A DNA stretch of 64,000 bases, from assembly GCF_009708005.2 (NCBI RefSeq), contig NZ_CP052757.1, forward strand, positions 2,170,001 to 2,234,000, written 5' to 3'. A program made the translations under genes and the position numbers. Each line of letters begins with the position of its first letter. Within the stretch, counting starts at the first letter, position 1. Source of the stretch: Cellulosimicrobium protaetiae. Lineage in GTDB: Bacteria; Actinomycetota; Actinomycetes; Actinomycetales; Cellulomonadaceae. A model generated the notes under the pieces. That model saw nothing but the letters and a program-made list of their open reading frames with translations, made no database searches and was not told the origin of the DNA. Positions 1 through 64,000 of this stretch are shown here, one piece after another.

Positions 1-924
1 CGTCGTGAAGACCTCGACGTGGGCCGGGCACGCGGGGACGGGAGACGCGTCGACCGGCCCGTCCGTCGCCTTCTTGCGTGATGGCCCGGCCGCCGCGTCG
101 CGCCCCGGGTGCGGGCCGCCGTCGGGCACGATCTCGAAGCGCACGCGCGCACCCGTGCTGCGCCCGACCCAGTTCCGCTGCATCGTCAGCACGCGCGCGG
201 GCCACTTGCCGTCGAGCGCGTCCATGTCGTCGAGCAGGCGGTCGGCGTACGCGGTGACGCGGACGAACCACTGCGTGAGCTCGCGCTGCACGACGACCGC
301 CCCGCACCGCTCGCAGCGTCCGCCCACGACCTGCTCGTTGGCGAGCACCGTCCGGTCGGCGGGGCACCAGTTCACCGGGGCCGTCGCGCGGTAGGCGAGG
401 TCGCGCTCCAGCAGCCGCACGAACAGCCACTGCGTCCAGCGGGAGTACTCCGGGCGGTGGGTCTCCAGGCGGCGCGACCAGTCGAACGACACCCCGTACC
501 GGTGGGCCGTCGCGGCCTGCGTCGCGATGTTGGTCTCGGTGAAGACGGCGGGGCTCTCCCCGCGGCGGATCGCCGCGTTCTCGGCGGGCAGGCCGAACGA
601 GTCCCAACCGATCGGGTTGAGCACGTCGAAGCCGCGCAGGCGCCAGTACCGCGCGACGACGTCCTCGAGGGCGAACACCTCGGCGTGGCCCATGTGCAGG
701 TCGCCCGAGGGGTACGGGAACATCGTCAGCAGGTAGCGCCGGGGGCGCGCGCCGTCGTCGCGCGCGCGGAACGTGCCGTGCTCGGCCCAGTACCGCTGCC
801 AGCGGTCCTCGATCTCGCGGGGTGACCCGCCGAGCATGCGGTCGTCGCCCGAGATCGGCTCGACATGGTCGATCCCCGCAGGGTCGGCGGGGGCGGAGGG
901 GTGAGGTGGGTGTGCGGCGTCCAC
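1..924 (-). CDS. leuS: Leucyl-tRNA synthetase, N-terminal 308 codons (runs off the window)
   Basis: Cytosolic enzyme that charges tRNA-Leu. The visible part is the class I catalytic core: about 30 variable residues, then RYWAEHGTF, the class I signature as [15 protein letters not shown] (HIGH motif as HMGH), [17 protein letters not shown], and a region with NWCPADRT plus a CERC pair (C4 zinc-like). The start is the GTG at 924, because GAGGAG lies 7 nt upstream and conserved sequence begins soon after. The gene is divergent from lpdA across 270 bp that contain a strong hairpin (1009-1047). The rest of the catalytic domain, the editing domain and the KMSKS loop lie outside the window. Family assignment is secure. 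Confidence 0.95.
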
Positions 925-1008
925 GGGAAGGCTCCTCGAGAAGGTGGGCTTCGTCGTCGGGCACTCGCCGTGCGCTGGCCGAGAGCTCGACCGGGACGCG
1001 CAGGCACC

Positions 1009-1047
1009 GCCGCGCTGAGCGTGCCCGCCCGGCGGGCTCAGCGCGGC
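1009..1047. other. GC-rich hairpin in the leuS-lpdA divergent spacer
   Basis: A 12-bp perfect inverted repeat (1009-1020 with 1036-1047) encloses a second, overlapping GCCCGC/GCGGGC pair, so two mutually exclusive stems are possible. It lies 85 nt before leuS and could be in its mRNA leader. On the minus strand a TTGACC (-35-like, 1108-1113) is followed about 18 nt later by CACGAT, a possible leuS promoter that would put the hairpin inside the transcript. No T-box features (specifier loop, T-box sequence) are visible. Function unknown. Confidence 0.4.
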
Positions 1048-1181
1048 CGGCGAAGGAGGAGCCGCAGGTGTCGCATCCCGGACATCGTGACCCGCCCGAC
1101 GGCGTAGGGTCAACCCTCGCGGGGCCCGCAGGTGTGGCGGACGTCGCCCGCGCACGCACCCCAGGGCCGATCCGGCGCCAG

Positions 1182-1187
1182 TAGGCT
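1182..1187 (+). promoter_or_regulatory. -10 element TAGGCT of lpdA (leaderless type)
   Basis: TAGGCT ends 7 nt before the lpdA ATG and there is no Shine-Dalgarno sequence. Transcription would begin at or next to the start codon. The same arrangement recurs before many genes in this window. Confidence 0.6.
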
Positions 1188-1194
1188 GGTCGCC

Positions 1195-2601
1195 ATGGCA
1201 TCCCACTACGACGTCGTCGTCCTCGGTGCAGGTCCCGGTGGTTACGTGGCCGCGATCCGTGCAGCCCAGCTGGGCCTGTCGGTCGCGGTCGTGGAGGAGA
1301 AGTACTGGGGTGGGGTGTGCCTCAACGTGGGCTGCATCCCGTCCAAGGCGCTCCTGCGCAACGCCGAGCTCGCGCACATCTTCCAGCACGACGCGAAGAC
1401 CTTCGGCATCTCCGGAGAGGTCAGCTTCGACTTCGGCGCAGCGTTCGACCGCTCGCGCACCGTCGCGGAGGGGCGCGTCAAGGGCGTGCACTTCCTCATG
1501 AAGAAGAACAAGATCACCGAGTACGACGGCCGCGGCACGTTCCGTGACGCGCACACGCTCGACGTGAAGCTCGCCGACGGCTCGACCGACCAGGTGACGT
1601 TCGACAACGTCATCATCGCGACCGGCTCGAAGGTGCGCCTGCTTCCGGGCGTCGAGCTGTCCGAGAACGTCGTCACGTACGAGAAGCAGATCCTCACGCG
1701 CGACCTGCCCCGCTCCATCGCCATCGTCGGCGCCGGCGCGATCGGCATGGAGTTCGGTTACGTCCTCAAGAACTACGGCGTGGACGTCACGATCATCGAG
1801 TTCCTCGACCGCGCGCTGCCCAACGAGGACGCCGACGTGTCGAAGGAGATCGCCAAGCAGTACAAGAAGCTCGGCATCAACCTGCTCACGTCGACCGCCG
1901 TCCAGACCGTCAAGGACAACGGCACGGCCGGCGTCACCGTCAGCTACAAGGGCGTCAAGGACGACAAGCCGGGCGAGCTCGTCGTCGACAAGGTCCTCAT
2001 GGCCGTCGGCTTCGCGCCCAACGTCGAGGGCTTCGGCCTCGAGAACACCGGCGTCCAGCTCACCGAGCGCGGCGCCATCGCGATCGACGACGTCATGCGC
2101 ACGAACGTCGAGCACATCTACGCGATCGGCGACGTCACCGCGAAGCTCATGCTCGCGCACGTCGCCGAGGCACAGGGCGTCGTCGCGGCCGAGACCATCG
2201 GAGGCGCCGAGACGCTCACGCTCGGCGACTACCGCATGATGCCGCGCGCGACGTTCTGCCAGCCGCAGGTCGCGAGCTTCGGCCTCACCGAGCAGCAGGC
2301 GCGCGACGAGGGCTACAAGGTGAAGGTCGCGACCTTCCCGTTCATGGCGAACGGCAAGGCGCACGGCCTCGGCGACCCGACCGGCTTCGTCAAGCTCATC
2401 TCCGACGAGACCTACGGCGAGCTCCTCGGCGGCCACCTCATCGGCCCCGACGCGTCCGAGCTGCTGCCCGAGCTCACGCTCGCGCAGAAGTGGGACCTCA
2501 CGGTCTACGACGTCGCGCGCAACGTGCACACCCACCCGACGCTGTCCGAGGCCGTCCAGGAGTCGATCCACGGCCTCGCGGGGCACATGATCAACTTCTG
2601 A
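1195..2601 (+). CDS. lpdA: Dihydrolipoyl dehydrogenase (E3)
   Basis: FAD-dependent cytosolic enzyme that reoxidises dihydrolipoamide of the 2-oxoacid dehydrogenase complexes with NAD+. 468 aa, normal family length. Residues 6-16 form the FAD dinucleotide-binding motif [11 protein letters not shown]. The redox-active disulfide is in [13 protein letters not shown] (about residues 38-50). The NAD-binding motif is [25 protein letters not shown] is the second FAD-contact motif, and the C-terminal dimer interface carries the HTHPTLSE catalytic His-Glu segment. The ATG at 1195 is chosen because the Rossmann motif follows at once and TAGGCT stands 7 nt upstream. Single gene, followed by a good terminator. 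Confident. Confidence 0.97.
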
Positions 2602-2642
2602 TCCTGTACCTATGGCGTGATCTGGATCAGACATGGTCAGAG

Positions 2643-2686
2643 GCCCGGATCTGCGAGTTTTCGCGGGTCCGGGCTTCGTTCTGTTT
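2643..2686 (+). terminator. Rho-independent terminator of lpdA
   Basis: Stem GCCCGGA (2643-2649) with TCCGGGC (2668-2674), then TTCGTTCTGTTT, a real T-rich tail. It lies 41 nt after the lpdA stop. It also marks the left edge of the lower-GC island. Confidence 0.8.
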
Positions 2687-3013
2687 CCGGGGAGAAGTGG
2701 CCACCTAGAGACAGGAAGCCCCACGAGTTCCATCCGCTATGGCACGGGGATGGCACGGCGGGTCCACGACAAGAAGGCTGACATTGCCAGCAAGACTCCC
2801 CGACGACGCGACGCACGAGGGTCCCCTGAGGCGGCTGATGTCGAAGCAGTGGCAGGCGACCGGAGCTGACCAATCGCGCGCGAGCCGGCTGGCCACTCAT
2901 GGGTGCAGTTGGTCGAAGAGGCGCTCAGCGTGCCGTCGTCATGGTGGACTGATCGGTGAATAGCGTGGTCTGCGCGCAGTGTGTGGCTCCCGCGCGTCCG
3001 TCAAGGAGGGGCG
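2687..3013 (+). other. Gene-free, lower-GC spacer before the island gene
   Basis: About 330 bp with mixed base composition unlike the flanking genes and no open frame with GC-rich third positions. No tRNA, integrase or direct-repeat attachment site is recognisable. The only clear element is AAGGAGG (3003-3009), the ribosome binding site of the following gene. Confidence 0.5.
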
Positions 3014-6000
3014 ATGTCGTTTCTGGTTGACCGCAGGGACATCCTCGAATGGTCTGGCGAGGTGCGCGCGGGCTACGATCTTCCGCGCGTCCTGCGGAGC
3101 CTGATCTCGAACGACAACGGGTCCATCGGCTGGCTTGACATGCCGGCAAGTGAGGGTGCACGCCTCCCGGGCTACGACGGCGAGGTTGAGGCTTCGGAGT
3201 CGTCGACTCTGGTACCCGCCGGACGCTCGGTGTGGGAGCTCGGAGTCGAGGCTCAACCGGGATCCAAAGCCACCAGGGACTACAAGAAGCGGACTGACAG
3301 TCCTGGCTCGGTCGTGCCAGCCGAGACGACGTACATCGCCGTGACATCGCGATCGTGGCCGAGGCGAGCACGGTGGGTGGCACAGAAGAAGGCGGAGGGC
3401 GTCTGGAAGGACATCAGGGCCTACGACGTGGAGGATCTGTCGGCGGCTCTGGACCGCGACACCCCGTCGGCGATCCTGTTCCGCGATCTCGCCAACCGGC
3501 GCGGAGTCCAAGCGGCGACGTTGGGGCACTGGTGGACCGGATACCGAAGCTCGTTCACGGTTCCGCTGACGCCCGAGTTTGTGCTTGCCGGACGCACCGG
3601 CCAGAAGTCTCAGCTCGGCGCCTGGCTGGGCAGCGACGACCGGATCATCGACGTTCGGGCACAGAGTTCCGAGGACGGACGGGCGTTCATCGCGTCTGCG
3701 CTCGACGTCTTGTCCGACCAAGCGTCCAGACTGATCGTCTGCGACGACGTGGGGACGGCACGCGACCTTCTCGCGAGGTCTCGTCAGCCGCTCGTGCTCG
3801 TCACGACGATCGACACGGCCGAGCTGATGCCCCTCGGCATCCATCGGGCGATCAGGATCAACACCTCTGGACGGTGCGCTGTTGAGCTCCCGCGGCAGAG
3901 CACGCGGGAGCTCGCGGAGTTGCTCAAGGCCGAAGGCGTGGCGCACGACGACGCTGATCGATACGCGTCCGCGGCGCATAGGAGTCTCTACCGCTACTGG
4001 CTCGTTTGCAGCCAGGCGACGCATTCTCTCTGGGGCCCGGAGTTCCAAGAACGTCAGTTCAGGCGTCTCTGGCTACTCGGAGGCTGGAAGCGGGGTGATG
4101 CCGAGGATGAGGCCCTGTTGCGTGGCGCACTCAACCTCGGCGCGGATGATGCGGTAGACCAAGTCAGTCGTGATGTGAACTCGGCCGACCCGATCTTCTC
4201 GCACGTTGGCGACGTATGGCGGGTTACCGCGCCTCTTGAGTCCGCGCGCTACTTCATCGAGCGTTCAGACCTCGTGGCAAGTGATCTCGCAGTGTTCAGA
4301 CCCGTCGCGCTGTCGGTACTGGGTGAGATCGACCCGGCGCTTGAACTCCCGGAGGAGGAGCGATGGCTCGCGAACGTCAAGGGAAAGGCCCGGCGCTACG
4401 GCGAACGCACTCGCAGAAGCGTGGCGACCACACTCGCCGTTCTCGCCTCTGAGTGCGGAGCCGAGCCGTTGTCTGGTGGCCTTAGCGTCCAGGGATGGAC
4501 CGACCAACTGGTTCGGGAGCTGCTCGAAGGATGGGACGATGCACCGTCAAGGTGGGCATCGCTCGACGACGTTCTGACGCTCCTCGTGGAGGCTGCACCG
4601 GACGTAATCCTGGACCGAGTTCGCCAGGATCTACTCGGAAGCCGCGAGAACCTGCATGCCTTGTCCACGCCGGAGCAGTCGCCGTTCAACTGGGGCGGAT
4701 CGTCCCGCCTGACAGCCATTCTGTGGTCACTTCAGTCGCTCATGTGGTCACCCGAGCACTGCGAGCGTGCGCTCGACACGGCACGGGATCTGGCGCAGGG
4801 AAGCGTCGAGGGCAAGAGCAGTCCAACCGCCATCGGGATCGTCCGCGAGGCCCTGTGGCCGACCATGCCGCAGTGTGCGATTGGCACGGCTGGGCGAGTC
4901 GGCGCGATCGAACGTTGCGTCCGCGATGCGCCTGAAGTCGCCAAGCGGATCATCGAGAAGACCATCACTGAGACGCACGCCTACGCGACCGTCCACCGAA
5001 CACACTTCCGGCCCTGGACGGAGGACAGGCAACGGGTCACGTGGGCAGACGTCTTCGAGGTGTACGAAGCGATGGTCGGCGGAGCCATCACACTGGCAGA
5101 CCAGTACCCGGAGTTGTGGGTGACCCTGGTCAAGGCCGCTGACAACGTCGGCGCTCGCGGGTTCGATCAGATCGTGGCCGCGTTGGAGGCACTTCCCGCC
5201 GACCACTCCAGCCGTACACCGGTCTGGCAGGCGACACAGGGCCAGCTTCGGCGCCACCGGAAGTTCCATGACTCGGACTGGGCTCTGCCCGTTGACTACC
5301 TCGAGCGGCTCGAGGCCGCTGTCGAGCATCTGAGACCAGTTCTCGCGCGAGAGCGCGAGGAGTGGCTTTTCGGCGACAGGTTCGGCCTTGGGCTGGACGC
5401 GGACGAGATCCTCGGCGAGGACTCCCCACTCATACGGATGCAATCATCCTCGGTGAGCGAGATCCATGCGGAGGAGGGGTTCGAGGGGCTGCTTGAGTTG
5501 GCACGCGCTCATCCGCACGGCGCATGGGGGATCGGCGCGGTCCTCGCACGAAGCGAACATGAGCCCGATCTGGCCGCGATGTCGGCGTTGCTGACGCTAG
5601 ATGAGCCTGGCATGGGCGACTTCGCCCGCGGCTACCTCGTCAACTCGGCAAGAGCGGGAAAGGCCGACGTGCTGCGACATGCTGAGTCCTTGCCCGATGA
5701 CCCCGTGCTGTGCGCGCGGCTGCTCCTGACGCACCCCGACGTGGCAGAGGCGTGGGAGCACGCAGAACGTCTGGGCGAGGAGGTGGCGGAGGCGTTCTGG
5801 GCCGAGTTTGAGGTCTTCGGGCGTGGAGCGGACTTTCCGCATGTGGCGACGGTGATCCGGAAACTGCTGGACCATGACCAGGTCACGACGGCGCTCGATG
5901 CCATCGCGCTGTACCGGGAGGCCATTCCGGCAGAGAGTCGCTCAGCGCTCGTCATTGAGAGCCTGCTTCTCCTCCTCAGCCAACGTCCCACCAGCGAGCC

Positions 6001-6727
6001 CGGCTTGTTGATGCATGAGATCCGTGACCTCATCGAACTCGTTCGGAAGGACCGGTCTGTCGATCGCACCATCGTCTGCCGGTTGGAGTGGGCGTACTTC
6101 CCACTGCTTGAGTTTGAGGAAGACGAGCACCTGGCGATTGAGGTTGCCGCCTCAACGTCGGCCGAGGACTTCGTGCACCTGGTGAATCTCGCCTACCGGC
6201 CCAAGTCGGTCGCGAAGGAGGACCACGTCTTCGACAAGGCCCAGGCCGACATTGCACTCCGCCTGCTGCACACGATGCGCTACGCGACGGGCCTCAACGG
6301 AGAAGAGCCCGATACGGCAACCCTCGCGGCATGGATCGGGGATGTTGGTTCGCTAGCGACGGCCTCGGACCGCTACGAGGTCGCTATGGTTTCACTCGGC
6401 AGCGTCTTGGGTCGGGTCAGAGCGCGACAGGGCCAGCCATATCCACATGGTGCGATCGTTGCCGCACTAGAAGAGTCGACCGGCGATGAGATGCTTCGCG
6501 GTTTCAGGACGTCAGTATTCAACGCGCGAGGCGTGGTTACACGCGGGCGCGGTGGCCAGCAGGAGTACGATCTCGCGGAGAAGTACGAGGCGATCAGCCG
6601 CGAACTCCGCGAGTCCGCGCCCCGAACGAGCGAGATGTTCGGCGACCTCGCCCGTGGATACCGCATCGATGGCGCACGCGAGGACGAACGCGAGCAGAGG
6701 ATCGAGGACGGTATCGACTTCTGGTAG
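3014..6727 (+). CDS. Large island protein of unknown function, candidate nuclease/STAND-like defence protein
   Basis: 1237 aa; start ATG at 3014, 4 nt after a strong AAGGAGG. I do not recognise a named family. Seen: residues 1-155 form a compact N-terminal domain with PGYDGEVEASE (D55), VPAGRSVWELGVE (E75, E79) and KATRDYKKRT (K85, K91, K92), then AETTYIAVTSRSW. This spacing looks like a PD-(D/E)xK-type nuclease fold (inference). Residues about 185-330 resemble a P-loop/STAND-type NTPase in layout (LAGRTGQKSQLGAWL, RLIVCDD, PLVLVTTID), but no intact GxxxxGK[ST] Walker A is visible, so ATP binding is doubtful. Residues about 400-1190 are helical and repeat-like (HEAT/TPR-type by eye). No signal peptide or membrane segment. 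Base composition and codon use are clearly less GC-rich than the neighbours, and no partner gene is attached. The architecture (nuclease + STAND-like + helical sensor) is typical of single-gene antiphage systems; function is unproven. Confidence 0.85.
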   Translation: MSFLVDRRDILEWSGEVRAGYDLPRVLRSLISNDNGSIGWLDMPASEGARLPGYDGEVEASESSTLVPAGRSVWELGVEAQPGSKATRDYKKRTDSPGSVVPAETTYIAVTSRSWPRRARWVAQKKAEGVWKDIRAYDVEDLSAALDRDTPSAILFRDLANRRGVQAATLGHWWTGYRSSFTVPLTPEFVLAGRTGQKSQLGAWLGSDDRIIDVRAQSSEDGRAFIASALDVLSDQASRLIVCDDVGTARDLLARSRQPLVLVTTIDTAELMPLGIHRAIRINTSGRCAVELPRQSTRELAELLKAEGVAHDDADRYASAAHRSLYRYWLVCSQATHSLWGPEFQERQFRRLWLLGGWKRGDAEDEALLRGALNLGADDAVDQVSRDVNSADPIFSHVGDVWRVTAPLESARYFIERSDLVASDLAVFRPVALSVLGEIDPALELPEEERWLANVKGKARRYGERTRRSVATTLAVLASECGAEPLSGGLSVQGWTDQLVRELLEGWDDAPSRWASLDDVLTLLVEAAPDVILDRVRQDLLGSRENLHALSTPEQSPFNWGGSSRLTAILWSLQSLMWSPEHCERALDTARDLAQGSVEGKSSPTAIGIVREALWPTMPQCAIGTAGRVGAIERCVRDAPEVAKRIIEKTITETHAYATVHRTHFRPWTEDRQRVTWADVFEVYEAMVGGAITLADQYPELWVTLVKAADNVGARGFDQIVAALEALPADHSSRTPVWQATQGQLRRHRKFHDSDWALPVDYLERLEAAVEHLRPVLAREREEWLFGDRFGLGLDADEILGEDSPLIRMQSSSVSEIHAEEGFEGLLELARAHPHGAWGIGAVLARSEHEPDLAAMSALLTLDEPGMGDFARGYLVNSARAGKADVLRHAESLPDDPVLCARLLLTHPDVAEAWEHAERLGEEVAEAFWAEFEVFGRGADFPHVATVIRKLLDHDQVTTALDAIALYREAIPAESRSALVIESLLLLLSQRPTSEPGLLMHEIRDLIELVRKDRSVDRTIVCRLEWAYFPLLEFEEDEHLAIEVAASTSAEDFVHLVNLAYRPKSVAKEDHVFDKAQADIALRLLHTMRYATGLNGEEPDTATLAAWIGDVGSLATASDRYEVAMVSLGSVLGRVRARQGQPYPHGAIVAALEESTGDEMLRGFRTSVFNARGVVTRGRGGQQEYDLAEKYEAISRELRESAPRTSEMFGDLARGYRIDGAREDEREQRIEDGIDFW

Positions 6728-7100
6728 GGCAGTTGGCGAAGAGGTCGGCAAGGTCGATTAACGCTGGACAGGACGAACGTCTCGCTAGCCGTCCAGGATT
6801 GAGGAAGTGAGGGCGGGTGCGGGCGTTGTATCTCCTCCTGAGTGGCGCCGGGGGGAGACACGATCAATCCCTCAGAAACCACGGAATCTCAACGATCCCG
6901 TCAAATGATTAACTTCTAGTCAGTAGGTCCGATCGGACGCGTCCGATCACCTGCCTCAATCTGTCGTGGCCGGACGGTGACCTCACCATGGGCGAGCGTC
7001 CCGCACCGCGGTCGCGACCCACGTAGACGGGGCCACCCACACCTCGAGGGTCGGAGCGCTGCCCGACGGTGTCGGCTTCCCTCGCGCGGCTGGTTCCCGT
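6728..7100. other. Gene-free right flank of the island
   Basis: About 370 bp without a credible gene. The first 200 bp share the lower-GC composition of the island gene. Composition returns to the genome average after an 18-bp palindrome at 6931-6948. No integrase, tRNA or att-like direct repeat to the left flank was seen. Confidence 0.5.
6931..6948. repeat. Perfect 18-bp palindrome at island right edge
   Basis: GATCGGACGCGTCCGATC is a perfect palindrome made of two nested ones (TCCGATCGGA overlapping GGACGCGTCC). Its position at the base-composition boundary makes a recombination or regulator-binding site possible. It lacks a loop, so it is not a terminator. Confidence 0.6.
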
Positions 7101-7149
7101 ACGCACGGCCGGACCGGCACCCTCTTCGGGTGCCGGTCCGGTCGTGCGT
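7101..7149 (-). terminator. Terminator hairpin after the GH81 gene
   Basis: A 22-bp stem (7101-7122 with 7128-7149, one G-T wobble) around the 5-nt loop TCTTC, beginning 17 nt after the glucanase stop. No U-tract follows, as at most hairpin terminators in this window. Confidence 0.7.
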
Positions 7150-7165
7150 CCTCGGGTCTCTCGGG

Positions 7166-10129
7166 TCAGGAGAAGGGGACCGTCAGGGTGGCGGTCGGGC
7201 CTGTCGTGAGGGTGGGGGTGGCCGTGCCGAGGACGCTCCATGCCTCGAGCCGGATCGTGCCGCCGTCGAGGTTCCCGAGCGTTCCCGTCGTGGTGGCCGG
7301 CCGGCCTGCGGAGGAGTAGGTCTCGGGTCCGGGGACCGGGTCGGTCGCGAAGTAGGGATATGTCTCGGTGCGGTCCCACGTGCCGTCGCCGGTTAGGTCG
7401 TAGCTCATACGGACCTGGACCGCGAGGCCCACTGCCGTACCCGCGTCGACGGGCAGCGAGAATGCGCTGCTCCCGCCGCCGTGCGTCGCCGTCACGTCGG
7501 TGATCTCGAACGTCACCGGGTCGTGCGGGGTGCCGTCCCGCGTTGCGCCGCCCGCGGACGCCAGGACGACGTCGCTCGCCGTGCCGGGGTCGGCGCCGAG
7601 CGTCCCGTTCCCGCCGAGGTGCAGCGTCGCCGTGAACTCCGTGGGATCGGTCGGGTCGGTCGGGTCCGTGGGGTCCGTGGGGTCTGTCGGGTCGGTGGGA
7701 TCGGTCGGGCCACCCGTGGCGCTGCCGCCGCTCCAGGTGTGGGCCCCCGTCGTCGCGGTGGTGCCTGCTGCGACGTCGAGCGTCGTGCCGTCGGAGAACG
7801 TCACGGTGAGGTCGTCGGCGGTGACGTTCGAGGCGACGTAGGTGCGAGCGCCGTCGTCGGTGAACGTCGCGGCGAGGGGGTGGTCCGCCGTCACGGTGGT
7901 GTCGACGGTGCCGAGAGCGGCGAGGTTCGCCGTCCAGTGGAACGTGTGGGCACGGGACTCGCCCTCCTCGGGTGTCGGGTACCCGCCGCGCACGTTAGCG
8001 AGCGCCGCGTCTCCGTCGCCCAGCGCGAGGAAGCTCCACAGGATGTCCTGCCACACGGTCGGCGACCCGCCGTTGACGGTCTTGAGATGGTCGTAGAGCG
8101 CGCGCACGCGCTCCGGGTGGTACCCCAGGTACAGGTGCGAGCCGGTGATCGGCAGGGTGTTGATGCCCTGGATCATCTCCGCCTCGGCGCTGAACCACGT
8201 CGCGTACGCACCGCCGTCGCCCCACACCATGCCGACGGTCTCGTGCTCGAAGCCGTCCGGGAACGTCGTGCCCTCGGCGTCGAGCCAGTACCGCTGGATC
8301 GCGGCCGACTGCGTCGTGTAGAGGTAGATGCCCGCGTCGCGGGCGGCGGTGTCCCCGGTCGCCTCGCCCCACTGGATGAGCGCGCCCGCGAAGTTCATGC
8401 CCTCCGACGACGACTCCTGGTTGTTGCCCGCCGCGAACGCGCCGTGCCCGGACGCCCAGTCGTGGCCCGCGTAGACGTCGAAGTCGCGCAGGTACGGGAA
8501 CCGGGTCTCGTCGCGGTCGTAGCCGTTCGCGTCGCGGACGAGCAGGTCGACCATGCCGCCGTAGTCCTGCGCCCACTGCGGGTCGAACCGGGCGAGGGTC
8601 GCCGCGGCCGCGACGTAGTAGCCGTAGTGGAAGTGGTGGTCGTTGAGCTCGGTGTCCGAACCGTAGGACCCCGGGTAGCCGATGAGCGTGCCCCAGTCGG
8701 CGTCGTACGCGAAGACGCGCTCGGTCTTGCCCGGGCTCGCCGTGAACCAGTCGGTGAGCAGCGTGCGGACCTCGTCGAGCGCGGCGTCGCGCTGGGCCGT
8801 GCGGCCGAGCTGGTCGGCGATCTCCACGATGCGCGTCGCGCGGCCGAGCGCCTTGCCGGTCCAGTACGTGTCGTTGCCGCGCTGGTCGAGCGGGTCGGCC
8901 GCGACCTGGTCGAGGAATCCCTCGAGGGTCGCGCGGTCCGCGCCGGCGCCGGTCGCGACGGCCGGGACCTCGGGCAGCACCCCGCGGAACGTGTCGACGG
9001 TCGTGAACGCGTCGATCCCCGCGAGGACGGTCAGGTCCCCGCGCGCCGACGTGTAGGTCGCGTCGAGTGGTGCCGGCCCGCCGTCGAGGTACGCCGCCTG
9101 GTGCGGGTACAGCGCAGCGACGGTCCCGTCACTGCCGCCCGTCCCGGGCCACGGCGTGGTCTCGAGGGCGTACCTCGTCGTGACGCGCGACGTCGCCTCG
9201 TCGTACGCGTAGTCGGCCGTCGTCCCGGTGACGGGGGAGTACGCGGCGTCCGCGAAGACGTCGGCGAGGTCGGCGCGCGAGGACGCGTCGCCGTCGGGCA
9301 GGACCGCGACCGAGAAGAAGCCGTCGCCGCCGAGCGGCGCCGTGAAGGTCGTGCCCGAGCGCGTCCACGACGCCCCGGGCGGGGCGAACGCGACGTAGTC
9401 GTGGCCGTTTACCGACAGGCCAAGCCGCGCGCCGTCGGACAACCAGACGTCCGGCGTGGCGCTCGCGGTGAGGACCGCGTCGCCGCCGGTCGCCTCGAAC
9501 CACGCGAACGGGAGGCCGTGGCCGATCGTCGCGCGCAGCGTGCGCGCGCCGTCGTCCCAGATCGGGGACACCGTCCAGTCGGTCCAGTCGTCGACGGCGA
9601 CGTGCGGCGCGGCCAGTCCCGTCACCCCGGCGCGCAGGTCCTCGACGTACGGGAAGTGATACTCGGAGACCCCCGTGCTGGTGCCTGAGATGGCGGGCGT
9701 GGTCGTGTACGAGATGCCGAGGCCCTGCGGCCCCGGCTGGTACGACGCCGGGTGCGCGTGCAGCGGCGCGCTCCAGGCGCAGTCGAGCTTCTTGTACGCG
9801 AGCGAGGTCCACCAGTCGTTGGTCGGCAGCGGCGTGCTCGGCGCGTCGTCGGTCACGAACGCGCGCGGGTCCGCCTCGACCGCGGCGCACGCCTCCGGCG
9901 TCGGGCCGACCGGGTCGGTCGTGTAGCTGCCCGACCCGACGGGGACCGTGTCGGCCGCCGCGGTCGTCGCCTGCACCGCGGCCAGGCCGCCCGCGGCGAG
10001 GGCCGCAGCGAGTGCGGAGGCCACGAGCCGGCCTCGTCCTCGGGCCCGACGCCGGTCGGTCCCGAGCGGGGGTGGAGCCACCGCGGAGCGCAGGGCGGGC
10101 AGGGGTGTGCGTGCTGTGTCGTCGGGCAC
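7166..10129 (-). CDS. Secreted GH81 endo-beta-1,3-glucanase with C-terminal glucan-binding domain
   Basis: 987 aa extracellular enzyme that should cleave beta-1,3-glucan such as laminarin or fungal wall glucan. Residues 1-59: basic segment DRRRARGRGR, Ala-rich hydrophobic core, cleavage near TTAAA|DT. Residues about 75-790: GH81 catalytic module, recognisable from PTNDWWTSL near the start, NDHHFHYGYY (about 492-501) and GNNQESSSEGMNFAG (about 565-579), which contain the acidic residues known as catalytic in this family. Then a linker of PTD repeats (about 806-830) and a 155-residue C-terminal domain (YDLTGDGTWDR, PYFATDPVPGPETY) of the type that binds beta-1,3-glucan (CBM56-like, inferred). 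GTG at 10129 preceded by GAGGTGAG. Its promoter overlaps a CebR/CelR-type operator at 10220-10233, so oligosaccharide induction is likely. Confidence 0.93.
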   Translation of the reverse strand: MPDDTARTPLPALRSAVAPPPLGTDRRRARGRGRLVASALAAALAAGGLAAVQATTAAADTVPVGSGSYTTDPVGPTPEACAAVEADPRAFVTDDAPSTPLPTNDWWTSLAYKKLDCAWSAPLHAHPASYQPGPQGLGISYTTTPAISGTSTGVSEYHFPYVEDLRAGVTGLAAPHVAVDDWTDWTVSPIWDDGARTLRATIGHGLPFAWFEATGGDAVLTASATPDVWLSDGARLGLSVNGHDYVAFAPPGASWTRSGTTFTAPLGGDGFFSVAVLPDGDASSRADLADVFADAAYSPVTGTTADYAYDEATSRVTTRYALETTPWPGTGGSDGTVAALYPHQAAYLDGGPAPLDATYTSARGDLTVLAGIDAFTTVDTFRGVLPEVPAVATGAGADRATLEGFLDQVAADPLDQRGNDTYWTGKALGRATRIVEIADQLGRTAQRDAALDEVRTLLTDWFTASPGKTERVFAYDADWGTLIGYPGSYGSDTELNDHHFHYGYYVAAAATLARFDPQWAQDYGGMVDLLVRDANGYDRDETRFPYLRDFDVYAGHDWASGHGAFAAGNNQESSSEGMNFAGALIQWGEATGDTAARDAGIYLYTTQSAAIQRYWLDAEGTTFPDGFEHETVGMVWGDGGAYATWFSAEAEMIQGINTLPITGSHLYLGYHPERVRALYDHLKTVNGGSPTVWQDILWSFLALGDGDAALANVRGGYPTPEEGESRAHTFHWTANLAALGTVDTTVTADHPLAATFTDDGARTYVASNVTADDLTVTFSDGTTLDVAAGTTATTGAHTWSGGSATGGPTDPTDPTDPTDPTDPTDPTDPTEFTATLHLGGNGTLGADPGTASDVVLASAGGATRDGTPHDPVTFEITDVTATHGGGSSAFSLPVDAGTAVGLAVQVRMSYDLTGDGTWDRTETYPYFATDPVPGPETYSSAGRPATTTGTLGNLDGGTIRLEAWSVLGTATPTLTTGPTATLTVPFS

Positions 10130-10203
10130 GACGTCTCACCTCGGTGGGTCACGCGCGGCACCTCGTCGTCCCGCGCTCCGTGACCTGGCGTCGCTGCCAG
10201 GCC

Positions 10204-10233
10204 GGGAGCAAACGCTCTCTGGGAGCGCTCCCA
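10204..10233 (-). promoter_or_regulatory. CebR/CelR-type (LacI-family) operator upstream of the GH81 gene
   Basis: TGGGAGCGCTCCCA at 10220-10233 is a perfect 14-bp palindrome identical to the operator known for CebR/CelR regulators of cellulose- and glucan-degrading genes in actinobacteria. A second, degenerate copy (GGGAGC-aaac-GCTCTC, 10204-10219) abuts it. The site lies 6 nt downstream of the -10 hexamer, where a bound repressor would block initiation. The regulator gene is not in the window. Confidence 0.85.
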
Positions 10234-10239
10234 CGCCTC

Positions 10240-10267
10240 ACTGTAGGGCCTTCTCGCGGCCACGCAA
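10240..10267 (-). promoter_or_regulatory. Promoter of the GH81 gene
   Basis: On the minus strand, TTGCGT (10267-10262) and TACAGT (10245-10240) are separated by 16 nt and directly precede the operator. The leader would be about 100 nt. Confidence 0.6.
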
Positions 10268-10323
10268 GGGGGTCGCAGCAAGGTGCCGGACCTCGTCGGG
10301 AGGCCCGGCACAGGCTCCCTGCT

Positions 10324-11388
10324 TCAGCTGGCGCGGGCCAGGGCGATGTTCGTGGAGCCGCGCTGGCCCGCCTCGTAGAACATGTGCAGCCGTCCGTCGA
10401 CCTCGACGAACGACGGCGCGGCGGCCCGCCCGGCGTCCGGCGCCCCCGACCGTGCGTCGTACAGCACCCCGAGGTGGTCCTCGCGGTCGAAGCCGGTGCC
10501 GACCCGGGCGACGTGGATGTTCCCCGAGCCGGAGTGGTAGACGACGTGCCCGCCGCCGTTGCGCGACCAGTAGTGCGCCCCCGAGAGCTGACCGCCCTCT
10601 CCGGCGCTCGGGGAGATGAGCGGCTCCGGCTTGACCTGCCAGCCGGACGTCAGCGAGCTCGACCAGCCGATGTAGATCTTGCGGGTGCCGCCGTGGTTGC
10701 CCATGAACAGCATGATGTACATGTCGGACCGGGTCGGGTGCGGGAAGACCCGGGCGTAGGAGGTCTCGCTCACGCCGGGAAGCATGGAGGTGCCTACGAC
10801 CCGGTTGTGGTAGGTGAAGCTCCGGCCGTCGGCGGAGCTCGCGACCCGGGTCGTGTGGTTCTCGCCGTGGAAGAACAGGTAGATCCTGCCGTCGGCGGGG
10901 TTCCAGAAGGCGTCCGGGCTGGAGACGTGGCTGACGTCGAAGCTCGCCCAGGTGCGCGGGATGATCGGGTTCGCGTCGTACTCGCGCCAGGGACCCGTCA
11001 CCGAGTCCGCGTAGGCGAGGCAGATCCCGCCGGGTGCGTCGTGGGGCGCGTAGTACATGTACCAGCGGCCGAGCGGGTTCGTCACGCGTCCGGCGACGTG
11101 GCGGACGGAGGGGAAGATCAGCTCGTTCGTCGGGTTGTACCGCAGCCGGCTCTTGTCGAGCGGCTGGCCGAGGTAGCTGAACGTCGGGAAGCCGGGCACG
11201 GCGGCTTGCGCGGGGGAGGCGCCCGCGAGGTCGAGCAGACCGCCGGTCGCCGTCGCGGCGCCCAGGACCACGGCGCCCCGCAGGAGGCTCCGGCGGCTCA
11301 GCGGCGCCGAGGCGCCCGGGAGCGCAGCGGAGGACGCCGGGTCCCAAGGGTTCGGTGTCGTGCCGGGGGAGCGGTGTTCGTCCGTCAT
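10324..11388 (-). CDS. Tat-exported beta-propeller protein, GH43/GH130-like
   Basis: 354 aa. N-terminus has the twin-arginine motif SRRSLLRG (residues 31-38), an Ala-rich hydrophobic segment and AQA|A cleavage near residue 62, so it should leave the cell folded. The mature part shows repeated beta-propeller strands with YADSVTGPWREYDANPII, SPDAFWNPADGRIYLFFHG and WSSSLTSGWQVKPEPLISP, the style of five-bladed glycoside hydrolases (GH43, GH32, GH130). I cannot assign catalytic residues, so substrate and activity are open. Start ATG at 11388 with GGAGT upstream. It lies 194 bp upstream of the GH81 gene on the same strand but the glucanase has its own promoter. A much longer open frame continues upstream antisense to other genes; it is an artefact of high GC. 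Confidence 0.75.
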   Translation of the reverse strand: MTDEHRSPGTTPNPWDPASSAALPGASAPLSRRSLLRGAVVLGAATATGGLLDLAGASPAQAAVPGFPTFSYLGQPLDKSRLRYNPTNELIFPSVRHVAGRVTNPLGRWYMYYAPHDAPGGICLAYADSVTGPWREYDANPIIPRTWASFDVSHVSSPDAFWNPADGRIYLFFHGENHTTRVASSADGRSFTYHNRVVGTSMLPGVSETSYARVFPHPTRSDMYIMLFMGNHGGTRKIYIGWSSSLTSGWQVKPEPLISPSAGEGGQLSGAHYWSRNGGGHVVYHSGSGNIHVARVGTGFDREDHLGVLYDARSGAPDAGRAAAPSFVEVDGRLHMFYEAGQRGSTNIALARAS

Positions 11389-11517
11389 GCTGACTCCACG
11401 GTGAGAGTGCGGGTGATACGGCAGGACGATGCTCGGGTCCGGGAAGCGCAGGGGGCAAGACGATAATGCGGATCGCCAAGCGACCGGTGCGTGGCACGCT
11501 TCGACGACGGAGCCCCC

Positions 11518-11523
11518 TAAGGT
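11518..11523 (+). promoter_or_regulatory. -10 element TAAGGT of rnhA (leaderless type)
   Basis: TAAGGT ends 6 nt before the GTG of the RNase H gene and no Shine-Dalgarno sequence is present. Confidence 0.5.
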
Positions 11524-11529
11524 GGAGCC

Positions 11530-12048
11530 GTGCTTGATGTCGAACCCGACCTCGTGACCACGACCGGCTCCAACGGGGCCGCCCGCACGGGCACCCTGAC
11601 CGTCGTCGAGATGTGGACCGACGGCGCGTGCAAGGGCAACCCCGGTCCGGGCGGGTGGGGAGTGCTCATGCGCTCGAAGGGGCGTGAGAAGGAGCTCTTC
11701 GGCGGGGATCCCGCGACCACGAACAACCGGATGGAGCTGACCGCCGTCATCGAGGGGCTGCGTGCGCTCACCCGGCCGTGCGACGTCACCCTCCACGTCG
11801 ACTCCTCGTACGTCATGAACGGCATGCGGTCGTGGATCGCAGGCTGGAAGCGCAACGGCTGGCGTACCAAGGACAAGAAGCCGGTCAAGAACGTCGAGCT
11901 GTGGCAGGCGCTCGACGCCGAGGTAGCGCGGCACGAGGTGCGCTGGGTCTGGGTCAAGGGGCACGCCGGGGACCCCGGCAACGAACGCGCCGACCAGCTG
12001 GCGAACCGTGGGGTCGACCTCGTGCGGGACGGTGCGCGTCCTTCCTGA
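11530..12048 (+). CDS. rnhA: Ribonuclease HI
   Basis: Cytosolic enzyme that degrades RNA in RNA:DNA hybrids (R-loops, primers). 172 aa. The DEDD active site is complete: D31 in [18 protein letters not shown]69 in [11 protein letters not shown]91 in HVDSSYV, and D155 in GNERADQLA, with the flexible His in VKGHAGD (H145). About 25 variable residues precede the domain. GTG start at 11530, supported by TAAGGT 6 nt upstream. Divergent from the propeller gene. The next 219 bp contain an odd coding-like fragment on the other strand. Confidence 0.93.
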
Positions 12049-12204
12049 GCGGTACCAGTGGTTGCCGAGCAGCACGACGGGCACGAACAGGACGTCCAGC
12101 ACGAGGTCGTGGACGGTCGACCCGACGAGCGCGAGCATGACCGCGACGTAGGTCGTGGTCGCCCGGGTGGTGGTGGCGTCCGCTCCGAGCAGCGTGACGA
12201 GCGG
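12049..12204 (-). pseudogene. Orphan coding-like fragment of a membrane protein (possible gene remnant)
   Basis: Read on the minus strand in one frame, about 50 consecutive codons have G or C at the third position (one exception) and encode YVAVMLALVGSTVHDLVLDV followed by LFVPVVLLGNHWYR, a plausible membrane helix pair. There is no credible start in frame, and no stop: the frame simply continues antisense into rnhA. This fits a truncated remnant better than a working gene. Low confidence; the observation is direct, the interpretation is mine. Confidence 0.3.
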
Positions 12205-12267
12205 TGGTGCGGCACGGCGTCGGGCGGGGAGAGGATGGGTCGGGGGACACCGACGAGAAGGAGACCC

Positions 12268-13308
12268 ATGCCTGCGCCCACGACGCCCACGCGCGAGTTC
12301 GTCACCGGCCTGCCGAAGGCCGAGTTGCACCTGCACCTCGAGGGGACGCTCGAGCCCGACCTCAAGCTGCGCCTCGCGCAGAAGAACGGGATCGACATCG
12401 GCCAGTCGACGGTCGAGGAGGTGCGCGCGACGTACGCGTTCGACTCGCTGACGAGCTTCCTCGCCGTGTACTACCCGGCGATGGAGGTGCTGCAGGCCGC
12501 GGACGACTTCTACGACCTCGCGGACGCGTACCTCGCGCGCGCAGCCGCCGACGGGGTGAAGCACGTCGAGATGTTCTTCGACCCGCAGGCGCACACGTCG
12601 CGCGGGGTGCCGTTCGAGGCCGTCGTGACCGGGTATCACCGGGCGGCGTCCGAGGCGCCGGACAAGCACGGGATCGACGCGCACCTCATCCTGTGCTTCC
12701 TGCGCGACCTGTCGGCCGAGAGTGCGGCCGAGACGCTCGAGGCGTCGGTGCCGTTCCGGGACAAGATCCTCGGGGTCGGGCTCGACTCGGACGAGCGCGA
12801 CAACCCGCCGCAGAAGTTCGCCGAGGTCTTCGCGCGCGCTCGTGAGCTCGGCTACCGGCTGACGATGCACTGCGACATCGACCAGGTCGGCAGCATCGAC
12901 AACATCCGCACCGTGCTCGACGAGATCGGCGTGGACCGCGTCGACCACGGCACGAACGTCGTCGAGGACCCCGCGCTCGTCGACGTCGTGCGCGAGCGCG
13001 GGCTGGGCCTCACCTGCTGCCCGATCTCCAACTCGTTCGTCACCGACGACATGAAGGCGACCGAGATCGCCGGGCTCCTGCGCTCGGGCGTGCGGGTGAC
13101 GGTGAACTCCGACGACCCGGCGTACTTCGGCGGCTACGTGGCCGACAACTACGTGGCGCTCGCGGACGCGGCGGGGCTCAGCACCGAGGAGGTCGTGCAG
13201 CTCGCGCGCAACTCGTTCGAGGCGTCGTGGCTGGGCGAGGCCCAGCGGGCCGCATACCTCGCAGAGATCGACAGGTACGTCGCGGGGTTCGACACGACCG
13301 GCGTCTGA
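12268..13308 (+). CDS. add: Adenosine/adenine deaminase family protein (COG1816)
   Basis: 346 aa zinc-dependent amidohydrolase for purine salvage. Metal ligands HLHLEGTL (H21, H23), catalytic Glu region, LTMHCDID, VDHGTNVVEDP and VNSDDPAYFGGYVADNY are visible. The SDDPAYFGGY form of the last motif is what is usually seen in the adenine deaminase (Aah1-like) branch rather than in classical adenosine deaminase, so the substrate may be adenine; the gene symbol is therefore tentative. ATG at 12268 with GAGAAGGAGA 5 nt upstream. An upstream in-frame extension lacks coding character. Followed by a two-part hairpin. Confidence 0.88.
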   Translation: MPAPTTPTREFVTGLPKAELHLHLEGTLEPDLKLRLAQKNGIDIGQSTVEEVRATYAFDSLTSFLAVYYPAMEVLQAADDFYDLADAYLARAAADGVKHVEMFFDPQAHTSRGVPFEAVVTGYHRAASEAPDKHGIDAHLILCFLRDLSAESAAETLEASVPFRDKILGVGLDSDERDNPPQKFAEVFARARELGYRLTMHCDIDQVGSIDNIRTVLDEIGVDRVDHGTNVVEDPALVDVVRERGLGLTCCPISNSFVTDDMKATEIAGLLRSGVRVTVNSDDPAYFGGYVADNYVALADAAGLSTEEVVQLARNSFEASWLGEAQRAAYLAEIDRYVAGFDTTGV

Positions 13309-13310
13309 CG

Positions 13311-13354
13311 GTGCCGGACGCCTGCTCGTGTCTCGGCCCACGAGCCACCGGCAC
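13311..13354 (+). terminator. Two-part hairpin after the deaminase gene
   Basis: Outer stem GTGCCGG/CCGGCAC (13311-13317, 13348-13354) and inner stem GCTCGTG/CACGAGC (13324-13330, 13339-13345), starting 3 nt after the stop. No T-tract. Confidence 0.5.
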
Positions 13355-13411
13355 GGGCAGGCGTACCGGGGAGTAACGTGTCGGGGACGGCCGCCGCCGC
13401 CCGGATGGCGG

Positions 13412-13440
13412 TGAGCATGCCCGCAGTGGGTGAATAATCT
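13412..13440 (+). promoter_or_regulatory. Candidate murA promoter
   Basis: TAATCT (13435-13440) is one of the few good -10 hexamers in this spacer. A weak TGAGCA (13412-13417) stands 17 nt upstream. The leader would be about 120 nt. Confidence 0.4.
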
Positions 13441-13566
13441 CCGGGTGCCGCATGTTGGCGCACTCGGGTCCCGTGCCCGCGGACGAGCCGTCCGCGGCCC
13501 GACGCGCGGGCCCGGCCCCGCAGGGCACCACGGACCATCGGCTTGGCGAGAGGGCGACCAGAGCTC

Positions 13567-14883
13567 ATGAAGGATGTGCTGTACGTCAACGGCGGGACCC
13601 CGCTGGACGGGACGATCACCGTGCGGGGCGCGAAGAACTTCGTGTCCAAGGCGATGGTGGCGTCGTTGCTGGGGGAGTCGCCGAGCGTGCTGCGCAACGT
13701 GCCGCAGATCCGCGACGTCGGCGTCGTGACGGGGCTGCTGGAGCTGCACGGTGTGGCGGTGAAGTCCGACCCGGACGCGGGGATCCTCGACCTGGACCCC
13801 TCCAACGTCGAGTCGGCGCACGTCGCGGACATCGACGCGCACGCGGGCTCGAGCCGGATCCCGATCCTGTTCTGCGGCCCGCTGCTGCACCGCCTGGGCG
13901 AGGCGTTCATCCCCGACCTCGGCGGGTGCCGGATCGGCGACCGGCCGATCAACTACCACCTCGACATCCTGCGCCAGTTCGGCGCCGTCGTGGACAAGCG
14001 CGAGAACGGGATCCACATCCGCGCCCCGCGCCGTCTCCAGGGCACCAAGATCGCGCTGCCGTACCCGTCGGTGGGCGCGACCGAGCAGACGCTGCTCACG
14101 GCCGTGCGCGCCGAGGGCATCACGGAGCTGGCCAACGCCGCGATCGAGCCTGAGATCGTGGACCTCATCGCGGTGCTGCAGAAGATGGGCGCGATCATCT
14201 CGGTCGACACCGACCGCGTGATCCGCATCGAGGGCGTGGACCGCCTCGACGGGTACACCCACACTGCGCTCGGTGACCGCATCGAGGCGGCGTCCTGGGC
14301 GTCGGCCGCGCTCGCCACTGGCGGCGACATCACCGTCAAGGGCGCCACCCAGCCCGAGATGATGACCTTCCTCAACACGTTCCGCAAGGTCGGCGGCCGG
14401 TTCGACGTGCAGGACGACGGCATCCGGTTCTGGCACCCGGGCGGCGACCTCGACCCGATCGTGCTCGAGACCGACGTGCACCCCGGCTTCATGACCGACT
14501 GGCAGCAGCCGCTCGTCGTCGCGCTGACCCAGGCCAAGGGCCTGTCGATCGTGCACGAGACGGTGTACGAGAACCGGTTCGGCTTCACCGACGCCCTGCG
14601 CGGCATGGGCGCGACCATCCAGGTCTACAAGGAGTGCCTCGGCGGGCGCGACTGCCGGTTCGGGCAGCGCAACTTCCACCACTCCGCGGTGATCTCCGGC
14701 CCGACGCCGCTGGCCGCGGCCGACATCGAGGTCCCCGACCTGCGCGGCGGCTTCTCCCACCTCATCGCCGCGCTCGCGGCGAAGGGCACCTCGACCGTGC
14801 GCGGCATCAGCCTCATCGACCGCGGCTACGAGAACTTCCAGGACAAGCTCGTCGCGCTCGGCGCCGACGTGCGCCGCGGCTGA
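13567..14883 (+). CDS. murA: UDP-N-acetylglucosamine 1-carboxyvinyltransferase (MurA)
   Basis: First committed cytosolic step of peptidoglycan synthesis, transferring enolpyruvate from PEP to UDP-GlcNAc; the target of fosfomycin. 438 aa. RGAKNFVSKAMVASLL (about 20-35) is the conserved N-terminal substrate loop with its catalytic Lys. The active-site loop is DLGGCRIGDRPINYH with C121, so this enzyme has the fosfomycin-sensitive Cys form, not the Asp of mycobacteria. TDVHPGFMTDWQQPL and YENRFGFTDALRGMGA are typical of the C-terminal half. ATG at 13567 chosen because the conserved VLYVNGGTPLDG follows immediately; an in-frame TTG lies 24 nt upstream. Confidence 0.96.
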   Translation: MKDVLYVNGGTPLDGTITVRGAKNFVSKAMVASLLGESPSVLRNVPQIRDVGVVTGLLELHGVAVKSDPDAGILDLDPSNVESAHVADIDAHAGSSRIPILFCGPLLHRLGEAFIPDLGGCRIGDRPINYHLDILRQFGAVVDKRENGIHIRAPRRLQGTKIALPYPSVGATEQTLLTAVRAEGITELANAAIEPEIVDLIAVLQKMGAIISVDTDRVIRIEGVDRLDGYTHTALGDRIEAASWASAALATGGDITVKGATQPEMMTFLNTFRKVGGRFDVQDDGIRFWHPGGDLDPIVLETDVHPGFMTDWQQPLVVALTQAKGLSIVHETVYENRFGFTDALRGMGATIQVYKECLGGRDCRFGQRNFHHSAVISGPTPLAAADIEVPDLRGGFSHLIAALAAKGTSTVRGISLIDRGYENFQDKLVALGADVRRG

Positions 14884-14941
14884 GCGGGTGCCGCGGGCGA
14901 GCCGCCACGTCGGCGGCGCCCACCTCATGACGACTGTCACG

Positions 14942-14968
14942 GCCTCGCACGCCCTGCGCGTGCGAGGC
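14942..14968. promoter_or_regulatory. Perfect 10-bp inverted repeat over the kinase start region
   Basis: GCCTCGCACG (14942-14951) and CGTGCGAGGC (14959-14968) flank a 7-nt spacer and end 8 nt before the GTG of the histidine kinase. A second repeat, TGAC-gact-GTCA, lies just upstream. The right arm runs into GAGGCT, which sits where the -10 of a leaderless promoter would be. It may be an operator for this two-component system or a murA terminator. Confidence 0.5.
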
Positions 14969-14976
14969 TGGGCGTC

Positions 14977-16278
14977 GTGATCACCCGCCCTCGCACGTTC
15001 CTCGAGGTGTGGAGCGGCCGCACGGCTCCGGAACGGTTCGACGCGTACACGCGCTGGTCGCTCTACCTGCTGTCGGGCTTCGCGCCTTTCCTCGCGCTCG
15101 CCGTCGTCGGCTCGGACCCCTCGTTCGTCCCGTCGCTCGTCCTGCCGTGGCTCGCGCTCGTCCTCGCGCAGACCGTGGTCTGCATCCTCACGCTGCGTGC
15201 CGGGATCGTGCACTTCCTCGGCGGGCCGAACGTCCGGGCCGTCCTGCTGGTCCCGCTCTGCGTGCTCTCCGTCGCCGTCGCGACCCTGGGCATGTGGACG
15301 TTCCCGGTGACGTCGGCCGACGGCATCCCGGACAGCTCGCGCTACTACGCGGTCCTGATGGGGCTCGGGTTCGGGACGCTCGCGGTCACCCCCCTGCTCA
15401 CCTTCCGTCGTCTGGTGCTCGTCGCCCTGCTCGTCGCCGCGGTCACGGGCTGCTCGGCCTGGGTCGGGACGGGGGTCACTTCGACGACCGTCGGCTTCGC
15501 GGTGGGGATGGGTGTCTCGGGCGCGGTGATGCTCGTCGCGGTCCTCGGTTCCTACCGCGCGTCGGTGTGGATGCTCGGGGTCGTGTGGGAGCAGGAACGC
15601 ACGCGCGTGCTCCACGCCCGCCTCGCCGTCGCGGAGGAGCGGCTGCGCTTCTCGCGCGACCTGCACGACGTCTTCGGGCGCACGCTGTCCGTCGTTGCCG
15701 TGAAGAGCGAGCTCGCTGCCGAGCTCGCGGCGCGCGGCCGTCCGGGCGCGGAGGAGCAGATGCTGGAGGTCCGGCGCATCGCCCAGGACGCGCTGCGCGA
15801 GGTACGCGCCGTCGTCGCCGGCTACCGTTCCGCCGACCTCGGAGCGGAGCTCGCGGGCGCCCGCTCCGTCCTGCGGTCGGCGGGGATCGAGACGACCGTC
15901 CACGGCGACGAGACACCGGTGGGCCAGGAGGCGCAGGAGGCGCTCGCGTGGGCGGTCCGCGAGGCCGTGACGAACGTGGTGCGGCACTCGACCGCGAGCA
16001 CCTGCACCATCACGGTCCACCGCGACGGCGCCACGAGCGTCGTCGAGGTCGTCAACGACGGCGTGCCGACGACACCGAGGTCGGGTGCGGGGTCCGGCCT
16101 CCTCGGGCTCGCCGAGCGCCTCGAGGGGGCAGGGGGGCGGCTCGAGACGTGGGCCGACGCCGGTCGCTTCGGACTGGTGGCGAGCGTGCCCGACGACGGC
16201 GCGGCACGTGGGGCGCCGGGACGAGCGCCCGCACGCGAGCTACCTGCCCCCACCACCGAGAGGACCACCCGCGCGTGA
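14977..16278 (+). CDS. Membrane sensor histidine kinase, HisKA_3/DesK type
   Basis: 433 aa. Five or six hydrophobic segments fill residues about 25-195 with little extracytoplasmic loop, so it probably senses something in or at the membrane. A coiled linker leads to the dimerisation and phosphoacceptor box RFSRDLHDVFGRTLS (H230), typical of the NarL/DesK class, then EAVTNVVRHS (N box, about 329) and SGLLGLAERLEGAGG (G box). GTG start, no good Shine-Dalgarno, palindrome overlapping the promoter region. Its last bases overlap the response regulator start by 4 bp (GTGA), so the pair is co-translated. Ligand unknown. Confidence 0.9.
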   Translation: MITRPRTFLEVWSGRTAPERFDAYTRWSLYLLSGFAPFLALAVVGSDPSFVPSLVLPWLALVLAQTVVCILTLRAGIVHFLGGPNVRAVLLVPLCVLSVAVATLGMWTFPVTSADGIPDSSRYYAVLMGLGFGTLAVTPLLTFRRLVLVALLVAAVTGCSAWVGTGVTSTTVGFAVGMGVSGAVMLVAVLGSYRASVWMLGVVWEQERTRVLHARLAVAEERLRFSRDLHDVFGRTLSVVAVKSELAAELAARGRPGAEEQMLEVRRIAQDALREVRAVVAGYRSADLGAELAGARSVLRSAGIETTVHGDETPVGQEAQEALAWAVREAVTNVVRHSTASTCTITVHRDGATSVVEVVNDGVPTTPRSGAGSGLLGLAERLEGAGGRLETWADAGRFGLVASVPDDGAARGAPGRAPARELPAPTTERTTRA

Positions 16279-16880
16279 TCCGCATCCTGCTCGCCGACGA
16301 CGAGAACCTCATCCGCGACGCGGTCGCGTCCCTCCTGGCCCTCGAGGACGACCTCGAGGTCGTCGCCCAGGCGGCGTCGGGCACGGAGGCCGTCGCGGCC
16401 GCGCTCAAGCTCGAGCCCGACGTCGCCGTGCTCGACCTCCAGATGCCCGGGCTCGACGGCGTCGAGGTGGCGCAACGCCTCGCGCACGACCTCCCGTCGT
16501 GCGGTGTGGTGATCGTCACGAGCCATGGTCGCCCCGGCTACCTGAAGCGGGCCCTCGAGGCGGGTGCCCGCGGGTTCCTGCCCAAGACCGTCTCGTCGCG
16601 GGTCCTCGCGGAGGTCGTGCGGCAGGTGCACGACGGCGGTCGGTACGTCGACCCGGAGCTCGCCGCCGAGGCGATCGCCGCGGGAGCGAGCCCGCTCACC
16701 CCGCGGGAGGCGGACGTGCTGGAGCTCGCGGCGGGCGGTGCCCCGGTCGAGGAGATCGCGACGCGCGCCCATCTCGCCCCGGGGACGGTCCGCAACTACC
16801 TGTCGTCGGCCGCGGCGAAGCTCGGGGCGGCGAACCGTCACGAGGCGGCGCACGCGGCGCGACGGCACGGCTGGATCTGA
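16275..16880 (+). CDS. Response regulator, NarL/LuxR type
   Basis: 201 aa transcription regulator, partner of the overlapping kinase. Receiver domain residues 1-120: acidic pair DDEN (8-11), phospho-acceptor D54 in VLDLQMPGLDG, conserved Thr/Ser in VTSHG and Lys in LPKT. C-terminal LuxR-type HTH (about 137-195): LTPREADVLELAAGGAPVEE with IATRAHLAPGTVRNYLSSA. Start GTG at 16275 inside the kinase stop. The pair is likely self-regulated through the palindrome at 14942. Confidence 0.93.
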   Translation: MIRILLADDENLIRDAVASLLALEDDLEVVAQAASGTEAVAAALKLEPDVAVLDLQMPGLDGVEVAQRLAHDLPSCGVVIVTSHGRPGYLKRALEAGARGFLPKTVSSRVLAEVVRQVHDGGRYVDPELAAEAIAAGASPLTPREADVLELAAGGAPVEEIATRAHLAPGTVRNYLSSAAAKLGAANRHEAAHAARRHGWI

Positions 16881-16898
16881 GCGGCGGATCGCGCCCGG

Positions 16899-16904
16899 TA
16901 GGCT
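16899..16904 (+). promoter_or_regulatory. -10 element TAGGCT before the acyltransferase gene
   Basis: TAGGCT ends 8 nt before the GTG at 16913 (another GTG stands at 16907). No Shine-Dalgarno sequence. Confidence 0.5.
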
Positions 16905-16912
16905 CGGTGACC

Positions 16913-17638
16913 GTGCCGAGCCTGCCCGAGACCCCGCGCGCGTACAAGAACCTCGCGTTCCTCCTGCGCCCGATCCTCTTCGCGATCACCCGCCGTGACT
17001 GGCGTGGCGCGGAGAACCTGCCCCCGACCGGCTTCATCGCCGCGGCGAACCACGTCACGGAGGTCGACCCCGTGACGCTCGCGCACTTCCTCTACGACCA
17101 GGGTCGCGCGCCGAAGATCACGGCCAAGGCGTCGTTGTTCACGGTGCCCGTCCTCGGGGGCATCCTGCGCCGCACGGGCATGATCCCCGTCCACCGGGGC
17201 ACCGCGGGCGCCGCGCAGTCGCTCGTCGATTCGACGGCACGCCTCGCCGAGGGCGAGTGCGTGGTGTTCTTCCCCGAGGGCACGCTGACTCGGGACCCGG
17301 ACGGGTGGCCGATGGTCGGCAAGACCGGCGTCGCGCGCCTCGCGCTGACGAGCCGCGCTCCCGTCGTGCCTATCGCGCAGTGGGGCGCCGAGCAGCTCCT
17401 CGCGCCGTACGGCAAGGTGTTCAAGCCGATCCCGCCCAAGCGGGTTGCCGTCCATGCCGGGCCGCCCGTCGACCTGTCCGACCTGTACGACCGCCCGCAG
17501 GACACCGCGACGCTGCGCGAGGCGACCGAGCGCATCATGGCGGCGATCACGAGCCAGCTCGAGGAGATCCGCGGTGCGAAGGCGCCCGTGGAGCGCTTCG
17601 ACATGCGCCACAACCCGGGCTCGGAGGGGCGCCGGTGA
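16913..17638 (+). CDS. 1-acyl-sn-glycerol-3-phosphate acyltransferase (PlsC-like)
   Basis: 241 aa membrane-associated acyltransferase that should acylate lysophosphatidate to phosphatidate. The catalytic HX4D motif is NHVTEVDP (H47, D52); the glycerol-phosphate-binding motifs are IPVHRG and FFPEGTLTRD (about 120). It overlaps gpsA by 4 bp (GTGA). gpsA makes glycerol-3-phosphate, so the pair links supply and acylation in phospholipid synthesis. Start at 16913 is the GTG best placed behind TAGGCT. Confidence 0.9.
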   Translation: MPSLPETPRAYKNLAFLLRPILFAITRRDWRGAENLPPTGFIAAANHVTEVDPVTLAHFLYDQGRAPKITAKASLFTVPVLGGILRRTGMIPVHRGTAGAAQSLVDSTARLAEGECVVFFPEGTLTRDPDGWPMVGKTGVARLALTSRAPVVPIAQWGAEQLLAPYGKVFKPIPPKRVAVHAGPPVDLSDLYDRPQDTATLREATERIMAAITSQLEEIRGAKAPVERFDMRHNPGSEGRR

Positions 17639-18717
17639 GCGGGGACCGCACCATGGAGATCAGCCCGGTGCCGGTCGGGACGGACGGGGCGCCCACCCCC
17701 GAGCGCGTCGTCGCTGCGGTCCTGGGCTCCGGGAGCTGGGGCACGACGTTCGCCGCCGTGCTCGCCGACGCGGGCTGCGAGGTCCGGTTGTGGGGGCGCG
17801 ACGCCGAGGTCGCCGCGCAGGTGAACGACGAGCGGCGCAACGAGAAGCGGCTGCCGGGCATCGAGCTGCCTCCCGGGATCCGCGCCACGACCGACGCGCG
17901 CGACGCGCTCGCCGGGGCGGGGCTGGTCGTCGTCGCGATCCCCTCGCAGGTCGCCCGCACGACGCTCGCCGAACTGCGCCCGTACCTGGAGCCCGACGCC
18001 GTCGCGGTCTCGCTCATGAAGGGCGTCGAGCTGAGCACAGACCGCCGCATGAGCGAGGTCGTCGCGGAGTCCCTCGGGCTGCCGCCCGAGCGCGTCGCCG
18101 TGGTCTCGGGCCCCAACCTGGCGCGGGAGATCGCGCACCGCCAGCCGACGGCGACGGTCGTGTCGTGCGTCGACGAGGACGTGGCGCGGTACGTGGCGCG
18201 CGCGTGCTCGTCGTCGTACTTCCGCCCTTACACGAACCGCGACGTCGTCGGGGTCGAGCTGTGCGGGGCGGTCAAGAACGTCATCGCCCTCGCCGTGGGC
18301 ATCGCACAGGGCCGCGGGTTCGGCTACAACACCACGGCGACCGTCATCACCCGGGGCCTCGTGGAGATCACCCGCCTCGGGCTCGCGCTCGGCGCCGACG
18401 CCGAGACGTTCCCCGGCCTCGCGGGCATGGGCGACCTCGTGGCGACGTGCTCGTCCCCGCTCTCGCGCAACCACACGCTCGGCAAGCACGTCGGGCAGGG
18501 CCTGAGCCTCGACGACGCGATCGCCGCGACCGGAGGCACGGCCGAGGGCGTCAAGTCGTGCCGCTCGGTGCTCGAGCTCGCGGAGAAGGTCGGTGTCGAG
18601 ATGCCGATCACGGCCGGCGTCGTCGCCGTCCTGCACGAGGGCATGCCCGTCGACGAGATGGCGCGTGGCCTGCTCGCCCGGCCGCAGAAGGCCGAGGGGA
18701 TCTCGGCGGAGCGCTGA
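17635..18717 (+). CDS. gpsA: Glycerol-3-phosphate dehydrogenase [NAD(P)+]
   Basis: 360 aa cytosolic enzyme reducing dihydroxyacetone phosphate to glycerol-3-phosphate for lipid synthesis. Nucleotide-binding motif VLGSGSWGTTFA (about 29-40), AVSLMKGVE, VVSGPNLAREI, and the catalytic Lys region LCGAVKNVIALAVGIAQG; GMGDLVATCSSPLSRNH in the C-terminal domain. Start GTG overlaps the acyltransferase stop; an in-frame ATG at 17653 is an alternative. Ends at a strong hairpin shared with the convergent lipoprotein gene. Confidence 0.95.
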   Translation: MSGDRTMEISPVPVGTDGAPTPERVVAAVLGSGSWGTTFAAVLADAGCEVRLWGRDAEVAAQVNDERRNEKRLPGIELPPGIRATTDARDALAGAGLVVVAIPSQVARTTLAELRPYLEPDAVAVSLMKGVELSTDRRMSEVVAESLGLPPERVAVVSGPNLAREIAHRQPTATVVSCVDEDVARYVARACSSSYFRPYTNRDVVGVELCGAVKNVIALAVGIAQGRGFGYNTTATVITRGLVEITRLGLALGADAETFPGLAGMGDLVATCSSPLSRNHTLGKHVGQGLSLDDAIAATGGTAEGVKSCRSVLELAEKVGVEMPITAGVVAVLHEGMPVDEMARGLLARPQKAEGISAER

Positions 18718-18719
18718 GA

Positions 18720-18748
18720 GAGCCCCGGCCGCCGTTGCGCCGGGGCTC
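18720..18748. terminator. Bidirectional hairpin between gpsA and the lipoprotein gene
   Basis: Perfect 10-bp stem GAGCCCCGGC/GCCGGGGCTC with a 9-nt loop, centred between two convergent stops. No T-tract on either side. Confidence 0.65.
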
Positions 18749-18753
18749 CGCCG

Positions 18754-19473
18754 TCAGTCGTCGTCGCGGACGTCGACGACGACGCGCGTCGGGTCCTCCA
18801 GCGAGAACACCCGGAACGGGCGCCGTACGTCGTCGACGCCCACGAACGCTTGCGTGTAGCCCTCGAAGACCCCGCGCAGCAGGACCTCCTCCACCTCGCC
18901 GTCGTCGCCCGCACGCAGCGGGTTGGGTTCGGTGTACTCGTCCACGCCGGTGTCCATGGGGTAGCCCGAGCCGGAGATCATGACCTGGAGGTAGGCGTCG
19001 CCGTCGACCGCGACGACGTCACCCTTGCCATCGTCGGTCGGCTGGTCGACGTACTCGACGCGCCATCCGGGCGTCCCGGTCCCGCCGAGCTCGAACACGA
19101 CCCGGTCGTACCCGTCGTGGTGACCCACCCGGATGTCCGTCACCGTGAGGGCCGCGTCCGCGGACGGGTCCTGGGTGTCGGCGTCCGTGTTCGCGGGGAA
19201 CGGGAGCGGCGCCTCGGCCCCGTCGTCGGCGGGCGTCGACCCGTCGTCCGTCGGGCTCTCGCTCGGCGCGTCGGTCGGTGGGTCCGTGGGGCTCGGCGAC
19301 GGGCTCGTCGTGGTGCCCGACGGCGCCGGGGAGTCGTCCGTGCCGCCCGGGGTGCACGCGGCGAGCGTCAGCACCAGCATGCCCGCGGCGGCAGCCGCTA
19401 CCCGTCGTGGTGCCGTCGCGCTCAGGAGTCGATCCCGTCCGTCACTGCCGCCCCGCGCTCGTCGTGTCGTCAT
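18754..19473 (-). CDS. AMIN-like domain lipoprotein
   Basis: 239 aa. Lipobox TLAAC with C40, then a Ser/Pro/Thr/Asp-rich linker (about 45-105), then one beta-rich domain (LTVTDIRVGHHDGYDRVVFE to PTRVVVDVRDD) matching the AMIN-like domain of actinobacterial envelope lipoproteins. Likely anchored to the outer face of the membrane; a peptidoglycan or glycan-binding role is inferred only. ATG at 19473 is supported by TACGAT exactly 6 nt upstream on the minus strand. Confidence 0.8.
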   Translation of the reverse strand: MTTRRARGGSDGRDRLLSATAPRRVAAAAAGMLVLTLAACTPGGTDDSPAPSGTTTSPSPSPTDPPTDAPSESPTDDGSTPADDGAEAPLPFPANTDADTQDPSADAALTVTDIRVGHHDGYDRVVFELGGTGTPGWRVEYVDQPTDDGKGDVVAVDGDAYLQVMISGSGYPMDTGVDEYTEPNPLRAGDDGEVEEVLLRGVFEGYTQAFVGVDDVRRPFRVFSLEDPTRVVVDVRDDD

Positions 19474-19648
19474 GCCCCGATCGTAGAAACCGCAGGTCAC
19501 GCTCGCGCGGCGGGCGGGCCACGGTCCGGTCCCGGTCCGGTCACCGTCGGGTCTCGGCGGCGTCGTGGATGGCCCGGGCGGCCCGGTCCGGACTCCCGGG
19601 AACCCACCTCGCCCGCGTCGTGACGAGCCGTCGGCGTACGCTCGGTCC

Positions 19649-19990
19649 ATGCTGCAGGGGATCGGCACGCAGGCGGGCGGGGTGCTCGTCGTGGTCGCGC
19701 TCACGGTGCTGCTCGTCGTCGGGATCACGCGGTTCACGTCCGGGGCCGAGGCTCGTGCGCGGCGAGACGCGGGTGCGGGGGAGAGCGCGTCGTCGGGCAT
19801 GTTCGGTGAGATCGTCGAGATCTTCCAGCCGAGCCGCACGCACGTGACCGAGGAGAAGGAGCGGCAGCGACTCGACATCGCGCAGCGGCCCGCCGAGGGC
19901 CGCCCGTTCGACGTCGACCTCGAGGAGGGCGTGCTCTACGTGCCGGGGGAGGCGGCGGTTCCCGAGCGCCGGGACGCGAGCGAGCGGTAG
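19649..19990 (+). CDS. Small DUF6191-like membrane protein
   Basis: 113 aa. One N-terminal membrane segment (residues 10-28, GGVLVVVALTVLLVVGIT), then a hydrophilic tail with FGEIVEIFQPSRTHVTEEKE and FDVDLEEGVLYVP. Resembles the conserved actinobacterial DUF6191 proteins of unknown function; that match is from memory and moderately sure. ATG at 19649 with TACGCT 6 nt upstream. Confidence 0.65.
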   Translation: MLQGIGTQAGGVLVVVALTVLLVVGITRFTSGAEARARRDAGAGESASSGMFGEIVEIFQPSRTHVTEEKERQRLDIAQRPAEGRPFDVDLEEGVLYVPGEAAVPERRDASER

Positions 19991-20009
19991 CCGTCCTGTC
20001 CGGGTGAGG

Positions 20010-21161
20010 TCAGCCCGCCGACGTCCGTAGTGCCCGGTCGAGGTCGCGCCAGAGGTCCTCGACGTCCTCGATGCCGACGGAGAGCCGCAGGAGGTCCTCG
20101 GGTACCGTGAGCGACTCGGTCGCGAAGCGGCGTCGCCGTTCGAGGCTCGACTCGACGCCGCCGAGGCTCGTCGCCGGGACCCAGAGGCGCACGGCACCGA
20201 CGACGGAGTCCGCGCCCGCGGCCCCGCCACGGGGCCGGACGCCGAGGATCGAGCCGTAGCCCGTCATGAGACGTGTCGCCCGCTCGTGCCCGGGGTCGGT
20301 CGGCAGGCTCGGGTGACGCACCTCGACGACGTCGGGGTGATCGGCGAGACGCCGGGCCAGCTCGGCGGCGTTCGCCTGGGCGCGCTCGACGCGCAGCGCG
20401 AGCGTGCGCAGACCGCGCAGCGCGAGCCACACCTCGAACGGGCCGGGGATCGAGCCGTGCAGCGTCCGGTAGGCGCGCAGGGCCGCGACGAGCTCGGGCG
20501 TCCGCGCGACGGCCGCGCCGAGGACGACGTCGGAGTGCCCGGCGAGGTACTTGGTCACCGAGTGCACGACGACGTCCGCGCCGTGGTCCAGCGGGCGTTG
20601 GCCCAGGGGGGTGGCGAACGTGTTGTCGACGGCGCTGAGGACACCGCGCTCGCGTGCGGCGGCGAGCAGCACGGGCAGGTCGGCGACCTCGAGCATGGGG
20701 TTCGTCGGGGACTCCACGAGCAGGAGCGAGGCGCCGTCGAGCGCGTCGAGCACCTGGTCCGTGTCCGCGACGTCTACCCGGACGACGTCGACCCCGGCGC
20801 GGGCGGCGAGGTCGTCCGCGAAGCCGAGGGTCACCTGGTAGGCGTGGCGCGGAAGCACGACCTTGCCACCGGCGGGGACGAAGGAGAAGACGGCCGCGAT
20901 CGCCGCCATGCCGGACCCGAACACCACTCCGGGCTCCGGGGCACCCTCGAGCGCCGCGAGCGCCTCCTCGAACGGGTGCCACGTCTCGGTGTCCATGCGC
21001 GTGTACAGGAGCTCGCCCGGCTGCTGTACACCCTCGGACACGTAGGTCGAGGACAGCACGATCGGCGGGTTCACGGGCGCACCCTGGGCGCGCTCGGGCC
21101 GTCCGGCGGAGACGGCGACCGTCGCAGGAGCCAGGGCATCGGGGGAGTGCGGATCACTCAT
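20010..21161 (-). CDS. metB: Trans-sulfuration enzyme, cystathionine gamma-synthase type
   Basis: 383 aa PLP enzyme of the Cys/Met metabolism family. YTRMDTETW (PLP phosphate contact from the partner subunit), VFGSGMAAIAA, VESPTNPMLEV, AVDNTFATPLGQ (Asp contacting the PLP ring nitrogen) and SVTKYLAGHSD with the Schiff-base K204. Sequence alone does not separate cystathionine gamma-synthase from gamma-lyase or homocysteine synthase, so metB is the best guess. ATG at 21161; TAACCT 6 nt upstream indicates a leaderless mRNA. Single gene, no S-box or B12 riboswitch seen. Confidence 0.85.
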   Translation of the reverse strand: MSDPHSPDALAPATVAVSAGRPERAQGAPVNPPIVLSSTYVSEGVQQPGELLYTRMDTETWHPFEEALAALEGAPEPGVVFGSGMAAIAAVFSFVPAGGKVVLPRHAYQVTLGFADDLAARAGVDVVRVDVADTDQVLDALDGASLLLVESPTNPMLEVADLPVLLAAARERGVLSAVDNTFATPLGQRPLDHGADVVVHSVTKYLAGHSDVVLGAAVARTPELVAALRAYRTLHGSIPGPFEVWLALRGLRTLALRVERAQANAAELARRLADHPDVVEVRHPSLPTDPGHERATRLMTGYGSILGVRPRGGAAGADSVVGAVRLWVPATSLGGVESSLERRRRFATESLTVPEDLLRLSVGIEDVEDLWRDLDRALRTSAG

Positions 21162-21237
21162 GGCGGCAGGTTACGCCGACGACACGACGGATGCCCCGGG
21201 CGACCGCCCACCGACCAGGCGATCCCGGCGGGTCGAG

Positions 21238-21285
21238 CAGGTGGTCCTGGTGCGTCCGGAGCCGGGGACGAGCCAGGACCACCTG
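21238..21285. terminator. 13-bp perfect inverted repeat with a 22-nt loop
   Basis: CAGGTGGTCCTGG (21238-21250) pairs perfectly with CCAGGACCACCTG (21273-21285). It lies 20 nt beyond the acyl-CoA dehydrogenase stop (minus strand) and upstream of metB. The long loop and absent T-tract leave open a regulatory role. Confidence 0.45.
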
Positions 21286-21305
21286 TTCGGCGCTGGGCGG
21301 GGGCG

Positions 21306-22511
21306 TCAGGTGAGCGGGCCTAGGAGGGATTGGGCGACCGTGGAGTGGGCCGACTCGTCGTCGGAGGGGTGGAAGATCCCGGCCAGCACGTCGCGGTACA
21401 GGCGGCCGAGCTCGTTGCCCGCGAAGTAGCTCGACCCGCCGGCGACGCGCACCATCTGGTCGACGACCGTCTTCGCCGTCTCGGTGGCGCGGACCTTGAG
21501 ACCTGCGGTCGCGCGGAACCACCCCGCCCCACGGTCCACGAGCGCGTCGAGCTCGCCCGCGACGGTGTCGATCTGCGGCCAGACCGCGTCGAGCGCGAGC
21601 GCGGCGTCGGCGAGGCGCCAGCGGATGTCGGGGTCCTGCGCGAGGGACGCGCCGTCGTTCTTCATCGACGTCCGACGGCGCGCCGCGGCGACGCCCAGCT
21701 CGAGCGCGCGCTCCGCGATCCCCGTGTAGACGGACGCGAGCAACGTCTCGAACGTCGTGAAGATCCCGACGACGAGCGGGTCGAGCGTCGGCCCGGGGGC
21801 GAGGCGTCGCACGACCCGGTCCACGGGCGCGTGCGCGCCGTCGAGCACGGTGGAACGGGACTGGGAAGCCCGCATGCCCATCGTGTCCCAGTCGTCGAGC
21901 ACCTCGACGCCCGCGTCCCGGGCGACGAACGCGTGCACGAGGCGCGGGGCGTCGTCGGACACCGTGTCGAGCCCGAGGACGCCGAGACGCGTCCACGCGG
22001 GCGAGTTGGACGTGAAGATCTTGCGGCCGTGGAACGTGTACCCGCCCGTGCCGTCCGGTCGCGCCTCGGTGCGCGACCCGAGCAGGACGAGGTCGTTGCC
22101 GCCCTCGGAGTACCCGAAGCCGAACACCCCGCCGCGACCGGCCTCCTCGAGCAGCCAGTCGAGCGAGGCGTCGCCGCGCTCGTGCAGGTAGCGCGCGACG
22201 CCGGTCCACACGTGGTGCATGTTCACCGCGAGGGCCGTCGCGGGCGCCGCGCCCGCGAGCCGCGCCTGCTCGTGCGCGACCTCGCGCAGGCCGAGGCCGA
22301 CGCCGCCGAACGACGCGGGGACGAGCGCGCGCAGGTACCCGGCCTCGGTCAGCGCCGCGAGGTCATCGTCGAAGAATGCGTTGTCGCGGTCGTAGCCCGC
22401 CGCGCGGCCGCGGACCGCCTCGAGCAGGTCGTCGGTGAGGAGGGTGCGGGGCTCGGGGAACGGGGGAGCGACGGAGGAGGGGGAGGACGACGGGGCGACG
22501 GGCGTGGGCAT
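21306..22511 (-). CDS. Acyl-CoA dehydrogenase family flavoprotein
   Basis: 401 aa. Follows the acyl-CoA dehydrogenase plan: helical N-terminal domain (LLEAVRGRAAGYDRDNAFF), middle beta domain with FGFGYSEGGND and YTFHGRKIFTSNSPA, helical C-terminal domain with VRVAGGSSYFAGNELGRLYRDV, the FAD-contact segment. Substrate is not evident; related proteins include desulfurisation (DszC-like) and hydroxylase-type members, so it need not act in beta-oxidation. ATG at 22511 with AAGGCAGG upstream. Monocistronic. Confidence 0.85.
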   Translation of the reverse strand: MPTPVAPSSSPSSVAPPFPEPRTLLTDDLLEAVRGRAAGYDRDNAFFDDDLAALTEAGYLRALVPASFGGVGLGLREVAHEQARLAGAAPATALAVNMHHVWTGVARYLHERGDASLDWLLEEAGRGGVFGFGYSEGGNDLVLLGSRTEARPDGTGGYTFHGRKIFTSNSPAWTRLGVLGLDTVSDDAPRLVHAFVARDAGVEVLDDWDTMGMRASQSRSTVLDGAHAPVDRVVRRLAPGPTLDPLVVGIFTTFETLLASVYTGIAERALELGVAAARRRTSMKNDGASLAQDPDIRWRLADAALALDAVWPQIDTVAGELDALVDRGAGWFRATAGLKVRATETAKTVVDQMVRVAGGSSYFAGNELGRLYRDVLAGIFHPSDDESAHSTVAQSLLGPLT

Positions 22512-22542
22512 GGCCTGCCTTCGGTCGGGGCGGACGGCGAGA

Positions 22543-22570
22543 GGCCCCGGCGACGTGCGTCGCCGAGGCC
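22543..22570 (-). terminator. Hairpin after the CNNM gene pair
   Basis: 13-bp stem with one mismatch and a 2-nt turn (22543-22555 with 22558-22570), between the CNNM stop and the acyl-CoA dehydrogenase start. No T-tract. Confidence 0.5.
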
Positions 22571-22608
22571 CCTCCACCGTACGCCGGGCCTGTCGGCCGG
22601 CGAGCCGG

Positions 22609-23640
22609 TCAGCCGACGAGCACCGGCGCCGGCTCGTCCGGGGACGGCAGGATGCGGCGCAGCACGTCGGCGAGCGTCACGACGCCGACGAACCGCTCGC
22701 CGTCCATGACGATCGCGAGCTGCTCGCTCGACTCGCGCATGCGCGCGAGCGCGGCGTGCACGGTCGTCCCCGACGCGAGCACGAACCCGGGGCGCGCGAG
22801 CTCCCCGGCGGGCCGGTCGTCGGGCTCCAGGAGCGTGTCGCGCACGTGCACGACCTTCGGGACGACGCTCCCGTTCTGGACGAGGATGCGCAGGTGCCCC
22901 GACCCGGCGGACGCGGCCCGCACGTCCGCGGCCGTGGCCGTCGCGGGGACCGACGTCGGCCGGCCCTCGGTCGGCACGAGCGCGTCGACCGTGAGGGTCT
23001 CGAGCTCGATGACGCCCGAGATCTGCACGCGGTACGACGCCTCGAGCGCGCCGACGTTCGCCGAGTGCTCGACGAGGTGCCGCAGGGTCGCGGGATCCTG
23101 GCCACCGCCCTCGACGTTCTCGACGGGCTCGACGCCCACGGCCCGCACGCAGCGGTTCGCGAGCGCGTTGAGCCAGCGCAGCAGCGGTCGGAACGCCCAC
23201 ATGAACCCGCGCATCGGCAGCGCGAGGAGCGTGGCCGAGCGCTCCGGGTGGGCGATGGCCCACGACTTCGGCGCCATCTCGCCGATGACGAGGTGGAGGA
23301 ACGTCACGATGATCAGCGCCAGCACGAAGCCCGCGACGTCGGCGGCCCACAGGGGCGCGCCCCAGGTCTCGAAGACCGGGGTGAGCCAGTGGTGCACGGC
23401 GGGCTTGGTGATGGCACCGAGCGCGAGCGTGCACGCCGTGATGCCGAGCTGTGCGCCCGCCATGAGGAGCGTGAGCTCGTTCGAGCTGCGCAGCGCGGCG
23501 CGTGCCGCGCGGCTCGTCGGTGCGGCGTCCTCGAGGCGGTGCCGCTTGGCGCCGAGGAGCGCGAACTCCACGGCGACGAAGAACGCGCTCAGCGCGATGA
23601 TCGCGACGGTCGCCGCGACGACGACCCAGGGGTTGCTCAT
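22609..23640 (-). CDS. CNNM/CBS-domain membrane protein (hemolysin-C family), second of pair
   Basis: 343 aa. N-terminal CNNM domain with several membrane helices (residues about 5-25, 60-80, 95-125) and the family motif VIGEMAPKSWAIAHPE, then two CBS motifs (about 205-340). It ends right after the second CBS and lacks the C-terminal CorC/HlyC domain that its neighbour carries. The family is implicated in Mg/Co transport or efflux. Start ATG overlaps the upstream partner stop (ATGA), so the two are translationally coupled. Confidence 0.9.
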   Translation of the reverse strand: MSNPWVVVAATVAIIALSAFFVAVEFALLGAKRHRLEDAAPTSRAARAALRSSNELTLLMAGAQLGITACTLALGAITKPAVHHWLTPVFETWGAPLWAADVAGFVLALIIVTFLHLVIGEMAPKSWAIAHPERSATLLALPMRGFMWAFRPLLRWLNALANRCVRAVGVEPVENVEGGGQDPATLRHLVEHSANVGALEASYRVQISGVIELETLTVDALVPTEGRPTSVPATATAADVRAASAGSGHLRILVQNGSVVPKVVHVRDTLLEPDDRPAGELARPGFVLASGTTVHAALARMRESSEQLAIVMDGERFVGVVTLADVLRRILPSPDEPAPVLVG

Positions 23641-25067
23641 CGGGTCTCCTCCGCTGCGTCCGTCGGGCGGGCAGCCTCGTGGGTGGTGCGGTGTGCGTCG
23701 TCGTCGGCCGGGGTGTCGCCCCGCCGCTCGACGAGCCGGACGCGCACGAGGCGCGGCACGTGCCGCTCGACCGACAGGACGTCGACGACGAGCGTGCGGT
23801 GCACGGGCTCGTCGTGGACGAGGTCGGCCGGGTCGTCCGGGAGCGGGACCTCGATCGTGTCGCCCGCGCGCGGCAGGGCGCCGTGCTGGGCGATGAGGAG
23901 CCCGGAGACCGTCTCGTGGTCGCCGCGCGGCAGGTCGTGGCCGAGCGCGCGCTCCGCCTCGTCGACGTGGACGTCGCCGCCCATGACCCACACGCCGTCG
24001 TCCTCGGCCGTGACCGTGACGGGTTGCTCGGGGTCGTGCTCGTCGGTGATCTCGCCCACGAGCTCCTCGGCGAGGTCCTCGACCGTGAGCACGCCGGTGA
24101 AGCCGCCGTACTCGTCGATGACGCACGCGAGCTGGTTGCGCGTGGAGTTGAGCTGGGCGAGCGCGTCCGGCAGCGTCATGAGCGTCGGCAGCACGACGGC
24201 CGGGCGCATGAGGTCGGTGACGGGCGCGTCGTCGGGCAGGTCGGTCGCCAGGACGTCGGCGAGCTGGACGACGCCGAGCGGCTGGTCCGTCTCGTCGACG
24301 ACCGGGTAGCGCGTGTGCGCGCGGGCGCTGAGCTCGCGCACCTCGGCGACGGTCGCCTCGGGGCGCACCGTCCCGACGCGCGAGCGGGGGATCATCGCGT
24401 GCTCGACGTCACGCTGGGGGAAGTCGAGGATGCGGTCGAGGAGCACGGAGAGCTCGTCGGGCAGGTCCCCGCTCTCGCGCGAGTCGGCCACGATGTGCTC
24501 GAGGTCGCGCGCGGTCGCCGTGTTGTCGACGTCGTGCACCGGCTCGATCTTGAGCAGCCGCAGCAGGGCGTTGGACGCCTTGTCGAACACCGCGATGAGC
24601 CAGCCGAACACCGTGAGGTAGGCGGTCGTGGAGCGAGCCAGGCCCTTCGCGAGCGGTTCGGGCCGCGCGATGGCGAGGTTCTTGGGGAACAGCTCGCCGA
24701 AGAGCATCTGGATGATCGTCGACAGCACGAGGGCGAGGACGGTGCCCACCGCCACGCCGACGCCCGTGGGGACGCCCACGCCGCCGAGCATCGTGCCCAG
24801 CGACTCGCCGATGAGGGGCTCGGCCACGTAGCCGACGAGCAGGCCCGTCACGGTGATCCCGAGCTGGGCCCCGGACAGGACGAAGGAGGTGCGCTTCGTG
24901 ACGGCGAGCGCGCGCCGGGCCGACTCGTCGCCGGCCTCCGCCTTGGCCCCCAGCCGGGAGCGGTCGACGGTCATGTAGGCGAACTCCTGGGCGACGAAGT
25001 ACGCCGTCGCCGCCGTGATCGCGAGAACCACGAGGAGCCCGAGCAGGAGGGAGAGGAAGGTCGTCAT
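23637..25067 (-). CDS. CNNM/CBS/CorC-domain membrane protein (hemolysin-C family), first of pair
   Basis: 476 aa. Membrane helix at 2-25, further helices to about 140 with LFGELFPKNLAIARPE, CBS pair about 195-320 (MIPRSRVGTVRPEATV; VIDEYGGFTGVLTVEDLAEE), and CorC_HlyC domain about 345-430 (GDVHVDEAERALGHDLPRGD; TVSGLL). Actinobacteria commonly have this full-length plus short arrangement as a two-gene operon, suggesting a heteromer. Role in divalent cation balance is by family. Confidence 0.92.
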   Translation of the reverse strand: MTTFLSLLLGLLVVLAITAATAYFVAQEFAYMTVDRSRLGAKAEAGDESARRALAVTKRTSFVLSGAQLGITVTGLLVGYVAEPLIGESLGTMLGGVGVPTGVGVAVGTVLALVLSTIIQMLFGELFPKNLAIARPEPLAKGLARSTTAYLTVFGWLIAVFDKASNALLRLLKIEPVHDVDNTATARDLEHIVADSRESGDLPDELSVLLDRILDFPQRDVEHAMIPRSRVGTVRPEATVAEVRELSARAHTRYPVVDETDQPLGVVQLADVLATDLPDDAPVTDLMRPAVVLPTLMTLPDALAQLNSTRNQLACVIDEYGGFTGVLTVEDLAEELVGEITDEHDPEQPVTVTAEDDGVWVMGGDVHVDEAERALGHDLPRGDHETVSGLLIAQHGALPRAGDTIEVPLPDDPADLVHDEPVHRTLVVDVLSVERHVPRLVRVRLVERRGDTPADDDAHRTTHEAARPTDAAEETR

Positions 25068-25283
25068 CGTGCCCGCACCGCCCTCCGGTCGTCGGGGACG
25101 CGTTCGCGCGTCCGCTCGCTGCCGGGGCCGGTGCGGCCGGGACTATGGTCGGGGTCGTCGGCCGCGGGGGCCTCGAGAGTCGTGTCTTCCACGGCACTCC
25201 CAACGCAGGACGGCCCCGGATCGTTCCCGACGGCGCGTCAGGTCCTCGTCGGGTACCACGTCGGGGCGCGAGCAGGCGTCCGG

Positions 25284-25289
25284 TAGGGT
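25284..25289 (+). promoter_or_regulatory. -10 element TAGGGT of ddl
   Basis: TAGGGT ends 8 nt before the ddl ATG; no Shine-Dalgarno sequence. Confidence 0.5.
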
Positions 25290-25297
25290 CGTCCGCG

Positions 25298-26467
25298 ATG
25301 TCCAGCCAGAGCCCCGACCGGTCCGTGCCGTCCACCGACGAGCACCCCACCGGCGCGCCCCGCAAGCCCCGCGTCCTCGTGCTGTTCGGCGGTCGCTCCG
25401 GCGAGCACGCCATCTCCGCCGCGACCGCCGCGGGCGTCCTGCGCGCTATCGACCGGTCGCGGTACGACGTCGTCCCCGTCGGGATCACGCCGGCGGGCGA
25501 GTGGGTCCTGGCGGCCGACGAGCCCGCGCGCTGGGAGATCGCCGACGGCCGCCTGCCGCAGGTGGAGCCCACGGGCGAGGAAGTCATCCTGCCGCTGTCG
25601 ACCGGTCGCCGGGACCTGCGCGTCCTCACCCCGGGCGACGTCCCGCGCGTGCTCGGCGAGGTGGACGTCGTCTTCCCGCTCCTGCACGGCCCGTACGGCG
25701 AGGACGGCACGCTCCAGGGGATGCTCGAGCTCGCGGACGTCCGGTACGTCGGCGCGGGCGTGCTCGCGTCCGCCGTCGGCATGGACAAGCACTTCATGAA
25801 GCTCGTGCTCGCGGGCGAGGGGCTGCCCGTCTCCCCGTACACCGTGATCCGGCCGGGCGAGTTCGAGCGCGACCCCGAGGCCTGGACGCAGACCGTCGCC
25901 GCGCTCGGAATGCCCGTGTTCGTCAAGCCCGCTCGCGCCGGGTCGAGCCTCGGCATCTCCAAGGTCGACGACCTGGCCGACCTGCCCGCGGCGATCGCCG
26001 CCGCGCAGGAGCACGACCCCAAGGTGATCGTCGAGGCGGGCGTCGTCGGCCGCGAGATCGAGTGCGCGGTCCTCGGCGGTCGCGGCGGCGCGCGCCCGCG
26101 CGCGTCGCTCCCGGGCGAGATCGTCGTCACGGGCGAGGCGCACGACTTCTACGACTTCGAGGCCAAGTACCTCGACGAGGCCGGGGTCGAGCTCTCGTGC
26201 CCGGCCGACCTGCCCGAGCACCTCGTCGAGCGCGTGCGCGAGATCGCGATCCGGACCTTCGAGGCCGTCGGCGCCGAGGGTCTGTCGCGCGTCGACGTCT
26301 TCGTCACGCCCGACGAACGGGTCGTCGTCAACGAGATCAACACGATGCCCGGCTTCACGCCGTTCTCGATGTACCCGCGCATGTGGGAGAAGTCGGGACT
26401 GAGCTACCCCGAGCTCATCGACGAGCTCGTCGCGCTCGCGCTCGAGCGACCCACCGGGCTGCGCTGA
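25298..26467 (+). CDS. ddl: D-alanine--D-alanine ligase
   Basis: 389 aa cytosolic ATP-grasp ligase making the D-Ala-D-Ala end of the peptidoglycan stem. VLFGGRSGEHAISAATA (about 28-44) is the N-terminal D-Ala site; MDKHFMKLVLAGEGLPV starts the ATP-grasp domain; VFVKPARAGSSLGISKV holds the ATP-binding Lys; VNEINTMPGFTPFSMYPRMW holds the Mg ligands and the second D-Ala site. ATG at 25298 fits the promoter. ddl-DUF3515-thiL is a conserved actinobacterial neighbourhood. Confidence 0.96.
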   Translation: MSSQSPDRSVPSTDEHPTGAPRKPRVLVLFGGRSGEHAISAATAAGVLRAIDRSRYDVVPVGITPAGEWVLAADEPARWEIADGRLPQVEPTGEEVILPLSTGRRDLRVLTPGDVPRVLGEVDVVFPLLHGPYGEDGTLQGMLELADVRYVGAGVLASAVGMDKHFMKLVLAGEGLPVSPYTVIRPGEFERDPEAWTQTVAALGMPVFVKPARAGSSLGISKVDDLADLPAAIAAAQEHDPKVIVEAGVVGREIECAVLGGRGGARPRASLPGEIVVTGEAHDFYDFEAKYLDEAGVELSCPADLPEHLVERVREIAIRTFEAVGAEGLSRVDVFVTPDERVVVNEINTMPGFTPFSMYPRMWEKSGLSYPELIDELVALALERPTGLR

Positions 26468-26471
26468 CCCG

Positions 26472-26496
26472 GGCCACCGGGTGAGGCCCGGTGGCC
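26472..26496. terminator. Bidirectional hairpin between ddl and the DUF3515 gene
   Basis: GGCCACCGGG/CCCGGTGGCC, perfect 10-bp stem with a 5-nt loop, 4 nt after the ddl stop and 7 nt beyond the convergent stop. No T-tract. Confidence 0.6.
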
Positions 26497-26503
26497 GCAG
26501 GCC

Positions 26504-27058
26504 TCAACCCAGGTCGCCCGCGCCGACGCACGCGCGCGTCTGCGGGACCTCCATGACCGCCCGGCCCAGGTCCGCGACGAACGCCGTCGAGCGGTCCTCG
26601 GTCACGGCGGGCGGCACGACGAGCTGCACCGCGGGGTCGCGCCCGTAGGTCGTGAACGTCCACGTGCCCTGGTCCTCGACGACGAGCCAGTCCACCGTGC
26701 CGCCCTCGGACTGGACGCTCTGGCACGCCGTCGTCGTCGGGCCGGGCACCTCCACGCCGCAGCGCAACGTCACCGCGGCCCCGGGCTCGCCCCATGCCGC
26801 GGTGGCCTGGCTCGTGGTGCCGACCGCGTCCAGGCCCTCGCCCAGCGACTCGGGCAGAGCGAGCACGACGTCCGCGCACAGCGGGTTCTGGGCGTCGTCC
26901 GCCACCGGGACGCCGATGCGCGGCGCGCACGCGGCGGTCGCGGCCACGACGCCGAGGAGCGCGGGCACGGCGAGGGCACGCACGAAGGAGCGGCGGCGCG
27001 CGCGGGGCGTCGCGCCGGGGCGGGAAGCGGACGTGGCGGGAGGGACGGCGTCGAGCAC
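26504..27058 (-). CDS. DUF3515 lipoprotein
   Basis: 184 aa. Basic start, hydrophobic segment and lipobox TAAC (C44), then a domain with NPLCADVVLALPESL, LRCGVEVPGPT and WLVVEDQGTWTFTTYGRDP, matching DUF3515, an actinobacterial envelope protein of unknown function regularly located between ddl and thiL. Paired Cys residues may form disulfides outside the cell. GTG at 27058 is selected because TACGGT lies exactly 6 nt upstream. Confidence 0.85.
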   Translation of the reverse strand: MLDAVPPATSASRPGATPRARRRSFVRALAVPALLGVVAATAACAPRIGVPVADDAQNPLCADVVLALPESLGEGLDAVGTTSQATAAWGEPGAAVTLRCGVEVPGPTTTACQSVQSEGGTVDWLVVEDQGTWTFTTYGRDPAVQLVVPPAVTEDRSTAFVADLGRAVMEVPQTRACVGAGDLG

Positions 27059-27110
27059 GCGACCACCGTAGCGGGCCGGGACCGGTGCCCGTGACCGCAC
27101 CGGCGGCGAC

Positions 27111-27116
27111 TAGGGT
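27111..27116 (+). promoter_or_regulatory. -10 element TAGGGT of thiL (leaderless type)
   Basis: TAGGGT, 6-nt gap, then the thiL GTG. No TPP riboswitch fits in this space. Confidence 0.55.
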
Positions 27117-27122
27117 GGCCGG

Positions 27123-28184
27123 GTGAGCGAGACGCCCCTGCTGGTCCGCGACGTGGCCGAGGAGGCGCTCCTCGCCCGGATCTTCCCCCTGCTGCCCACC
27201 GCGCCGACCACCCTCGTCGGTCCGGGCGACGACTGCGCCGTCGTGGCGGCGCCCGACGGCCGCTACGTGGTGTCGACCGACGTCCTCGTCGAGGACCGGC
27301 ACTTCCGTCGGCGCTGGTCGTCCGGGTTCGACGTCGGCAGGCGGGCCGCGGTCCAGAACCTCGCCGACGTCGTGTCCATGGGCGCCCGCCCGGCGGCGCT
27401 CGTCGTCTCGCTCGTCATGCCCGGTGACCTGCCGGTCGACTGGGTCACCGGCCTCGCGCGCGGGCTCGCGGACGCGTGCACCCCCCTGGGTGCCGCCGTC
27501 GTCGGCGGAGACCTGTCCGGCGGCGACCAGGTCGTCGTCGCGGTGACCGTGCACGGCGACCTCGAGGGGCGCGACCCGGTCCTGCGCTCCGGGGCACGCC
27601 CGGGAGACGTCGTCGCCCTCGCGGGGACGCTGGGGCGGTCGGCGGCCGGCCTCGCCCTGCTCGACGCCGGGCGCGGAGAGGTCGATGAGGGTCTCGTCGC
27701 CGCGTACCTGCGGCCGGACCCCCCTCTTGCGGCCGGACCTGCCGCGGCCGACGCCGGTGCGACGGCGATGATGGACGTCTCCGACGGGCTGCTGCGGGAC
27801 GCCGGGAGGATCGCCCGGGCGAGCGACGTCGTCGTGGACATCGACCCGGCGGCGTTGGCCGACGACCGCGAGGGCCTGCGCCCGACGGCGGCGTCGCTGG
27901 GCGCCGGGCTCCGGGACGGGCAGGGCGCACGGGTGGGCGCGACGGCGGTCTCCCCGGCCGACGACGAGGCGGACGGGGAAGGTGTCGCCGATCTCGTCGA
28001 CGGGTGGGTGCTCTCCGGGGGCGAGGACCACGCGCTGCTCGCCACGTTCCCCGCCGACGTCGTGCTCCCGACCGCGTTCCGGGCGATCGGCACGGTCCGC
28101 CGTGCGGGGGGCGACGGGCCGGGCGTCCGGGTCGACGGACGCGTCGCGCAGCGCTCGGCGGGATGGGACCACTTCCGCGCCTGA
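27123..28184 (+). CDS. thiL: Thiamine-monophosphate kinase
   Basis: 353 aa cytosolic kinase converting thiamine phosphate to the active diphosphate. VGPGDDCAVVAAPDG (about 32-46) and VVSTDVLVEDRHF (about 48-60) hold the Mg/ATP-binding aspartates, QNLADVVSMGARPAALVVSL follows, and AVVGGDLSGGDQVVVAVTVHG and MMDVSDGLLRDAGRIA complete the PurM-like fold. GTG start fixed by TAGGGT 6 nt upstream. Confidence 0.94.
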   Translation: MSETPLLVRDVAEEALLARIFPLLPTAPTTLVGPGDDCAVVAAPDGRYVVSTDVLVEDRHFRRRWSSGFDVGRRAAVQNLADVVSMGARPAALVVSLVMPGDLPVDWVTGLARGLADACTPLGAAVVGGDLSGGDQVVVAVTVHGDLEGRDPVLRSGARPGDVVALAGTLGRSAAGLALLDAGRGEVDEGLVAAYLRPDPPLAAGPAAADAGATAMMDVSDGLLRDAGRIARASDVVVDIDPAALADDREGLRPTAASLGAGLRDGQGARVGATAVSPADDEADGEGVADLVDGWVLSGGEDHALLATFPADVVLPTAFRAIGTVRRAGGDGPGVRVDGRVAQRSAGWDHFRA

Positions 28185-28193
28185 GCGCGAGCC

Positions 28194-28709
28194 TCAGCTC
28201 CGGCGGTAGCGCACCGCGGTGAGGTCCTTGCCGCCGATGTCGTCGCGACGCTCGACGCCGTCCGGGGCGAAGCCGTGGCGGCGGTAGAAGCGGCGGGCGC
28301 GCTCGGCGTCCTCGAGGACCCAGAGCGTGACGGTGGTGCCCGGGCGCACCTCGCCGAGCATGGTGCGCATGAGGTCGCGGGCGACACCCCGGCCCCACGA
28401 CTCGGGGTCGAGGTACATGGCGAAGATCTCGAGGTCGCCGGGCTCGGCGTCCTCGTCGCGGCTCGGCCCCAGGGTGGCGAAGCCGATGGTGCGGCCGTCG
28501 GCGTCGGCGAGCCAGGTGCGAGCGCCGGCGGTCGAGAGGCTCTGGACCCAGTGCTGCTCGCGCTGGTCGTGGTCGAGCGAGGCCAGGTACTCGTCCGGGA
28601 CGATGCCCGCGTAGGCGCCGCGCCACGACGCGATGTGCACGGCCGCGATGGCGCTCGCGTCCGCGGGAGCGGCCGGGCGGATGGTTACCTCGCTCAGTTC
28701 CGTCACCAT
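28194..28709 (-). CDS. GNAT-family N-acetyltransferase
   Basis: 171 aa. N-terminal VTIRPAAPADASAIAAVH, motif A YLDPESWGRGVARDLMRTML (acetyl-CoA binding, Q/RxxGxG/A type) and the C-terminal ARRFYRRHGFAPDG. Substrate unknown. ATG at 28709 with CAGTCT 6 nt upstream. Convergent with thiL, 9 bp between stops. Confidence 0.85.
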   Translation of the reverse strand: MVTELSEVTIRPAAPADASAIAAVHIASWRGAYAGIVPDEYLASLDHDQREQHWVQSLSTAGARTWLADADGRTIGFATLGPSRDEDAEPGDLEIFAMYLDPESWGRGVARDLMRTMLGEVRPGTTVTLWVLEDAERARRFYRRHGFAPDGVERRDDIGGKDLTAVRYRRS

Positions 28710-28838
28710 GCACACAGACTGCCACCGTGGTTCGGCATCCGCCAAACCGGTTTGTCCGGATCTCCAGGAGATCTCCGCATCTCGCGGCGGGGTGTTCGAG
28801 GGGGCGGCGGGTCCGGGGCGTGCACGAGGGGCGCAGAC

Positions 28839-28877
28839 GACGAGAGCGCCTGCCGGGATCCGGCAGGCGCTCTCGTC
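28839..28877 (-). terminator. 18-bp perfect hairpin after rpmB
   Basis: Stem 28839-28856 with 28860-28877, 3-nt loop GAT, 17 nt after the rpmB stop. Among the strongest stems in the window, without T-tract. Confidence 0.7.
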
Positions 28878-28894
28878 AGGAAGTCTCACGATGC

Positions 28895-29086
28895 TCAGGC
28901 GGGACGGGTGACCTTCCCGGCCTTGAGGCAGGAGGTGCACACGTTGAGACGCTTGGGCGTCCCGGCGACCACGGCGCGCACGCGCTGGATGTTCGGGTTC
29001 CAGCGGCGCTTCGTGCGGATGTGGGAGTGCGAGATGCTGTGCCCGAAGCCCGGGCCCTTGCCGCAGACGTCGCAGTTGGCAGCCAC
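28895..29086 (-). CDS. rpmB: 50S ribosomal protein L28, zinc-ribbon form
   Basis: 63 aa. MAANCDVCGKGPGFGHSISH and RLNVCTSCLKAGKV give two CxxC pairs, the zinc-binding (C+) type. Actinobacteria often keep a second, Cys-less copy under Zur control elsewhere. GTG start with AGGAG 6 nt upstream. Divergent from fakA, a typical arrangement. Confidence 0.95.
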   Translation of the reverse strand: MAANCDVCGKGPGFGHSISHSHIRTKRRWNPNIQRVRAVVAGTPKRLNVCTSCLKAGKVTRPA

Positions 29087-29408
29087 GGTTTCTCCTGATC
29101 GTCGTGCACGTCGCGCACGCAGCGGCGACGTCCTGAATGGTCTGTAGGGTGTCTCGCCCGGTGTTCTTCGGCGACTCCTCGACGGTGTCGAGGGCGCGCG
29201 AAGCACCCGGGCAACCTCGCCAGGGTAGCCGATCCGAGGGCCCGAGCTCAAACCGGGCGCTCGTCACACCCGCCGGGTGCCAACCACGCCCGCCGCGCGC
29301 CCCGTCGCCCCCCGCGGTTGACTACCGTGGTCCCGACGGCCGACCCGGTCGTCCGACCGCCCGGCCACGAGGCCCGGTCGCCCGCCGAACGCCAGGAGCC
29401 GGTCCGAC
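29087..29408. promoter_or_regulatory. Divergent rpmB/fakA promoter region
   Basis: 322 bp without a gene. Toward fakA, TTGACT (29318-29323) overlaps TACCGT (29323-29328); toward rpmB, TACAGA (29146-29141 on the minus strand) could be a -10. No convincing full -35/-10 pair was found for either, and no hairpin stands out. Confidence 0.4.
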
Positions 29409-31307
29409 GTGAGCCCCCGGAGCGACGTGGTCGACGCCGCCGTCGTCGTCGCGTGGGGCCGTCACGGCGTCAGCGCGCTCGCCGCCGCACGCGAGTCCCT
29501 CGACCGGGTGAACGTCTTCCCGGTCGCGGACGCGGACACCGGCACCAACATGTACCTCACGCTCCTCGACGCGGTCCGTGCGCTGCCCGCCGATTCCACG
29601 TCCGGAGCGCTGGAGGAGGGCACGGCGGGCGGCGCCGGCGACCTGCTCGTGCGCCTGGCCCGCGGCGCGCTCGTCGGGGCACGCGGCAACTCGGGAGTCA
29701 TCCTCAGCGAGTACCTGCGCGGTCTCGCGCTCGAGCTCGCCGAGCACCGCACCGTCACCGGCGCGGCGCTCGCGGCCGGCCTCGGTCGTGCTGCCCGCAC
29801 GGCCCGCGGTGCGGTGGCGCGACCGGCACCGGGCACGATCCTCACGGCGGCCGACGCCGCTGCGCGCACCGCCGCGACCGCGTCGGAGGGTCCGGACGTC
29901 TCCTCGCCCGCGGTCGTCGCGGCCGCGGCCAGGGACGGCGCGCGGGCCGCGGCACTGCGCAGCACCGGCGAGCTGGACGTGCTCGCCCGCGCGCAGGTGC
30001 TCGACGCCGGAGCTCTCGGCCTGGTGCTGGTCCTCGGCGCGCTCGTCGCGGCGATCGGCGCCGGCACCGCCGTGCCGACCGACCTCGGGGCCACCGCGTC
30101 CGCGGCGGACCGCGGGGTCGCCGCGCACGACGACGCCGGGCTCGCAGGGGCGGGCGTGTCGGAGGTGCTCGGCATGATGGCCGGGATGGTGCCGGTACCG
30201 GGTTCGTCCGGGGAGTCCGGCACCGCACCGGAGGCCGGGCACGAGGGGGGCGAGTTCGAGGTGATGTACGTGGTGGACGCCCCCGTGGGGAGCGCCGCGC
30301 CCGCGGCCGGGCGCGCGCCCGTCGAGGACCCTGCGGGGCTGCTCCGCGCGGAGCTCGCGCGGATCGGCGACTCCGTCGTCGTGGTGGGCGGTCCGGGCGA
30401 CCGCGGCTCGGGCCTCTGGCAGGCGCACGTCCACACCGACGACCCGATGGCCGCTGTCGCCGTCGGCCGGGCCGCTCTCGTGACCGTGCGGCACCCGCTG
30501 GACGACGGCGCCGCGCGCGCCGGCGGCGAGGCGGGCGGCGAGGCCGCGCTGCGCCAGGTCCGGGTCCGGCACCTGCCCGGGTCGCACGAGCACAACCACG
30601 GCCTGGAGGCGGACACCGACCGGACGCCGGGCGCCGGGGCGGGCGCGATCCCGGTCGACGGCGGCGGACCGGGGCTGGTCGCGGTGACCACGGCGCCCGG
30701 GCTCGTCGCCGACCTCGCGCGCGCGGGCGCCGTCGTGCTGCTGCGGGAGGCATCCGTCCCCCTCGACCTCGCTGCGCTGCACCGCGTCGCGGTCGACGCC
30801 CGCGCGGCGCACGTCGCGCTCCTGCCCGGCGCGGACCTCCCGGAGGACGACGTCGAGGCGCTGCGCGCGAGCCTGCGCGACGACGGGGTCGAGACGCTCG
30901 AGGTGCTGCCCGCCGCGACCGACCTGCACGTCGCGGTGGCGCTCGCCGCCGCACAGCTCGTCGAGCATGGCGCCGCGCCGCGCCTCGAAGCGGCCCGGTC
31001 GGCGCTCGACGCCGTCCGGTGGAGCCGCCTCGACGTCGCGGGTGTCCCCGCGCCGGAGGCGGCGCGGCGGCTCGTCGACCTGGCCGACCCGCTCCGCGCG
31101 CGGCCCGGGGCGCTCGTCACCGTGCTCGCCGACGACGACGTGCCGGACGCGGCCGTCGACGCGCTCGCGGCCGACGCGACCGGGACCGGCGCCGAGGTCG
31201 TGCTCCTGCGCTCGGGCCGTGGCGGCGGCGGTGTCACGCTCGCCGTCGAGGGGCCGGACGCTCTGGAGACCGTGGACGAGGACACCGGGGGGACGAGGGA
31301 TGAGTGA
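29409..31307 (+). CDS. DAK2/FakA-like kinase domain protein
   Basis: 632 aa. N-terminal DhaL-type ATP-binding domain with RVNVFPVADADTGTNMYLTL (about 30-49, Mg-binding Asp cluster) and GARGNSGVILSEYLRG. The middle and C-terminal domains (EFEVMYVVDAPVG; GSGLWQAHVHTDDPMAAV) correspond to FakA of the fatty-acid kinase. In firmicutes FakA phosphorylates fatty acids held by FakB; whether that holds here is inference and no fakB is nearby. Start GTG with AGGAG 12 nt upstream. Overlaps recG by 8 bp (ATGAGTGA). The rpmB/fakA-recG order is conserved in actinobacteria. Confidence 0.88.
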   Translation: MSPRSDVVDAAVVVAWGRHGVSALAAARESLDRVNVFPVADADTGTNMYLTLLDAVRALPADSTSGALEEGTAGGAGDLLVRLARGALVGARGNSGVILSEYLRGLALELAEHRTVTGAALAAGLGRAARTARGAVARPAPGTILTAADAAARTAATASEGPDVSSPAVVAAAARDGARAAALRSTGELDVLARAQVLDAGALGLVLVLGALVAAIGAGTAVPTDLGATASAADRGVAAHDDAGLAGAGVSEVLGMMAGMVPVPGSSGESGTAPEAGHEGGEFEVMYVVDAPVGSAAPAAGRAPVEDPAGLLRAELARIGDSVVVVGGPGDRGSGLWQAHVHTDDPMAAVAVGRAALVTVRHPLDDGAARAGGEAGGEAALRQVRVRHLPGSHEHNHGLEADTDRTPGAGAGAIPVDGGGPGLVAVTTAPGLVADLARAGAVVLLREASVPLDLAALHRVAVDARAAHVALLPGADLPEDDVEALRASLRDDGVETLEVLPAATDLHVAVALAAAQLVEHGAAPRLEAARSALDAVRWSRLDVAGVPAPEAARRLVDLADPLRARPGALVTVLADDDVPDAAVDALAADATGTGAEVVLLRSGRGGGGVTLAVEGPDALETVDEDTGGTRDE

Positions 31308-33558
31308 CCGCCTGTCCGAGCCGCTGACCCGCGCGGTCGGCACGCGCAGCGCGGGCCCGCTCGCGAAGCTGGGCCTCGAGACCGTCGGGGACCTCCTGCG
31401 GCACTACCCGCGACGCTACGGAGACCCGGGCCGCCTCACCGACCTCGGGGGGCTCGCGCTCGGCGAGCACGTGACGATCGTCGCGCAGGTCCGCAGCGCG
31501 ACCGTCCGGCGCATGCGCAACCGCGCGGGCGCGATCCTCGAGGCGGTCGTGACCGACGGCCCGCAGCAGCTCTCGCTCACGTTCTTCGCCAAGAGCCCCA
31601 ACGTCCTGCGCTACCACGAGCAGCGGCTCGCACCGGGGCGGCACGGGCTCTTCACGGGGGTGGTCGGGCTGTACCGGGGCACGCGCCAGCTCACGCACCC
31701 CGACTACAAGATCATCGGGGTCGACGACGACGCCGAGGACGCCGAGAGCGCCGTGCTCGAGGCGAGCCGGCCCATCCCCATCTACCCCGCGAGCGCGAGC
31801 ATCCCGAGCTGGAAGATCCAGCCCGCGGTGCGCACCGTGCTCGACCCGCTGCGCGAGGAGGACGTCCCGGACCCGCTCCCGGACGCCGTCCGGGAGCGGC
31901 ACGGGCTCGGGACCCGGCTCGAGGCGCTGCGCGACGTGCACGAGCCCTACGACGAGAAGCAGTGGCGTCGCGGGCGGGACCGGCTGCGGTACGAGGAGGC
32001 GTTCGTCCTCCAGGCGGCGCTCGCCCAGCGCCGGGTGCGGGCGGCGGCCGAGCCGGCGACGGCCCGCCCGCCGCGGGGTCCGGGGGAGTCGAGCATCCTC
32101 GCCGACTTCGACGCCGCGCTCCCGTTCACGCTGACGACGGGTCAGCGGGAGGTCGGGGAGGAGATCGCGTCGGACCTCGCGCTCGCGCGGCCCATGCAGC
32201 GGCTCCTGCAGGGCGAGGTGGGCTCCGGCAAGACGGTCGTCGCGCTGCGCGCCATGCTCCAGGTGATCGACGCCGGCGGGCAGGCGGCGCTCCTCGCCCC
32301 GACCGAGGTGCTCGCCGCGCAGCACGCGCGCACCCTGCGCGCGCTGCTCGGACCGCTCGCCGAGGGCGGGTTCCTCGGCGGCGCGGAGCACGGGACGCGC
32401 GTCGCGCTCCTCACCGGCTCGCTCGGTGCGGCGGCGCGCAAGGAGGCGCTGCTCGACGCCGCGAGCGGCGCCGCCGGGATCGTCGTCGGCACGCACGCGC
32501 TGCTGTCCGAGAACGTGCAGTTCGCCGACCTCGGCCTCGTCGTCGTGGACGAGCAGCACCGGTTCGGCGTCGAGCAGCGCGACGCGCTGCGGGCCAAGGC
32601 GCGGACGGCGCCGCACCTGCTCGTGATGACCGCGACCCCGATCCCGCGCACCGTCGCGATGACGGTGTTCGGCGACCTCGAGACGTCCTCGCTCACCGAG
32701 ATCCCGGCCGGGCGCGCCGGCATCACGACCCACGTCGTGCCCGCCGGCAACGAGGCGTGGATGGAGCGCACCTGGGCGCGCGTGCGCGAGGAGGTCGATG
32801 CCGGGCACCGCGCGTACGTGGTGTGCGCGCGCATCCACCCGGACGAGCCGGACGCGGACGGGCCGCCGAAGGGGACCGACGACTTCGACGAGGTGCCCGA
32901 CTTCCTCCTCGACCCCGACACCCCGGACGCCTCGGACCGCGCGCCCCTACGGGCCGTGCTGGAGGTCGCCGAGGAGCTGCGCGCGCACCCGCGTCTCGCC
33001 GGGCTCGACGTCGGGGTGCTGCACGGCCAGATGGCCCCGGCGGACAAGGACGCCGTGATGGCCGACTTCGCGTCGGGCGCGGTCCAGGTGCTCGTCTCGA
33101 CGACGGTCGTCGAGGTCGGCGTCGACGTGCCCGAGGCGACGGCGATGGTCGTCCTCGACGCCGACCGGTTCGGCATCTCCCAGCTCCACCAGCTCCGCGG
33201 GCGCGTCGGGCGCGGGTCCGCGGCCGGCCTGTGCCTGCTCGTGTCGACCGCGCAGCCCGGCACGCCTGCCGCGACCCGCGTCGAGACGCTCGCACGCACC
33301 ACCGACGGGTTCGAGCTCGCGACCGTCGACCTCGAGCTCCGTAGCGAGGGCGACGTCCTCGGGGCGGCGCAGTCGGGGCGCACGAGCTCCCTGCGACTCC
33401 TGCGTGTCGTCAAGGACGCGGACGTCATCGAGACCGCTCGCGCGGATGCGGCCGCCGTCGTGGGGGAGGACCCCGACCTGGCCGGCCACCCGGCGCTCGC
33501 CGCCGCGATCCGCGACCAGCTCGACCCCGAGCGCGAGGAGTTCCTCGAGCGAGCGTGA
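31300..33558 (+). CDS. recG: ATP-dependent DNA helicase RecG
   Basis: 752 aa branch-migration helicase that remodels stalled forks and recombination intermediates. N-terminal wedge/OB domain with GETVGD-like LGLETVGDLLRHYPRRYGDPG. Helicase core: LLQGEVGSGKTVVALRAML (Walker A, about 303-320), VVVDEQHRFGVEQR (motif II as DEQH, about 416), TATPIPRT (motif III), and QLHQLRGRVGRG (motif VI, about 628). ATG at 31300 overlaps fakA, so translation is coupled. Confidence 0.96.
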   Translation: MSDRLSEPLTRAVGTRSAGPLAKLGLETVGDLLRHYPRRYGDPGRLTDLGGLALGEHVTIVAQVRSATVRRMRNRAGAILEAVVTDGPQQLSLTFFAKSPNVLRYHEQRLAPGRHGLFTGVVGLYRGTRQLTHPDYKIIGVDDDAEDAESAVLEASRPIPIYPASASIPSWKIQPAVRTVLDPLREEDVPDPLPDAVRERHGLGTRLEALRDVHEPYDEKQWRRGRDRLRYEEAFVLQAALAQRRVRAAAEPATARPPRGPGESSILADFDAALPFTLTTGQREVGEEIASDLALARPMQRLLQGEVGSGKTVVALRAMLQVIDAGGQAALLAPTEVLAAQHARTLRALLGPLAEGGFLGGAEHGTRVALLTGSLGAAARKEALLDAASGAAGIVVGTHALLSENVQFADLGLVVVDEQHRFGVEQRDALRAKARTAPHLLVMTATPIPRTVAMTVFGDLETSSLTEIPAGRAGITTHVVPAGNEAWMERTWARVREEVDAGHRAYVVCARIHPDEPDADGPPKGTDDFDEVPDFLLDPDTPDASDRAPLRAVLEVAEELRAHPRLAGLDVGVLHGQMAPADKDAVMADFASGAVQVLVSTTVVEVGVDVPEATAMVVLDADRFGISQLHQLRGRVGRGSAAGLCLLVSTAQPGTPAATRVETLARTTDGFELATVDLELRSEGDVLGAAQSGRTSSLRLLRVVKDADVIETARADAAAVVGEDPDLAGHPALAAAIRDQLDPEREEFLERA

Positions 33559-33604
33559 GCGTGCGGCGCTGTCCACCGGCCGCCGCGCCGGTCGTCGTGC
33601 CCCC

Positions 33605-33646
33605 GCACCACGGCGTCGGGCATCGTGACCTCGCACCACGGCGTCG
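33605..33646. repeat. 14-bp direct repeat, 28-bp period, between recG and rsmD
   Basis: GCACCACGGCGTCG occurs at 33605-33618 and 33633-33646, exactly 28 bp apart, followed each time by (G/T)GC. It lies in a 125-bp spacer upstream of the rsmD promoter. It may be a short intergenic repeat unit. Confidence 0.6.
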
Positions 33647-33671
33647 TGCCTCGAACCCGCTGCGGCGTGTC

Positions 33672-33677
33672 TAGGCT
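33672..33677 (+). promoter_or_regulatory. -10 element TAGGCT of rsmD (leaderless type)
   Basis: TAGGCT, 6-nt gap, GTG start; no Shine-Dalgarno sequence. Confidence 0.55.
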
Positions 33678-33683
33678 GGGCGC

Positions 33684-34319
33684 GTGACGAGGATCGTGGC
33701 GGGAACGGTAGGGGGACGCACGCTGCAGGTCCCGCCGCGCGGGACGCGGCCGACGAGCGAGCGTGTCCGTGAGGCGATCTTCTCGCGCCTCGAGCACCTG
33801 GGCGTGGTCGACGACGCGCAGGTCCTCGACCTCTACGCAGGCTCGGGCGCGCTCGGTCTGGAGGCCGCGAGCCGTGGCGCCGCCGACGTGACGCTGGTCG
33901 ACTCCGCCCGGGTCGCCGCTGACGTCGCGCGTCGCAACGTCGCCGCCCTGGGCCTGAGCGGCGTGCGGGTCGTCTCCCAGCCGGCCGAGACGTTCGTCGC
34001 GGGCGTGGCGGCAGACGCTGCGCTACGGGTGGAGGTCGGCGCAGCGGACGGGTCGCCGCCCGCTGGTCGTGCGGGCCACGGCCCCTACCACCTCGTCCTC
34101 GTCGACCCGCCGTACGACGTCACCGCCGAGGCCCTCGAACGAGTCCTCCACCATCTCGCCGCGCCCGGCGTCCTCGACCCGGCCGCCGTCGTCGTCGTCG
34201 AGCGCTCGACCCGCACCCCCGAACCGGCGTGGCCCACGGGCTGGGAGCTCGTCGCGCACAAGGACTACGGCGAGACCGCGGTGTTCTTCGTCGGCCCCGA
34301 GCTCCCCGACGAGGCGTGA
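33684..34319 (+). CDS. rsmD: 16S rRNA (guanine-966 N2)-methyltransferase RsmD
   Basis: 211 aa SAM-dependent enzyme. RIVAGTVGGRTLQVPPRGTRPTSERVREAIFSRL is shown as two parts: RIVAGTVGGRTL and GTRPTSERVREAIF, the RsmD signature. VLDLYAGSGALGLEAASRGA binds SAM and LVLVDPPYD is the N-methyltransferase DPPY motif. Length is slightly above the usual 185-190 aa because of an insert around residues 110-130. rsmD-coaD is a widely conserved pair, here interrupted by a leftward acetyltransferase gene and repeats. Confidence 0.94.
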   Translation: MTRIVAGTVGGRTLQVPPRGTRPTSERVREAIFSRLEHLGVVDDAQVLDLYAGSGALGLEAASRGAADVTLVDSARVAADVARRNVAALGLSGVRVVSQPAETFVAGVAADAALRVEVGAADGSPPAGRAGHGPYHLVLVDPPYDVTAEALERVLHHLAAPGVLDPAAVVVVERSTRTPEPAWPTGWELVAHKDYGETAVFFVGPELPDEA

Positions 34320-34340
34320 TCACCCCCCGCCCAGGGCCGA

Positions 34341-34414
34341 GATGGAACCGCAGTCGCGTGAGGTAGAACCGTGGTTGCCCGAGATAGAACGCTGGTGACG
34401 CGCGACTGCGGTTC
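34341..34414. repeat. Three degenerate 20-bp tandem units inside a 14-bp inverted repeat
   Basis: Three successive units begin GAGATGGAACCG (34341), GAGGTAGAACCG (34360) and GAGATAGAACGC (34381) at about 20-bp spacing. The outermost sequences GAACCGCAGTCGCG (34345-34358) and CGCGACTGCGGTTC (34401-34414) are perfect inverted repeats. Located between the convergent rsmD and acetyltransferase stops. Looks like a dispersed intergenic palindromic element; it may also serve as terminator. Confidence 0.65.
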
Positions 34415-34434
34415 TCCCTCGGCTGACGCCGCCG

Positions 34435-35175
34435 TCAGGCCGAGGGTGCGTGGGTCTCGTCCTGGGCGAGGAGACCGACGGGGACCGTTGCGAGGTCTGC
34501 GGGGTCGGTCGGGTCCACGAGCGCGACGCGGTCGCCGCTCGCGGCGTGGAGCAGGCGGCGGGTCGCGGCGTCGTCCGCGAGGGTGCCCTCGCTCGCGCGG
34601 AGGTTCTCGGCGAGGAACGCGCGCAGCGGGGCCGCGGGGACGTCGTCGGCGGTGCCCGGCCCGAGCGGGAACGACACGAGCAGGAGGGCGGGAACTCGTT
34701 CGCCGGAAGGTCCGTCGCCGGGCTGGAAGTAGGGGAGCGCGAGGACGCGCGCGCTGAGCCGCGCGTAGAACCGCAGACGCGCGACGGGGTCGCCGTGCGC
34801 CTCGCTGCCCGTGTGGTGCGCGGGGTGCTCGACCTCCCCGACGACGAGCAGCGGGTCGAGCGCGCGCCAGTCGGCGAGGGCGGCGGCGACGAGCCGGCCG
34901 CCCGTCCCGCCGCCGCGCCGGCCGGGCGCGATGGCGAGGTAGAGGACGAGGAGGACGCGCGCGTCGGGGAACCACTCGCCGACGACGCCCGCGACGACGC
35001 GTCCGTCCTCCACCACGCCGAGGCTGCGCAGGCGTCCGGTCGCGTGGTCGACGAGGAGCTCGTCCTCGTCCATGAGCTCGGCGGGCGGGAAGGACGGCGC
35101 GAGCACGTCGCGGTGCAGCGAGCGCACCAGCGCGGGGCTGTCGAGCGGGACGACGGGTCTCTCCGGTGAGGTCAC
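34435..35175 (-). CDS. GNAT-like acetyltransferase
   Basis: 246 aa. LYLAIAPGRRGGGTGGRLVAAALADW is seen as LYLAIAPGRRGGGTG plus GRLVAAALADW, a motif-A acetyl-CoA loop; FYARLSARVLALPYFQP and the C-terminal extension resemble actinobacterial GNAT proteins of unknown substrate. GTG at 35175 is supported by CACGAT 6 nt upstream and by loss of coding character above it. Inserted between rsmD and coaD on the opposite strand. Confidence 0.75.
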   Translation of the reverse strand: MTSPERPVVPLDSPALVRSLHRDVLAPSFPPAELMDEDELLVDHATGRLRSLGVVEDGRVVAGVVGEWFPDARVLLVLYLAIAPGRRGGGTGGRLVAAALADWRALDPLLVVGEVEHPAHHTGSEAHGDPVARLRFYARLSARVLALPYFQPGDGPSGERVPALLLVSFPLGPGTADDVPAAPLRAFLAENLRASEGTLADDAATRRLLHAASGDRVALVDPTDPADLATVPVGLLAQDETHAPSA

Positions 35176-35296
35176 GCCCCCATCGTGTCGCGGGTGCGCG
35201 CCGGGCGCCCGCCCGCGTCCGACCGCTCCACGCCGGCTCCCGGGCGGGTTGGGCGGCGACCGGTCGTGGCGCCGGGGTACGGGCGGCACCGTGTAC

Positions 35297-35302
35297 TACC
35301 GT
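35297..35302 (+). promoter_or_regulatory. -10 element TACCGT of coaD (leaderless type)
   Basis: TACCGT, 6-nt gap, GTG start of coaD. Confidence 0.5.
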
Positions 35303-35308
35303 GACGAG

Positions 35309-35809
35309 GTGACCACAGCCGTCTGTCCCGGGTCGTTCGACCCGATCACCCTGGGCCACCTCGACATCGTCCGACGCGCCCGCGTGCTCTTCGACGACGT
35401 CGTCGTCGGCGTCGCGCGGAACGCGTCGAAGTCGGCGCTGCTGAGCGTCGACGAGCGCGTCGCGCTGGCTCGTGCCGCGGTCGACGGCGCCGGGCTGGAC
35501 GGTGTCCGTGTGGAGGTCGTGCCGGGGCTCCTGGTGGACTTCTGCCGGGAGGTCGGCGCGGGCGCCGTGGTCAAGGGTCTGCGCGGTGGCGCGGACTTCG
35601 ACGCCGAGCTGCCGATGGCGCTCATGAACCGCCACCTGGCTGGCGTCGAGACCGTGTTCGTCGCGGGAGACGCCGCGCTGCTGCACGTCGCGTCGTCGCT
35701 CGTGAAGGACATCGCGCGATACGGGGGACCGGTCGACGACCTGGTCCCACCGGGGGTGGGTGACGCCGTCCGTGCGGCGCTGGCACGGGTGCAGGGGAGC
35801 AGCAGGTGA
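35309..35809 (+). CDS. coaD: Phosphopantetheine adenylyltransferase
   Basis: 166 aa cytosolic enzyme forming dephospho-CoA. VCPGSFDPITLGHLDIVRRA carries the T/HxGH nucleotidyl-transfer motif; VVKGLRGGADFDAELPMALMN and SSLVKDIARYGG are characteristic. GTG at 35309 fits both the family start and TACCGT 6 nt upstream. Overlaps the next gene by 4 bp (GTGA). Confidence 0.96.
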   Translation: MTTAVCPGSFDPITLGHLDIVRRARVLFDDVVVGVARNASKSALLSVDERVALARAAVDGAGLDGVRVEVVPGLLVDFCREVGAGAVVKGLRGGADFDAELPMALMNRHLAGVETVFVAGDAALLHVASSLVKDIARYGGPVDDLVPPGVGDAVRAALARVQGSSR

Positions 35810-36417
35810 GCACGACGGGAAGGACCGGGTACGTGAGCGAGCAGCAGGACCGGCGGGTGACGCACGAGGACCGCGCGACCGAGGAGGCGCAGGTCGGGTT
35901 GAACGCGATCCTCGACGACCTGGCGAACCTCGTCGAGACGGCGCGCGCGATGCCCATGTCGTCGTCGGTGCTCGTGCACAAGGGCGACGCCGTCGCGCTC
36001 CTCGACGAGCTGCGCGGTGCCCTGCCGGAGCAGCTGGCGCACGCGGACGAGGTCCTCGCCCAGGCGGACGACGTCCTCGAGGACGCGCACCGGCAGGCGG
36101 AGGAGATCCTCACGACGGCGCGGGCACGGGCGATCGAGCTCGTGCAGGCGGAGCAGGTGGTCGTGCAGGCGGAGTCGCGGGCCCGGGAGATCGTCGACGA
36201 GGCCGAGGAGGCCGCGGCAGCGCTCCGGCGCGACGCCGACGACTACTGCGACCGTCGGCTCGCGGACTTCGAGGTCGACCTCGGCAAGCTGCTCGCGCAG
36301 GTGCAGGGCGGTCGCGCGAAGCTCGCGGACCGCCTCGGGGACCACGTCGCCGCGCCGGAGGAGTCGCCGTTCCCGGCGACGATGCGTGAGCGCACGGGCG
36401 ACCGCGCGGCGCGCTGA
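35806..36417 (+). CDS. sepIVA: SepIVA-like DivIVA-family coiled-coil protein
   Basis: 203 aa, predominantly coiled coil (about residues 60-180: ADEVLAQADDVLEDAHRQAE, ARAIELVQAEQVVVQAESRA). Opening part LNAILDDLANLVETARAMPMSSSV and its place just before DUF177-rpmF-rnc match SepIVA, the mycobacterial septation protein of the DivIVA class. Expected at the inner membrane near septum or pole. Symbol by context and resemblance. Start GTG overlaps coaD stop. Confidence 0.82.
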   Translation: MSTTGRTGYVSEQQDRRVTHEDRATEEAQVGLNAILDDLANLVETARAMPMSSSVLVHKGDAVALLDELRGALPEQLAHADEVLAQADDVLEDAHRQAEEILTTARARAIELVQAEQVVVQAESRAREIVDEAEEAAAALRRDADDYCDRRLADFEVDLGKLLAQVQGGRAKLADRLGDHVAAPEESPFPATMRERTGDRAAR

Positions 36418-36518
36418 GGTCCGCACCGGGCAGGGGCCCGGTGGTCGTGGCGCCGACGGCCGGTGCTGCGCTCGGCAGGGAGGTGCGGGGCAGGTGGCGG
36501 CGCGACCGTCCCGTGACG

Positions 36519-36524
36519 TAAGAT
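36519..36524 (+). promoter_or_regulatory. -10 element TAAGAT upstream of the DUF177-rpmF-rnc operon
   Basis: TGACG-TAAGAT at 36513-36524 is the best -10 in the 238-bp spacer; no clear -35. It implies a leader of about 125 nt before the DUF177 gene. Confidence 0.5.
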
Positions 36525-36655
36525 CGATGTTTGGCTCGGCGCGTCACGCGTCGGCCAGTGCCGGGCAGCCGCCGTCGAGCGGTCGCCGGCCCCGACCATC
36601 GTTGACCACCGTCCGCAGGCCGTCGTGCCCGTGGGAACCGGACCAGGAGCGCGCC

Positions 36656-37240
36656 ATCACCTCCGAGAAGACGTCGCCGCTCGTGCTCGACACGCACGAG
36701 CTCGGTCGGCGACCCGGGAGCATGCGGACGGTCGTCGCGACCGTCCCTGCGCCCGCCGACCTGGGCACGGCCGTGATCGGGATCCCCGAGGGCAGCGAGC
36801 TCGAGCTCGACCTGCGCCTCGAGGCGGTCATGGAGGGCGTGCTGGTCTCGGGGACGGTGACGGGCCACGCGGTCGGGGAGTGCGCGCGCTGCCTCGACAC
36901 GGTCCACGAGGACGTCACGGTCGAGCTCGGGGAGCTCTTCGCCTACCCCGAGCGCGCGAAGGCCGCCCAGGAGTCGGGCGACGACCTCGAGGACGCCGAG
37001 GACGTCTACGACCTCGACGGTGACCTCGCTGACATCGAGCCCGCGCTACGGGATTCGGTCGTCACTGCACTACCATTCAGTCCGGTGTGCCGAGCGGACT
37101 GCCCGGGGCTGTGCTCCGAGTGCGGGGCGCGTCTCGCGGACGACCCCGGGCACGCACACGAACTCGTCGACCCTCGCTGGTCGGCGCTGGAGAGCATGTT
37201 CGACACCTCGAACGTGTCCGACGAGACGAAAGAGAGCTAG
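36656..37240 (+). CDS. DUF177 (YceD) family protein; start codon possibly ATC
   Basis: About 194 aa. [16 protein letters not shown] opens the conserved part; [20 protein letters not shown], then [16 protein letters not shown] with a CxxC-rich zinc-like cluster, and the usual acidic C-terminal end. YceD proteins work with rpmF and rRNA/50S biogenesis and precede rpmF here by 2 bp. No ATG/GTG/TTG fits the expected N-terminus: the best Shine-Dalgarno (AGGAG) stands 6 nt before an ATC that would give (M)[11 protein letters not shown]. Canonical alternatives are TTG 36602 (longer) and GTG 36683 (shorter, inside the conserved start). Confidence 0.85.
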
Positions 37241-37242
37241 CC

Positions 37243-37437
37243 GTGGCTGTTCCGAAGCGCAAGATGTCGCGCAGCAACACCCGTGCGCGTCGTTCGCAGT
37301 GGAAGACGACCGCCGCGAACCTCACCACCTGCCCGCAGTGCAAGGGCGACAAGCTGTCGCACGCGGCGTGCCCGACGTGCGGTACCTACAAGGGCCGCCA
37401 GTACGCCGAGGCGCTGCGCACCGAGCACGCAGGCTGA
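37243..37437 (+). CDS. rpmF: 50S ribosomal protein L32, zinc form
   Basis: 64 aa. [17 protein letters not shown] is the standard L32 start; [18 protein letters not shown] gives the four Cys ligands (C+ form). GTG start 2 bp after the DUF177 stop, 5 bp before rnc: one transcript coupling ribosome assembly to RNase III. Confidence 0.96.
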
Positions 37438-37442
37438 GGCGC

Positions 37443-38192
37443 GTGGCACCGGCTGCACCGGCATCCGGTCTTCTCGAGAAGCTCGGGGTCCATCTGGACC
37501 CCGAGCTTCTCGTGCTTGCGCTCACGCACCGGTCGTTCGCGCACGAGAACGGCGGCATCCCCACGAACGAGCGTCTCGAGTTCCTCGGTGACACCGTCCT
37601 GGGCCTCGTCGTCACGGAGACCCTCTACCGACGGCACCCCGACCTGTCCGAGGGCGAGCTCGCCAAGATGCGCGCCGCGACCGTGTCGCAGAAGTCGCTC
37701 GCGGCGATCGCGCGGAGGCTCGGCCTGGGTCAGTACGTGCTGCTCGGCAAGGGGGAGATCCGCACGCGCGGCAACGACAAGGACTCGATCCTGTCCGACA
37801 CCGTCGAGGCGATCATCGGCGCGGTCTACCTGAGCCACGGCCTCGAGCCCGCGCGCGGGCTCGTGCTGCAGCTCGTCGAGCCGACGCTGTCCGCGGCGGC
37901 CGGGCTGGGTGCCGGGCTCGACTGGAAGACGTCGCTCCAGGAGGCCGCGGCCGCGGCGGGCCTGAGCGCTCCCTCCTACTCGAGCGACGCCGTCGGACCC
38001 GACCACGCACGCGTCTTCACGTCGTACGTCCACCTCGACGGCCGCCTGTACGGCACCGGCAGCGGGACCGCCAAGAAGTACGCCGAGCAGGAGGCCGCCG
38101 AGCGCGCCTACCGGGCTCTGGCGACCGAGCAGGCGGAGAAGCGCTCGGCCGACGAGCGCCCGGCGGAGGCGGTCGAGGACGCCGGTGCCTGA
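37443..38192 (+). CDS. rnc: Ribonuclease III
   Basis: 249 aa dsRNA endonuclease for rRNA and mRNA processing. The signature [16 protein letters not shown] (catalytic Glu/Asp) is intact, as is [16 protein letters not shown] with the metal-binding DxxEA. The dsRNA-binding domain runs from about 165 ([14 protein letters not shown]) to 235 ([19 protein letters not shown]). Overlaps mutM by 8 bp. Confidence 0.95.
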
Positions 38193-39138
38193 GCTGCCCG
38201 AGGTCGAGACCGTCCGGGACGGTCTCGCCCGCCACGTGCTGGGCGCCCGGGTCGTCGACGTCGAGGTGCTGCGCGACTACAGCGTGCGGCGACACGACGG
38301 CGGCCCGGCCGGCTTCCGGGACCAGCTCCTCGGCCAGCGGCTCGTCAGCGCCGTCCGGCGCGGCAAGTTCCTCTGGCTCCCGCTCGTCCCGGGCGGTGCG
38401 GAGGAGAGGCCGGACGACGACCCGGCGGCCGCGCTCCTGGCGCACCTGGGGATGTCGGGCCAGCTCCTCGTGCGCTCGGGGCCGGGCCTCGGCGAGCGGT
38501 CGCCCCACCTGCGCGTGCGGCTCGTGCTCGAGCCCGACGGCGCGGGCCCGGCGGGCGCGCTCGCGCTCGACTTCGTCGACCAGCGCACGTTCGGGCACCT
38601 GTCCGTCCAGGATCTCGTGCCCACGCCCGACGGCGCCCCGGGCGGCCTCGGGTCCGACCTCGCCGCGGTCCCCGGCCCGGTCGCGCACATCGGCCGCGAC
38701 CTGCTCGACCCCGCGCTGCGGCGCGACGACGTCGTGGACGCGATCCGTCGTCGTCGGACGGGGGTGAAGCGTGCCCTGCTCGACCAGACGGTCGTTTCCG
38801 GGGTGGGCAACATCTACGCGGACGAGGCGCTGTGGCGAGCGCGCCTGCACTTCGCGCGCGCCACCGACACGCTGCGCCGCCCGGAGGCGCACCGTCTCCT
38901 GGACGCGGCTGCGGAGGTCATGACCGAGGCGCTCGCTCAGGGCGGCACGAGCTTCGACGCGCTGTACGTCAACGTCAACGGGCAGTCGGGCTACTTCTCG
39001 CGCTCGCTCGCGGTGTACGGGCAGGAGGGCGAGCCGTGCCCGCGCTGCGGGGCGCCGGTGCGTCGCGACGAGTTCATGAACCGGTCGTCCTACACGTGCC
39101 CGCGCTGCCAGCCGCGCCCGCGCAACGGCCGCTGGTGA
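38185..39138 (+). CDS. mutM: Formamidopyrimidine-DNA glycosylase
   Basis: 317 aa base-excision repair enzyme removing 8-oxoguanine and formamidopyrimidines. The N-terminus [13 protein letters not shown] supplies the catalytic Pro-Glu. The H2TH region is [20 protein letters not shown], and the C-terminal zinc finger is [20 protein letters not shown] with a second CPRC. It is longer than the usual 270-290 aa owing to inserts near residues 70-80 and 150-165. GTG start inside rnc. Ends the operon at a 25-bp inverted repeat. Confidence 0.94.
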
Positions 39139-39151
39139 CCTGCCCCCGGCT

Positions 39152-39216
39152 CCGCTGAGTGCATGAAATAGTCGCGCTCGATCGACTCGAACGCGACTAT
39201 TTCATGCACTCAGCGG
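39152..39216. repeat. 25-bp perfect inverted repeat with a 15-nt loop behind mutM
   Basis: Left arm 39152-39176 (CCGCTGAGTGCATGAAATAG then TCGCG) is exactly complementary to right arm 39192-39216. The right arm touches the stop codon of the convergent dehydrogenase gene. AT-richer in the middle than anything nearby. Could act as a bidirectional terminator, but its length, perfection and the AGTCGCG/CGCGACT core shared with the element at 34345-34414 suggest a mobile or dispersed palindromic repeat. Confidence 0.75.
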
Positions 39217-40158
39217 TCAGCGGGGGACGACGTTGCGGAGCTCGCGGCCGGCGCGGAGCGCGTCGAGGTTGGCGTTCACGAGGTCCGACCCGTGCTGGGG
39301 TCGGTTGCCCGCGACGTGCGGGGTGAGGATCAGGTGCGGGGCGTCCCACAGGGGTGACCCCTCCGGGAGGGGCTCGGTCTCGGTGACGTCCAGGGCCGCG
39401 CCGCCCAGACGCCCCTCCCGCAGCGCGGCGACGAGCGCGTCCTCGTCCACGGTGGCGCCGCGGCCGACGTTGACGAAGACCGCGTGGTCGGGGAGCTGGT
39501 CGATCCGGGCGGCGTCGAGCGCGCGCCGTGTCGTGCCGAGCGCGGGCAGCAGGGAGACGAGGACGTCCGTCGTCGCGAGCACGTCCGGCAGGTCGTCGTC
39601 GGTCACGACGGGAAAGCCGTGGCGCTCGCCGCGACTGCCCGCGACGCCCATGACCTCGGCGCCCAGGGCGGCGAGGAGCGGCGCGAGCCGTGCGGCGATC
39701 GAGCCGAACCCCCAGATCGTCACGCGCGCACCGTCGAGCGTGTAGCGCGACGCGGTGGCCGGGTCGGCCTGCGCCCGGTTCACGACGGCGTCCCACCGGT
39801 GCTCGCGCTGCGCGGCACCGAGCACGTCGAGGCGCCGCACCGCCGCGAGGACGAGCGCGAGCGCGTGCTCGGCGACCGGGCCGTCGTGGAGCGAACGACC
39901 CGACGTGATCGTCACGTCCGGGCCGAACCCGGCCGCGAGGACGGCGTCAGGACCGGCGGCGAGCGTCTGGACCCAGCGCAGGCGCGTGAGCCGCGCGGCG
40001 GCGTCGGCGAGGTTCCCGGGGGTGTTGCCCCAGACCACGAGCACCTCGGCGTCGGCGTCCGCGGGCCGGAACGGCGCCTCGGCGTCGTAGCGGACGACGT
40101 CGTCGCCGGGACCCCCGGGCACGTCGAGGGCGATGGTGCCGGGCACGAGGATCTTCAC
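39217..40158 (-). CDS. D-isomer-specific 2-hydroxyacid dehydrogenase
   Basis: 313 aa NAD(P)-dependent reductase. NAD-binding VTIWGFGSIAARLAPLLAAL (about 145-164). The catalytic triad of the family is visible: Arg in SLLPAL...FVNVGRGATVDEDAL context, Glu in VTETEPLPEGSPLWDAP, and His in LTPHVAGNRP. Could be a glyoxylate/hydroxypyruvate-type or other 2-oxoacid reductase. GTG at 40158 with CAGGAG upstream. Single gene. Confidence 0.87.
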   Translation of the reverse strand: MKILVPGTIALDVPGGPGDDVVRYDAEAPFRPADADAEVLVVWGNTPGNLADAAARLTRLRWVQTLAAGPDAVLAAGFGPDVTITSGRSLHDGPVAEHALALVLAAVRRLDVLGAAQREHRWDAVVNRAQADPATASRYTLDGARVTIWGFGSIAARLAPLLAALGAEVMGVAGSRGERHGFPVVTDDDLPDVLATTDVLVSLLPALGTTRRALDAARIDQLPDHAVFVNVGRGATVDEDALVAALREGRLGGAALDVTETEPLPEGSPLWDAPHLILTPHVAGNRPQHGSDLVNANLDALRAGRELRNVVPR

Positions 40159-40262
40159 CGCTGGCTCCTGAGGTCTGCCGTCGTGGGCCGCGGTCCCCGG
40201 GCGCGCCGGGCGGACCGCCTCGCGAACGTACCACCGTGCGTCACCCGGGCTTCGACGGCACG

Positions 40263-42110
40263 TCAGGTCTGTCGGCGCGGTGCCGGTGCCTCCTGCTCGA
40301 GCGCCCAGCGGTAGGCGGGCAGGGCCATCAGGTCGGCGTGCGTGCCGCGTGCGACGACGCGTGCCGGGACGTCGTCGGGCGAGCCGTCGGGGACGCCGAG
40401 GAGCAGTACCTCGTCGACCGCCTCGAGCGCGCTGAGCCGGTGCGTCGCGAGGACGACGCCGCGGCGCCCGTCATCGGCCGACCCGCCCGTCGACCCGCGC
40501 GTCGTCGCGACGAGGTGGCGGACGAGCGCGTCGGCCCCGGCCGCGTCGAGGTGCTCCGCCGGCTCGTCGAGCAGGAGCAGCGGCGCGGGGGACAGGAGCG
40601 CGCGGGCGACGAGCAGGCGCCGCCGCTCACCGCCGGAGACCGTCGTCGCGTCGGGGCCGAGCAGGGTCTCGACCCCGTCGGGCAGCGCGGACAGCCAGGG
40701 GTCCAGGCCGACGGCGCGCAGGGCTGCCGTCGCGTCCTGGACCGTGACGTCCCCCCGAGCCACGCGCAGGTTCTCCAGGACCGTCGTGTCGAAGACGTGC
40801 GCGTCCTCGGCGACGAGGACGACGCCGCGGGCCGCCGCCTCCCGGGGGAGGGCGCTCACGTCGGCCCCGTCGAGCGTGGCCCGGCCCGCGAGCGCGGGGA
40901 CGAGCCCCGCGGCGGTGGCGAGCAGCGTCGTCTTCCCGACGCCGGACGGACCCACGACCGCGACCGCACGGCCGGGTCGCAGGCAGAGGTCCACGCCCTC
41001 GACGACGACGCGTGCCGTCCCCGGCCAGCCCGCGGCGACGCCGTCGAGCTCGAGAGTGACGTCGTCGCCGGGCGACGGCGCGCCTGACCCACCCGGCGCG
41101 GCGGGCGTGACCGCCGGTGGCACGCCGTGATCGGGCCCGTCGAGGAGCGCGACGACGCGCGTCGCCGCCTGCCGAGAGCGGTGGAGCTGGACGGCGGCGG
41201 CCGGCAGGGCGTTCGCGGCCTCGAACACCGCGAGCGGCGTGAGCACGATCACGGACAGCTCGACGGGCGCGAGCGTCCCCGCCGTGACCGCGGGGATACC
41301 GAGGAGGAGCGACGCGAGCACCGCCAGCCCGACCGCGAGCGCGGCGATCCCCGCGGAGACCCCCGCGGGTCGCGCACCGTCGTCGGTCACCCGGGCGAGC
41401 GCCCGGTCCGTCGCGCGCAGGTCGTCGAGGCGCGCGCCGAGACGACCGGAGACGGCGAGGGGGCCGGACTGCTCGAGGATCTCGAGCGTCGTCGCGGTCA
41501 TCGCCGCGCGCGTCGTCGCGCCGCGCGCCTCGACCTCGCGCGCGGACCGCGCCGAGAGCCACGGCGCGAGGACAGCGGCGAGGAGCAGGCACAGCGCGAG
41601 GGTGACGCCGGCGGCGGGCAGGAAGGCACCGACGAGCACCACGGAGCCCACGGACACGGCGAGCGCGACCCCGGCGGGGACGAGCGCACGCACGACGAGG
41701 TCCCCCACGGCGTCGACGTCCGCGCCGACCCGTGCCAGCAGGTCGCCACGGCGCAGCCCGACGAGGGCGCCCGGCGAGCCCTGCGCGAGGGCGGTGTAGA
41801 GGTTGGCGCGCAGGGCGGCCATGCCGCGCAGCGCGACGTCGTGCGAGGCGAGGCGCTCGAGGTAGCGGAACACGCCGCGCGAGATCCCGAACGCGCGCAC
41901 GGCCACGACCGCGACGGACAGCGTGAGCACGGGTGGCATCTGCGAGGCGCGCGCGATGAGCCACGCGGCCGCCGCGGCGAGCCCGACCGCGCTGCCGAGC
42001 GAGAGCGTGCCGAGCACCACGGCCCACACGACGCGACGCCAGCGCACGTCGAGGAGCTTGACGGCGCGCCACAACGGGTCTGCCGCGAGACGGCGGCGTG
42101 GCCCGCTCAC
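40263..42110 (-). CDS. cydC: Cytochrome bd assembly ABC exporter, CydC subunit
   Basis: 615 aa ABC half-transporter: six-helix membrane domain (about 1-310), then ATPase with VVGPSGVGKTTLLATA (Walker A, about 385), VSGGERRRLLVARALL (signature, about 485) and PLLLLDEPAEHLD (Walker B). With CydD it exports thiols (Cys/GSH-type) needed for cytochrome bd maturation. GTG start overlaps cydD stop by 4 bp. Last gene of cydABDC. Confidence 0.94.
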   Translation of the reverse strand: MSGPRRRLAADPLWRAVKLLDVRWRRVVWAVVLGTLSLGSAVGLAAAAAWLIARASQMPPVLTLSVAVVAVRAFGISRGVFRYLERLASHDVALRGMAALRANLYTALAQGSPGALVGLRRGDLLARVGADVDAVGDLVVRALVPAGVALAVSVGSVVLVGAFLPAAGVTLALCLLLAAVLAPWLSARSAREVEARGATTRAAMTATTLEILEQSGPLAVSGRLGARLDDLRATDRALARVTDDGARPAGVSAGIAALAVGLAVLASLLLGIPAVTAGTLAPVELSVIVLTPLAVFEAANALPAAAVQLHRSRQAATRVVALLDGPDHGVPPAVTPAAPGGSGAPSPGDDVTLELDGVAAGWPGTARVVVEGVDLCLRPGRAVAVVGPSGVGKTTLLATAAGLVPALAGRATLDGADVSALPREAAARGVVLVAEDAHVFDTTVLENLRVARGDVTVQDATAALRAVGLDPWLSALPDGVETLLGPDATTVSGGERRRLLVARALLSPAPLLLLDEPAEHLDAAGADALVRHLVATTRGSTGGSADDGRRGVVLATHRLSALEAVDEVLLLGVPDGSPDDVPARVVARGTHADLMALPAYRWALEQEAPAPRRQT

Positions 42111-43888
42111 GGGAGCCTCCCCTCGGACGTCGCGACGGTGGAGGCGAGCGCGGCCGCGTCGGTGGGGACGGCGGGGGAGGCGCCCGACGGCGCGGAGCGG
42201 ACCTCGACGACGTCGTCCGCGGCCCGGACGAGCGAGGTGCGGTGAGCCACGACGACGACGGTGCGGCCCTGGTCGCGGAACGCGCGCACGGCGTCGAGCA
42301 CGACCTGCTCGCCGCGTGCGTCGAGGTGGGCCGTCGGCTCGTCGAGGACGACGAGCGGGACGCGTGCGGGGTCGTCGAGCAGCGCGGCGGCCAGCGCGAC
42401 GCGCTGGCGCTGGCCCACGCTCAGGCCGACGCCGCCGCGCCCGACCTCGGTGTCCCAGCCGTCGGGGAGCGTCGCGAGGACGGCGTCGAGGCCGGCGGTG
42501 CGGGCCGCGCGGTCCAGGTCGGCGTCGCCCACGGGCAGGCCGCCCGCGACGACGTCGCGCAGGCGGCCCGGCGCGAGCACCGGGCGCTGGGGGAGCCAGG
42601 CCACCTGGGGCCAGAAGGTGGTCGGGTCGAGGTCGGCGAGGTCGACCGGCTCCGCGCCCGGCGGGGTCAGGGTGACTGTGCCACGGTCGGGGCGGACGAG
42701 GCCGAGGAGGATGAGCGCGGTCGTCGTCTTGCCGGACCCGCTCGGGCCGGTGAGGGCCACGACCCGACCCGACGGCGCCAGCCCGGTGGAGCCGGGGGCG
42801 GCACCGAGCCGGAGCGTGAGGTCGAGGCGCGCCGGCGCGAGCACGTCACGGTCGCCCGCGCGGACGCTCACGCCGCGCAGGGCGATCGTGGCTCCGGCGA
42901 GCGACGGAGCGGCGACGGTCCCGGGCTCCGGAGCCTCCTCGTCGAGGACCGCGAACGCCTGCTCGGCGGCGGCGATGCCGTCGGTCGAGGCGTGGAAGTG
43001 GAGGCCGACTTGCCGCAGCGGGAGGTAGACCTCGGGCGCGAGCACGAGGACCGCGAGCGCGGGCTCGAGCTCCATCCCCCCGTGCACGAGGCGCAGCCCG
43101 ACGCCCACCGCCACGACGGCGACGGAGAGGGTCGTGAGGAGCTCCAGGACCATGCCGGAGAGGAAGGCGATGCGCAGCGTGCCCATGGTGGCGCGCCGGT
43201 TGGCGTCGCCGAGCGCGCGCACGCGCCGTTCCGGGCCGCGCGCTCGGCCGAACGCGAGGAGGGTGGGCAGGCCGGCGAGCAGGTCGAGCACCTGCGCGCC
43301 GAGACGCTGCATGACGACGAGGCGTCGCTCCGACGTCCCGGCGGTGAGCCGCCCGACGAGCACCATGAACACGGGGACGAGCGGGATGGTCACCGCGATG
43401 ACCACCGCGGAGACCCAGTCCAGCCCGAGCACGACGGCGAGCGTCGCGGGCGTGACGGTCGCGGCGAGCAGGAGCTGGGGCAGGTAGCGCACCATGTACG
43501 GCTCGAGGGCGTCGAGCCCGCGCGTCGCGAGCGTGGCGACCTCGGGGCCGCGCCCGGACGCGAGCCAGCGCGGACCGAGCGCGACCGCGTGCGTGACGAC
43601 CTGCTCGCGCAGCTCGGCCACCGTGCGCGTCGCGGCCCGCAGCGCGAACCGCTCCTGCGCCCACGAGGTCGCGGCGCGGGCTGCCACGACGGCGGCGAGC
43701 AGCCCGACCCGCGGCCCGAGGTCGGCCAGGTCGGCCGTCCCCTGGATCGCCGGTGCGAGGACCGACGCGAGGACGATCGCCTGGGCGACGACCAGGGCCG
43801 CGGTGGCGAACCCGAGCACCGCCGTCAGGACGACGTACCCTCGCGCGGCCCGCGCGTGGCGCAGGAGCCGCGGGTCGAGCGGCTTCAC
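42107..43888 (-). CDS. cydD: Cytochrome bd assembly ABC exporter, CydD subunit
   Basis: 593 aa. Membrane domain about 1-320 (ARGYVVLTAVLGFATAALV; TIPLVPVFMVLVGRLTAG), ATPase with ALTGPSGSGKTTTALILLG (about 375), GGVGLSVGQRQRVALAAALL (about 485) and VPLVVLDEPTAHLDARGEQ. Heterodimer partner of CydC. GTG at 43888 overlaps the cydB stop by 4 bp; overlapping starts throughout suggest one coupled operon. Confidence 0.94.
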   Translation of the reverse strand: MKPLDPRLLRHARAARGYVVLTAVLGFATAALVVAQAIVLASVLAPAIQGTADLADLGPRVGLLAAVVAARAATSWAQERFALRAATRTVAELREQVVTHAVALGPRWLASGRGPEVATLATRGLDALEPYMVRYLPQLLLAATVTPATLAVVLGLDWVSAVVIAVTIPLVPVFMVLVGRLTAGTSERRLVVMQRLGAQVLDLLAGLPTLLAFGRARGPERRVRALGDANRRATMGTLRIAFLSGMVLELLTTLSVAVVAVGVGLRLVHGGMELEPALAVLVLAPEVYLPLRQVGLHFHASTDGIAAAEQAFAVLDEEAPEPGTVAAPSLAGATIALRGVSVRAGDRDVLAPARLDLTLRLGAAPGSTGLAPSGRVVALTGPSGSGKTTTALILLGLVRPDRGTVTLTPPGAEPVDLADLDPTTFWPQVAWLPQRPVLAPGRLRDVVAGGLPVGDADLDRAARTAGLDAVLATLPDGWDTEVGRGGVGLSVGQRQRVALAAALLDDPARVPLVVLDEPTAHLDARGEQVVLDAVRAFRDQGRTVVVVAHRTSLVRAADDVVEVRSAPSGASPAVPTDAAALASTVATSEGRLP

Positions 43889-44997
43889 GCGTCTCCCGAC
43901 CCGCCGGTCCCGAGGTCCCGGCCCGCCGAGCCGCCGGAGGACGCCCCGCCGAACGCCGCCTCGCGGACCTTCTTGAGCGAGAGGCCGGCGGGCGCGGGGA
44001 TGTCCTTCGTCGACAGCCGGCGGCGGAACACCCAGTAGGTCCACGACTGGTAGGCGATGACGAGCGGCGTGAGGATCACCGCGACCCAGGTCATCACCGT
44101 GAGCGTGTAGTCCGTGGACGACGCGTTGTGGATCGTCAGGGAGTTCGCGGGGTCGACCGCGGGCATGACGTCGGGGTACATCGACCCGAAGATCAGCACG
44201 ACGGCCGCGACGATCGTCACCGCGGAAGCGGTGAACGCCCAGCCCTCGGCGCCACGCCGGTTGGCGACGAGCGCCGCGACGAGGCCACCGGCGGCCAGCA
44301 GGACGGCCGCCCACGTCCATGGCACGGAGTACGCGACCTGGGCCCACACGGCCCAGCCGCCCGCGAGCACGAGCGCCGCGACCCCGAAGACCGAGGCGTG
44401 CTGGCGGGCCCGGGCGCGGATCTCGCCGTCCGTCTTGAGGGCGACGAACACCGAGCCGTGCAGCAGGAACAGGCTCAGCGTGACGAGGCCGCCGAGCAGC
44501 GCGAACGGCGACAGGAGCGAGAAGAACCCGCCCACGAACTGGTGGTCGGCGTCGAGCTGCACGCCGCGCACGAGGTTGGCGAACGCGACCCCCCACAGCA
44601 CGGCGGGCACCCACGACCCGACCTGGATCGCGACGTCGCAGCGCCGCGCCCAGCCCTCGTCGCGGATCTTGCCGCGGTACTCGAACGCGACGCCGCGCAC
44701 GATGAGCGCGACGAGGATGAGCAGGAGCGGCAGGTAGAAGCCCGAGAAGAGGGTCGCGTACCACTCGGGGAAGGCGGCGAACGTCGCGCCGCCCGCGGTG
44801 AGCAGCCAGACCTCGTTCCCGTCCCAGACCGGGCCGATGGTGTTGATGAGGACGCGGCGCTCCTTCTCCCGGTGCTCCTTGTCACCGCGCGGGAGGATCG
44901 ACAGCAGCATGCCGACCCCGAAGTCGAAGCCCTCGAGCACGAGGTAGCCGGTCCACAGGACCGCGATGAGCACGAACCAGACGACGGCGAGATCCAC
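43885..44997 (-). CDS. cydB: Cytochrome bd ubiquinol/menaquinol oxidase subunit II
   Basis: 370 aa integral membrane protein, about nine helices. Starts MDLAVVWFVLIAVLWTGYLV then LEGFDFGVGML, the CydB signature; WDGNEVWLLTAGGATFAAFPEWYATLFSG is present across two blocks. Forms the bd oxidase with CydA, reducing O2 without proton pumping at low oxygen. 39 bp separate it from cydA. Confidence 0.96.
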   Translation of the reverse strand: MDLAVVWFVLIAVLWTGYLVLEGFDFGVGMLLSILPRGDKEHREKERRVLINTIGPVWDGNEVWLLTAGGATFAAFPEWYATLFSGFYLPLLLILVALIVRGVAFEYRGKIRDEGWARRCDVAIQVGSWVPAVLWGVAFANLVRGVQLDADHQFVGGFFSLLSPFALLGGLVTLSLFLLHGSVFVALKTDGEIRARARQHASVFGVAALVLAGGWAVWAQVAYSVPWTWAAVLLAAGGLVAALVANRRGAEGWAFTASAVTIVAAVVLIFGSMYPDVMPAVDPANSLTIHNASSTDYTLTVMTWVAVILTPLVIAYQSWTYWVFRRRLSTKDIPAPAGLSLKKVREAAFGGASSGGSAGRDLGTGGSGDA

Positions 44998-45036
44998 GGT
45001 GGTGTTCTCCTGAGATTCTGGACGGGTCCGGGCGCG

Positions 45037-46551
45037 TCAGTACGCGAAGGACAGCGGTCGGTCTGCGGCCTCGGTGCCGTCGTCGGGCGGCTCCTGCGCC
45101 TCGGGCGACTCGTCGTGCACGACGAGCGGCACGCCCTCGATCGCGTAGCGGCGCATGAGCGTGAACCAGACGGCGGCGAGCGCGCCGTACAGGAGCGTGA
45201 ACACGATCATCGACGTGAGCACGACGCCGGGGCTCACCACGGTCGACACGCCCCGCTCGGTGAGCAGGCGGATCTGGTCGATGCCCGTGGGGTTCGGGGC
45301 GACGACCCACGGCTGGCGGCCCATCTCGGTGAAGATCCAGCCGAACGAGTTCGCGAGGAAGGGCATGGGGATCGCGATGAGGCCCACACGGGCGAACCAC
45401 ACGTTGTCCGTGACGCGGCCCTTGCGCGTGAGCCAGAGCGCCATGAGCGCGAGGAGCACGGAGCCGGCGGCCATGCCGATCATGAGCCGGAAGGACCAGT
45501 ACGTCATCGCGAGGTTGGGCGTGTACGTGACCGGGTCGCCGGAGGCGGTGACGTCGCCGTAGCGCTCGGTCATCTGCTCCTGGACGTCCTCGACCCCGGG
45601 CAGGTAGCTCTCGGGCCCGGAGAAGTGGCCGGTGCCGAGGTACGACGCGAGGCCCGGGATCTCGATGAGGTGCGTGACGTTCTCGCACGAGTTCGACAGG
45701 TCACCGATGGTGAGGATGGAGAACGCGGCGGCCTCCTGGCCCTCGCACAGCGCCTCGGCCGACGACATCTTGCCCGGCTGCTGCTCGTACATGATCTTGC
45801 CCTGGATGTCGCCGGAGACGGCGACGCCGATCCCGCCGACGAGCATCGCGACGACGCCGAGGGTGACCGCCGGGCGGTAGACGTCGCGCGCGAGCTCGAT
45901 GTTCTCGGCCTTCCGGGTGCGGACGAGCCGGACCATCCACCAGGCGGCGATGCCGGTGACGAACGTCCCCGCGGTGAGGAATGTCGCCGTGATCTGGTGC
46001 GGGAACGCTGCGAGGAGCGTGTTGTTGGTGAGGACGGCGCCGATGTCGTTCATCTCGGCGCGACCGGTCTCGGGGTTGTAGATCGCGCCCACGGGGTGCT
46101 GCATCCACGAGTTCGCGGCGAGGATGAAGAACGCGGAGAGGTTCGTCGCGATCGCCACGGCCCAGATGCACGCGAGGTGCACCTTCTTGTTGAGCCGGTC
46201 CCAGCCGAAGATCCACAGACCCAGGAACGTCGACTCGATGAAGAACGCGGCGAGCGCCTCCATGGCGAGCGGTGCGCCGAACACGTCGCCGACGAACCGC
46301 GAGTACTCGCTCCAGTTCATGCCGAACTGGAACTCCTGCACGATGCCCGTCACGACGCCGAGCGCGAAGTTGATGAGCAGGAGCTTGCCGAAGAACTTGG
46401 TCAGGCGCAGCCACCGCTCGTTGCCGGTGCGCACCCAGGCCGTCTGCATGATCGCGACGAGGGGTGAGAGCCCGATCGTCAGCGGGACGAAGATGAAGTG
46501 GTAGACGGTCGTGATGGCGAACTGCCACCGGGCGAGATCCAGGGCTTCCAC
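45037..46551 (-). CDS. cydA: Cytochrome bd oxidase subunit I
   Basis: 504 aa, about nine membrane helices. WQFAITTVYHFIFVPLTIGL carries the heme-ligand His near residue 18. The quinol loop is short-type (GRQPWVVAPNPTGI follows the loop), as usual in Gram-positives. GTG start at 46551 with GAGGAG upstream. Its upstream region carries a Rex-type operator, so NADH/NAD+-dependent derepression at low oxygen is expected. Confidence 0.96.
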   Translation of the reverse strand: MEALDLARWQFAITTVYHFIFVPLTIGLSPLVAIMQTAWVRTGNERWLRLTKFFGKLLLINFALGVVTGIVQEFQFGMNWSEYSRFVGDVFGAPLAMEALAAFFIESTFLGLWIFGWDRLNKKVHLACIWAVAIATNLSAFFILAANSWMQHPVGAIYNPETGRAEMNDIGAVLTNNTLLAAFPHQITATFLTAGTFVTGIAAWWMVRLVRTRKAENIELARDVYRPAVTLGVVAMLVGGIGVAVSGDIQGKIMYEQQPGKMSSAEALCEGQEAAAFSILTIGDLSNSCENVTHLIEIPGLASYLGTGHFSGPESYLPGVEDVQEQMTERYGDVTASGDPVTYTPNLAMTYWSFRLMIGMAAGSVLLALMALWLTRKGRVTDNVWFARVGLIAIPMPFLANSFGWIFTEMGRQPWVVAPNPTGIDQIRLLTERGVSTVVSPGVVLTSMIVFTLLYGALAAVWFTLMRRYAIEGVPLVVHDESPEAQEPPDDGTEAADRPLSFAY

Positions 46552-46714
46552 GTGCGCTCCTCGGGGGGCCGACGGGTCGGCGGGCTTCAGGGGGAGGTGC
46601 TGGGCTACGGCGCCGGTCAGGGGCGGTCCGGGGACGGCCGCCCTGTTCCGACGTTAGGCCCAATCTGCCCCATCGGCAGGGCGGGAGATGACGCCAAGTG
46701 CTGAAAACACGCCG

Positions 46715-46734
46715 CTTGTGACTATGTTCACAAG
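46715..46734 (-). promoter_or_regulatory. Rex-type operator upstream of cydABDC
   Basis: CTTGTGACTATGTTCACAAG has perfect 7-bp arms. The inner 18 bp match the Rex consensus TTGTGAAnnnnTTCACAA with one mismatch. Rex, the NADH-sensing repressor, is known to control cydABCD in Streptomyces through such sites. It lies 163 bp before the cydA GTG. A possible -10 TAACGT is at 46656-46651 (minus strand), some distance away, so the true promoter is unsettled. No rex gene in the window. Confidence 0.85.
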
Positions 46735-47082
46735 CCCTCGGGGCCATGGTCCCGATCTGCCAGGGCCCCCGGCCCGGGGCCCGGTGCGTGTCGTCGGGGT
46801 TCGTTCGCGCCCCTGTGCGATACTGGGCGGAGCCGGGTGGGCTCCGCATCGCCCTCCCGACGAGCACGAGATCGCGGCACCAGCGGACCGCGGCTGTCGG
46901 AGCGCCGACCGGGGCGAAGGGCCCGGTGGCAGGCGCCCGCGCCGCGCACGCGGACCGCGGCCGTGACCGACGACTTCCGTCGCCGGACGACGCGCTCCGG
47001 TGCGCTCGTCACGAGCGACGACCGACCGCCCCGAAGGGCCGCACGGTGCGGGGCGGTCCCTGTGGCAGCAGGAGCACGACGC
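46735..47082 (+). other. Long untranslated leader region of rne
   Basis: About 350 bp with no credible gene. An extended -10, TGCGATACT (46816-46824), suggests transcription from about 46830 and a 5' leader near 250 nt. Long leaders bound by RNase E for autoregulation are known in E. coli; here it is only a possibility. The reading frame of rne stays open upstream, but protein there is low-complexity and unlike family starts. Confidence 0.5.
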
Positions 47083-50000
47083 GTGACGCTCGACAGCACC
47101 TCCGACAGCACCCCCTCAGAGTCGACGGCGGACGCCGCGACCCAGGACCGGGCCGAGACCCTGACCACCACCGGGCGCAAGCCCGCACGGCGCCGCGCGA
47201 CCCGCAGCGCGGCCCCGCCCCAGACGCCCCCGGTACCCGTCGAGGCGACCGCCTCCGTCGATGCGTCGCCCGTCGACGCGCCCGCGCCGGTCGACGCGGG
47301 TCCCTCCGGCGCCCCGGCCTCCGACGTGGCCGAGAAGAAGCCCGCGCGCCGCTCGCGCCGCGCGACCCGGACGACGTCCGCGCCGGTCGAGCCCCCCGCG
47401 GGCGCGACCGAGGATCCCGCCGCGACCGCCGCCGCGGCACCGTCCTCCGTCGGCCCGGCCGACGGCGACGCCCCCTCGGCCGACGCCGAGGCGGCGGTGT
47501 CCGCTGCGCCGAAGGGCCGCGGACGCACCACGCGTCGCACTCAGAGCGGCGGCAAGAAGGCTGCGACCGCGTCGGCCGACGCTCCGCTCGACGTGCTCTC
47601 CGAGTTCGGCCTGAACGCGCCTCCGGCCGCGGAGCAGGTCGCCCCCGTCCCCGCCGCCGGGCCGGACGCCGACGCCCTGCTCGGCGCCGCCGACGCACCG
47701 CGCAAGGCCAAGCGCACCCGGACGACGCGCAAGACTGCCCCCGCGGTCGAGGCGCCGGAGGTTCCCGCCGAGCCCGTGGCGGACGCCGTCGTCGAGGTGG
47801 CGACCGAGGTGCCTGCGACGGTGACCGAGGCTCCCGCGGAGAAGAAGCCCGCGCGCCGTTCGCGTCGCGCGACGTCCGCGGCCGGAGCGCCTGCCGCGAA
47901 GGTCCCGGCGACGGCCGAGGACGCGGCGCCCGCGTCGACCGCCGAGGCGCCCGCGTCGGAACCGGTGGAGGCGACGAAGAAGCCCGCGCGCCGCTCGCGC
48001 CGCGCGACCTCGAAGGCGGCACCCGCCGAGGCCGCTCCCGAGACGCAGCAGCCGGCCGAGCCGACGTCGGACGCCGCGCCGTCGCCCGCGACCGCGCCGG
48101 AGACGCCCGTCTCGCCCGCCGCGACCGGTGCGGGCACGAGCACGCCGCGCCTCGCGACGACCGCGCTGCTGTTCCAGGCGCCCGACCCGGCGGCCGCGCC
48201 GCGCCGTCCGCGCCGCGCCCAGAGCCCGGCCGGGCCGCCCCGCCACGTCGAGCCCGCCGCCGTCGCGGCCGAGCCGACGCCCGTCGTGGCCGAGCCGCGC
48301 GAGCGTGCGGCGAAGGAGGCGCCGAGCGCCCCGGCCGTGCCTCAGCGCACGGAGGACGTGACCGCCGAGGTCGCGCTCACGGGCGAGGACGCCGCCGCCG
48401 TCGAGGAGATCGAGGCCATCGAGTCGGAGCTCGTCGCCGAGGGGATCGAGCTCCCCGACGACGCGTTCGGCCCGGAGGACTTCGTCGAACCCGACGAGGA
48501 CGCCGCCGCCGAGGAGCAGCCCACGTCCGAGGACGCCGAGTCGGGTCCGCGCCGTCGTCGTCGCCGCGGCGGTCGCGGCCGTCGCGGTCGCCCGGACGCG
48601 GGTCGGGATCAGGACGAGAGCGACGAGGCCCCCACCGAGGGCGACGAGCCGGCCGACACCGACGCGACCACCGAGGGCGACGAGACCGAGCCCGAGGCCG
48701 CGGACGCCGAGGGCGGCGAGGACGAGGCGGGCAGCAGCCGCCGTCGCCGTCGCCGCCGCCGCGGCGGGCGGGCCGAGGGCGGCGAGGCCTCGTCGACCCG
48801 TTCGCGCACGCGCGAGCGGAGCCTGGCCGACGAGGTCACGGCGCTCAAGGGCTCGACGCGCCTCGAGGCGAAGCGCCAGCGCCGCCGCGAGGGACGCGAC
48901 GCCGGTCGCCGCCGCCAGATCATCACCGAGGCGGAGTTCCTCGCGCGCCGCGAGGCGGTCGAGCGCTCGATGGTCGTGCGCGAGCGCGCGGGCCGCACGC
49001 AGATCGCCGTGCTCGAGGACGGCGTGCTCGTCGAGCACTACGTCTCCCAGCAGTCGCAGGCGTCCATGGCGGGCAACGTCTACCTGGGCCGGGTCCAGAA
49101 CGTCCTGCCCAGCATGGAGGCCGCGTTCATCGACGTCGGCAAGGGCCGCAACGCCGTGCTCTACGCGGGCGAGGTCAACTGGGACGCGGCCGGGCTCGAA
49201 GGGCAGCCGCGTCGGATCGAGCAGGCGCTCAAGTCGGGCGACTCGGTGCTCGTGCAGGTGACCAAGGACCCGATCGGGCACAAGGGCGCGCGCCTCACGT
49301 CGCAGATCACGCTCGCGGGCCGCTACCTCGTGTTCGTCCCCGGCGGCGGCATGACGGGCATCAGCCGCAAGCTCCCGGACACCGAGCGCAACCGCCTCAA
49401 GAAGATCCTCAAGGAGGTCGTGCCCGACGGCGCGGGCGTCATCGTGCGCACCGCGGCCGAGGGCGCGAGCGAGGAGGAGCTGCGGGCCGACGTCGAGCGT
49501 CTGCGCGGCCAGTGGGAGGCCATCGAGAAGAAGTCGAAGAGCGCGTCGGCCCCCGCCCTGCTCCAGGGCGAGCCCGACCTCGCGATCCGCGTGGTCCGCG
49601 ACATCTTCAACGACGACTTCAGCTCGCTCGTCGTCGAGGGCGACGGGGCGTGGTCGGAGATCTCGACCTACGTCGAGGAGCTTGCGCCGGACCTGCGCGA
49701 GCGCGTCTCGAAGTGGACCGGCACGCAGGACGTCTTCACGGTGCACCGGGTGGACGAGCAGCTCGCGAAGGGCATGGACCGCAAGGTCTGGCTGCCCTCG
49801 GGCGGGTCGCTCGTCATCGACCGTACCGAGGCGATGACCGTCGTCGACGTCAACACGGGCAAGTTCACCGGCTCGGGCGGCACGCTCGAGGAGACCGTGA
49901 CGCGCAACAACCTGGAGGCGGCCGAGGAGATCGTCCGCCAGCTCCGGCTGCGCGACATCGGCGGCATCATCGTCATCGACTTCATCGACATGGTGCTCGA

Positions 50001-50640
50001 GTCGAACCGCGACCTCGTGCTGCGCCGTCTCGTCGAGTGCCTGGGCCGCGACCGGACCAAGCACCAGGTCGCCGAGGTCACGTCGCTCGGGCTCGTGCAG
50101 ATGACGCGCAAGCGCGTCGGCCAGGGCCTCGTCGAGGCGTTCAGCGAGACGTGCGAGCACTGCCACGGGCGCGGGTTCATCGTGCACACCGACCCGATCG
50201 AGAAGTCGGGCGGGAACGGCCGTGGTGGCCACGACCACGGTGGCGGCGGCGGTGGGAGCAGCGCTGCCACCGAGGAGCCGGCCGAGTCGGGTCGTTCGGG
50301 CCGGTCGCGTCGCAAGCGCGGCTCCGGGGCGAGCGCCGCGGCGTCGAAGGACGCCGCGATCACCCTGCCGCAGCCGGCCGTCCCGGTCCTGCCGGAGGTC
50401 TCCTCCGAGGCGCGCGCGGCCGTGAAGGCCACGCTCGCGACGATCGCTGCGGCCGCGGCGCACGCCCACGAGCACGAGCACGAGCACGACGGTGCGGCTC
50501 CGGAGCCGGCCGCCGACGGCGTGACGCCCACGGAGGACGTGCCTGCGCCGGTCGTGGAGACCGGAGCCGACGTCGCCGCGGAGGCGGGAGCGGAGGCCGA
50601 GCCGGGCGCGAGCGGCGACGCGGAGCCCGTCGAGGAGTGA
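47083..50640 (+). CDS. rne: Ribonuclease E/G family endoribonuclease with a long disordered N-terminus
   Basis: 1185 aa, central to mRNA decay and rRNA/tRNA processing. Residues 1 to about 590 are low-complexity Ala/Pro/Glu/Arg with repeated basic blocks of the type KKPARRSRRAT (four copies, the first as RKPARRRATRS), then Glu/Asp and RRRRRGGR runs. From about 636: S1 domain (GNVYLGRVQNVLPSMEAAFI, DVGKGRNAVLYAGEV), then the DNase I-like catalytic part MTVVDVNTGKFTGSG (about 919) and GGIIVIDFIDM, and the zinc-link CEHCHGRGF (about 1023). C-terminus again disordered with His/Glu-rich AHAHEHEHEHD. GTG at 47083 has GGAG 8 nt upstream. Next gene overlaps by 4 bp. Confidence 0.95.
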   Translation: MTLDSTSDSTPSESTADAATQDRAETLTTTGRKPARRRATRSAAPPQTPPVPVEATASVDASPVDAPAPVDAGPSGAPASDVAEKKPARRSRRATRTTSAPVEPPAGATEDPAATAAAAPSSVGPADGDAPSADAEAAVSAAPKGRGRTTRRTQSGGKKAATASADAPLDVLSEFGLNAPPAAEQVAPVPAAGPDADALLGAADAPRKAKRTRTTRKTAPAVEAPEVPAEPVADAVVEVATEVPATVTEAPAEKKPARRSRRATSAAGAPAAKVPATAEDAAPASTAEAPASEPVEATKKPARRSRRATSKAAPAEAAPETQQPAEPTSDAAPSPATAPETPVSPAATGAGTSTPRLATTALLFQAPDPAAAPRRPRRAQSPAGPPRHVEPAAVAAEPTPVVAEPRERAAKEAPSAPAVPQRTEDVTAEVALTGEDAAAVEEIEAIESELVAEGIELPDDAFGPEDFVEPDEDAAAEEQPTSEDAESGPRRRRRRGGRGRRGRPDAGRDQDESDEAPTEGDEPADTDATTEGDETEPEAADAEGGEDEAGSSRRRRRRRRGGRAEGGEASSTRSRTRERSLADEVTALKGSTRLEAKRQRRREGRDAGRRRQIITEAEFLARREAVERSMVVRERAGRTQIAVLEDGVLVEHYVSQQSQASMAGNVYLGRVQNVLPSMEAAFIDVGKGRNAVLYAGEVNWDAAGLEGQPRRIEQALKSGDSVLVQVTKDPIGHKGARLTSQITLAGRYLVFVPGGGMTGISRKLPDTERNRLKKILKEVVPDGAGVIVRTAAEGASEEELRADVERLRGQWEAIEKKSKSASAPALLQGEPDLAIRVVRDIFNDDFSSLVVEGDGAWSEISTYVEELAPDLRERVSKWTGTQDVFTVHRVDEQLAKGMDRKVWLPSGGSLVIDRTEAMTVVDVNTGKFTGSGGTLEETVTRNNLEAAEEIVRQLRLRDIGGIIVIDFIDMVLESNRDLVLRRLVECLGRDRTKHQVAEVTSLGLVQMTRKRVGQGLVEAFSETCEHCHGRGFIVHTDPIEKSGGNGRGGHDHGGGGGGSSAATEEPAESGRSGRSRRKRGSGASAAASKDAAITLPQPAVPVLPEVSSEARAAVKATLATIAAAAAHAHEHEHEHDGAAPEPAADGVTPTEDVPAPVVETGADVAAEAGAEAEPGASGDAEPVEE

Positions 50641-51251
50641 CCTCGGCCGTGCCCGCCGGCGACGTGCCGGTGTACGCGGCGGGCGAGCGCGTCCGTCTGC
50701 GCGGCTGGCGCGCGGCGGACCTCGCGTCCTACCGCGACTGGTTGCGCCCCGGGCACGAGTGGCACCGCTGGGACGGCCCGTACTACCCGGTGCCCGACGA
50801 CGCAGCCTCTGACGCGGCGGTCGCGCGCCTCGCGCGCGCGGCCGCCGCGCAGGCCGTCCACCCGGAGGGTTGGGACGACGACGGCCTGCCGCCACGTCGC
50901 GTCGTCGTCGCCGACGAGGTGGACCGGCTCGTCGGGACGTGCTCCTGGTACTGGGAGTCCGTCGAGACGCAGTGGGCACGTGTCGGGATCGGCCTGTACG
51001 ACCCCGCGGTGCGCGGGCGAGGACTCGGTCGCGACGCGCTCGGCGCGTGGATCACGTACCTGTTCTCGGTGACCGGGTGGGTGCGCCTCGACCTCGCCAC
51101 GTGGTCCGGGAACGCCGCGATGCTCGGCGCCGGTCGAGCGCTCGGCCTCGTGGAGGAGGGCCGGTTCCGCGACGCCCGCGTCGTCGACGGCGTGCGGCAC
51201 GACGCCGTCGTCCTGGGCGTCCTGCGCCGGGAGTGGACCGCCCGGTCCTGA
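50637..51251 (+). CDS. GNAT-family N-acetyltransferase (RimJ/RimL type)
   Basis: 204 aa. VRLRGWRAADLASYRDWLRP at the N-terminus, VGIGLYDPAVRGRGLGRDAL (acetyl-CoA motif) and ATWSGNAAMLGAGRALGLVEEGRFRDARVVDG read in blocks, as in RimJ/RimL-like enzymes that acetylate proteins or small molecules. GTG overlaps the rne stop (GTGA), so it is translated from the rne message. Substrate unknown. Confidence 0.85.
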   Translation: MTSAVPAGDVPVYAAGERVRLRGWRAADLASYRDWLRPGHEWHRWDGPYYPVPDDAASDAAVARLARAAAAQAVHPEGWDDDGLPPRRVVVADEVDRLVGTCSWYWESVETQWARVGIGLYDPAVRGRGLGRDALGAWITYLFSVTGWVRLDLATWSGNAAMLGAGRALGLVEEGRFRDARVVDGVRHDAVVLGVLRREWTARS

Positions 51252-51314
51252 CCGGCTCGTGACCGGCTCGGCGGCGTCTTCGTCCTCGTCACCTGCACCT
51301 GGCATCATGCCGCC

Positions 51315-52871
51315 ATGGGTTACGACCTCTCGGGCCGCCTCGTCGTCGGCGTCGCCTCCTCCGCACTGTTCGACCTCACCGAGTCCGACCGCGTGTTCCG
51401 CACGCAGGGGGAGGCGGCGTACCGCGACTTCCAGGAGCGTCACCGCGACGACGCGCTGGCCCCGGGCGTCGCCTTCGGGTTCGTCCGTCGCCTGCTCGCG
51501 CTGAACGACCTGGCGCCGTCGGCGGACGACCCGCTGGTCGAGGTCATCGTCATGTCGCGCAACTCGCCGGAGACGGGCCTGCGCGTCATGCGCTCGATCC
51601 GGCACCACGACCTCGACATCACGCGTGCCGTCTTCCGCCAGGGCCGCAGCCCGCACGAGTTCATCCGCCCGCTGCACGTGGACCTGTTCCTGTCCGCCGA
51701 CGAGCGTTCCGTGCGCGACGCGGTCGACCTCGGCCTGCCCGCGGGGTACGTGCTGGACCCGACGTTCGCGGACGAGGACGGGGACGAGCTGCGCATCGCG
51801 TTCGACTTCGACGGAGTCCTCGCGGACGACTCGTCGGAGCGTCGCTTCCAGGACGGCGGCCTCGCCTCCTTCCGGGAGCACGAGGCGCTCAACGCCGACG
51901 TCCCGCTCGGTCGGGGCCCGCTGCGCGAGCTCCTCGTCGGCATCCACCGGGTGCAGGTCGTCGAGCGCGAGCGGCACGCCACCGACCCGTCGTACCGGCC
52001 GCGCGTCCACGTCTCGCTCGTCACGGCGCGCTCCGCCCCGGCCCACGAGCGCGCGGTCGCGACGCTGTCGTCGTGGGGCGTGACCGTCGACGACGCGTTC
52101 TTCCTCGGCGGCGTCGACAAGGACGGCGTGCTCGAGGTGCTGCGGCCGCACATCTTCTTCGACGACCAGCGGGCCGTCGTCGAGGCGACCCGCCGGGTCG
52201 CGCCGTCGGTCCACGTGCCCTACGGCGAGCTCAACCGCGGCGTCCTTCCGGTCGGCCCCGCCGGCGCCGCGGGGCGTGCCCGTCCGGCCGATGCCGTCCC
52301 TCCGGCGCCGACGCGGCGCGAGGGCACGACGCCGCCGGCGGCACCGTCCGCCTCGGTCGTCGAGCGCGACGCGGACGAGGAGCCCGTCCGGGGGCGCGTC
52401 GAGGAGCGTCGGCCGGACGACGCCGGGAGATCCTCCGGGGACCAGGCCGAGGAGCGCACCGGCTCGGGGCGCACCGGGACGCGTGAGCTCCCGCTCGTGC
52501 GGTCCGTCCCGGGCATCGGTGGCGGCGGGCTCGCGGGGATCGCCGCGAGCACGGTCGCCCCGGCCGTCCAGCCGGCCGTCCAGCCGGCCGTGCAGCCGGC
52601 GCGCGAGGTCGCGACCCGCGAACCCGCCCCCGCCCCCGAGGCGACCGCCCCGGCGGAGGGCACGGAGACCGCGCCCCAGCAGGAGGCGAGCACGGAGCTG
52701 GTCGGGCGCAGCGCCGAACCCGCTGCCGGACTCTCGGGAACGACGCTGCTCAGCCGGCGAGACGTCGCGCGCCAGTCCACGCCCGACCGCGTGTCGGTGC
52801 TCGGTCCGGCGGGGGAGCCCAAGCCGCTCCCCGTCCGTCCTTCGTCGAACGGGTCGGCCCGCCACCACTGA
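51315..52871 (+). CDS. 5'-nucleotidase family protein with long disordered C-terminal tail
   Basis: 518 aa. Residues 1 to about 320 match the cytosolic 5'-nucleotidase (NT5C1-like) family: LVVGVASSALFDLTESDRVF, VEVIVMSRNSPETGLRVMRS, and FDFDGVLADDSSE (about 165-177), the nucleophile-like acidic motif, then VTARSAPAHERA and HIFFDDQRAVVEA. About 190 residues of Ala/Pro/Glu/Arg-rich tail follow, including tandem PAVQ units. Usual bacterial members are near 300 aa, so the tail is unusual. CATCAT 6 nt before the ATG suggests a leaderless mRNA. Confidence 0.85.
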   Translation: MGYDLSGRLVVGVASSALFDLTESDRVFRTQGEAAYRDFQERHRDDALAPGVAFGFVRRLLALNDLAPSADDPLVEVIVMSRNSPETGLRVMRSIRHHDLDITRAVFRQGRSPHEFIRPLHVDLFLSADERSVRDAVDLGLPAGYVLDPTFADEDGDELRIAFDFDGVLADDSSERRFQDGGLASFREHEALNADVPLGRGPLRELLVGIHRVQVVERERHATDPSYRPRVHVSLVTARSAPAHERAVATLSSWGVTVDDAFFLGGVDKDGVLEVLRPHIFFDDQRAVVEATRRVAPSVHVPYGELNRGVLPVGPAGAAGRARPADAVPPAPTRREGTTPPAAPSASVVERDADEEPVRGRVEERRPDDAGRSSGDQAEERTGSGRTGTRELPLVRSVPGIGGGGLAGIAASTVAPAVQPAVQPAVQPAREVATREPAPAPEATAPAEGTETAPQQEASTELVGRSAEPAAGLSGTTLLSRRDVARQSTPDRVSVLGPAGEPKPLPVRPSSNGSARHH

Positions 52872-52925
52872 CGGCGGCGGCCTCCCGCGTCGCGGGGTGC
52901 AGGCGTCCGGTGGTTCACTGCTCGC

Positions 52926-53636
52926 ATGACCGGCGCCGCACGCCTCCCGGACACCTCGCCCCGCACGGGTGGACGCGTCGAGGTGGTGTGCGGCCCGATG
53001 TTCGCGGGCAAGACCGAGGAGCTCCTGCGCCGGGTCCGGCGCGCCGAGGTCGCGGGGCGCCGCGTGGAGGTCGTCGGTCACGTCCTCGACACGCGGCGCG
53101 GCACGGGCACGGTGAGCTCGCACTCGGGTCTCGCGATCCCGTCGCGGACGGCGCGCGACGCCGCCGACCTCGTGCGGCTGGTGCGCGACGGCGGTCCGCT
53201 CGACCTCGTCGCGGTCGACGAGGCGCACTTCTTCGGGCCCGACCTCGTGGACGTCGTGCAGCGCCTCGCGGACGACGGGCTCGTGGTGGTCGTCGCCGGT
53301 CTCGACGTGACGTTCGACGCGCGGCCGTTCGAGCCGCTGCCCACCCTCGCGGCGCTCGCCGAGCGCGTCGACAAGCTCACCGCCGTGTGCGCGGTGTGCG
53401 GCGAGGACGCGGCCTTCCACGTGCGCGTGGCGCCGGAACCAGCCGCGCAGGGTGCGGGGTCGCGCGACCCGCTGGTCCCTGCCGCGGCGCACGTCGGCGG
53501 GGCCGAGAGCTACGAGGCGCGCTGCCGCGCGCACCTGCCCGGGGCGCCGTGGCGGTCTCAGCCGGCCGGCGTCCCGCGCGTCCCCGGCGTCCCGGGCGTC
53601 TCCGGCGGGTCCTCGACGAGCGGGACGAACGAGTAG
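52926..53636 (+). CDS. tdk: Thymidine kinase (TK1 type)
   Basis: 236 aa cytosolic salvage kinase. P-loop VCGPMFAGKTEELLRRVRRA (about 21-40), DLVAVDEAHFFGPDLVDVV (Walker B DEAHFF), GLDVTFDARPFEPLP, and a C-terminal zinc site opened by CAVC (about 154). The last 40 residues (Pro/Gly/Ser-rich) are not part of the fold and overlap the convergent pcm gene by 79 bp. ATG at 52926, TTCACT 6 nt upstream. Confidence 0.93.
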   Translation: MTGAARLPDTSPRTGGRVEVVCGPMFAGKTEELLRRVRRAEVAGRRVEVVGHVLDTRRGTGTVSSHSGLAIPSRTARDAADLVRLVRDGGPLDLVAVDEAHFFGPDLVDVVQRLADDGLVVVVAGLDVTFDARPFEPLPTLAALAERVDKLTAVCAVCGEDAAFHVRVAPEPAAQGAGSRDPLVPAAAHVGGAESYEARCRAHLPGAPWRSQPAGVPRVPGVPGVSGGSSTSGTNE

Positions 53637-54217
53637 GAGCCGTGCTCACCGACCCGGATGCCGCGCGGGTCGTCCGGGTCGTGCTCGACGAGCAGCATGG
53701 TGTGCCGGACCGGGACCACCATCCGGCCGGCCGACGCCAGCTGGCCCACGAGGGCCTGGGGGAGCGCGTCGGCCGCGGCGGACACGAGGATCCGGTCGTA
53801 GCGCTCGCCCGGGGTCCCCAGCGCACCCCGTGACGCCCGGACGATGCGTGCCCACGGTGCGCGCACGGTCGTGAGGTTCGCCGCACCCCACGCGGCGAGC
53901 TCGGGGTCCCGCTCCACGCCGAGCACGGAGCCCGACGGCCCGACGAGCACGGCGAGCAGCGCCGTCGTCCAGCCGGACCCGGAGCCGACGTCGAGCACCC
54001 GGGCGCCGGGTGCGACGTCGAGCAGCCGCAGCATCGCGGCGACGGTCGACGGCTGCGAGTTCGTCTGGCCGTGCCCGATGGCGAGGGGGCGGTCCTGGCC
54101 GGCCCAGCGGCGCTGCGCGCGGGGGAGGAACGCGCGGCGGTCGACGGCGCGCATCGCGGCCGCGACGACGTCGGGGCCGCGACCCGGCGCGTCGCCCGAC
54201 CTGCCTCCGGGGCGCAT
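53558..54217 (-). CDS. pcm: Protein-L-isoaspartate O-methyltransferase
   Basis: 219 aa SAM-dependent repair enzyme for isoaspartyl residues. MRAVDRRAFLPRAQRRWAGQ, then PLAIGHGQTNSQPSTVAAML (family signature), VLDVGSGSGWTTALLAVLVG (SAM site), VERDPELAAWGAANL. ATG at 54217 with GGAGGTGG 5 nt upstream. Its last 26 codons lie opposite the end of tdk. Confidence 0.92.
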   Translation of the reverse strand: MRPGGRSGDAPGRGPDVVAAAMRAVDRRAFLPRAQRRWAGQDRPLAIGHGQTNSQPSTVAAMLRLLDVAPGARVLDVGSGSGWTTALLAVLVGPSGSVLGVERDPELAAWGAANLTTVRAPWARIVRASRGALGTPGERYDRILVSAAADALPQALVGQLASAGRMVVPVRHTMLLVEHDPDDPRGIRVGEHGSYSFVPLVEDPPETPGTPGTRGTPAG

Positions 54218-54401
54218 GCGACCACCTCCCCAGCCAGCGTAGGCACGGCCGCGCACCACCCGCCCTCCGTCGTGGGGGTCGTGACGCCGGAGGACGACGA
54301 GCGCGACGGGGGCTCTCCCGGTGGCGAGGGCGCACACGTGGCGGGATGCTCGACGGGTGCGCGGGCGCGCCGGTGCGCCCGCCCGGACCGGGGAGCCCAG
54401 C

Positions 54402-54608
54402 ATGAGCGGCACGGTGGCACGGATCACGCATCTCAGCGCACGGTCGGACACGAGCTTCGAGGACGCCGTCCGCGTCGGCGTCGAGCGAGCGGCGAGCACG
54501 TTGCGCAACGTCTCGGGGGCGTGGGTGAAGGAGCAGAAGGTCGACATCGAGGACGGGCGCATCGTCGCCTGGCAGGTCGTCCTCGAGGTGACGTTCGTCC
54601 TCGAGTGA
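54402..54608 (+). CDS. Dodecin
   Basis: 68 aa flavin-binding dodecamer subunit, a flavin storage/buffer protein. GTVARITHLSARSDTSFEDA, then ASTLRNVSGAWVKEQKVDIE with the flavin-stacking Trp, and WQVVLEVTFVLE. Length and motif order are standard. ATG with GGGGAG 6 nt upstream; single gene. Confidence 0.93.
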   Translation: MSGTVARITHLSARSDTSFEDAVRVGVERAASTLRNVSGAWVKEQKVDIEDGRIVAWQVVLEVTFVLE

Positions 54609-54682
54609 GGGGCGCCCGGGTGCGGCAGCACCCGGAACCGGGCCCGCTCGCGCGTCGTCGTGCGCGGGTCGGCACGCGCCAT

Positions 54683-54711
54683 TTGACCTGCACGCCAGGG
54701 ATCCGTAGTCT
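54683..54711 (+). promoter_or_regulatory. Promoter of rplU-rpmA
   Basis: TTGACC (54683-54688) and TAGTCT (54706-54711) are separated by exactly 17 bp, the best sigma70-type promoter in the window. The leader to rplU is about 120 nt and includes GC-rich inverted repeats (around 54721-54736) that could serve ribosomal-protein feedback. Confidence 0.85.
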
Positions 54712-54836
54712 TGAACGTCGGCGCGCCCAGGCGCGCCGGTCCCGTGTGCCCACGGACGACTCGCACTCGCACGCCGCGGCGTGGCCGGAGTCTCCAAGAC
54801 GAACTCGCCGTGACGAGCACGCCAAGACTAAGAGAG

Positions 54837-55157
54837 ATGAGCAGCAACGTGGTGTACGCGATCGTCAAGGCCGGTGGCCGTCAGGAGAAGGTTTCCGTCG
54901 GCGACATCGTCGTGGTGGACCGGGTGTCCGCCAAGGTCGGTGAGTCCCTCGAGCTGCCCGCTCTCCTGCTGGTGGACGGGGAGAAGGTGACCACCGACGC
55001 GGCGAAGCTCGCCAAGGTCAAGGTCACCGCCGAGGTCGTGCGGGACGAGAAGGGTCCGAAGATCACGATCCTGCGGTACAAGAACAAGACCGGTTACCGC
55101 CGTCGTCAGGGTCACCGTCAGCAGCTGACCCGCCTCAAGGTCACCGGCATCAAGTGA
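54837..55157 (+). CDS. rplU: 50S ribosomal protein L21
   Basis: 106 aa. [58 protein letters not shown] and [12 protein letters not shown] match L21 throughout. First gene of rplU-rpmA. The ATG at 54837 is 6 residues longer than the shortest L21 starts but is the only suitable start. Confidence 0.96.
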
Positions 55158-55243
55158 CCTCGCCCGGCGTGAGGTAGCGGCTACGGGCCGCCCCGCGCCG
55201 ACCGGCACCCTCCCTCAGCAACCAGCACGAAAGCAGGTTCGTC

Positions 55244-55501
55244 ATGGCACACAAGAAGGGCGCGAGCTCCTCGCGCAACGGTCGCGACTCGAACGCCCAG
55301 CGCCTCGGCGTGAAGCGCTTCGGCGGTCAGGTCGTCAAGTCGGGCGAGATCATCGTCCGCCAGCGCGGCACGCACTTCCACCCCGGTGAGAACGTCGGCC
55401 GCGGCAAGGACGACACGCTGTTCGCCCTGGCCGCCGGTGCGGTCCAGTTCGGCACGCGTCGTGGCCGCAAGGTCATCGACATCGTCGCCGTCGAGGGCTG
55501 A
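55244..55501 (+). CDS. rpmA: 50S ribosomal protein L27
   Basis: 85 aa. [40 protein letters not shown] and [19 protein letters not shown] are classic L27. No N-terminal extension, so no firmicute-type maturation protease is needed. AAAGCAGG precedes the ATG. Ends at a canonical terminator. Confidence 0.97.
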
Positions 55502-55520
55502 GCGACAGCCACAGGCTTCG

Positions 55521-55564
55521 AGCAGGAGGGGCGCACCGACGCGGTGCGCCCCTCCTGCTGTTTC
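55521..55564 (+). terminator. Terminator of rplU-rpmA
   Basis: 17-bp perfect stem (55521-55537 with 55543-55559), loop GACGC, followed by GTTTCT. One of two hairpins in the window with a T-containing tail. Confidence 0.85.
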
Positions 55565-55582
55565 TCGCACTCCCACCTCTGA

Positions 55583-55588
55583 GAGGAT
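55583..55588 (+). promoter_or_regulatory. -10-like GAGGAT before obgE
   Basis: GAGGAT stands 6 nt before the obgE ATG in the leaderless arrangement; being purine-rich it could also be read as a Shine-Dalgarno (GAGAGGAT). Confidence 0.35.
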
Positions 55589-55594
55589 CGTTCC

Positions 55595-57115
55595 ATGGCC
55601 AGCTTCGTCGACCGTGTCGTCCTGCACGTCTCCGGCGGCAACGGCGGGAACGGGTGCGCCTCGGTCCGTCGCGAGAAGTTCAAGCCGCTCGCGGGCCCCG
55701 ACGGCGGCAACGGCGGTGACGGCGGGACGGTACGCCTCGTCGTCGACGCGCAGACCACCACCCTGCTCGAGTACCACCACTCGCCGCACCGGCACGCGAC
55801 GTCGGGCACCCAGGGCATGGGTGACGACCGCGACGGGGCGAACGGCGACGACCTGGTCCTGCGCGTGCCGGACGGCACCGTGGTCAAGACCGCGGACGGG
55901 ACCGTCCTCGCCGACCTCGTGGGCGACGGCGCGGAGTACGTCGTGGCCGAGGGTGGTCGCGGCGGCCTCGGCAACGCCGCTCTTTCGTCGCCGCGCCGCA
56001 AGGCGCCGGGCTTCGCCCTGCTGGGCGAGCCGGGCGAGGAGCGGGACGTCGTCCTCGAGCTCAAGACGATCGCCGACGTCGCGCTCGTCGGGTACCCCAG
56101 CGCGGGCAAGTCGTCGCTCGTCGCCGCGATCTCGGCCGCGCGGCCCAAGATCGCCGACTACCCGTTCACGACGCTCGTGCCGAACCTCGGCGTCGTCCAG
56201 GCGGGTTCCGCGCGGTTCACCGTCGCGGACGTCCCGGGCCTCATCCCGGGGGCGAGCGAGGGCAAGGGCCTCGGGCTCGAGTTCCTGCGCCACATCGAGC
56301 GCACGGCCGTGATCGTGCACGTCCTGGACTGCGCGACGCTCGAGCCGGGCCGCGACCCGATCAGCGACCTCGACGTCATCGAGGCGGAGCTCGCCGCCTA
56401 CGCCCAGGACCTCGACATCGAGGGCGGCCGCGTGCCGCTCACCGAGCGCCCGCGGCTCGTCGTCCTCAACAAGATCGACGTGCCCGAGGCGCGCGAGCTC
56501 GCCGACCTCGTCAAGCCCGACCTCGAGGCGCGCGGCCTGCGCGTCTTCGAGATCTCGACGGCCAGCCACGAGGGCCTGCGCCCGCTGACCTACGCGCTCG
56601 CCGAGCTCGTCGAGAAGGCGCGGGCGGAGGCGCCCGCGCCCGAGCCGACGCGCGTCGTGCTGCGCCCGCGCGCCGTCGACGAGGCCGGGTTCACCGTCAC
56701 GCGCAAGGGCGGGGCCACGGACTACTGGTTCGAGGTGCGCGGCGCCAAGCCCGAGCGCTGGGTGCGCCAGACGGACTTCAGCAACGACGAGGCCGTCGGC
56801 TACCTCGCCGACCGCCTCGCGCGCCTGGGCGTGGAGGAGAAGCTCTTCGCCGCCGGAGCCGTCGGGGGCGACGAGGTGCGCATCGGCACCGACGTCAACG
56901 CCGTGGTCTTCGACTGGGAGCCGACGCTCATGACCGGCTCCGAGCTGCTCGGCGGCCCGCGCGGCTCCGACAACCGCCTCGACGAGCGTCTGCGCCCCAC
57001 GCGCACGGAGAAGCGTCGCGAGCACCACGAGCGCATGGACGCCAAGGCCGAGGCGCGCCGCGAGCTGTGGACCGAGCGCGAGGCCGGCACCTGGACGGAC
57101 CCCGACGCGGACTGA
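55595..57115 (+). CDS. obgE: Obg GTPase (CgtA)
   Basis: 506 aa ribosome-associated GTPase for 50S assembly and stringent signalling. Obg glycine-rich fold residues 1-158 ([31 protein letters not shown]). G domain: [15 protein letters not shown] (G1, about 164), TTLVPNLG (G2), DVPGLI (G3), NKIDVPEA (G4). C-terminal OCT domain about 345-430 ([18 protein letters not shown]). A basic tail after the OCT is typical of actinobacteria. Located after rpmA as in most actinobacteria. Confidence 0.97.
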
Positions 57116-57150
57116 CGTGCACCGACGCGGGTCCGCCATGGACACGAGAT

Positions 57151-57182
57151 GGGCCCGGTCCCCCGAGGGGACCGGGCCCTTC
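57151..57182 (+). terminator. Terminator after obgE
   Basis: 13-bp perfect stem GGGCCCGGTCCCC/GGGGACCGGGCCC with loop CGA, then TTCGG. 35 nt after the obgE stop. Confidence 0.7.
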
Positions 57183-57263
57183 GGGCGCCCCGGGAGCGGC
57201 CACGGGCGTCCTGGTCCGTGAAATCCTGCGCGCCCGGCAGGGGCGGGCGGCGATGATGGACGC

Positions 57264-58400
57264 GTGAACGCGCTGTCCTCCCGCTCCGAGATCGCCTCCG
57301 CCCACCGCGTGGTGGTCAAGATCGGCTCGTCCTCGCTGACCGGTCCCGACGGGCACCTCGACCTCACGGCCCTGCGTGCCCTCGTCGACGTGCTCGCCGC
57401 GCGGCGCGCGGGGGGCGGCCAGGTCGTGCTCGTCACGTCCGGCGCGATCGCCGCCGGGATCGGGCCCCTGGGGCTCGCGAGCCGACCGCGCGACCTCGCG
57501 ACGGCCCAGGCGACCGCGTCGGTCGGCCAGGGCATGCTCGTGGCTCGCTACACCGAGGCGTTCGCGGGGCACGGGCTGCGCGTCGGGCAGGTGCTGCTCA
57601 CCGCGGAGGACACCGTGCGCCGCGGGCACTACCGCAACGCCCAGCGCTCGCTCGAGCGCCTGCTCGACCTCGGCGTCGTGCCGATCGTCAACGAGAACGA
57701 CGCCGTCGCGACCGACGAGATCCGGTTCGGCGACAACGACCGCCTCGCCGCGCTCGTCTCCCACCTCGTGCGCGCCGACGCGATGGTGCTGCTCACGGAC
57801 GTCGACGGCCTCTACGACGGACCGCCGTCGCGCCCGGGCACGCGGCGGATCGCCGAGGTGCGCTCGGCGGCCGACATCGAGGGCGTCGAGGTGACGGGCC
57901 GGGGGAGCGCGGTCGGCACGGGGGGCATGCTCACCAAGCTCGAGTCCGTCTCCATCGCGACCGGCACGGGCATCCCCGTGGTGCTGACGAAGGCGCAGAA
58001 CGCCGCCGCCGCGCTCGCGGGCGACGCCGTCGGGACGTGGTTCGCCGCGACGGGCAGGCGGACGACGCGCCGCCGGCTCTGGCTCGCGCACGCCGCGCGC
58101 ACGCGGGGCCGGCTCGTCCTCGACGACGGTGCCGTCACGGCGGTGCAGGGCGGGCGCGCGTCGCTCCTGCCCGCGGGCGTCACGGCTGTGGAGGGGGAGT
58201 TCGACGCCGGGGACCCGGTCGAGCTCGTGACGGCGGACGGGCGCGTGGTCGCGCGCGGTCTCGTCGCGTTCGAGTCCCGTGACATCCCGGACCTCCTCGG
58301 CCGGTCGACGGGCGAGCTGCGGGCCGAGCTGGGCGAGGGGTACGACCGCGAGGTCGTGCACCGCGACGACCTCGTCCTCGTGCGCAAGCGGGCCCGCTGA
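57264..58400 (+). CDS. proB: Glutamate 5-kinase with PUA domain
   Basis: 378 aa, first step of proline synthesis and the target of proline feedback. VVVKIGSSSLTGPDGHL at the N-terminus, VLVTSGAIAAGIGPLG, VPIVNENDAVATDEIRFGDN (glutamate/ATP site) and GTGGMLTKLESVSIATGTGI. The C-terminal PUA domain starts about residue 280. GATGAT 6 nt before the GTG suggests its own leaderless promoter. proB-proA adjacent. Confidence 0.96.
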   Translation: MNALSSRSEIASAHRVVVKIGSSSLTGPDGHLDLTALRALVDVLAARRAGGGQVVLVTSGAIAAGIGPLGLASRPRDLATAQATASVGQGMLVARYTEAFAGHGLRVGQVLLTAEDTVRRGHYRNAQRSLERLLDLGVVPIVNENDAVATDEIRFGDNDRLAALVSHLVRADAMVLLTDVDGLYDGPPSRPGTRRIAEVRSAADIEGVEVTGRGSAVGTGGMLTKLESVSIATGTGIPVVLTKAQNAAAALAGDAVGTWFAATGRRTTRRRLWLAHAARTRGRLVLDDGAVTAVQGGRASLLPAGVTAVEGEFDAGDPVELVTADGRVVARGLVAFESRDIPDLLGRSTGELRAELGEGYDREVVHRDDLVLVRKRAR

Positions 58401-58441
58401 CCGGTCGTCGGACGGCGCCCCCGGCGCGGCGTCGACCGACG

Positions 58442-58447
58442 TAGGCT
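58442..58447 (+). promoter_or_regulatory. -10 element TAGGCT of proA (leaderless type)
   Basis: TAGGCT, 6-nt gap, ATG. Implies proA can be transcribed separately from proB. Confidence 0.55.
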
Positions 58448-58453
58448 CGGATC

Positions 58454-59797
58454 ATGACCACCACCGAGGACGCGCCCGTCGTCGCGGGCGCCGCCGAGCC
58501 CGCGCCCGCCGCTGCTGCCGCCGCCGAGGCGCCGGACGTCGCGACCGCCGTCGAGGACGTCGCGCGCCGCGCCAAGGTCGCGTCGCGCACCCTGGCGACG
58601 GCCACGCGCGCGACGAAGGACGCCGCGCTCCTCGCGCTCGCCGACGCCCTCGTCGCCGCGACGGACGAGATCGTGGCCGCGAACGCCGTCGACCTGGAGC
58701 GCGAGCGGGCGAACGGCATGAGCGAGGGCCTGCTCGACCGGCTCGCGCTCGACGGCCCCCGCATCGCCGCGATCGCCGACGCGCTGCGCGCGCTCGCGGG
58801 CCTGCCGGACCCGGTCGGGGAGGTCGTGCGCGGCTCGACCCTGCCGAACGGGCTGCGCCTGCGCCAGCTCCGCGTGCCCATGGGCGTCGTCGGCATGATC
58901 TACGAGGCGCGGCCCAACGTGACGGTCGACGCCGCGGGCCTCGCGCTGAAGAGCGGCAACGCCGTGATCCTGCGTGGCGGGTCCGCTGCGGCGAGCTCCA
59001 ACGAGGTGATCGTGGGCGTGCTCGCGCGCGCGCTCGAGGCGCAGGGGCTGCCCGGCGACCTCGTGCAGTCGATCGACCGCCACGGGCGGCCGGGCGCCGT
59101 CGCGCTCATGCACGCGCGCGGCCTCGTCGACGTGCTGGTGCCGCGCGGCGGGGCCGACCTCATCCGGACCGTGGTGCGCGAGTCGACCGTGCCCGTCATC
59201 GAGACCGGGGTCGGCAACGTCCACGTGTACGTCGACGCCAGCGCGGACCGGGCCATGGCGCTCGAGATCCTGCTCAACGCCAAGACGCAGCGCGTCGGCG
59301 TGTGCAACGCCGCCGAGACGCTCCTGGTCCACGCGGACGCCGCGCCCGACTTCCTGCCCGCGGCTCTCGCCGCGCTGACGGACGCGGGCGTCGTGGTCCA
59401 CGGCGACGACCGGACCGCGGGCCTCGCGCCCGAGGGCACCGAGGTGCTCGCGGCGACCGACGAGGACTGGGCGACGGAGTACCTCGCGCCCGAGATCGCC
59501 GTGCGCGTCGTCGACGACCTCGACGCTGCGATCGACCACGTGCGCACCTGGACCTCCGGGCACACCGAGGCGATCGTCACGCGCGACCTCGCGTCCTCGG
59601 AGCGGTTCGTCGCGGAGCTCGACTCGGCCGCGATCATGGTCAACGCGTCGACGCGGTTCACCGACGGCGGCCAGTTCGGCCTGGGCGCGGAGATCGGCAT
59701 CTCGACGCAGAAGCTCCACGCGCGCGGCCCCATGGGGCTGGCCGAGCTCACGACGACGAAATGGGTCGTGCACGGCGACGGTCACGTTCGTCCGTGA
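58454..59797 (+). CDS. proA: Gamma-glutamyl phosphate reductase
   Basis: 447 aa, second step of proline synthesis, NADPH-dependent reduction to glutamate semialdehyde. [50 protein letters not shown], and catalytic C284 in [17 protein letters not shown]. About 35 Ala-rich residues precede the fold. ATG at 58454 confirmed by TAGGCT 6 nt upstream. Confidence 0.96.
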
Positions 59798-59955
59798 CGC
59801 GCGCTTCGTCGGCAAGTACCTGATACCCGCCGGACCGGGCCGCCGGGCGGTCGTGAGAGACTGTTCGGCGACCGGCGCCCGTCCGGTTCCACCGCACCAC
59901 CCCGGCTCGCGTGACCGTCAGGTCCGCCCCGGGGACGACCATCGAGGAGGACGTC

Positions 59956-60111
59956 GTGATCTCAGCCGTCGTGCTGGCCGCCGAGGAAGGCGCCGAGGCC
60001 GCGTCGCACCTGCCCATCCCGCCGCTCGCGTACGGGCTCATCGGTTTCGGCGGGCTCGTGGCCCTGCTGCTCGTGACCTACGCGTTCCGCAGCGTCGGCA
60101 CGCGCCACTGA
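59956..60111 (+). CDS. Small single-span membrane protein
   Basis: 51 aa: [20 protein letters not shown] then a membrane helix [19 protein letters not shown] and a short basic end SVGTRH. A strong GAGGAGG stands 5 nt before the GTG, so it is very likely expressed. Small proteins of this kind are common between proA and nadD in actinobacteria; function unknown. An upstream in-frame start is possible but lacks a ribosome binding site. Confidence 0.75.
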
Positions 60112-60154
60112 CCGGTCCCGGACGACGCAGGCACCCACGACCGATGACGCCTCG

Positions 60155-60760
60155 ATGAGCGCGCGCCGACCCCGTCTGGGGGTGATGGGCGGCACGTTCG
60201 ACCCCGTCCACCACGGCCACCTCGTCGCGGCGAGCGAGGCCGCGGCGCGGTTCGACCTCGACGAGGTCGTGTTCGTCCCCACCGGCAAGCCGTCGTTCAA
60301 GCAGCACCAGAGCGTCACCCCGGCCGAGCACAGGTACCTCATGACGGTCATCGCGACCGCCTCGAACCCACGGTTCACGGTGAGCCGGGTCGACGTCGAC
60401 CGGCCGGGACTGACCTACACGGTCGACACGCTCCGCGACCTGCGGACCGCGCGCCCGGACGCGGAGCTGTTCTTCATCACGGGTGCGGACGCGATCGAGC
60501 AGATCCTGACCTGGAAGGATGCCGACGAGCTGTGGAAGATGGCACACTTCGTGGCTGTCTCCCGCCCGGGCCACCGCCTGAGCGTCGAGGGTCTGCCGCC
60601 GGGCGTGGTCACCATGCTCGAGGTCCCGGCCCTCGCCATCTCGTCGACGGACTGCCGTCGGCGTGCGGAGGCGGGCCAGCCGGTGTGGTACCTGGTTCCG
60701 GACGGCGTGGTCCAGTACATCGCCAAGCACGGTTTGTATCGAGGTCAGCACGATGAGTGA
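60155..60760 (+). CDS. nadD: Nicotinate-nucleotide adenylyltransferase
   Basis: 201 aa cytosolic enzyme of NAD synthesis. [20 protein letters not shown] (about 8-27) is the GTFDPxHxGH motif; [35 protein letters not shown] and [10 protein letters not shown] (ISST/S motif) complete the signature. Overlaps the following gene by 8 bp. Confidence 0.96.
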
Positions 60761-61829
60761 CAACGGCAACATGCAGCCCGTCCGCCCGCTCACGCGGCGC
60801 GAGATGCGGGAGCGCGAGCAGGCGGCCGCGGCCGAGCGGTCCGCGCAGCCCGCGGCGCCCCCGCCCGCCCCCGCGCCCGGCGGCGCGTGGCAGCAACCCG
60901 CGCGTCCGGCCGCCCCGGCGGCCCCGCCGCCGTCGCGCCGCACCCTGCGCGAGACGACCGGCCCGACGGACCACCCCGGGCAGCCGTCCGTCGTCCGCCC
61001 CCCGGCGGCGTCCGGCGGCATGCGGGGTCTCGACGAGACGGGTCGCCTCACCCCGGTCCAGGAGACCGCGGAGCGGGTCGCGATCCGTCCGCCGGCCCCG
61101 ACTCCCGTGGTGCCGACTCGCACGAGCTCCCGTCCGCCCGCGGGCGCGCCCCGACCGGTCCCGGGCTCGTCCGGCCCGGTCCGGCCCCCGACATCCGCCG
61201 CTCCCGCCGGCGGTCTCGGCGCACAGGCCCCCGTCGGCCGGGTGGGGGCGCCCGACGCCGCACCCGCCCAGCCGCAGCGGCTCTCGGCGTTCTCCGCCCC
61301 CACGGCCGCGCCCGCGGCGCCCGCCGCCACACCGGCTCCGGCCCCGGCGCCCTCGCCGTGGGGGGCGACCCCTGCTCCTGCACCCGAACGCGCGCCTGCC
61401 GTGCCGCCCGCAGCGGCGCCGGCCGAGGCCCCGGGGGCCGCGCTCCCGTGGTCCGCGATCACGTCGGGTTCCGCCCCCGAGTCGGCGGGCGCCGCCCGCG
61501 AGCCCGCCTCACCCTTCGGCGGGGTGCGCGAGACGGCGGCCGCGGCACCCCCTGCGGGCGGCCCGTCCGACGACCTCTTCCCCCGGGTGCGCGCCCGCGC
61601 GGACGAGCTCGACGACGAGGCGGACGACGACCTCGACGACGAGCCGCGCGGTCCCTCGTACACGTGGCTGCACTACCTCATCCTCGTCGCCGTGGCCTTC
61701 GTCCTCGGGCTGCTCGTGTGGACGCTCGTGTCCCGCGACGACCCGGGCCTCGCCACCGAGGAGACGAGCGCCTCCGGGTTCGCCGTCTCGACCTGGGACG
61801 ACCCCGGCACCTTCGCCACCGGCCGCTGA
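60753..61829 (+). CDS. Pro/Ala-rich single-span membrane protein
   Basis: 358 aa, no recognised domain. Opens with [20 protein letters not shown] (charged helix), then about 240 residues of Ala/Pro/Gly-rich, disordered sequence, an acidic patch ([18 protein letters not shown]), one membrane helix (about 304-326, [20 protein letters not shown]), and a short outside tail. Topology is N-in by the charge pattern. Sits between nadD and rsfS, where many actinobacteria have a LytR-CpsA-Psr gene; nothing LCP-like is seen here. ATGAGTGA overlap with nadD. Confidence 0.8.
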
Positions 61830-61852
61830 GCGGCCACCACGAACGGAGACAC

Positions 61853-62299
61853 GTGACTGCCACCGAACGAGCCGTCGAGCTCGCCGTCATCGCGGCGCGC
61901 GCGGCGTCCGACCGCAAGGCCGAGGAGATCATCGCGCTCGACGTGAGCGAGCAGCTCGTCCTCACGGACGTGTTCCTCATCGCCTCCGGGTCGAGCGAGC
62001 GCCAGGTCTCCGCGATCGTCGACGCGGTCGAGGAGGCGATGTTCAAGGCGGGGTCCAAGCCGATCCGCCGCGAGGGCAAGCAGGAGGCGCGCTGGGTCCT
62101 CATCGACTTCGGCGACGTCGTCGTGCACGTGCAGCACGCCGAGGACCGCGTCTACTACGCGCTCGAGCGCCTGTGGAAGGACTGCCCCGTCGTCGAGCTC
62201 CCCGAGGACGCGCGCGGCGGCGACGGCACCGCCGACGACGCGGACGACACGACCGGCGGCGACGGCGCCATCCGCCTCTCGGGGGAGCCCCTGGCGTGA
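61853..62299 (+). CDS. rsfS: Ribosome silencing factor RsfS
   Basis: 148 aa. KAEEIIALDVSEQLVLTDVF, LIASGSSERQVSAIVDAVEE, ARWVLIDFGDVVVHVQHAED and RVYYALERLWKDCPVVEL match RsfS/Iojap, which binds L14 and blocks 50S-30S joining in starvation. An acidic tail of about 30 residues follows the domain. GTG with CGGAG upstream; overlaps gpgP by 4 bp. Confidence 0.94.
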   Translation: MTATERAVELAVIAARAASDRKAEEIIALDVSEQLVLTDVFLIASGSSERQVSAIVDAVEEAMFKAGSKPIRREGKQEARWVLIDFGDVVVHVQHAEDRVYYALERLWKDCPVVELPEDARGGDGTADDADDTTGGDGAIRLSGEPLA

Positions 62300-62976
62300 G
62301 CGCCGGCACGCTCGTCCTCCTGCGTCACGGCCGGACGGCGTACAACGCCACGATGCGGCTGCAGGGCCAGGTCGACATCCCCCTGGACGCCGTCGGGCAG
62401 TGGCAGGCGGAGCAGGGTGCCCAGGCCCTCGCGAGCGCGCACCGCGCGACGCGTGTCGTCGCGTCCGACCTCGTGCGTGCCGCCGACACCGCGCGGGCGT
62501 ACGCCGGTGCGATCGGCGCGGAGGTCCTGTTCGACCCGCGGCTGCGCGAGCGCGGCTTCGGGGAGTGGGAGGGCCTGACGGGCCCGGAGATCGCCGAGCG
62601 GTGGCCGGACGAGTACACGGCGTGGCGCCGGGGCGAGGAGCCCACGCGCGCCGGCGCCGAGACCAAGGCCGCGGTTGCCACGCGCCTCGTCGAGGCCGTC
62701 ACCGAGCACGTCGAGTCGCTCGGGACGGACGACACGCTCGTCGTCGTGTCGCACGGCGCCGCGATCACGCTGGCCGTCACCGCCCTGCTCGGGCTGGACC
62801 CGGAGCGCTGGCGCGGGATCTCCGGGCTGCACAACGTCCACTGGTCCCACCTGCACCGCTCCGCGCCCGCCGCGACGCCCGCGTGGCGGCTCGTGGCGCA
62901 CAACGTCGGGGCAGGGTTCCCGCTCGACGAGTGGAACGCGGGACCGGATTGGAATCTGGAGCCGGTTTCTGCGTAG
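62296..62976 (+). CDS. gpgP: Histidine phosphatase, probable glucosyl-3-phosphoglycerate phosphatase
   Basis: 226 aa. Branch-1 histidine phosphatase: LVLLRHGRTAYNATMRLQGQ with catalytic H11, RERGFGEWEGLTG with the acid/base Glu, and VVVSHGAAITLAV with the second His. Position after rsfS is that of GpgP in mycobacteria (methylglucose lipopolysaccharide/glucosylglycerate route), so that role is inferred by context. Its stop codon TAG is the first half of the -10 box for the following tRNA. Confidence 0.85.
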   Translation: MSAGTLVLLRHGRTAYNATMRLQGQVDIPLDAVGQWQAEQGAQALASAHRATRVVASDLVRAADTARAYAGAIGAEVLFDPRLRERGFGEWEGLTGPEIAERWPDEYTAWRRGEEPTRAGAETKAAVATRLVEAVTEHVESLGTDDTLVVVSHGAAITLAVTALLGLDPERWRGISGLHNVHWSHLHRSAPAATPAWRLVAHNVGAGFPLDEWNAGPDWNLEPVSA

Positions 62977-62979
62977 ACT
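62949..62979 (+). promoter_or_regulatory. Promoter of tRNA-Ala, overlapping the end of gpgP
   Basis: TAGACT (62974-62979) with TTGGAA (62949-62954) 19 bp upstream. The TAG is also the gpgP stop codon. Expected leader to the tRNA is about 70 nt. Confidence 0.6.
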
Positions 62980-63055
62980 AGCGACGCTCCGCAGGACGGG
63001 AAACCGGCCGGGGGAGTGTTCATCCAGTGTTTGACCAGGATCTTCGCGGATCCAC

Positions 63056-63131
63056 GGGGCTGTGGCGCAGCTGGTAGCGCACCTGCATGGCATGCAGGGG
63101 GTCAGGGGTTCGAGTCCCCTCAGCTCCACCA
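63056..63131 (+). tRNA. tRNA-Ala (anticodon GGC), CCA encoded
   Basis: 76 nt fold as a complete cloverleaf: acceptor GGGGCTG/CAGCTCC with the G3-U70 wobble that specifies alanine, D arm GCGC...GCGC, anticodon stem CCTGC/GCAGG with loop ATGGCAT (anticodon GGC), T arm AGGGG-TTCGAGT-CCCCT, discriminator A, and CCA at 63129-63131. Confidence 0.97.
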
Positions 63132-63153
63132 GAAGGTATTCAGCAGAGCACAG

Positions 63154-63187
63154 GACGAAGGCGAGAGCACACGCTCTCGCCTTCGTC
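63154..63187 (+). terminator. Terminator after tRNA-Ala
   Basis: 15-bp perfect stem GACGAAGGCGAGAGC/GCTCTCGCCTTCGTC with loop ACAC, 22 nt after the tRNA. No T-tract. Confidence 0.7.
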
Positions 63188-63278
63188 GTCGTCAGGGTGC
63201 GCCGTTCCGACGAGGTGCCTGTGCGGGCGATCGGTCGAGGCTTCCGCCTCCGAGCCGGTGCGGATCAGATCGCTCGTG

Positions 63279-63851
63279 TCATGACCCCGGTCGAGGGTCG
63301 AGGACGCCTCGGGAAGCCTCCAGGACCGTCGTGAACGTCTCCGAGTCGTCGAGCGCGTGCGCCAGGACGATCGCGCCCTGGATGTCAGCGACGACACGAA
63401 TGGCCTCCGACCGGGCGCCCTCGATCCCAGCGACTTCGAGGGCGCTGCCGAGCGCGTCGATCCACTCGGTGAAATAGTCGTTGATCGCCACCGTGAACAG
63501 GTCACGGGGCCTGCTCAGGGCGAACGAACCTGGCAGGCAGGCGCGCCGGCCGGAGCGGAAGTAGACCTCGACCGCGTCGAACATCGACTCGACGGCAGCC
63601 CGAGCGCTCTCGGGAGTGGCGGCCTCCTGCAAGGGGGCGAAGAGGTTCCCGCGGAACCACGCGTCCACGTCGTCGAGCACCGCTTGGGCCATCTCGCGCT
63701 TCCCGCCCGGGAAGAAGTGATAGAGGCTGCCCTTGCCGAGCCCGCTGGCCTCGGTCAGCAGAGCCATGCTCGCTCCGTCGAAACCGTGCTCGCGGAACAC
63801 CTCCGCCAGGGCACGAACAGCGCTCTCGCGTGAGGACGTCGTAGCACTCAC
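63279..63851 (-). CDS. TetR/AcrR-family regulator
   Basis: 190 aa repressor type. N-terminal HTH (ALAEVFREHGFDGASMALLT then EASGLGKGSLYHFFPGGK, recognition helix GLGKGSLYHFF) and a ligand domain with GSFALSRPRDLFTVAINDYF of the LmrA/YxaF-like class. GTG at 63851 lies 6 bp after the end of an NTF2-like gene on the same strand, so it is probably co-transcribed with it. Ligand unknown. Confidence 0.9.
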   Translation of the reverse strand: MSATTSSRESAVRALAEVFREHGFDGASMALLTEASGLGKGSLYHFFPGGKREMAQAVLDDVDAWFRGNLFAPLQEAATPESARAAVESMFDAVEVYFRSGRRACLPGSFALSRPRDLFTVAINDYFTEWIDALGSALEVAGIEGARSEAIRVVADIQGAIVLAHALDDSETFTTVLEASRGVLDPRPGS

Positions 63852-63857
63852 CGGATC

Positions 63858-64000
63858 TCAGAGCCCCAGCTCGCCCAGGCCCGGGTGGTCGGTCGGTCGC
63901 GGGCCGAGCGGCCAGTGGAAGAGGCGGTTGTCCTCGGTGATCGGCTGGTCGTTGATCGACGCGAGGCGCCTGCGCATGAGGCCGTTCTCGTCGAACTCCC
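63858..64000 (-). CDS. NTF2-like (DUF1348-type) protein, C-terminal end (partial)
   Basis: Only the last 47 residues are in the window: [20 protein letters not shown], then [20 protein letters not shown] and ELGL. This ending is characteristic of the DUF1348 branch of the NTF2/SnoaL fold, small cytosolic proteins of unknown catalytic role. The gene continues past 64000. Adjacent to and upstream of the TetR gene. Confidence 0.75.

Follow-up and report, generated by a model that had tools for sequence, protein, structure and literature searches.

A candidate one-gene, Avs-like receptor with a nuclease head and a STAND-like module lacking Walker A in Cellulosimicrobium protaetiae

We analysed a high-GC window of 64,000 nucleotides (2170001-2234000 of contig 1) from the 4.78-Mb genome of C. 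protaetiae, in which a gene for a 1237-residue protein follows lpdA. Coordinates within the window are as follows.

2587..2601, + strand: lpdA 3' end, left copy, the M-I-N-F-stop of lpdA itself
2602..6904, no strand: segment of 4.3 kb enclosed by the two copies, with a GC content of 64.6% (whole window 73.6%)
3003..3009, + strand: ribosome-binding site AAGGAGG, upstream of the ATG at 3014
3014..6727, + strand: gene, 1237 aa, ATG at 3014 and stop at 6727
3023..3508, + strand: PD-(D/E)xK nuclease head, residues 4-165
3176..3178, + strand: D55 codon, D in 176/176 relatives
3236..3238, + strand: E75 codon, E in 177/177
3266..3268, + strand: K85 codon, K in 175/177
3569..4021, + strand: AAA/STAND-like module without Walker A, residues 186-336 (model and 211-relative alignment)
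3644..3679, + strand: lost P-loop site, residues 211-222, with consensus A-x-S-x-[DE]-[DE]-[AV] at 216-222
4022..4393, + strand: winged-helix-like stretch, residues 337-460, with strongly conserved W340, W358 and P441
4394..6724, + strand: all-helical solenoid, residues 461-1237, the probable sensor
6521..6565, + strand: conserved N-x-R-G ... GG-x-QE motif, residues 1170-1184, near the C-terminus
6905..6919, + strand: lpdA 3' end, right copy, encoding the same peptide with one third base and the stop codon changed

The gene is the sole one called between the two lpdA 3'-end copies. The flanking genes, identified by eye, are lpdA and a glucanase-like gene. An earlier note on this DNA had spoken of an island protein; the single gene stood, and the island was corrected to this 4.3-kb segment running from lpdA to the glucanase-like gene. 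The lpdA 3' end at 2587 reads ATGATCAACTTCTGA and the sequence at 6905 reads ATGATTAACTTCTAG. A degenerate 15-mer covering both occurred twice in the whole genome and its reversed control not at all, shuffling predicted zero copies in the window, and the stretches compared from 16 congeners (3.7-14.3 kb) held one copy apiece. Bases 6902-6953 matched the lpdA end and downstream sequence of one congener at 86.8% (E 2.4e-11), with an ungapped count of 34/52 for three congeners. The two copies look like the result of integration at a gene 3' end. No integrase was found in the 4.3-kb segment. Window positions 2723-11505 were unmatched over >60 bases in all 16 congeners compared, and the interval from lpdA to an adenosine-deaminase-like gene differed in content in every one of them, carrying GmrSD (GmrSD_N), AbiEi, AbiEii, NOV_C or DUF234 genes in some and metabolic genes (by eye) in others.

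The gene was matched once in its own genome. Full-length homologs reached 84% identity and descended to about 25%. Comparison with the gene of a 77% homolog gave a dN/dS of 0.17, lowest in the head (0.09), indicating that the gene is under purifying selection; together with the full-length homologs, these values confirmed the open reading frame as genuine. Pfam, NCBIfam and PADLOC returned zero matches to the protein, in line with the earlier view of an unrecognised family, though its relatives number in the hundreds. At E<=1 none of 5027 PADLOC models matched; Avs models are part of that library.

AlphaFold2 models of the protein had a pLDDT of about 91 and upheld the nuclease-like head previously proposed, with an alpha-beta-beta-beta-alpha-beta core and the conserved D and E, D55 and E75, on adjacent strands. 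Head residues were counted over rows with a letter at the column among 180 nuclease-headed relatives. The proposed conservation of D55, E75 and K85 was borne out by the counts given above, but that of E79 and K91 was not, these being E in just 28/177 and K in just 34/177 heads. A canonical (D/E)-x-K was absent, position 77 being G in 127, S in 47 and K in 1 of 177 heads, and the alignment suggests that K85 may be the catalytic lysine, replacing the missing one. The core fold is shared with the PD-(D/E)xK nucleases BspD6I small subunit, MspJI, EcoT38I and Lamassu LmuA. Unlike in PD-(D/E)xK restriction nucleases, the lysine candidate is shifted onto the helix after the E strand, and the head sits in a 1237-aa receptor-like protein. 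Newly validated PD-(D/E)xK systems are presented in a portion of PMC13092281.

The model also upheld the NTPase-like layout, lacking Walker A, over residues of roughly 186-336; [GA]x4GK[ST] occurred in 0/211 NTPase-like modules that exceeded 120 residues in length. A GK[ST] of any kind occurred in one of the 211, elsewhere in the module, and an earlier whole-sequence scan of 117 proteins had found 11 [GA]x4GK[ST] patterns, all away from the P-loop site. Since the P-loop is gone in every relative examined, its absence is no one-off decay. The Walker B acidic pair was not conserved either: of 211 modules, position 244 was S in 61, D in 42, T in 21, H in 21 and E in 17, and position 245 was D in 73, S in 45, E in 32, G in 20 and T in 15. 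STAND NTPases carry a hydrophobic-hydrophobic-G-R motif ahead of the first strand, which is found here as G193 (175/211) and R194 (209/211). The module is most likely a structural hinge rather than an ATPase.

Within residues 337-460 the model places helices at 363-373 and 377-388 and strands at 395-398 and 401-404, an arrangement that would fit a winged helix on inspection. The model of residues 455-1237 was helical throughout (mean pLDDT 90.8) and HEAT/karyopherin-like by Foldseek, as expected of the long helical tail first described from the sequence; the solenoid is the probable sensor. Residues 1170-1184, its most C-terminal stretch, are among the best-conserved parts of the protein, a surprising trait in a region that should follow fast-changing ligands.

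When the model of residues 1-620 was searched against the PDB, Avs4 and Avs3 (AVAST types 4 and 3) were the sole matches at E<=0.001, and the models share with them the order of nuclease (effector) head, STAND-like module and helical C-terminal arm. In contrast to this structural likeness, no sequence match to Avs4 or Avs3 was found, and Walker A is missing here in 211/211 modules. DSR2-type SIR2 receptors also combine an effector head with a long helical arm and are alike in architecture, with a SIR2 head where the present protein has a nuclease. Inactive STAND domains (iSTAND, iSTAND2) have been proposed as switches or sensors in MoxR-vWA ternary systems and in BrxB of BREX, and the relevant passages of this literature cover MoxR-vWA ternary systems, a GT4/HEPN system and BREX (PMC7159879, PMC12839542, PMC8195603). 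As described in those passages, the MoxR-vWA systems likewise carry N-terminal fusions (TIR or peptidase), the iSTAND systems are multi-gene and the BREX iSTAND has no C-terminal helical bundle, whereas here head, module, winged-helix-like stretch and long solenoid are joined in one protein. No MoxR or vWA gene was seen by eye among the first 40 listed genes of the window. A literature search, with preprints and most subscription papers outside its scope, found no paper recognisable by title or abstract as dealing with this nuclease/STAND-like family.

A search with a broader alignment retrieved 1284 relatives at E<=0.001, of which the best 120 were listed; narrower searches gave 28 and then 67 proteins. 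Profiles of the head, NTPase-like module, winged-helix-like stretch and tail, built from an alignment of 117 sequences, were run on 231 sequences (228 distinct): 180 had all four parts, 36 lacked the nuclease head, 14 lacked head and NTPase-like module and 1 was tail alone, several of the incomplete members lying on short contigs and possibly being fragments. Counting its own genome, the gene was present in 1/17 genomes of its genus, 2/221 of its family, 5/297 of its order (one a 53-residue match) and 4/396 of a phylum set (one matching from profile position 349 onward only). Named relatives belonged to Actinomycetota, Chloroflexota, Nitrospirota, Verrucomicrobiota and Pseudomonadota. Signs of mobility were the 87-93% DNA identity, over 4.0-6.5 kb, between members in Agrococcus, Tessaracoccus, Rhodococcus and Arsenicicoccus, and matches to 22 plasmid records, 11 of them typed conjugative. 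An unannotated phage record of 6.6 kb (MT837561.1) carries, at 1948-2634, a match to residues 23-252, in the head and the first part of the NTPase-like module. One relative, P0047, has a C-terminal AIG2/gamma-glutamyl-cyclotransferase domain at residues 1345-1422; P0185 has the same Pfam domains.

The nuclease head was exchanged for other domains on the same chassis. Labedaea had a TIR head, whose TIR_2 match (E 3.1e-6) scored 28.1 bits where the cut-off is 28, and TIR-like heads occurred in Actinokineospora and Amycolatopsis loci, those of L030 and L034 without a Pfam match. In L092 a SLFN_AlbA_2 head (3.1e-9) was fused directly to the winged-helix-like stretch, P0174 had a head that was Cap4-like by eye with no Pfam match, and in L026 a similar Cap4-like head was encoded by a separate gene overlapping the chassis gene by 4 bases. 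The winged-helix profile matched all three (L092 4.4e-29, P0174 1.5e-28, L026 head gene 2.6e-10); the NTPase-like profile matched none of them at E<=10. A quick tree was made from 75 chassis sequences, 54 of them with nuclease, 18 with TIR, 2 with Cap4-like and 1 with SLFN heads; it required four head changes and placed TIR as one clade within the nuclease-headed members; the position of L092 is unsure because of its long branch. The Amycolatopsis operon L034-L038 (about 2300-13000) encodes proteins that look TIR-like by eye, a ParA-like protein and a protein of 1031 aa that matches AAA_22 and HerA/DUF87, and ends with a family member bearing a degenerate TIR-like head.

Strong PADLOC matches adjoined a family member in 10/31 loci with a called neighbour. 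The neighbours were as follows.

L086: Gabija GajA and GajB, upstream of the 77% homolog
L090: DrmD and DrmMI
L089: type IIG enzyme, DrmD-like and DruE-like proteins
L013: type I restriction
L026: type I specificity
L028: CBASS cyclase
L023 and L031: PDC-S39
L092: PDC-M12A
L029: cytosine methyltransferase

An AbiE pair also adjoined a relative on a Rhizobium plasmid; 6 of 19 singly scanned neighbours had no match. As a control we took 120 proteins from six of the genomes, lying in 20 regions whose positions were arbitrary and fixed; these proteins matched 39 families at E<=1e-20. Among the 25 of these shown were mad3 (4 proteins), mad8 (2) and, as single proteins, the rest, including DpdJ (1.7e-170), BrxHI, PD-T4-6, mad6, MzaA, SngC and C3a189. 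The comparison is qualitative, single-component lookalikes occurring in the control too; next to family members, adjacent pairs (GajA-GajB, DrmD-DrmMI) were observed. The survey of homologues suggested in the earlier note found that they frequently neighbour defence genes or lie on plasmids and are not confined to housekeeping contexts, and the structure check it also suggested predicted both nuclease and STAND-like folds. In L023 (7696-9627) and L031 (7694-9625) a 643-aa DUF7380/DUF4209 protein (PADLOC PDC-S39) lies divergent to an HTH-fused member, within a stretch of about 6 kb with 89-93% DNA identity across three genera; the same DNA is present in L025.

We interpret the protein as a one-gene, Avs-like anti-invader receptor with a nucleotide-free STAND-like part, to which we assign a probability of about 0.62. 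The family has the build of a receptor and probably guards cells against viruses, phage defence being its likely role. The solenoid (about 461-1237) would capture an invader protein. The winged helix and the STAND-like part, its nucleotide site lost, would relay the change as a hinge or assembly surface, whereupon nuclease heads might be gathered or released and DNA cut via D55, E75 and K85. Infection would be halted, probably through cell death or arrest.

Alternatively, the inactive STAND or winged helix may bind foreign DNA or RNA and so unleash the nuclease. Inactive STAND domains have been proposed as nucleic-acid receptors in part of PMC8195603. N-terminal HTH_17 or HTH_3/HTH_31-type domains precede the nuclease head in P0015, P0016, L015, L024, P0143 and P0164 (HTH_17 E-values 2.5e-8 and 1.7e-11). 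However, 140/180 nuclease-headed members have <15 residues ahead of the head and hence no HTH, and a long solenoid would better suit a protein ligand; we consider nucleic-acid sensing unlikely. An ordinary STAND receptor with a diverged site, binding or using NTP via a non-canonical loop, would account for the conservation of the A-x-S-x-[DE]-[DE]-[AV] loop and R194, which implies constraint on the site, and for the dN/dS of 0.20 over residues about 181-336 (same 77% homolog). Against it, the modules have no [GA]x4GK[ST] and their lone GK[ST] lies elsewhere, acidic residues occupy the P-loop position, the end of the putative Walker B strand has D in a minority of modules at either position (42/211, 73/211), and SLFN- and Cap4-like-headed relatives manage without the module. 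Nucleotide use of this kind seems quite improbable.

The occurrence on conjugative plasmids and the annotation of HTH-fused plasmid members, including those of Rhizobium, as helix-turn-helix transcriptional regulators could instead indicate a non-defence protein for mobile-element maintenance or regulation. This we regard as very unlikely: the HTH, where found, is a small added domain, the catalytic columns are invariant, heads are replaced by TIR- and Schlafen-type domains and strong defence matches adjoin the 10 loci listed. A decaying pseudo-nuclease or chance ORF, which the foreign composition might suggest (GC3 0.77 against 0.96-0.97 in two neighbours), is barely credible and already contradicted by the intact frame, ribosome-binding site, dN/dS with the head most constrained and 84% full-length homolog.

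Returning to the Avs-like receptor, the family marks a large blank spot of 1284 proteins at E<=0.001, some annotated as transcription regulators; for its member in the window, Pfam, NCBIfam and PADLOC all lack a model. At slightly less than even odds, it may represent a widespread class of NLR-like receptors that work without nucleotide, with STAND serving family-wide as a passive hinge or ligand pocket, heads swapped and the module dropped in some branches. For PaAvs5, by contrast, a section of PMC12931631 reports that immunity depends on the nucleotide site, being abolished when G362 or K363 of Walker A is replaced by alanine. An invariant nuclease site combined with the absence of a P-loop in 211 modules makes NTP-free triggering of such receptors directly testable, and defence by such proteins would run counter to textbook receptors of the same shape.
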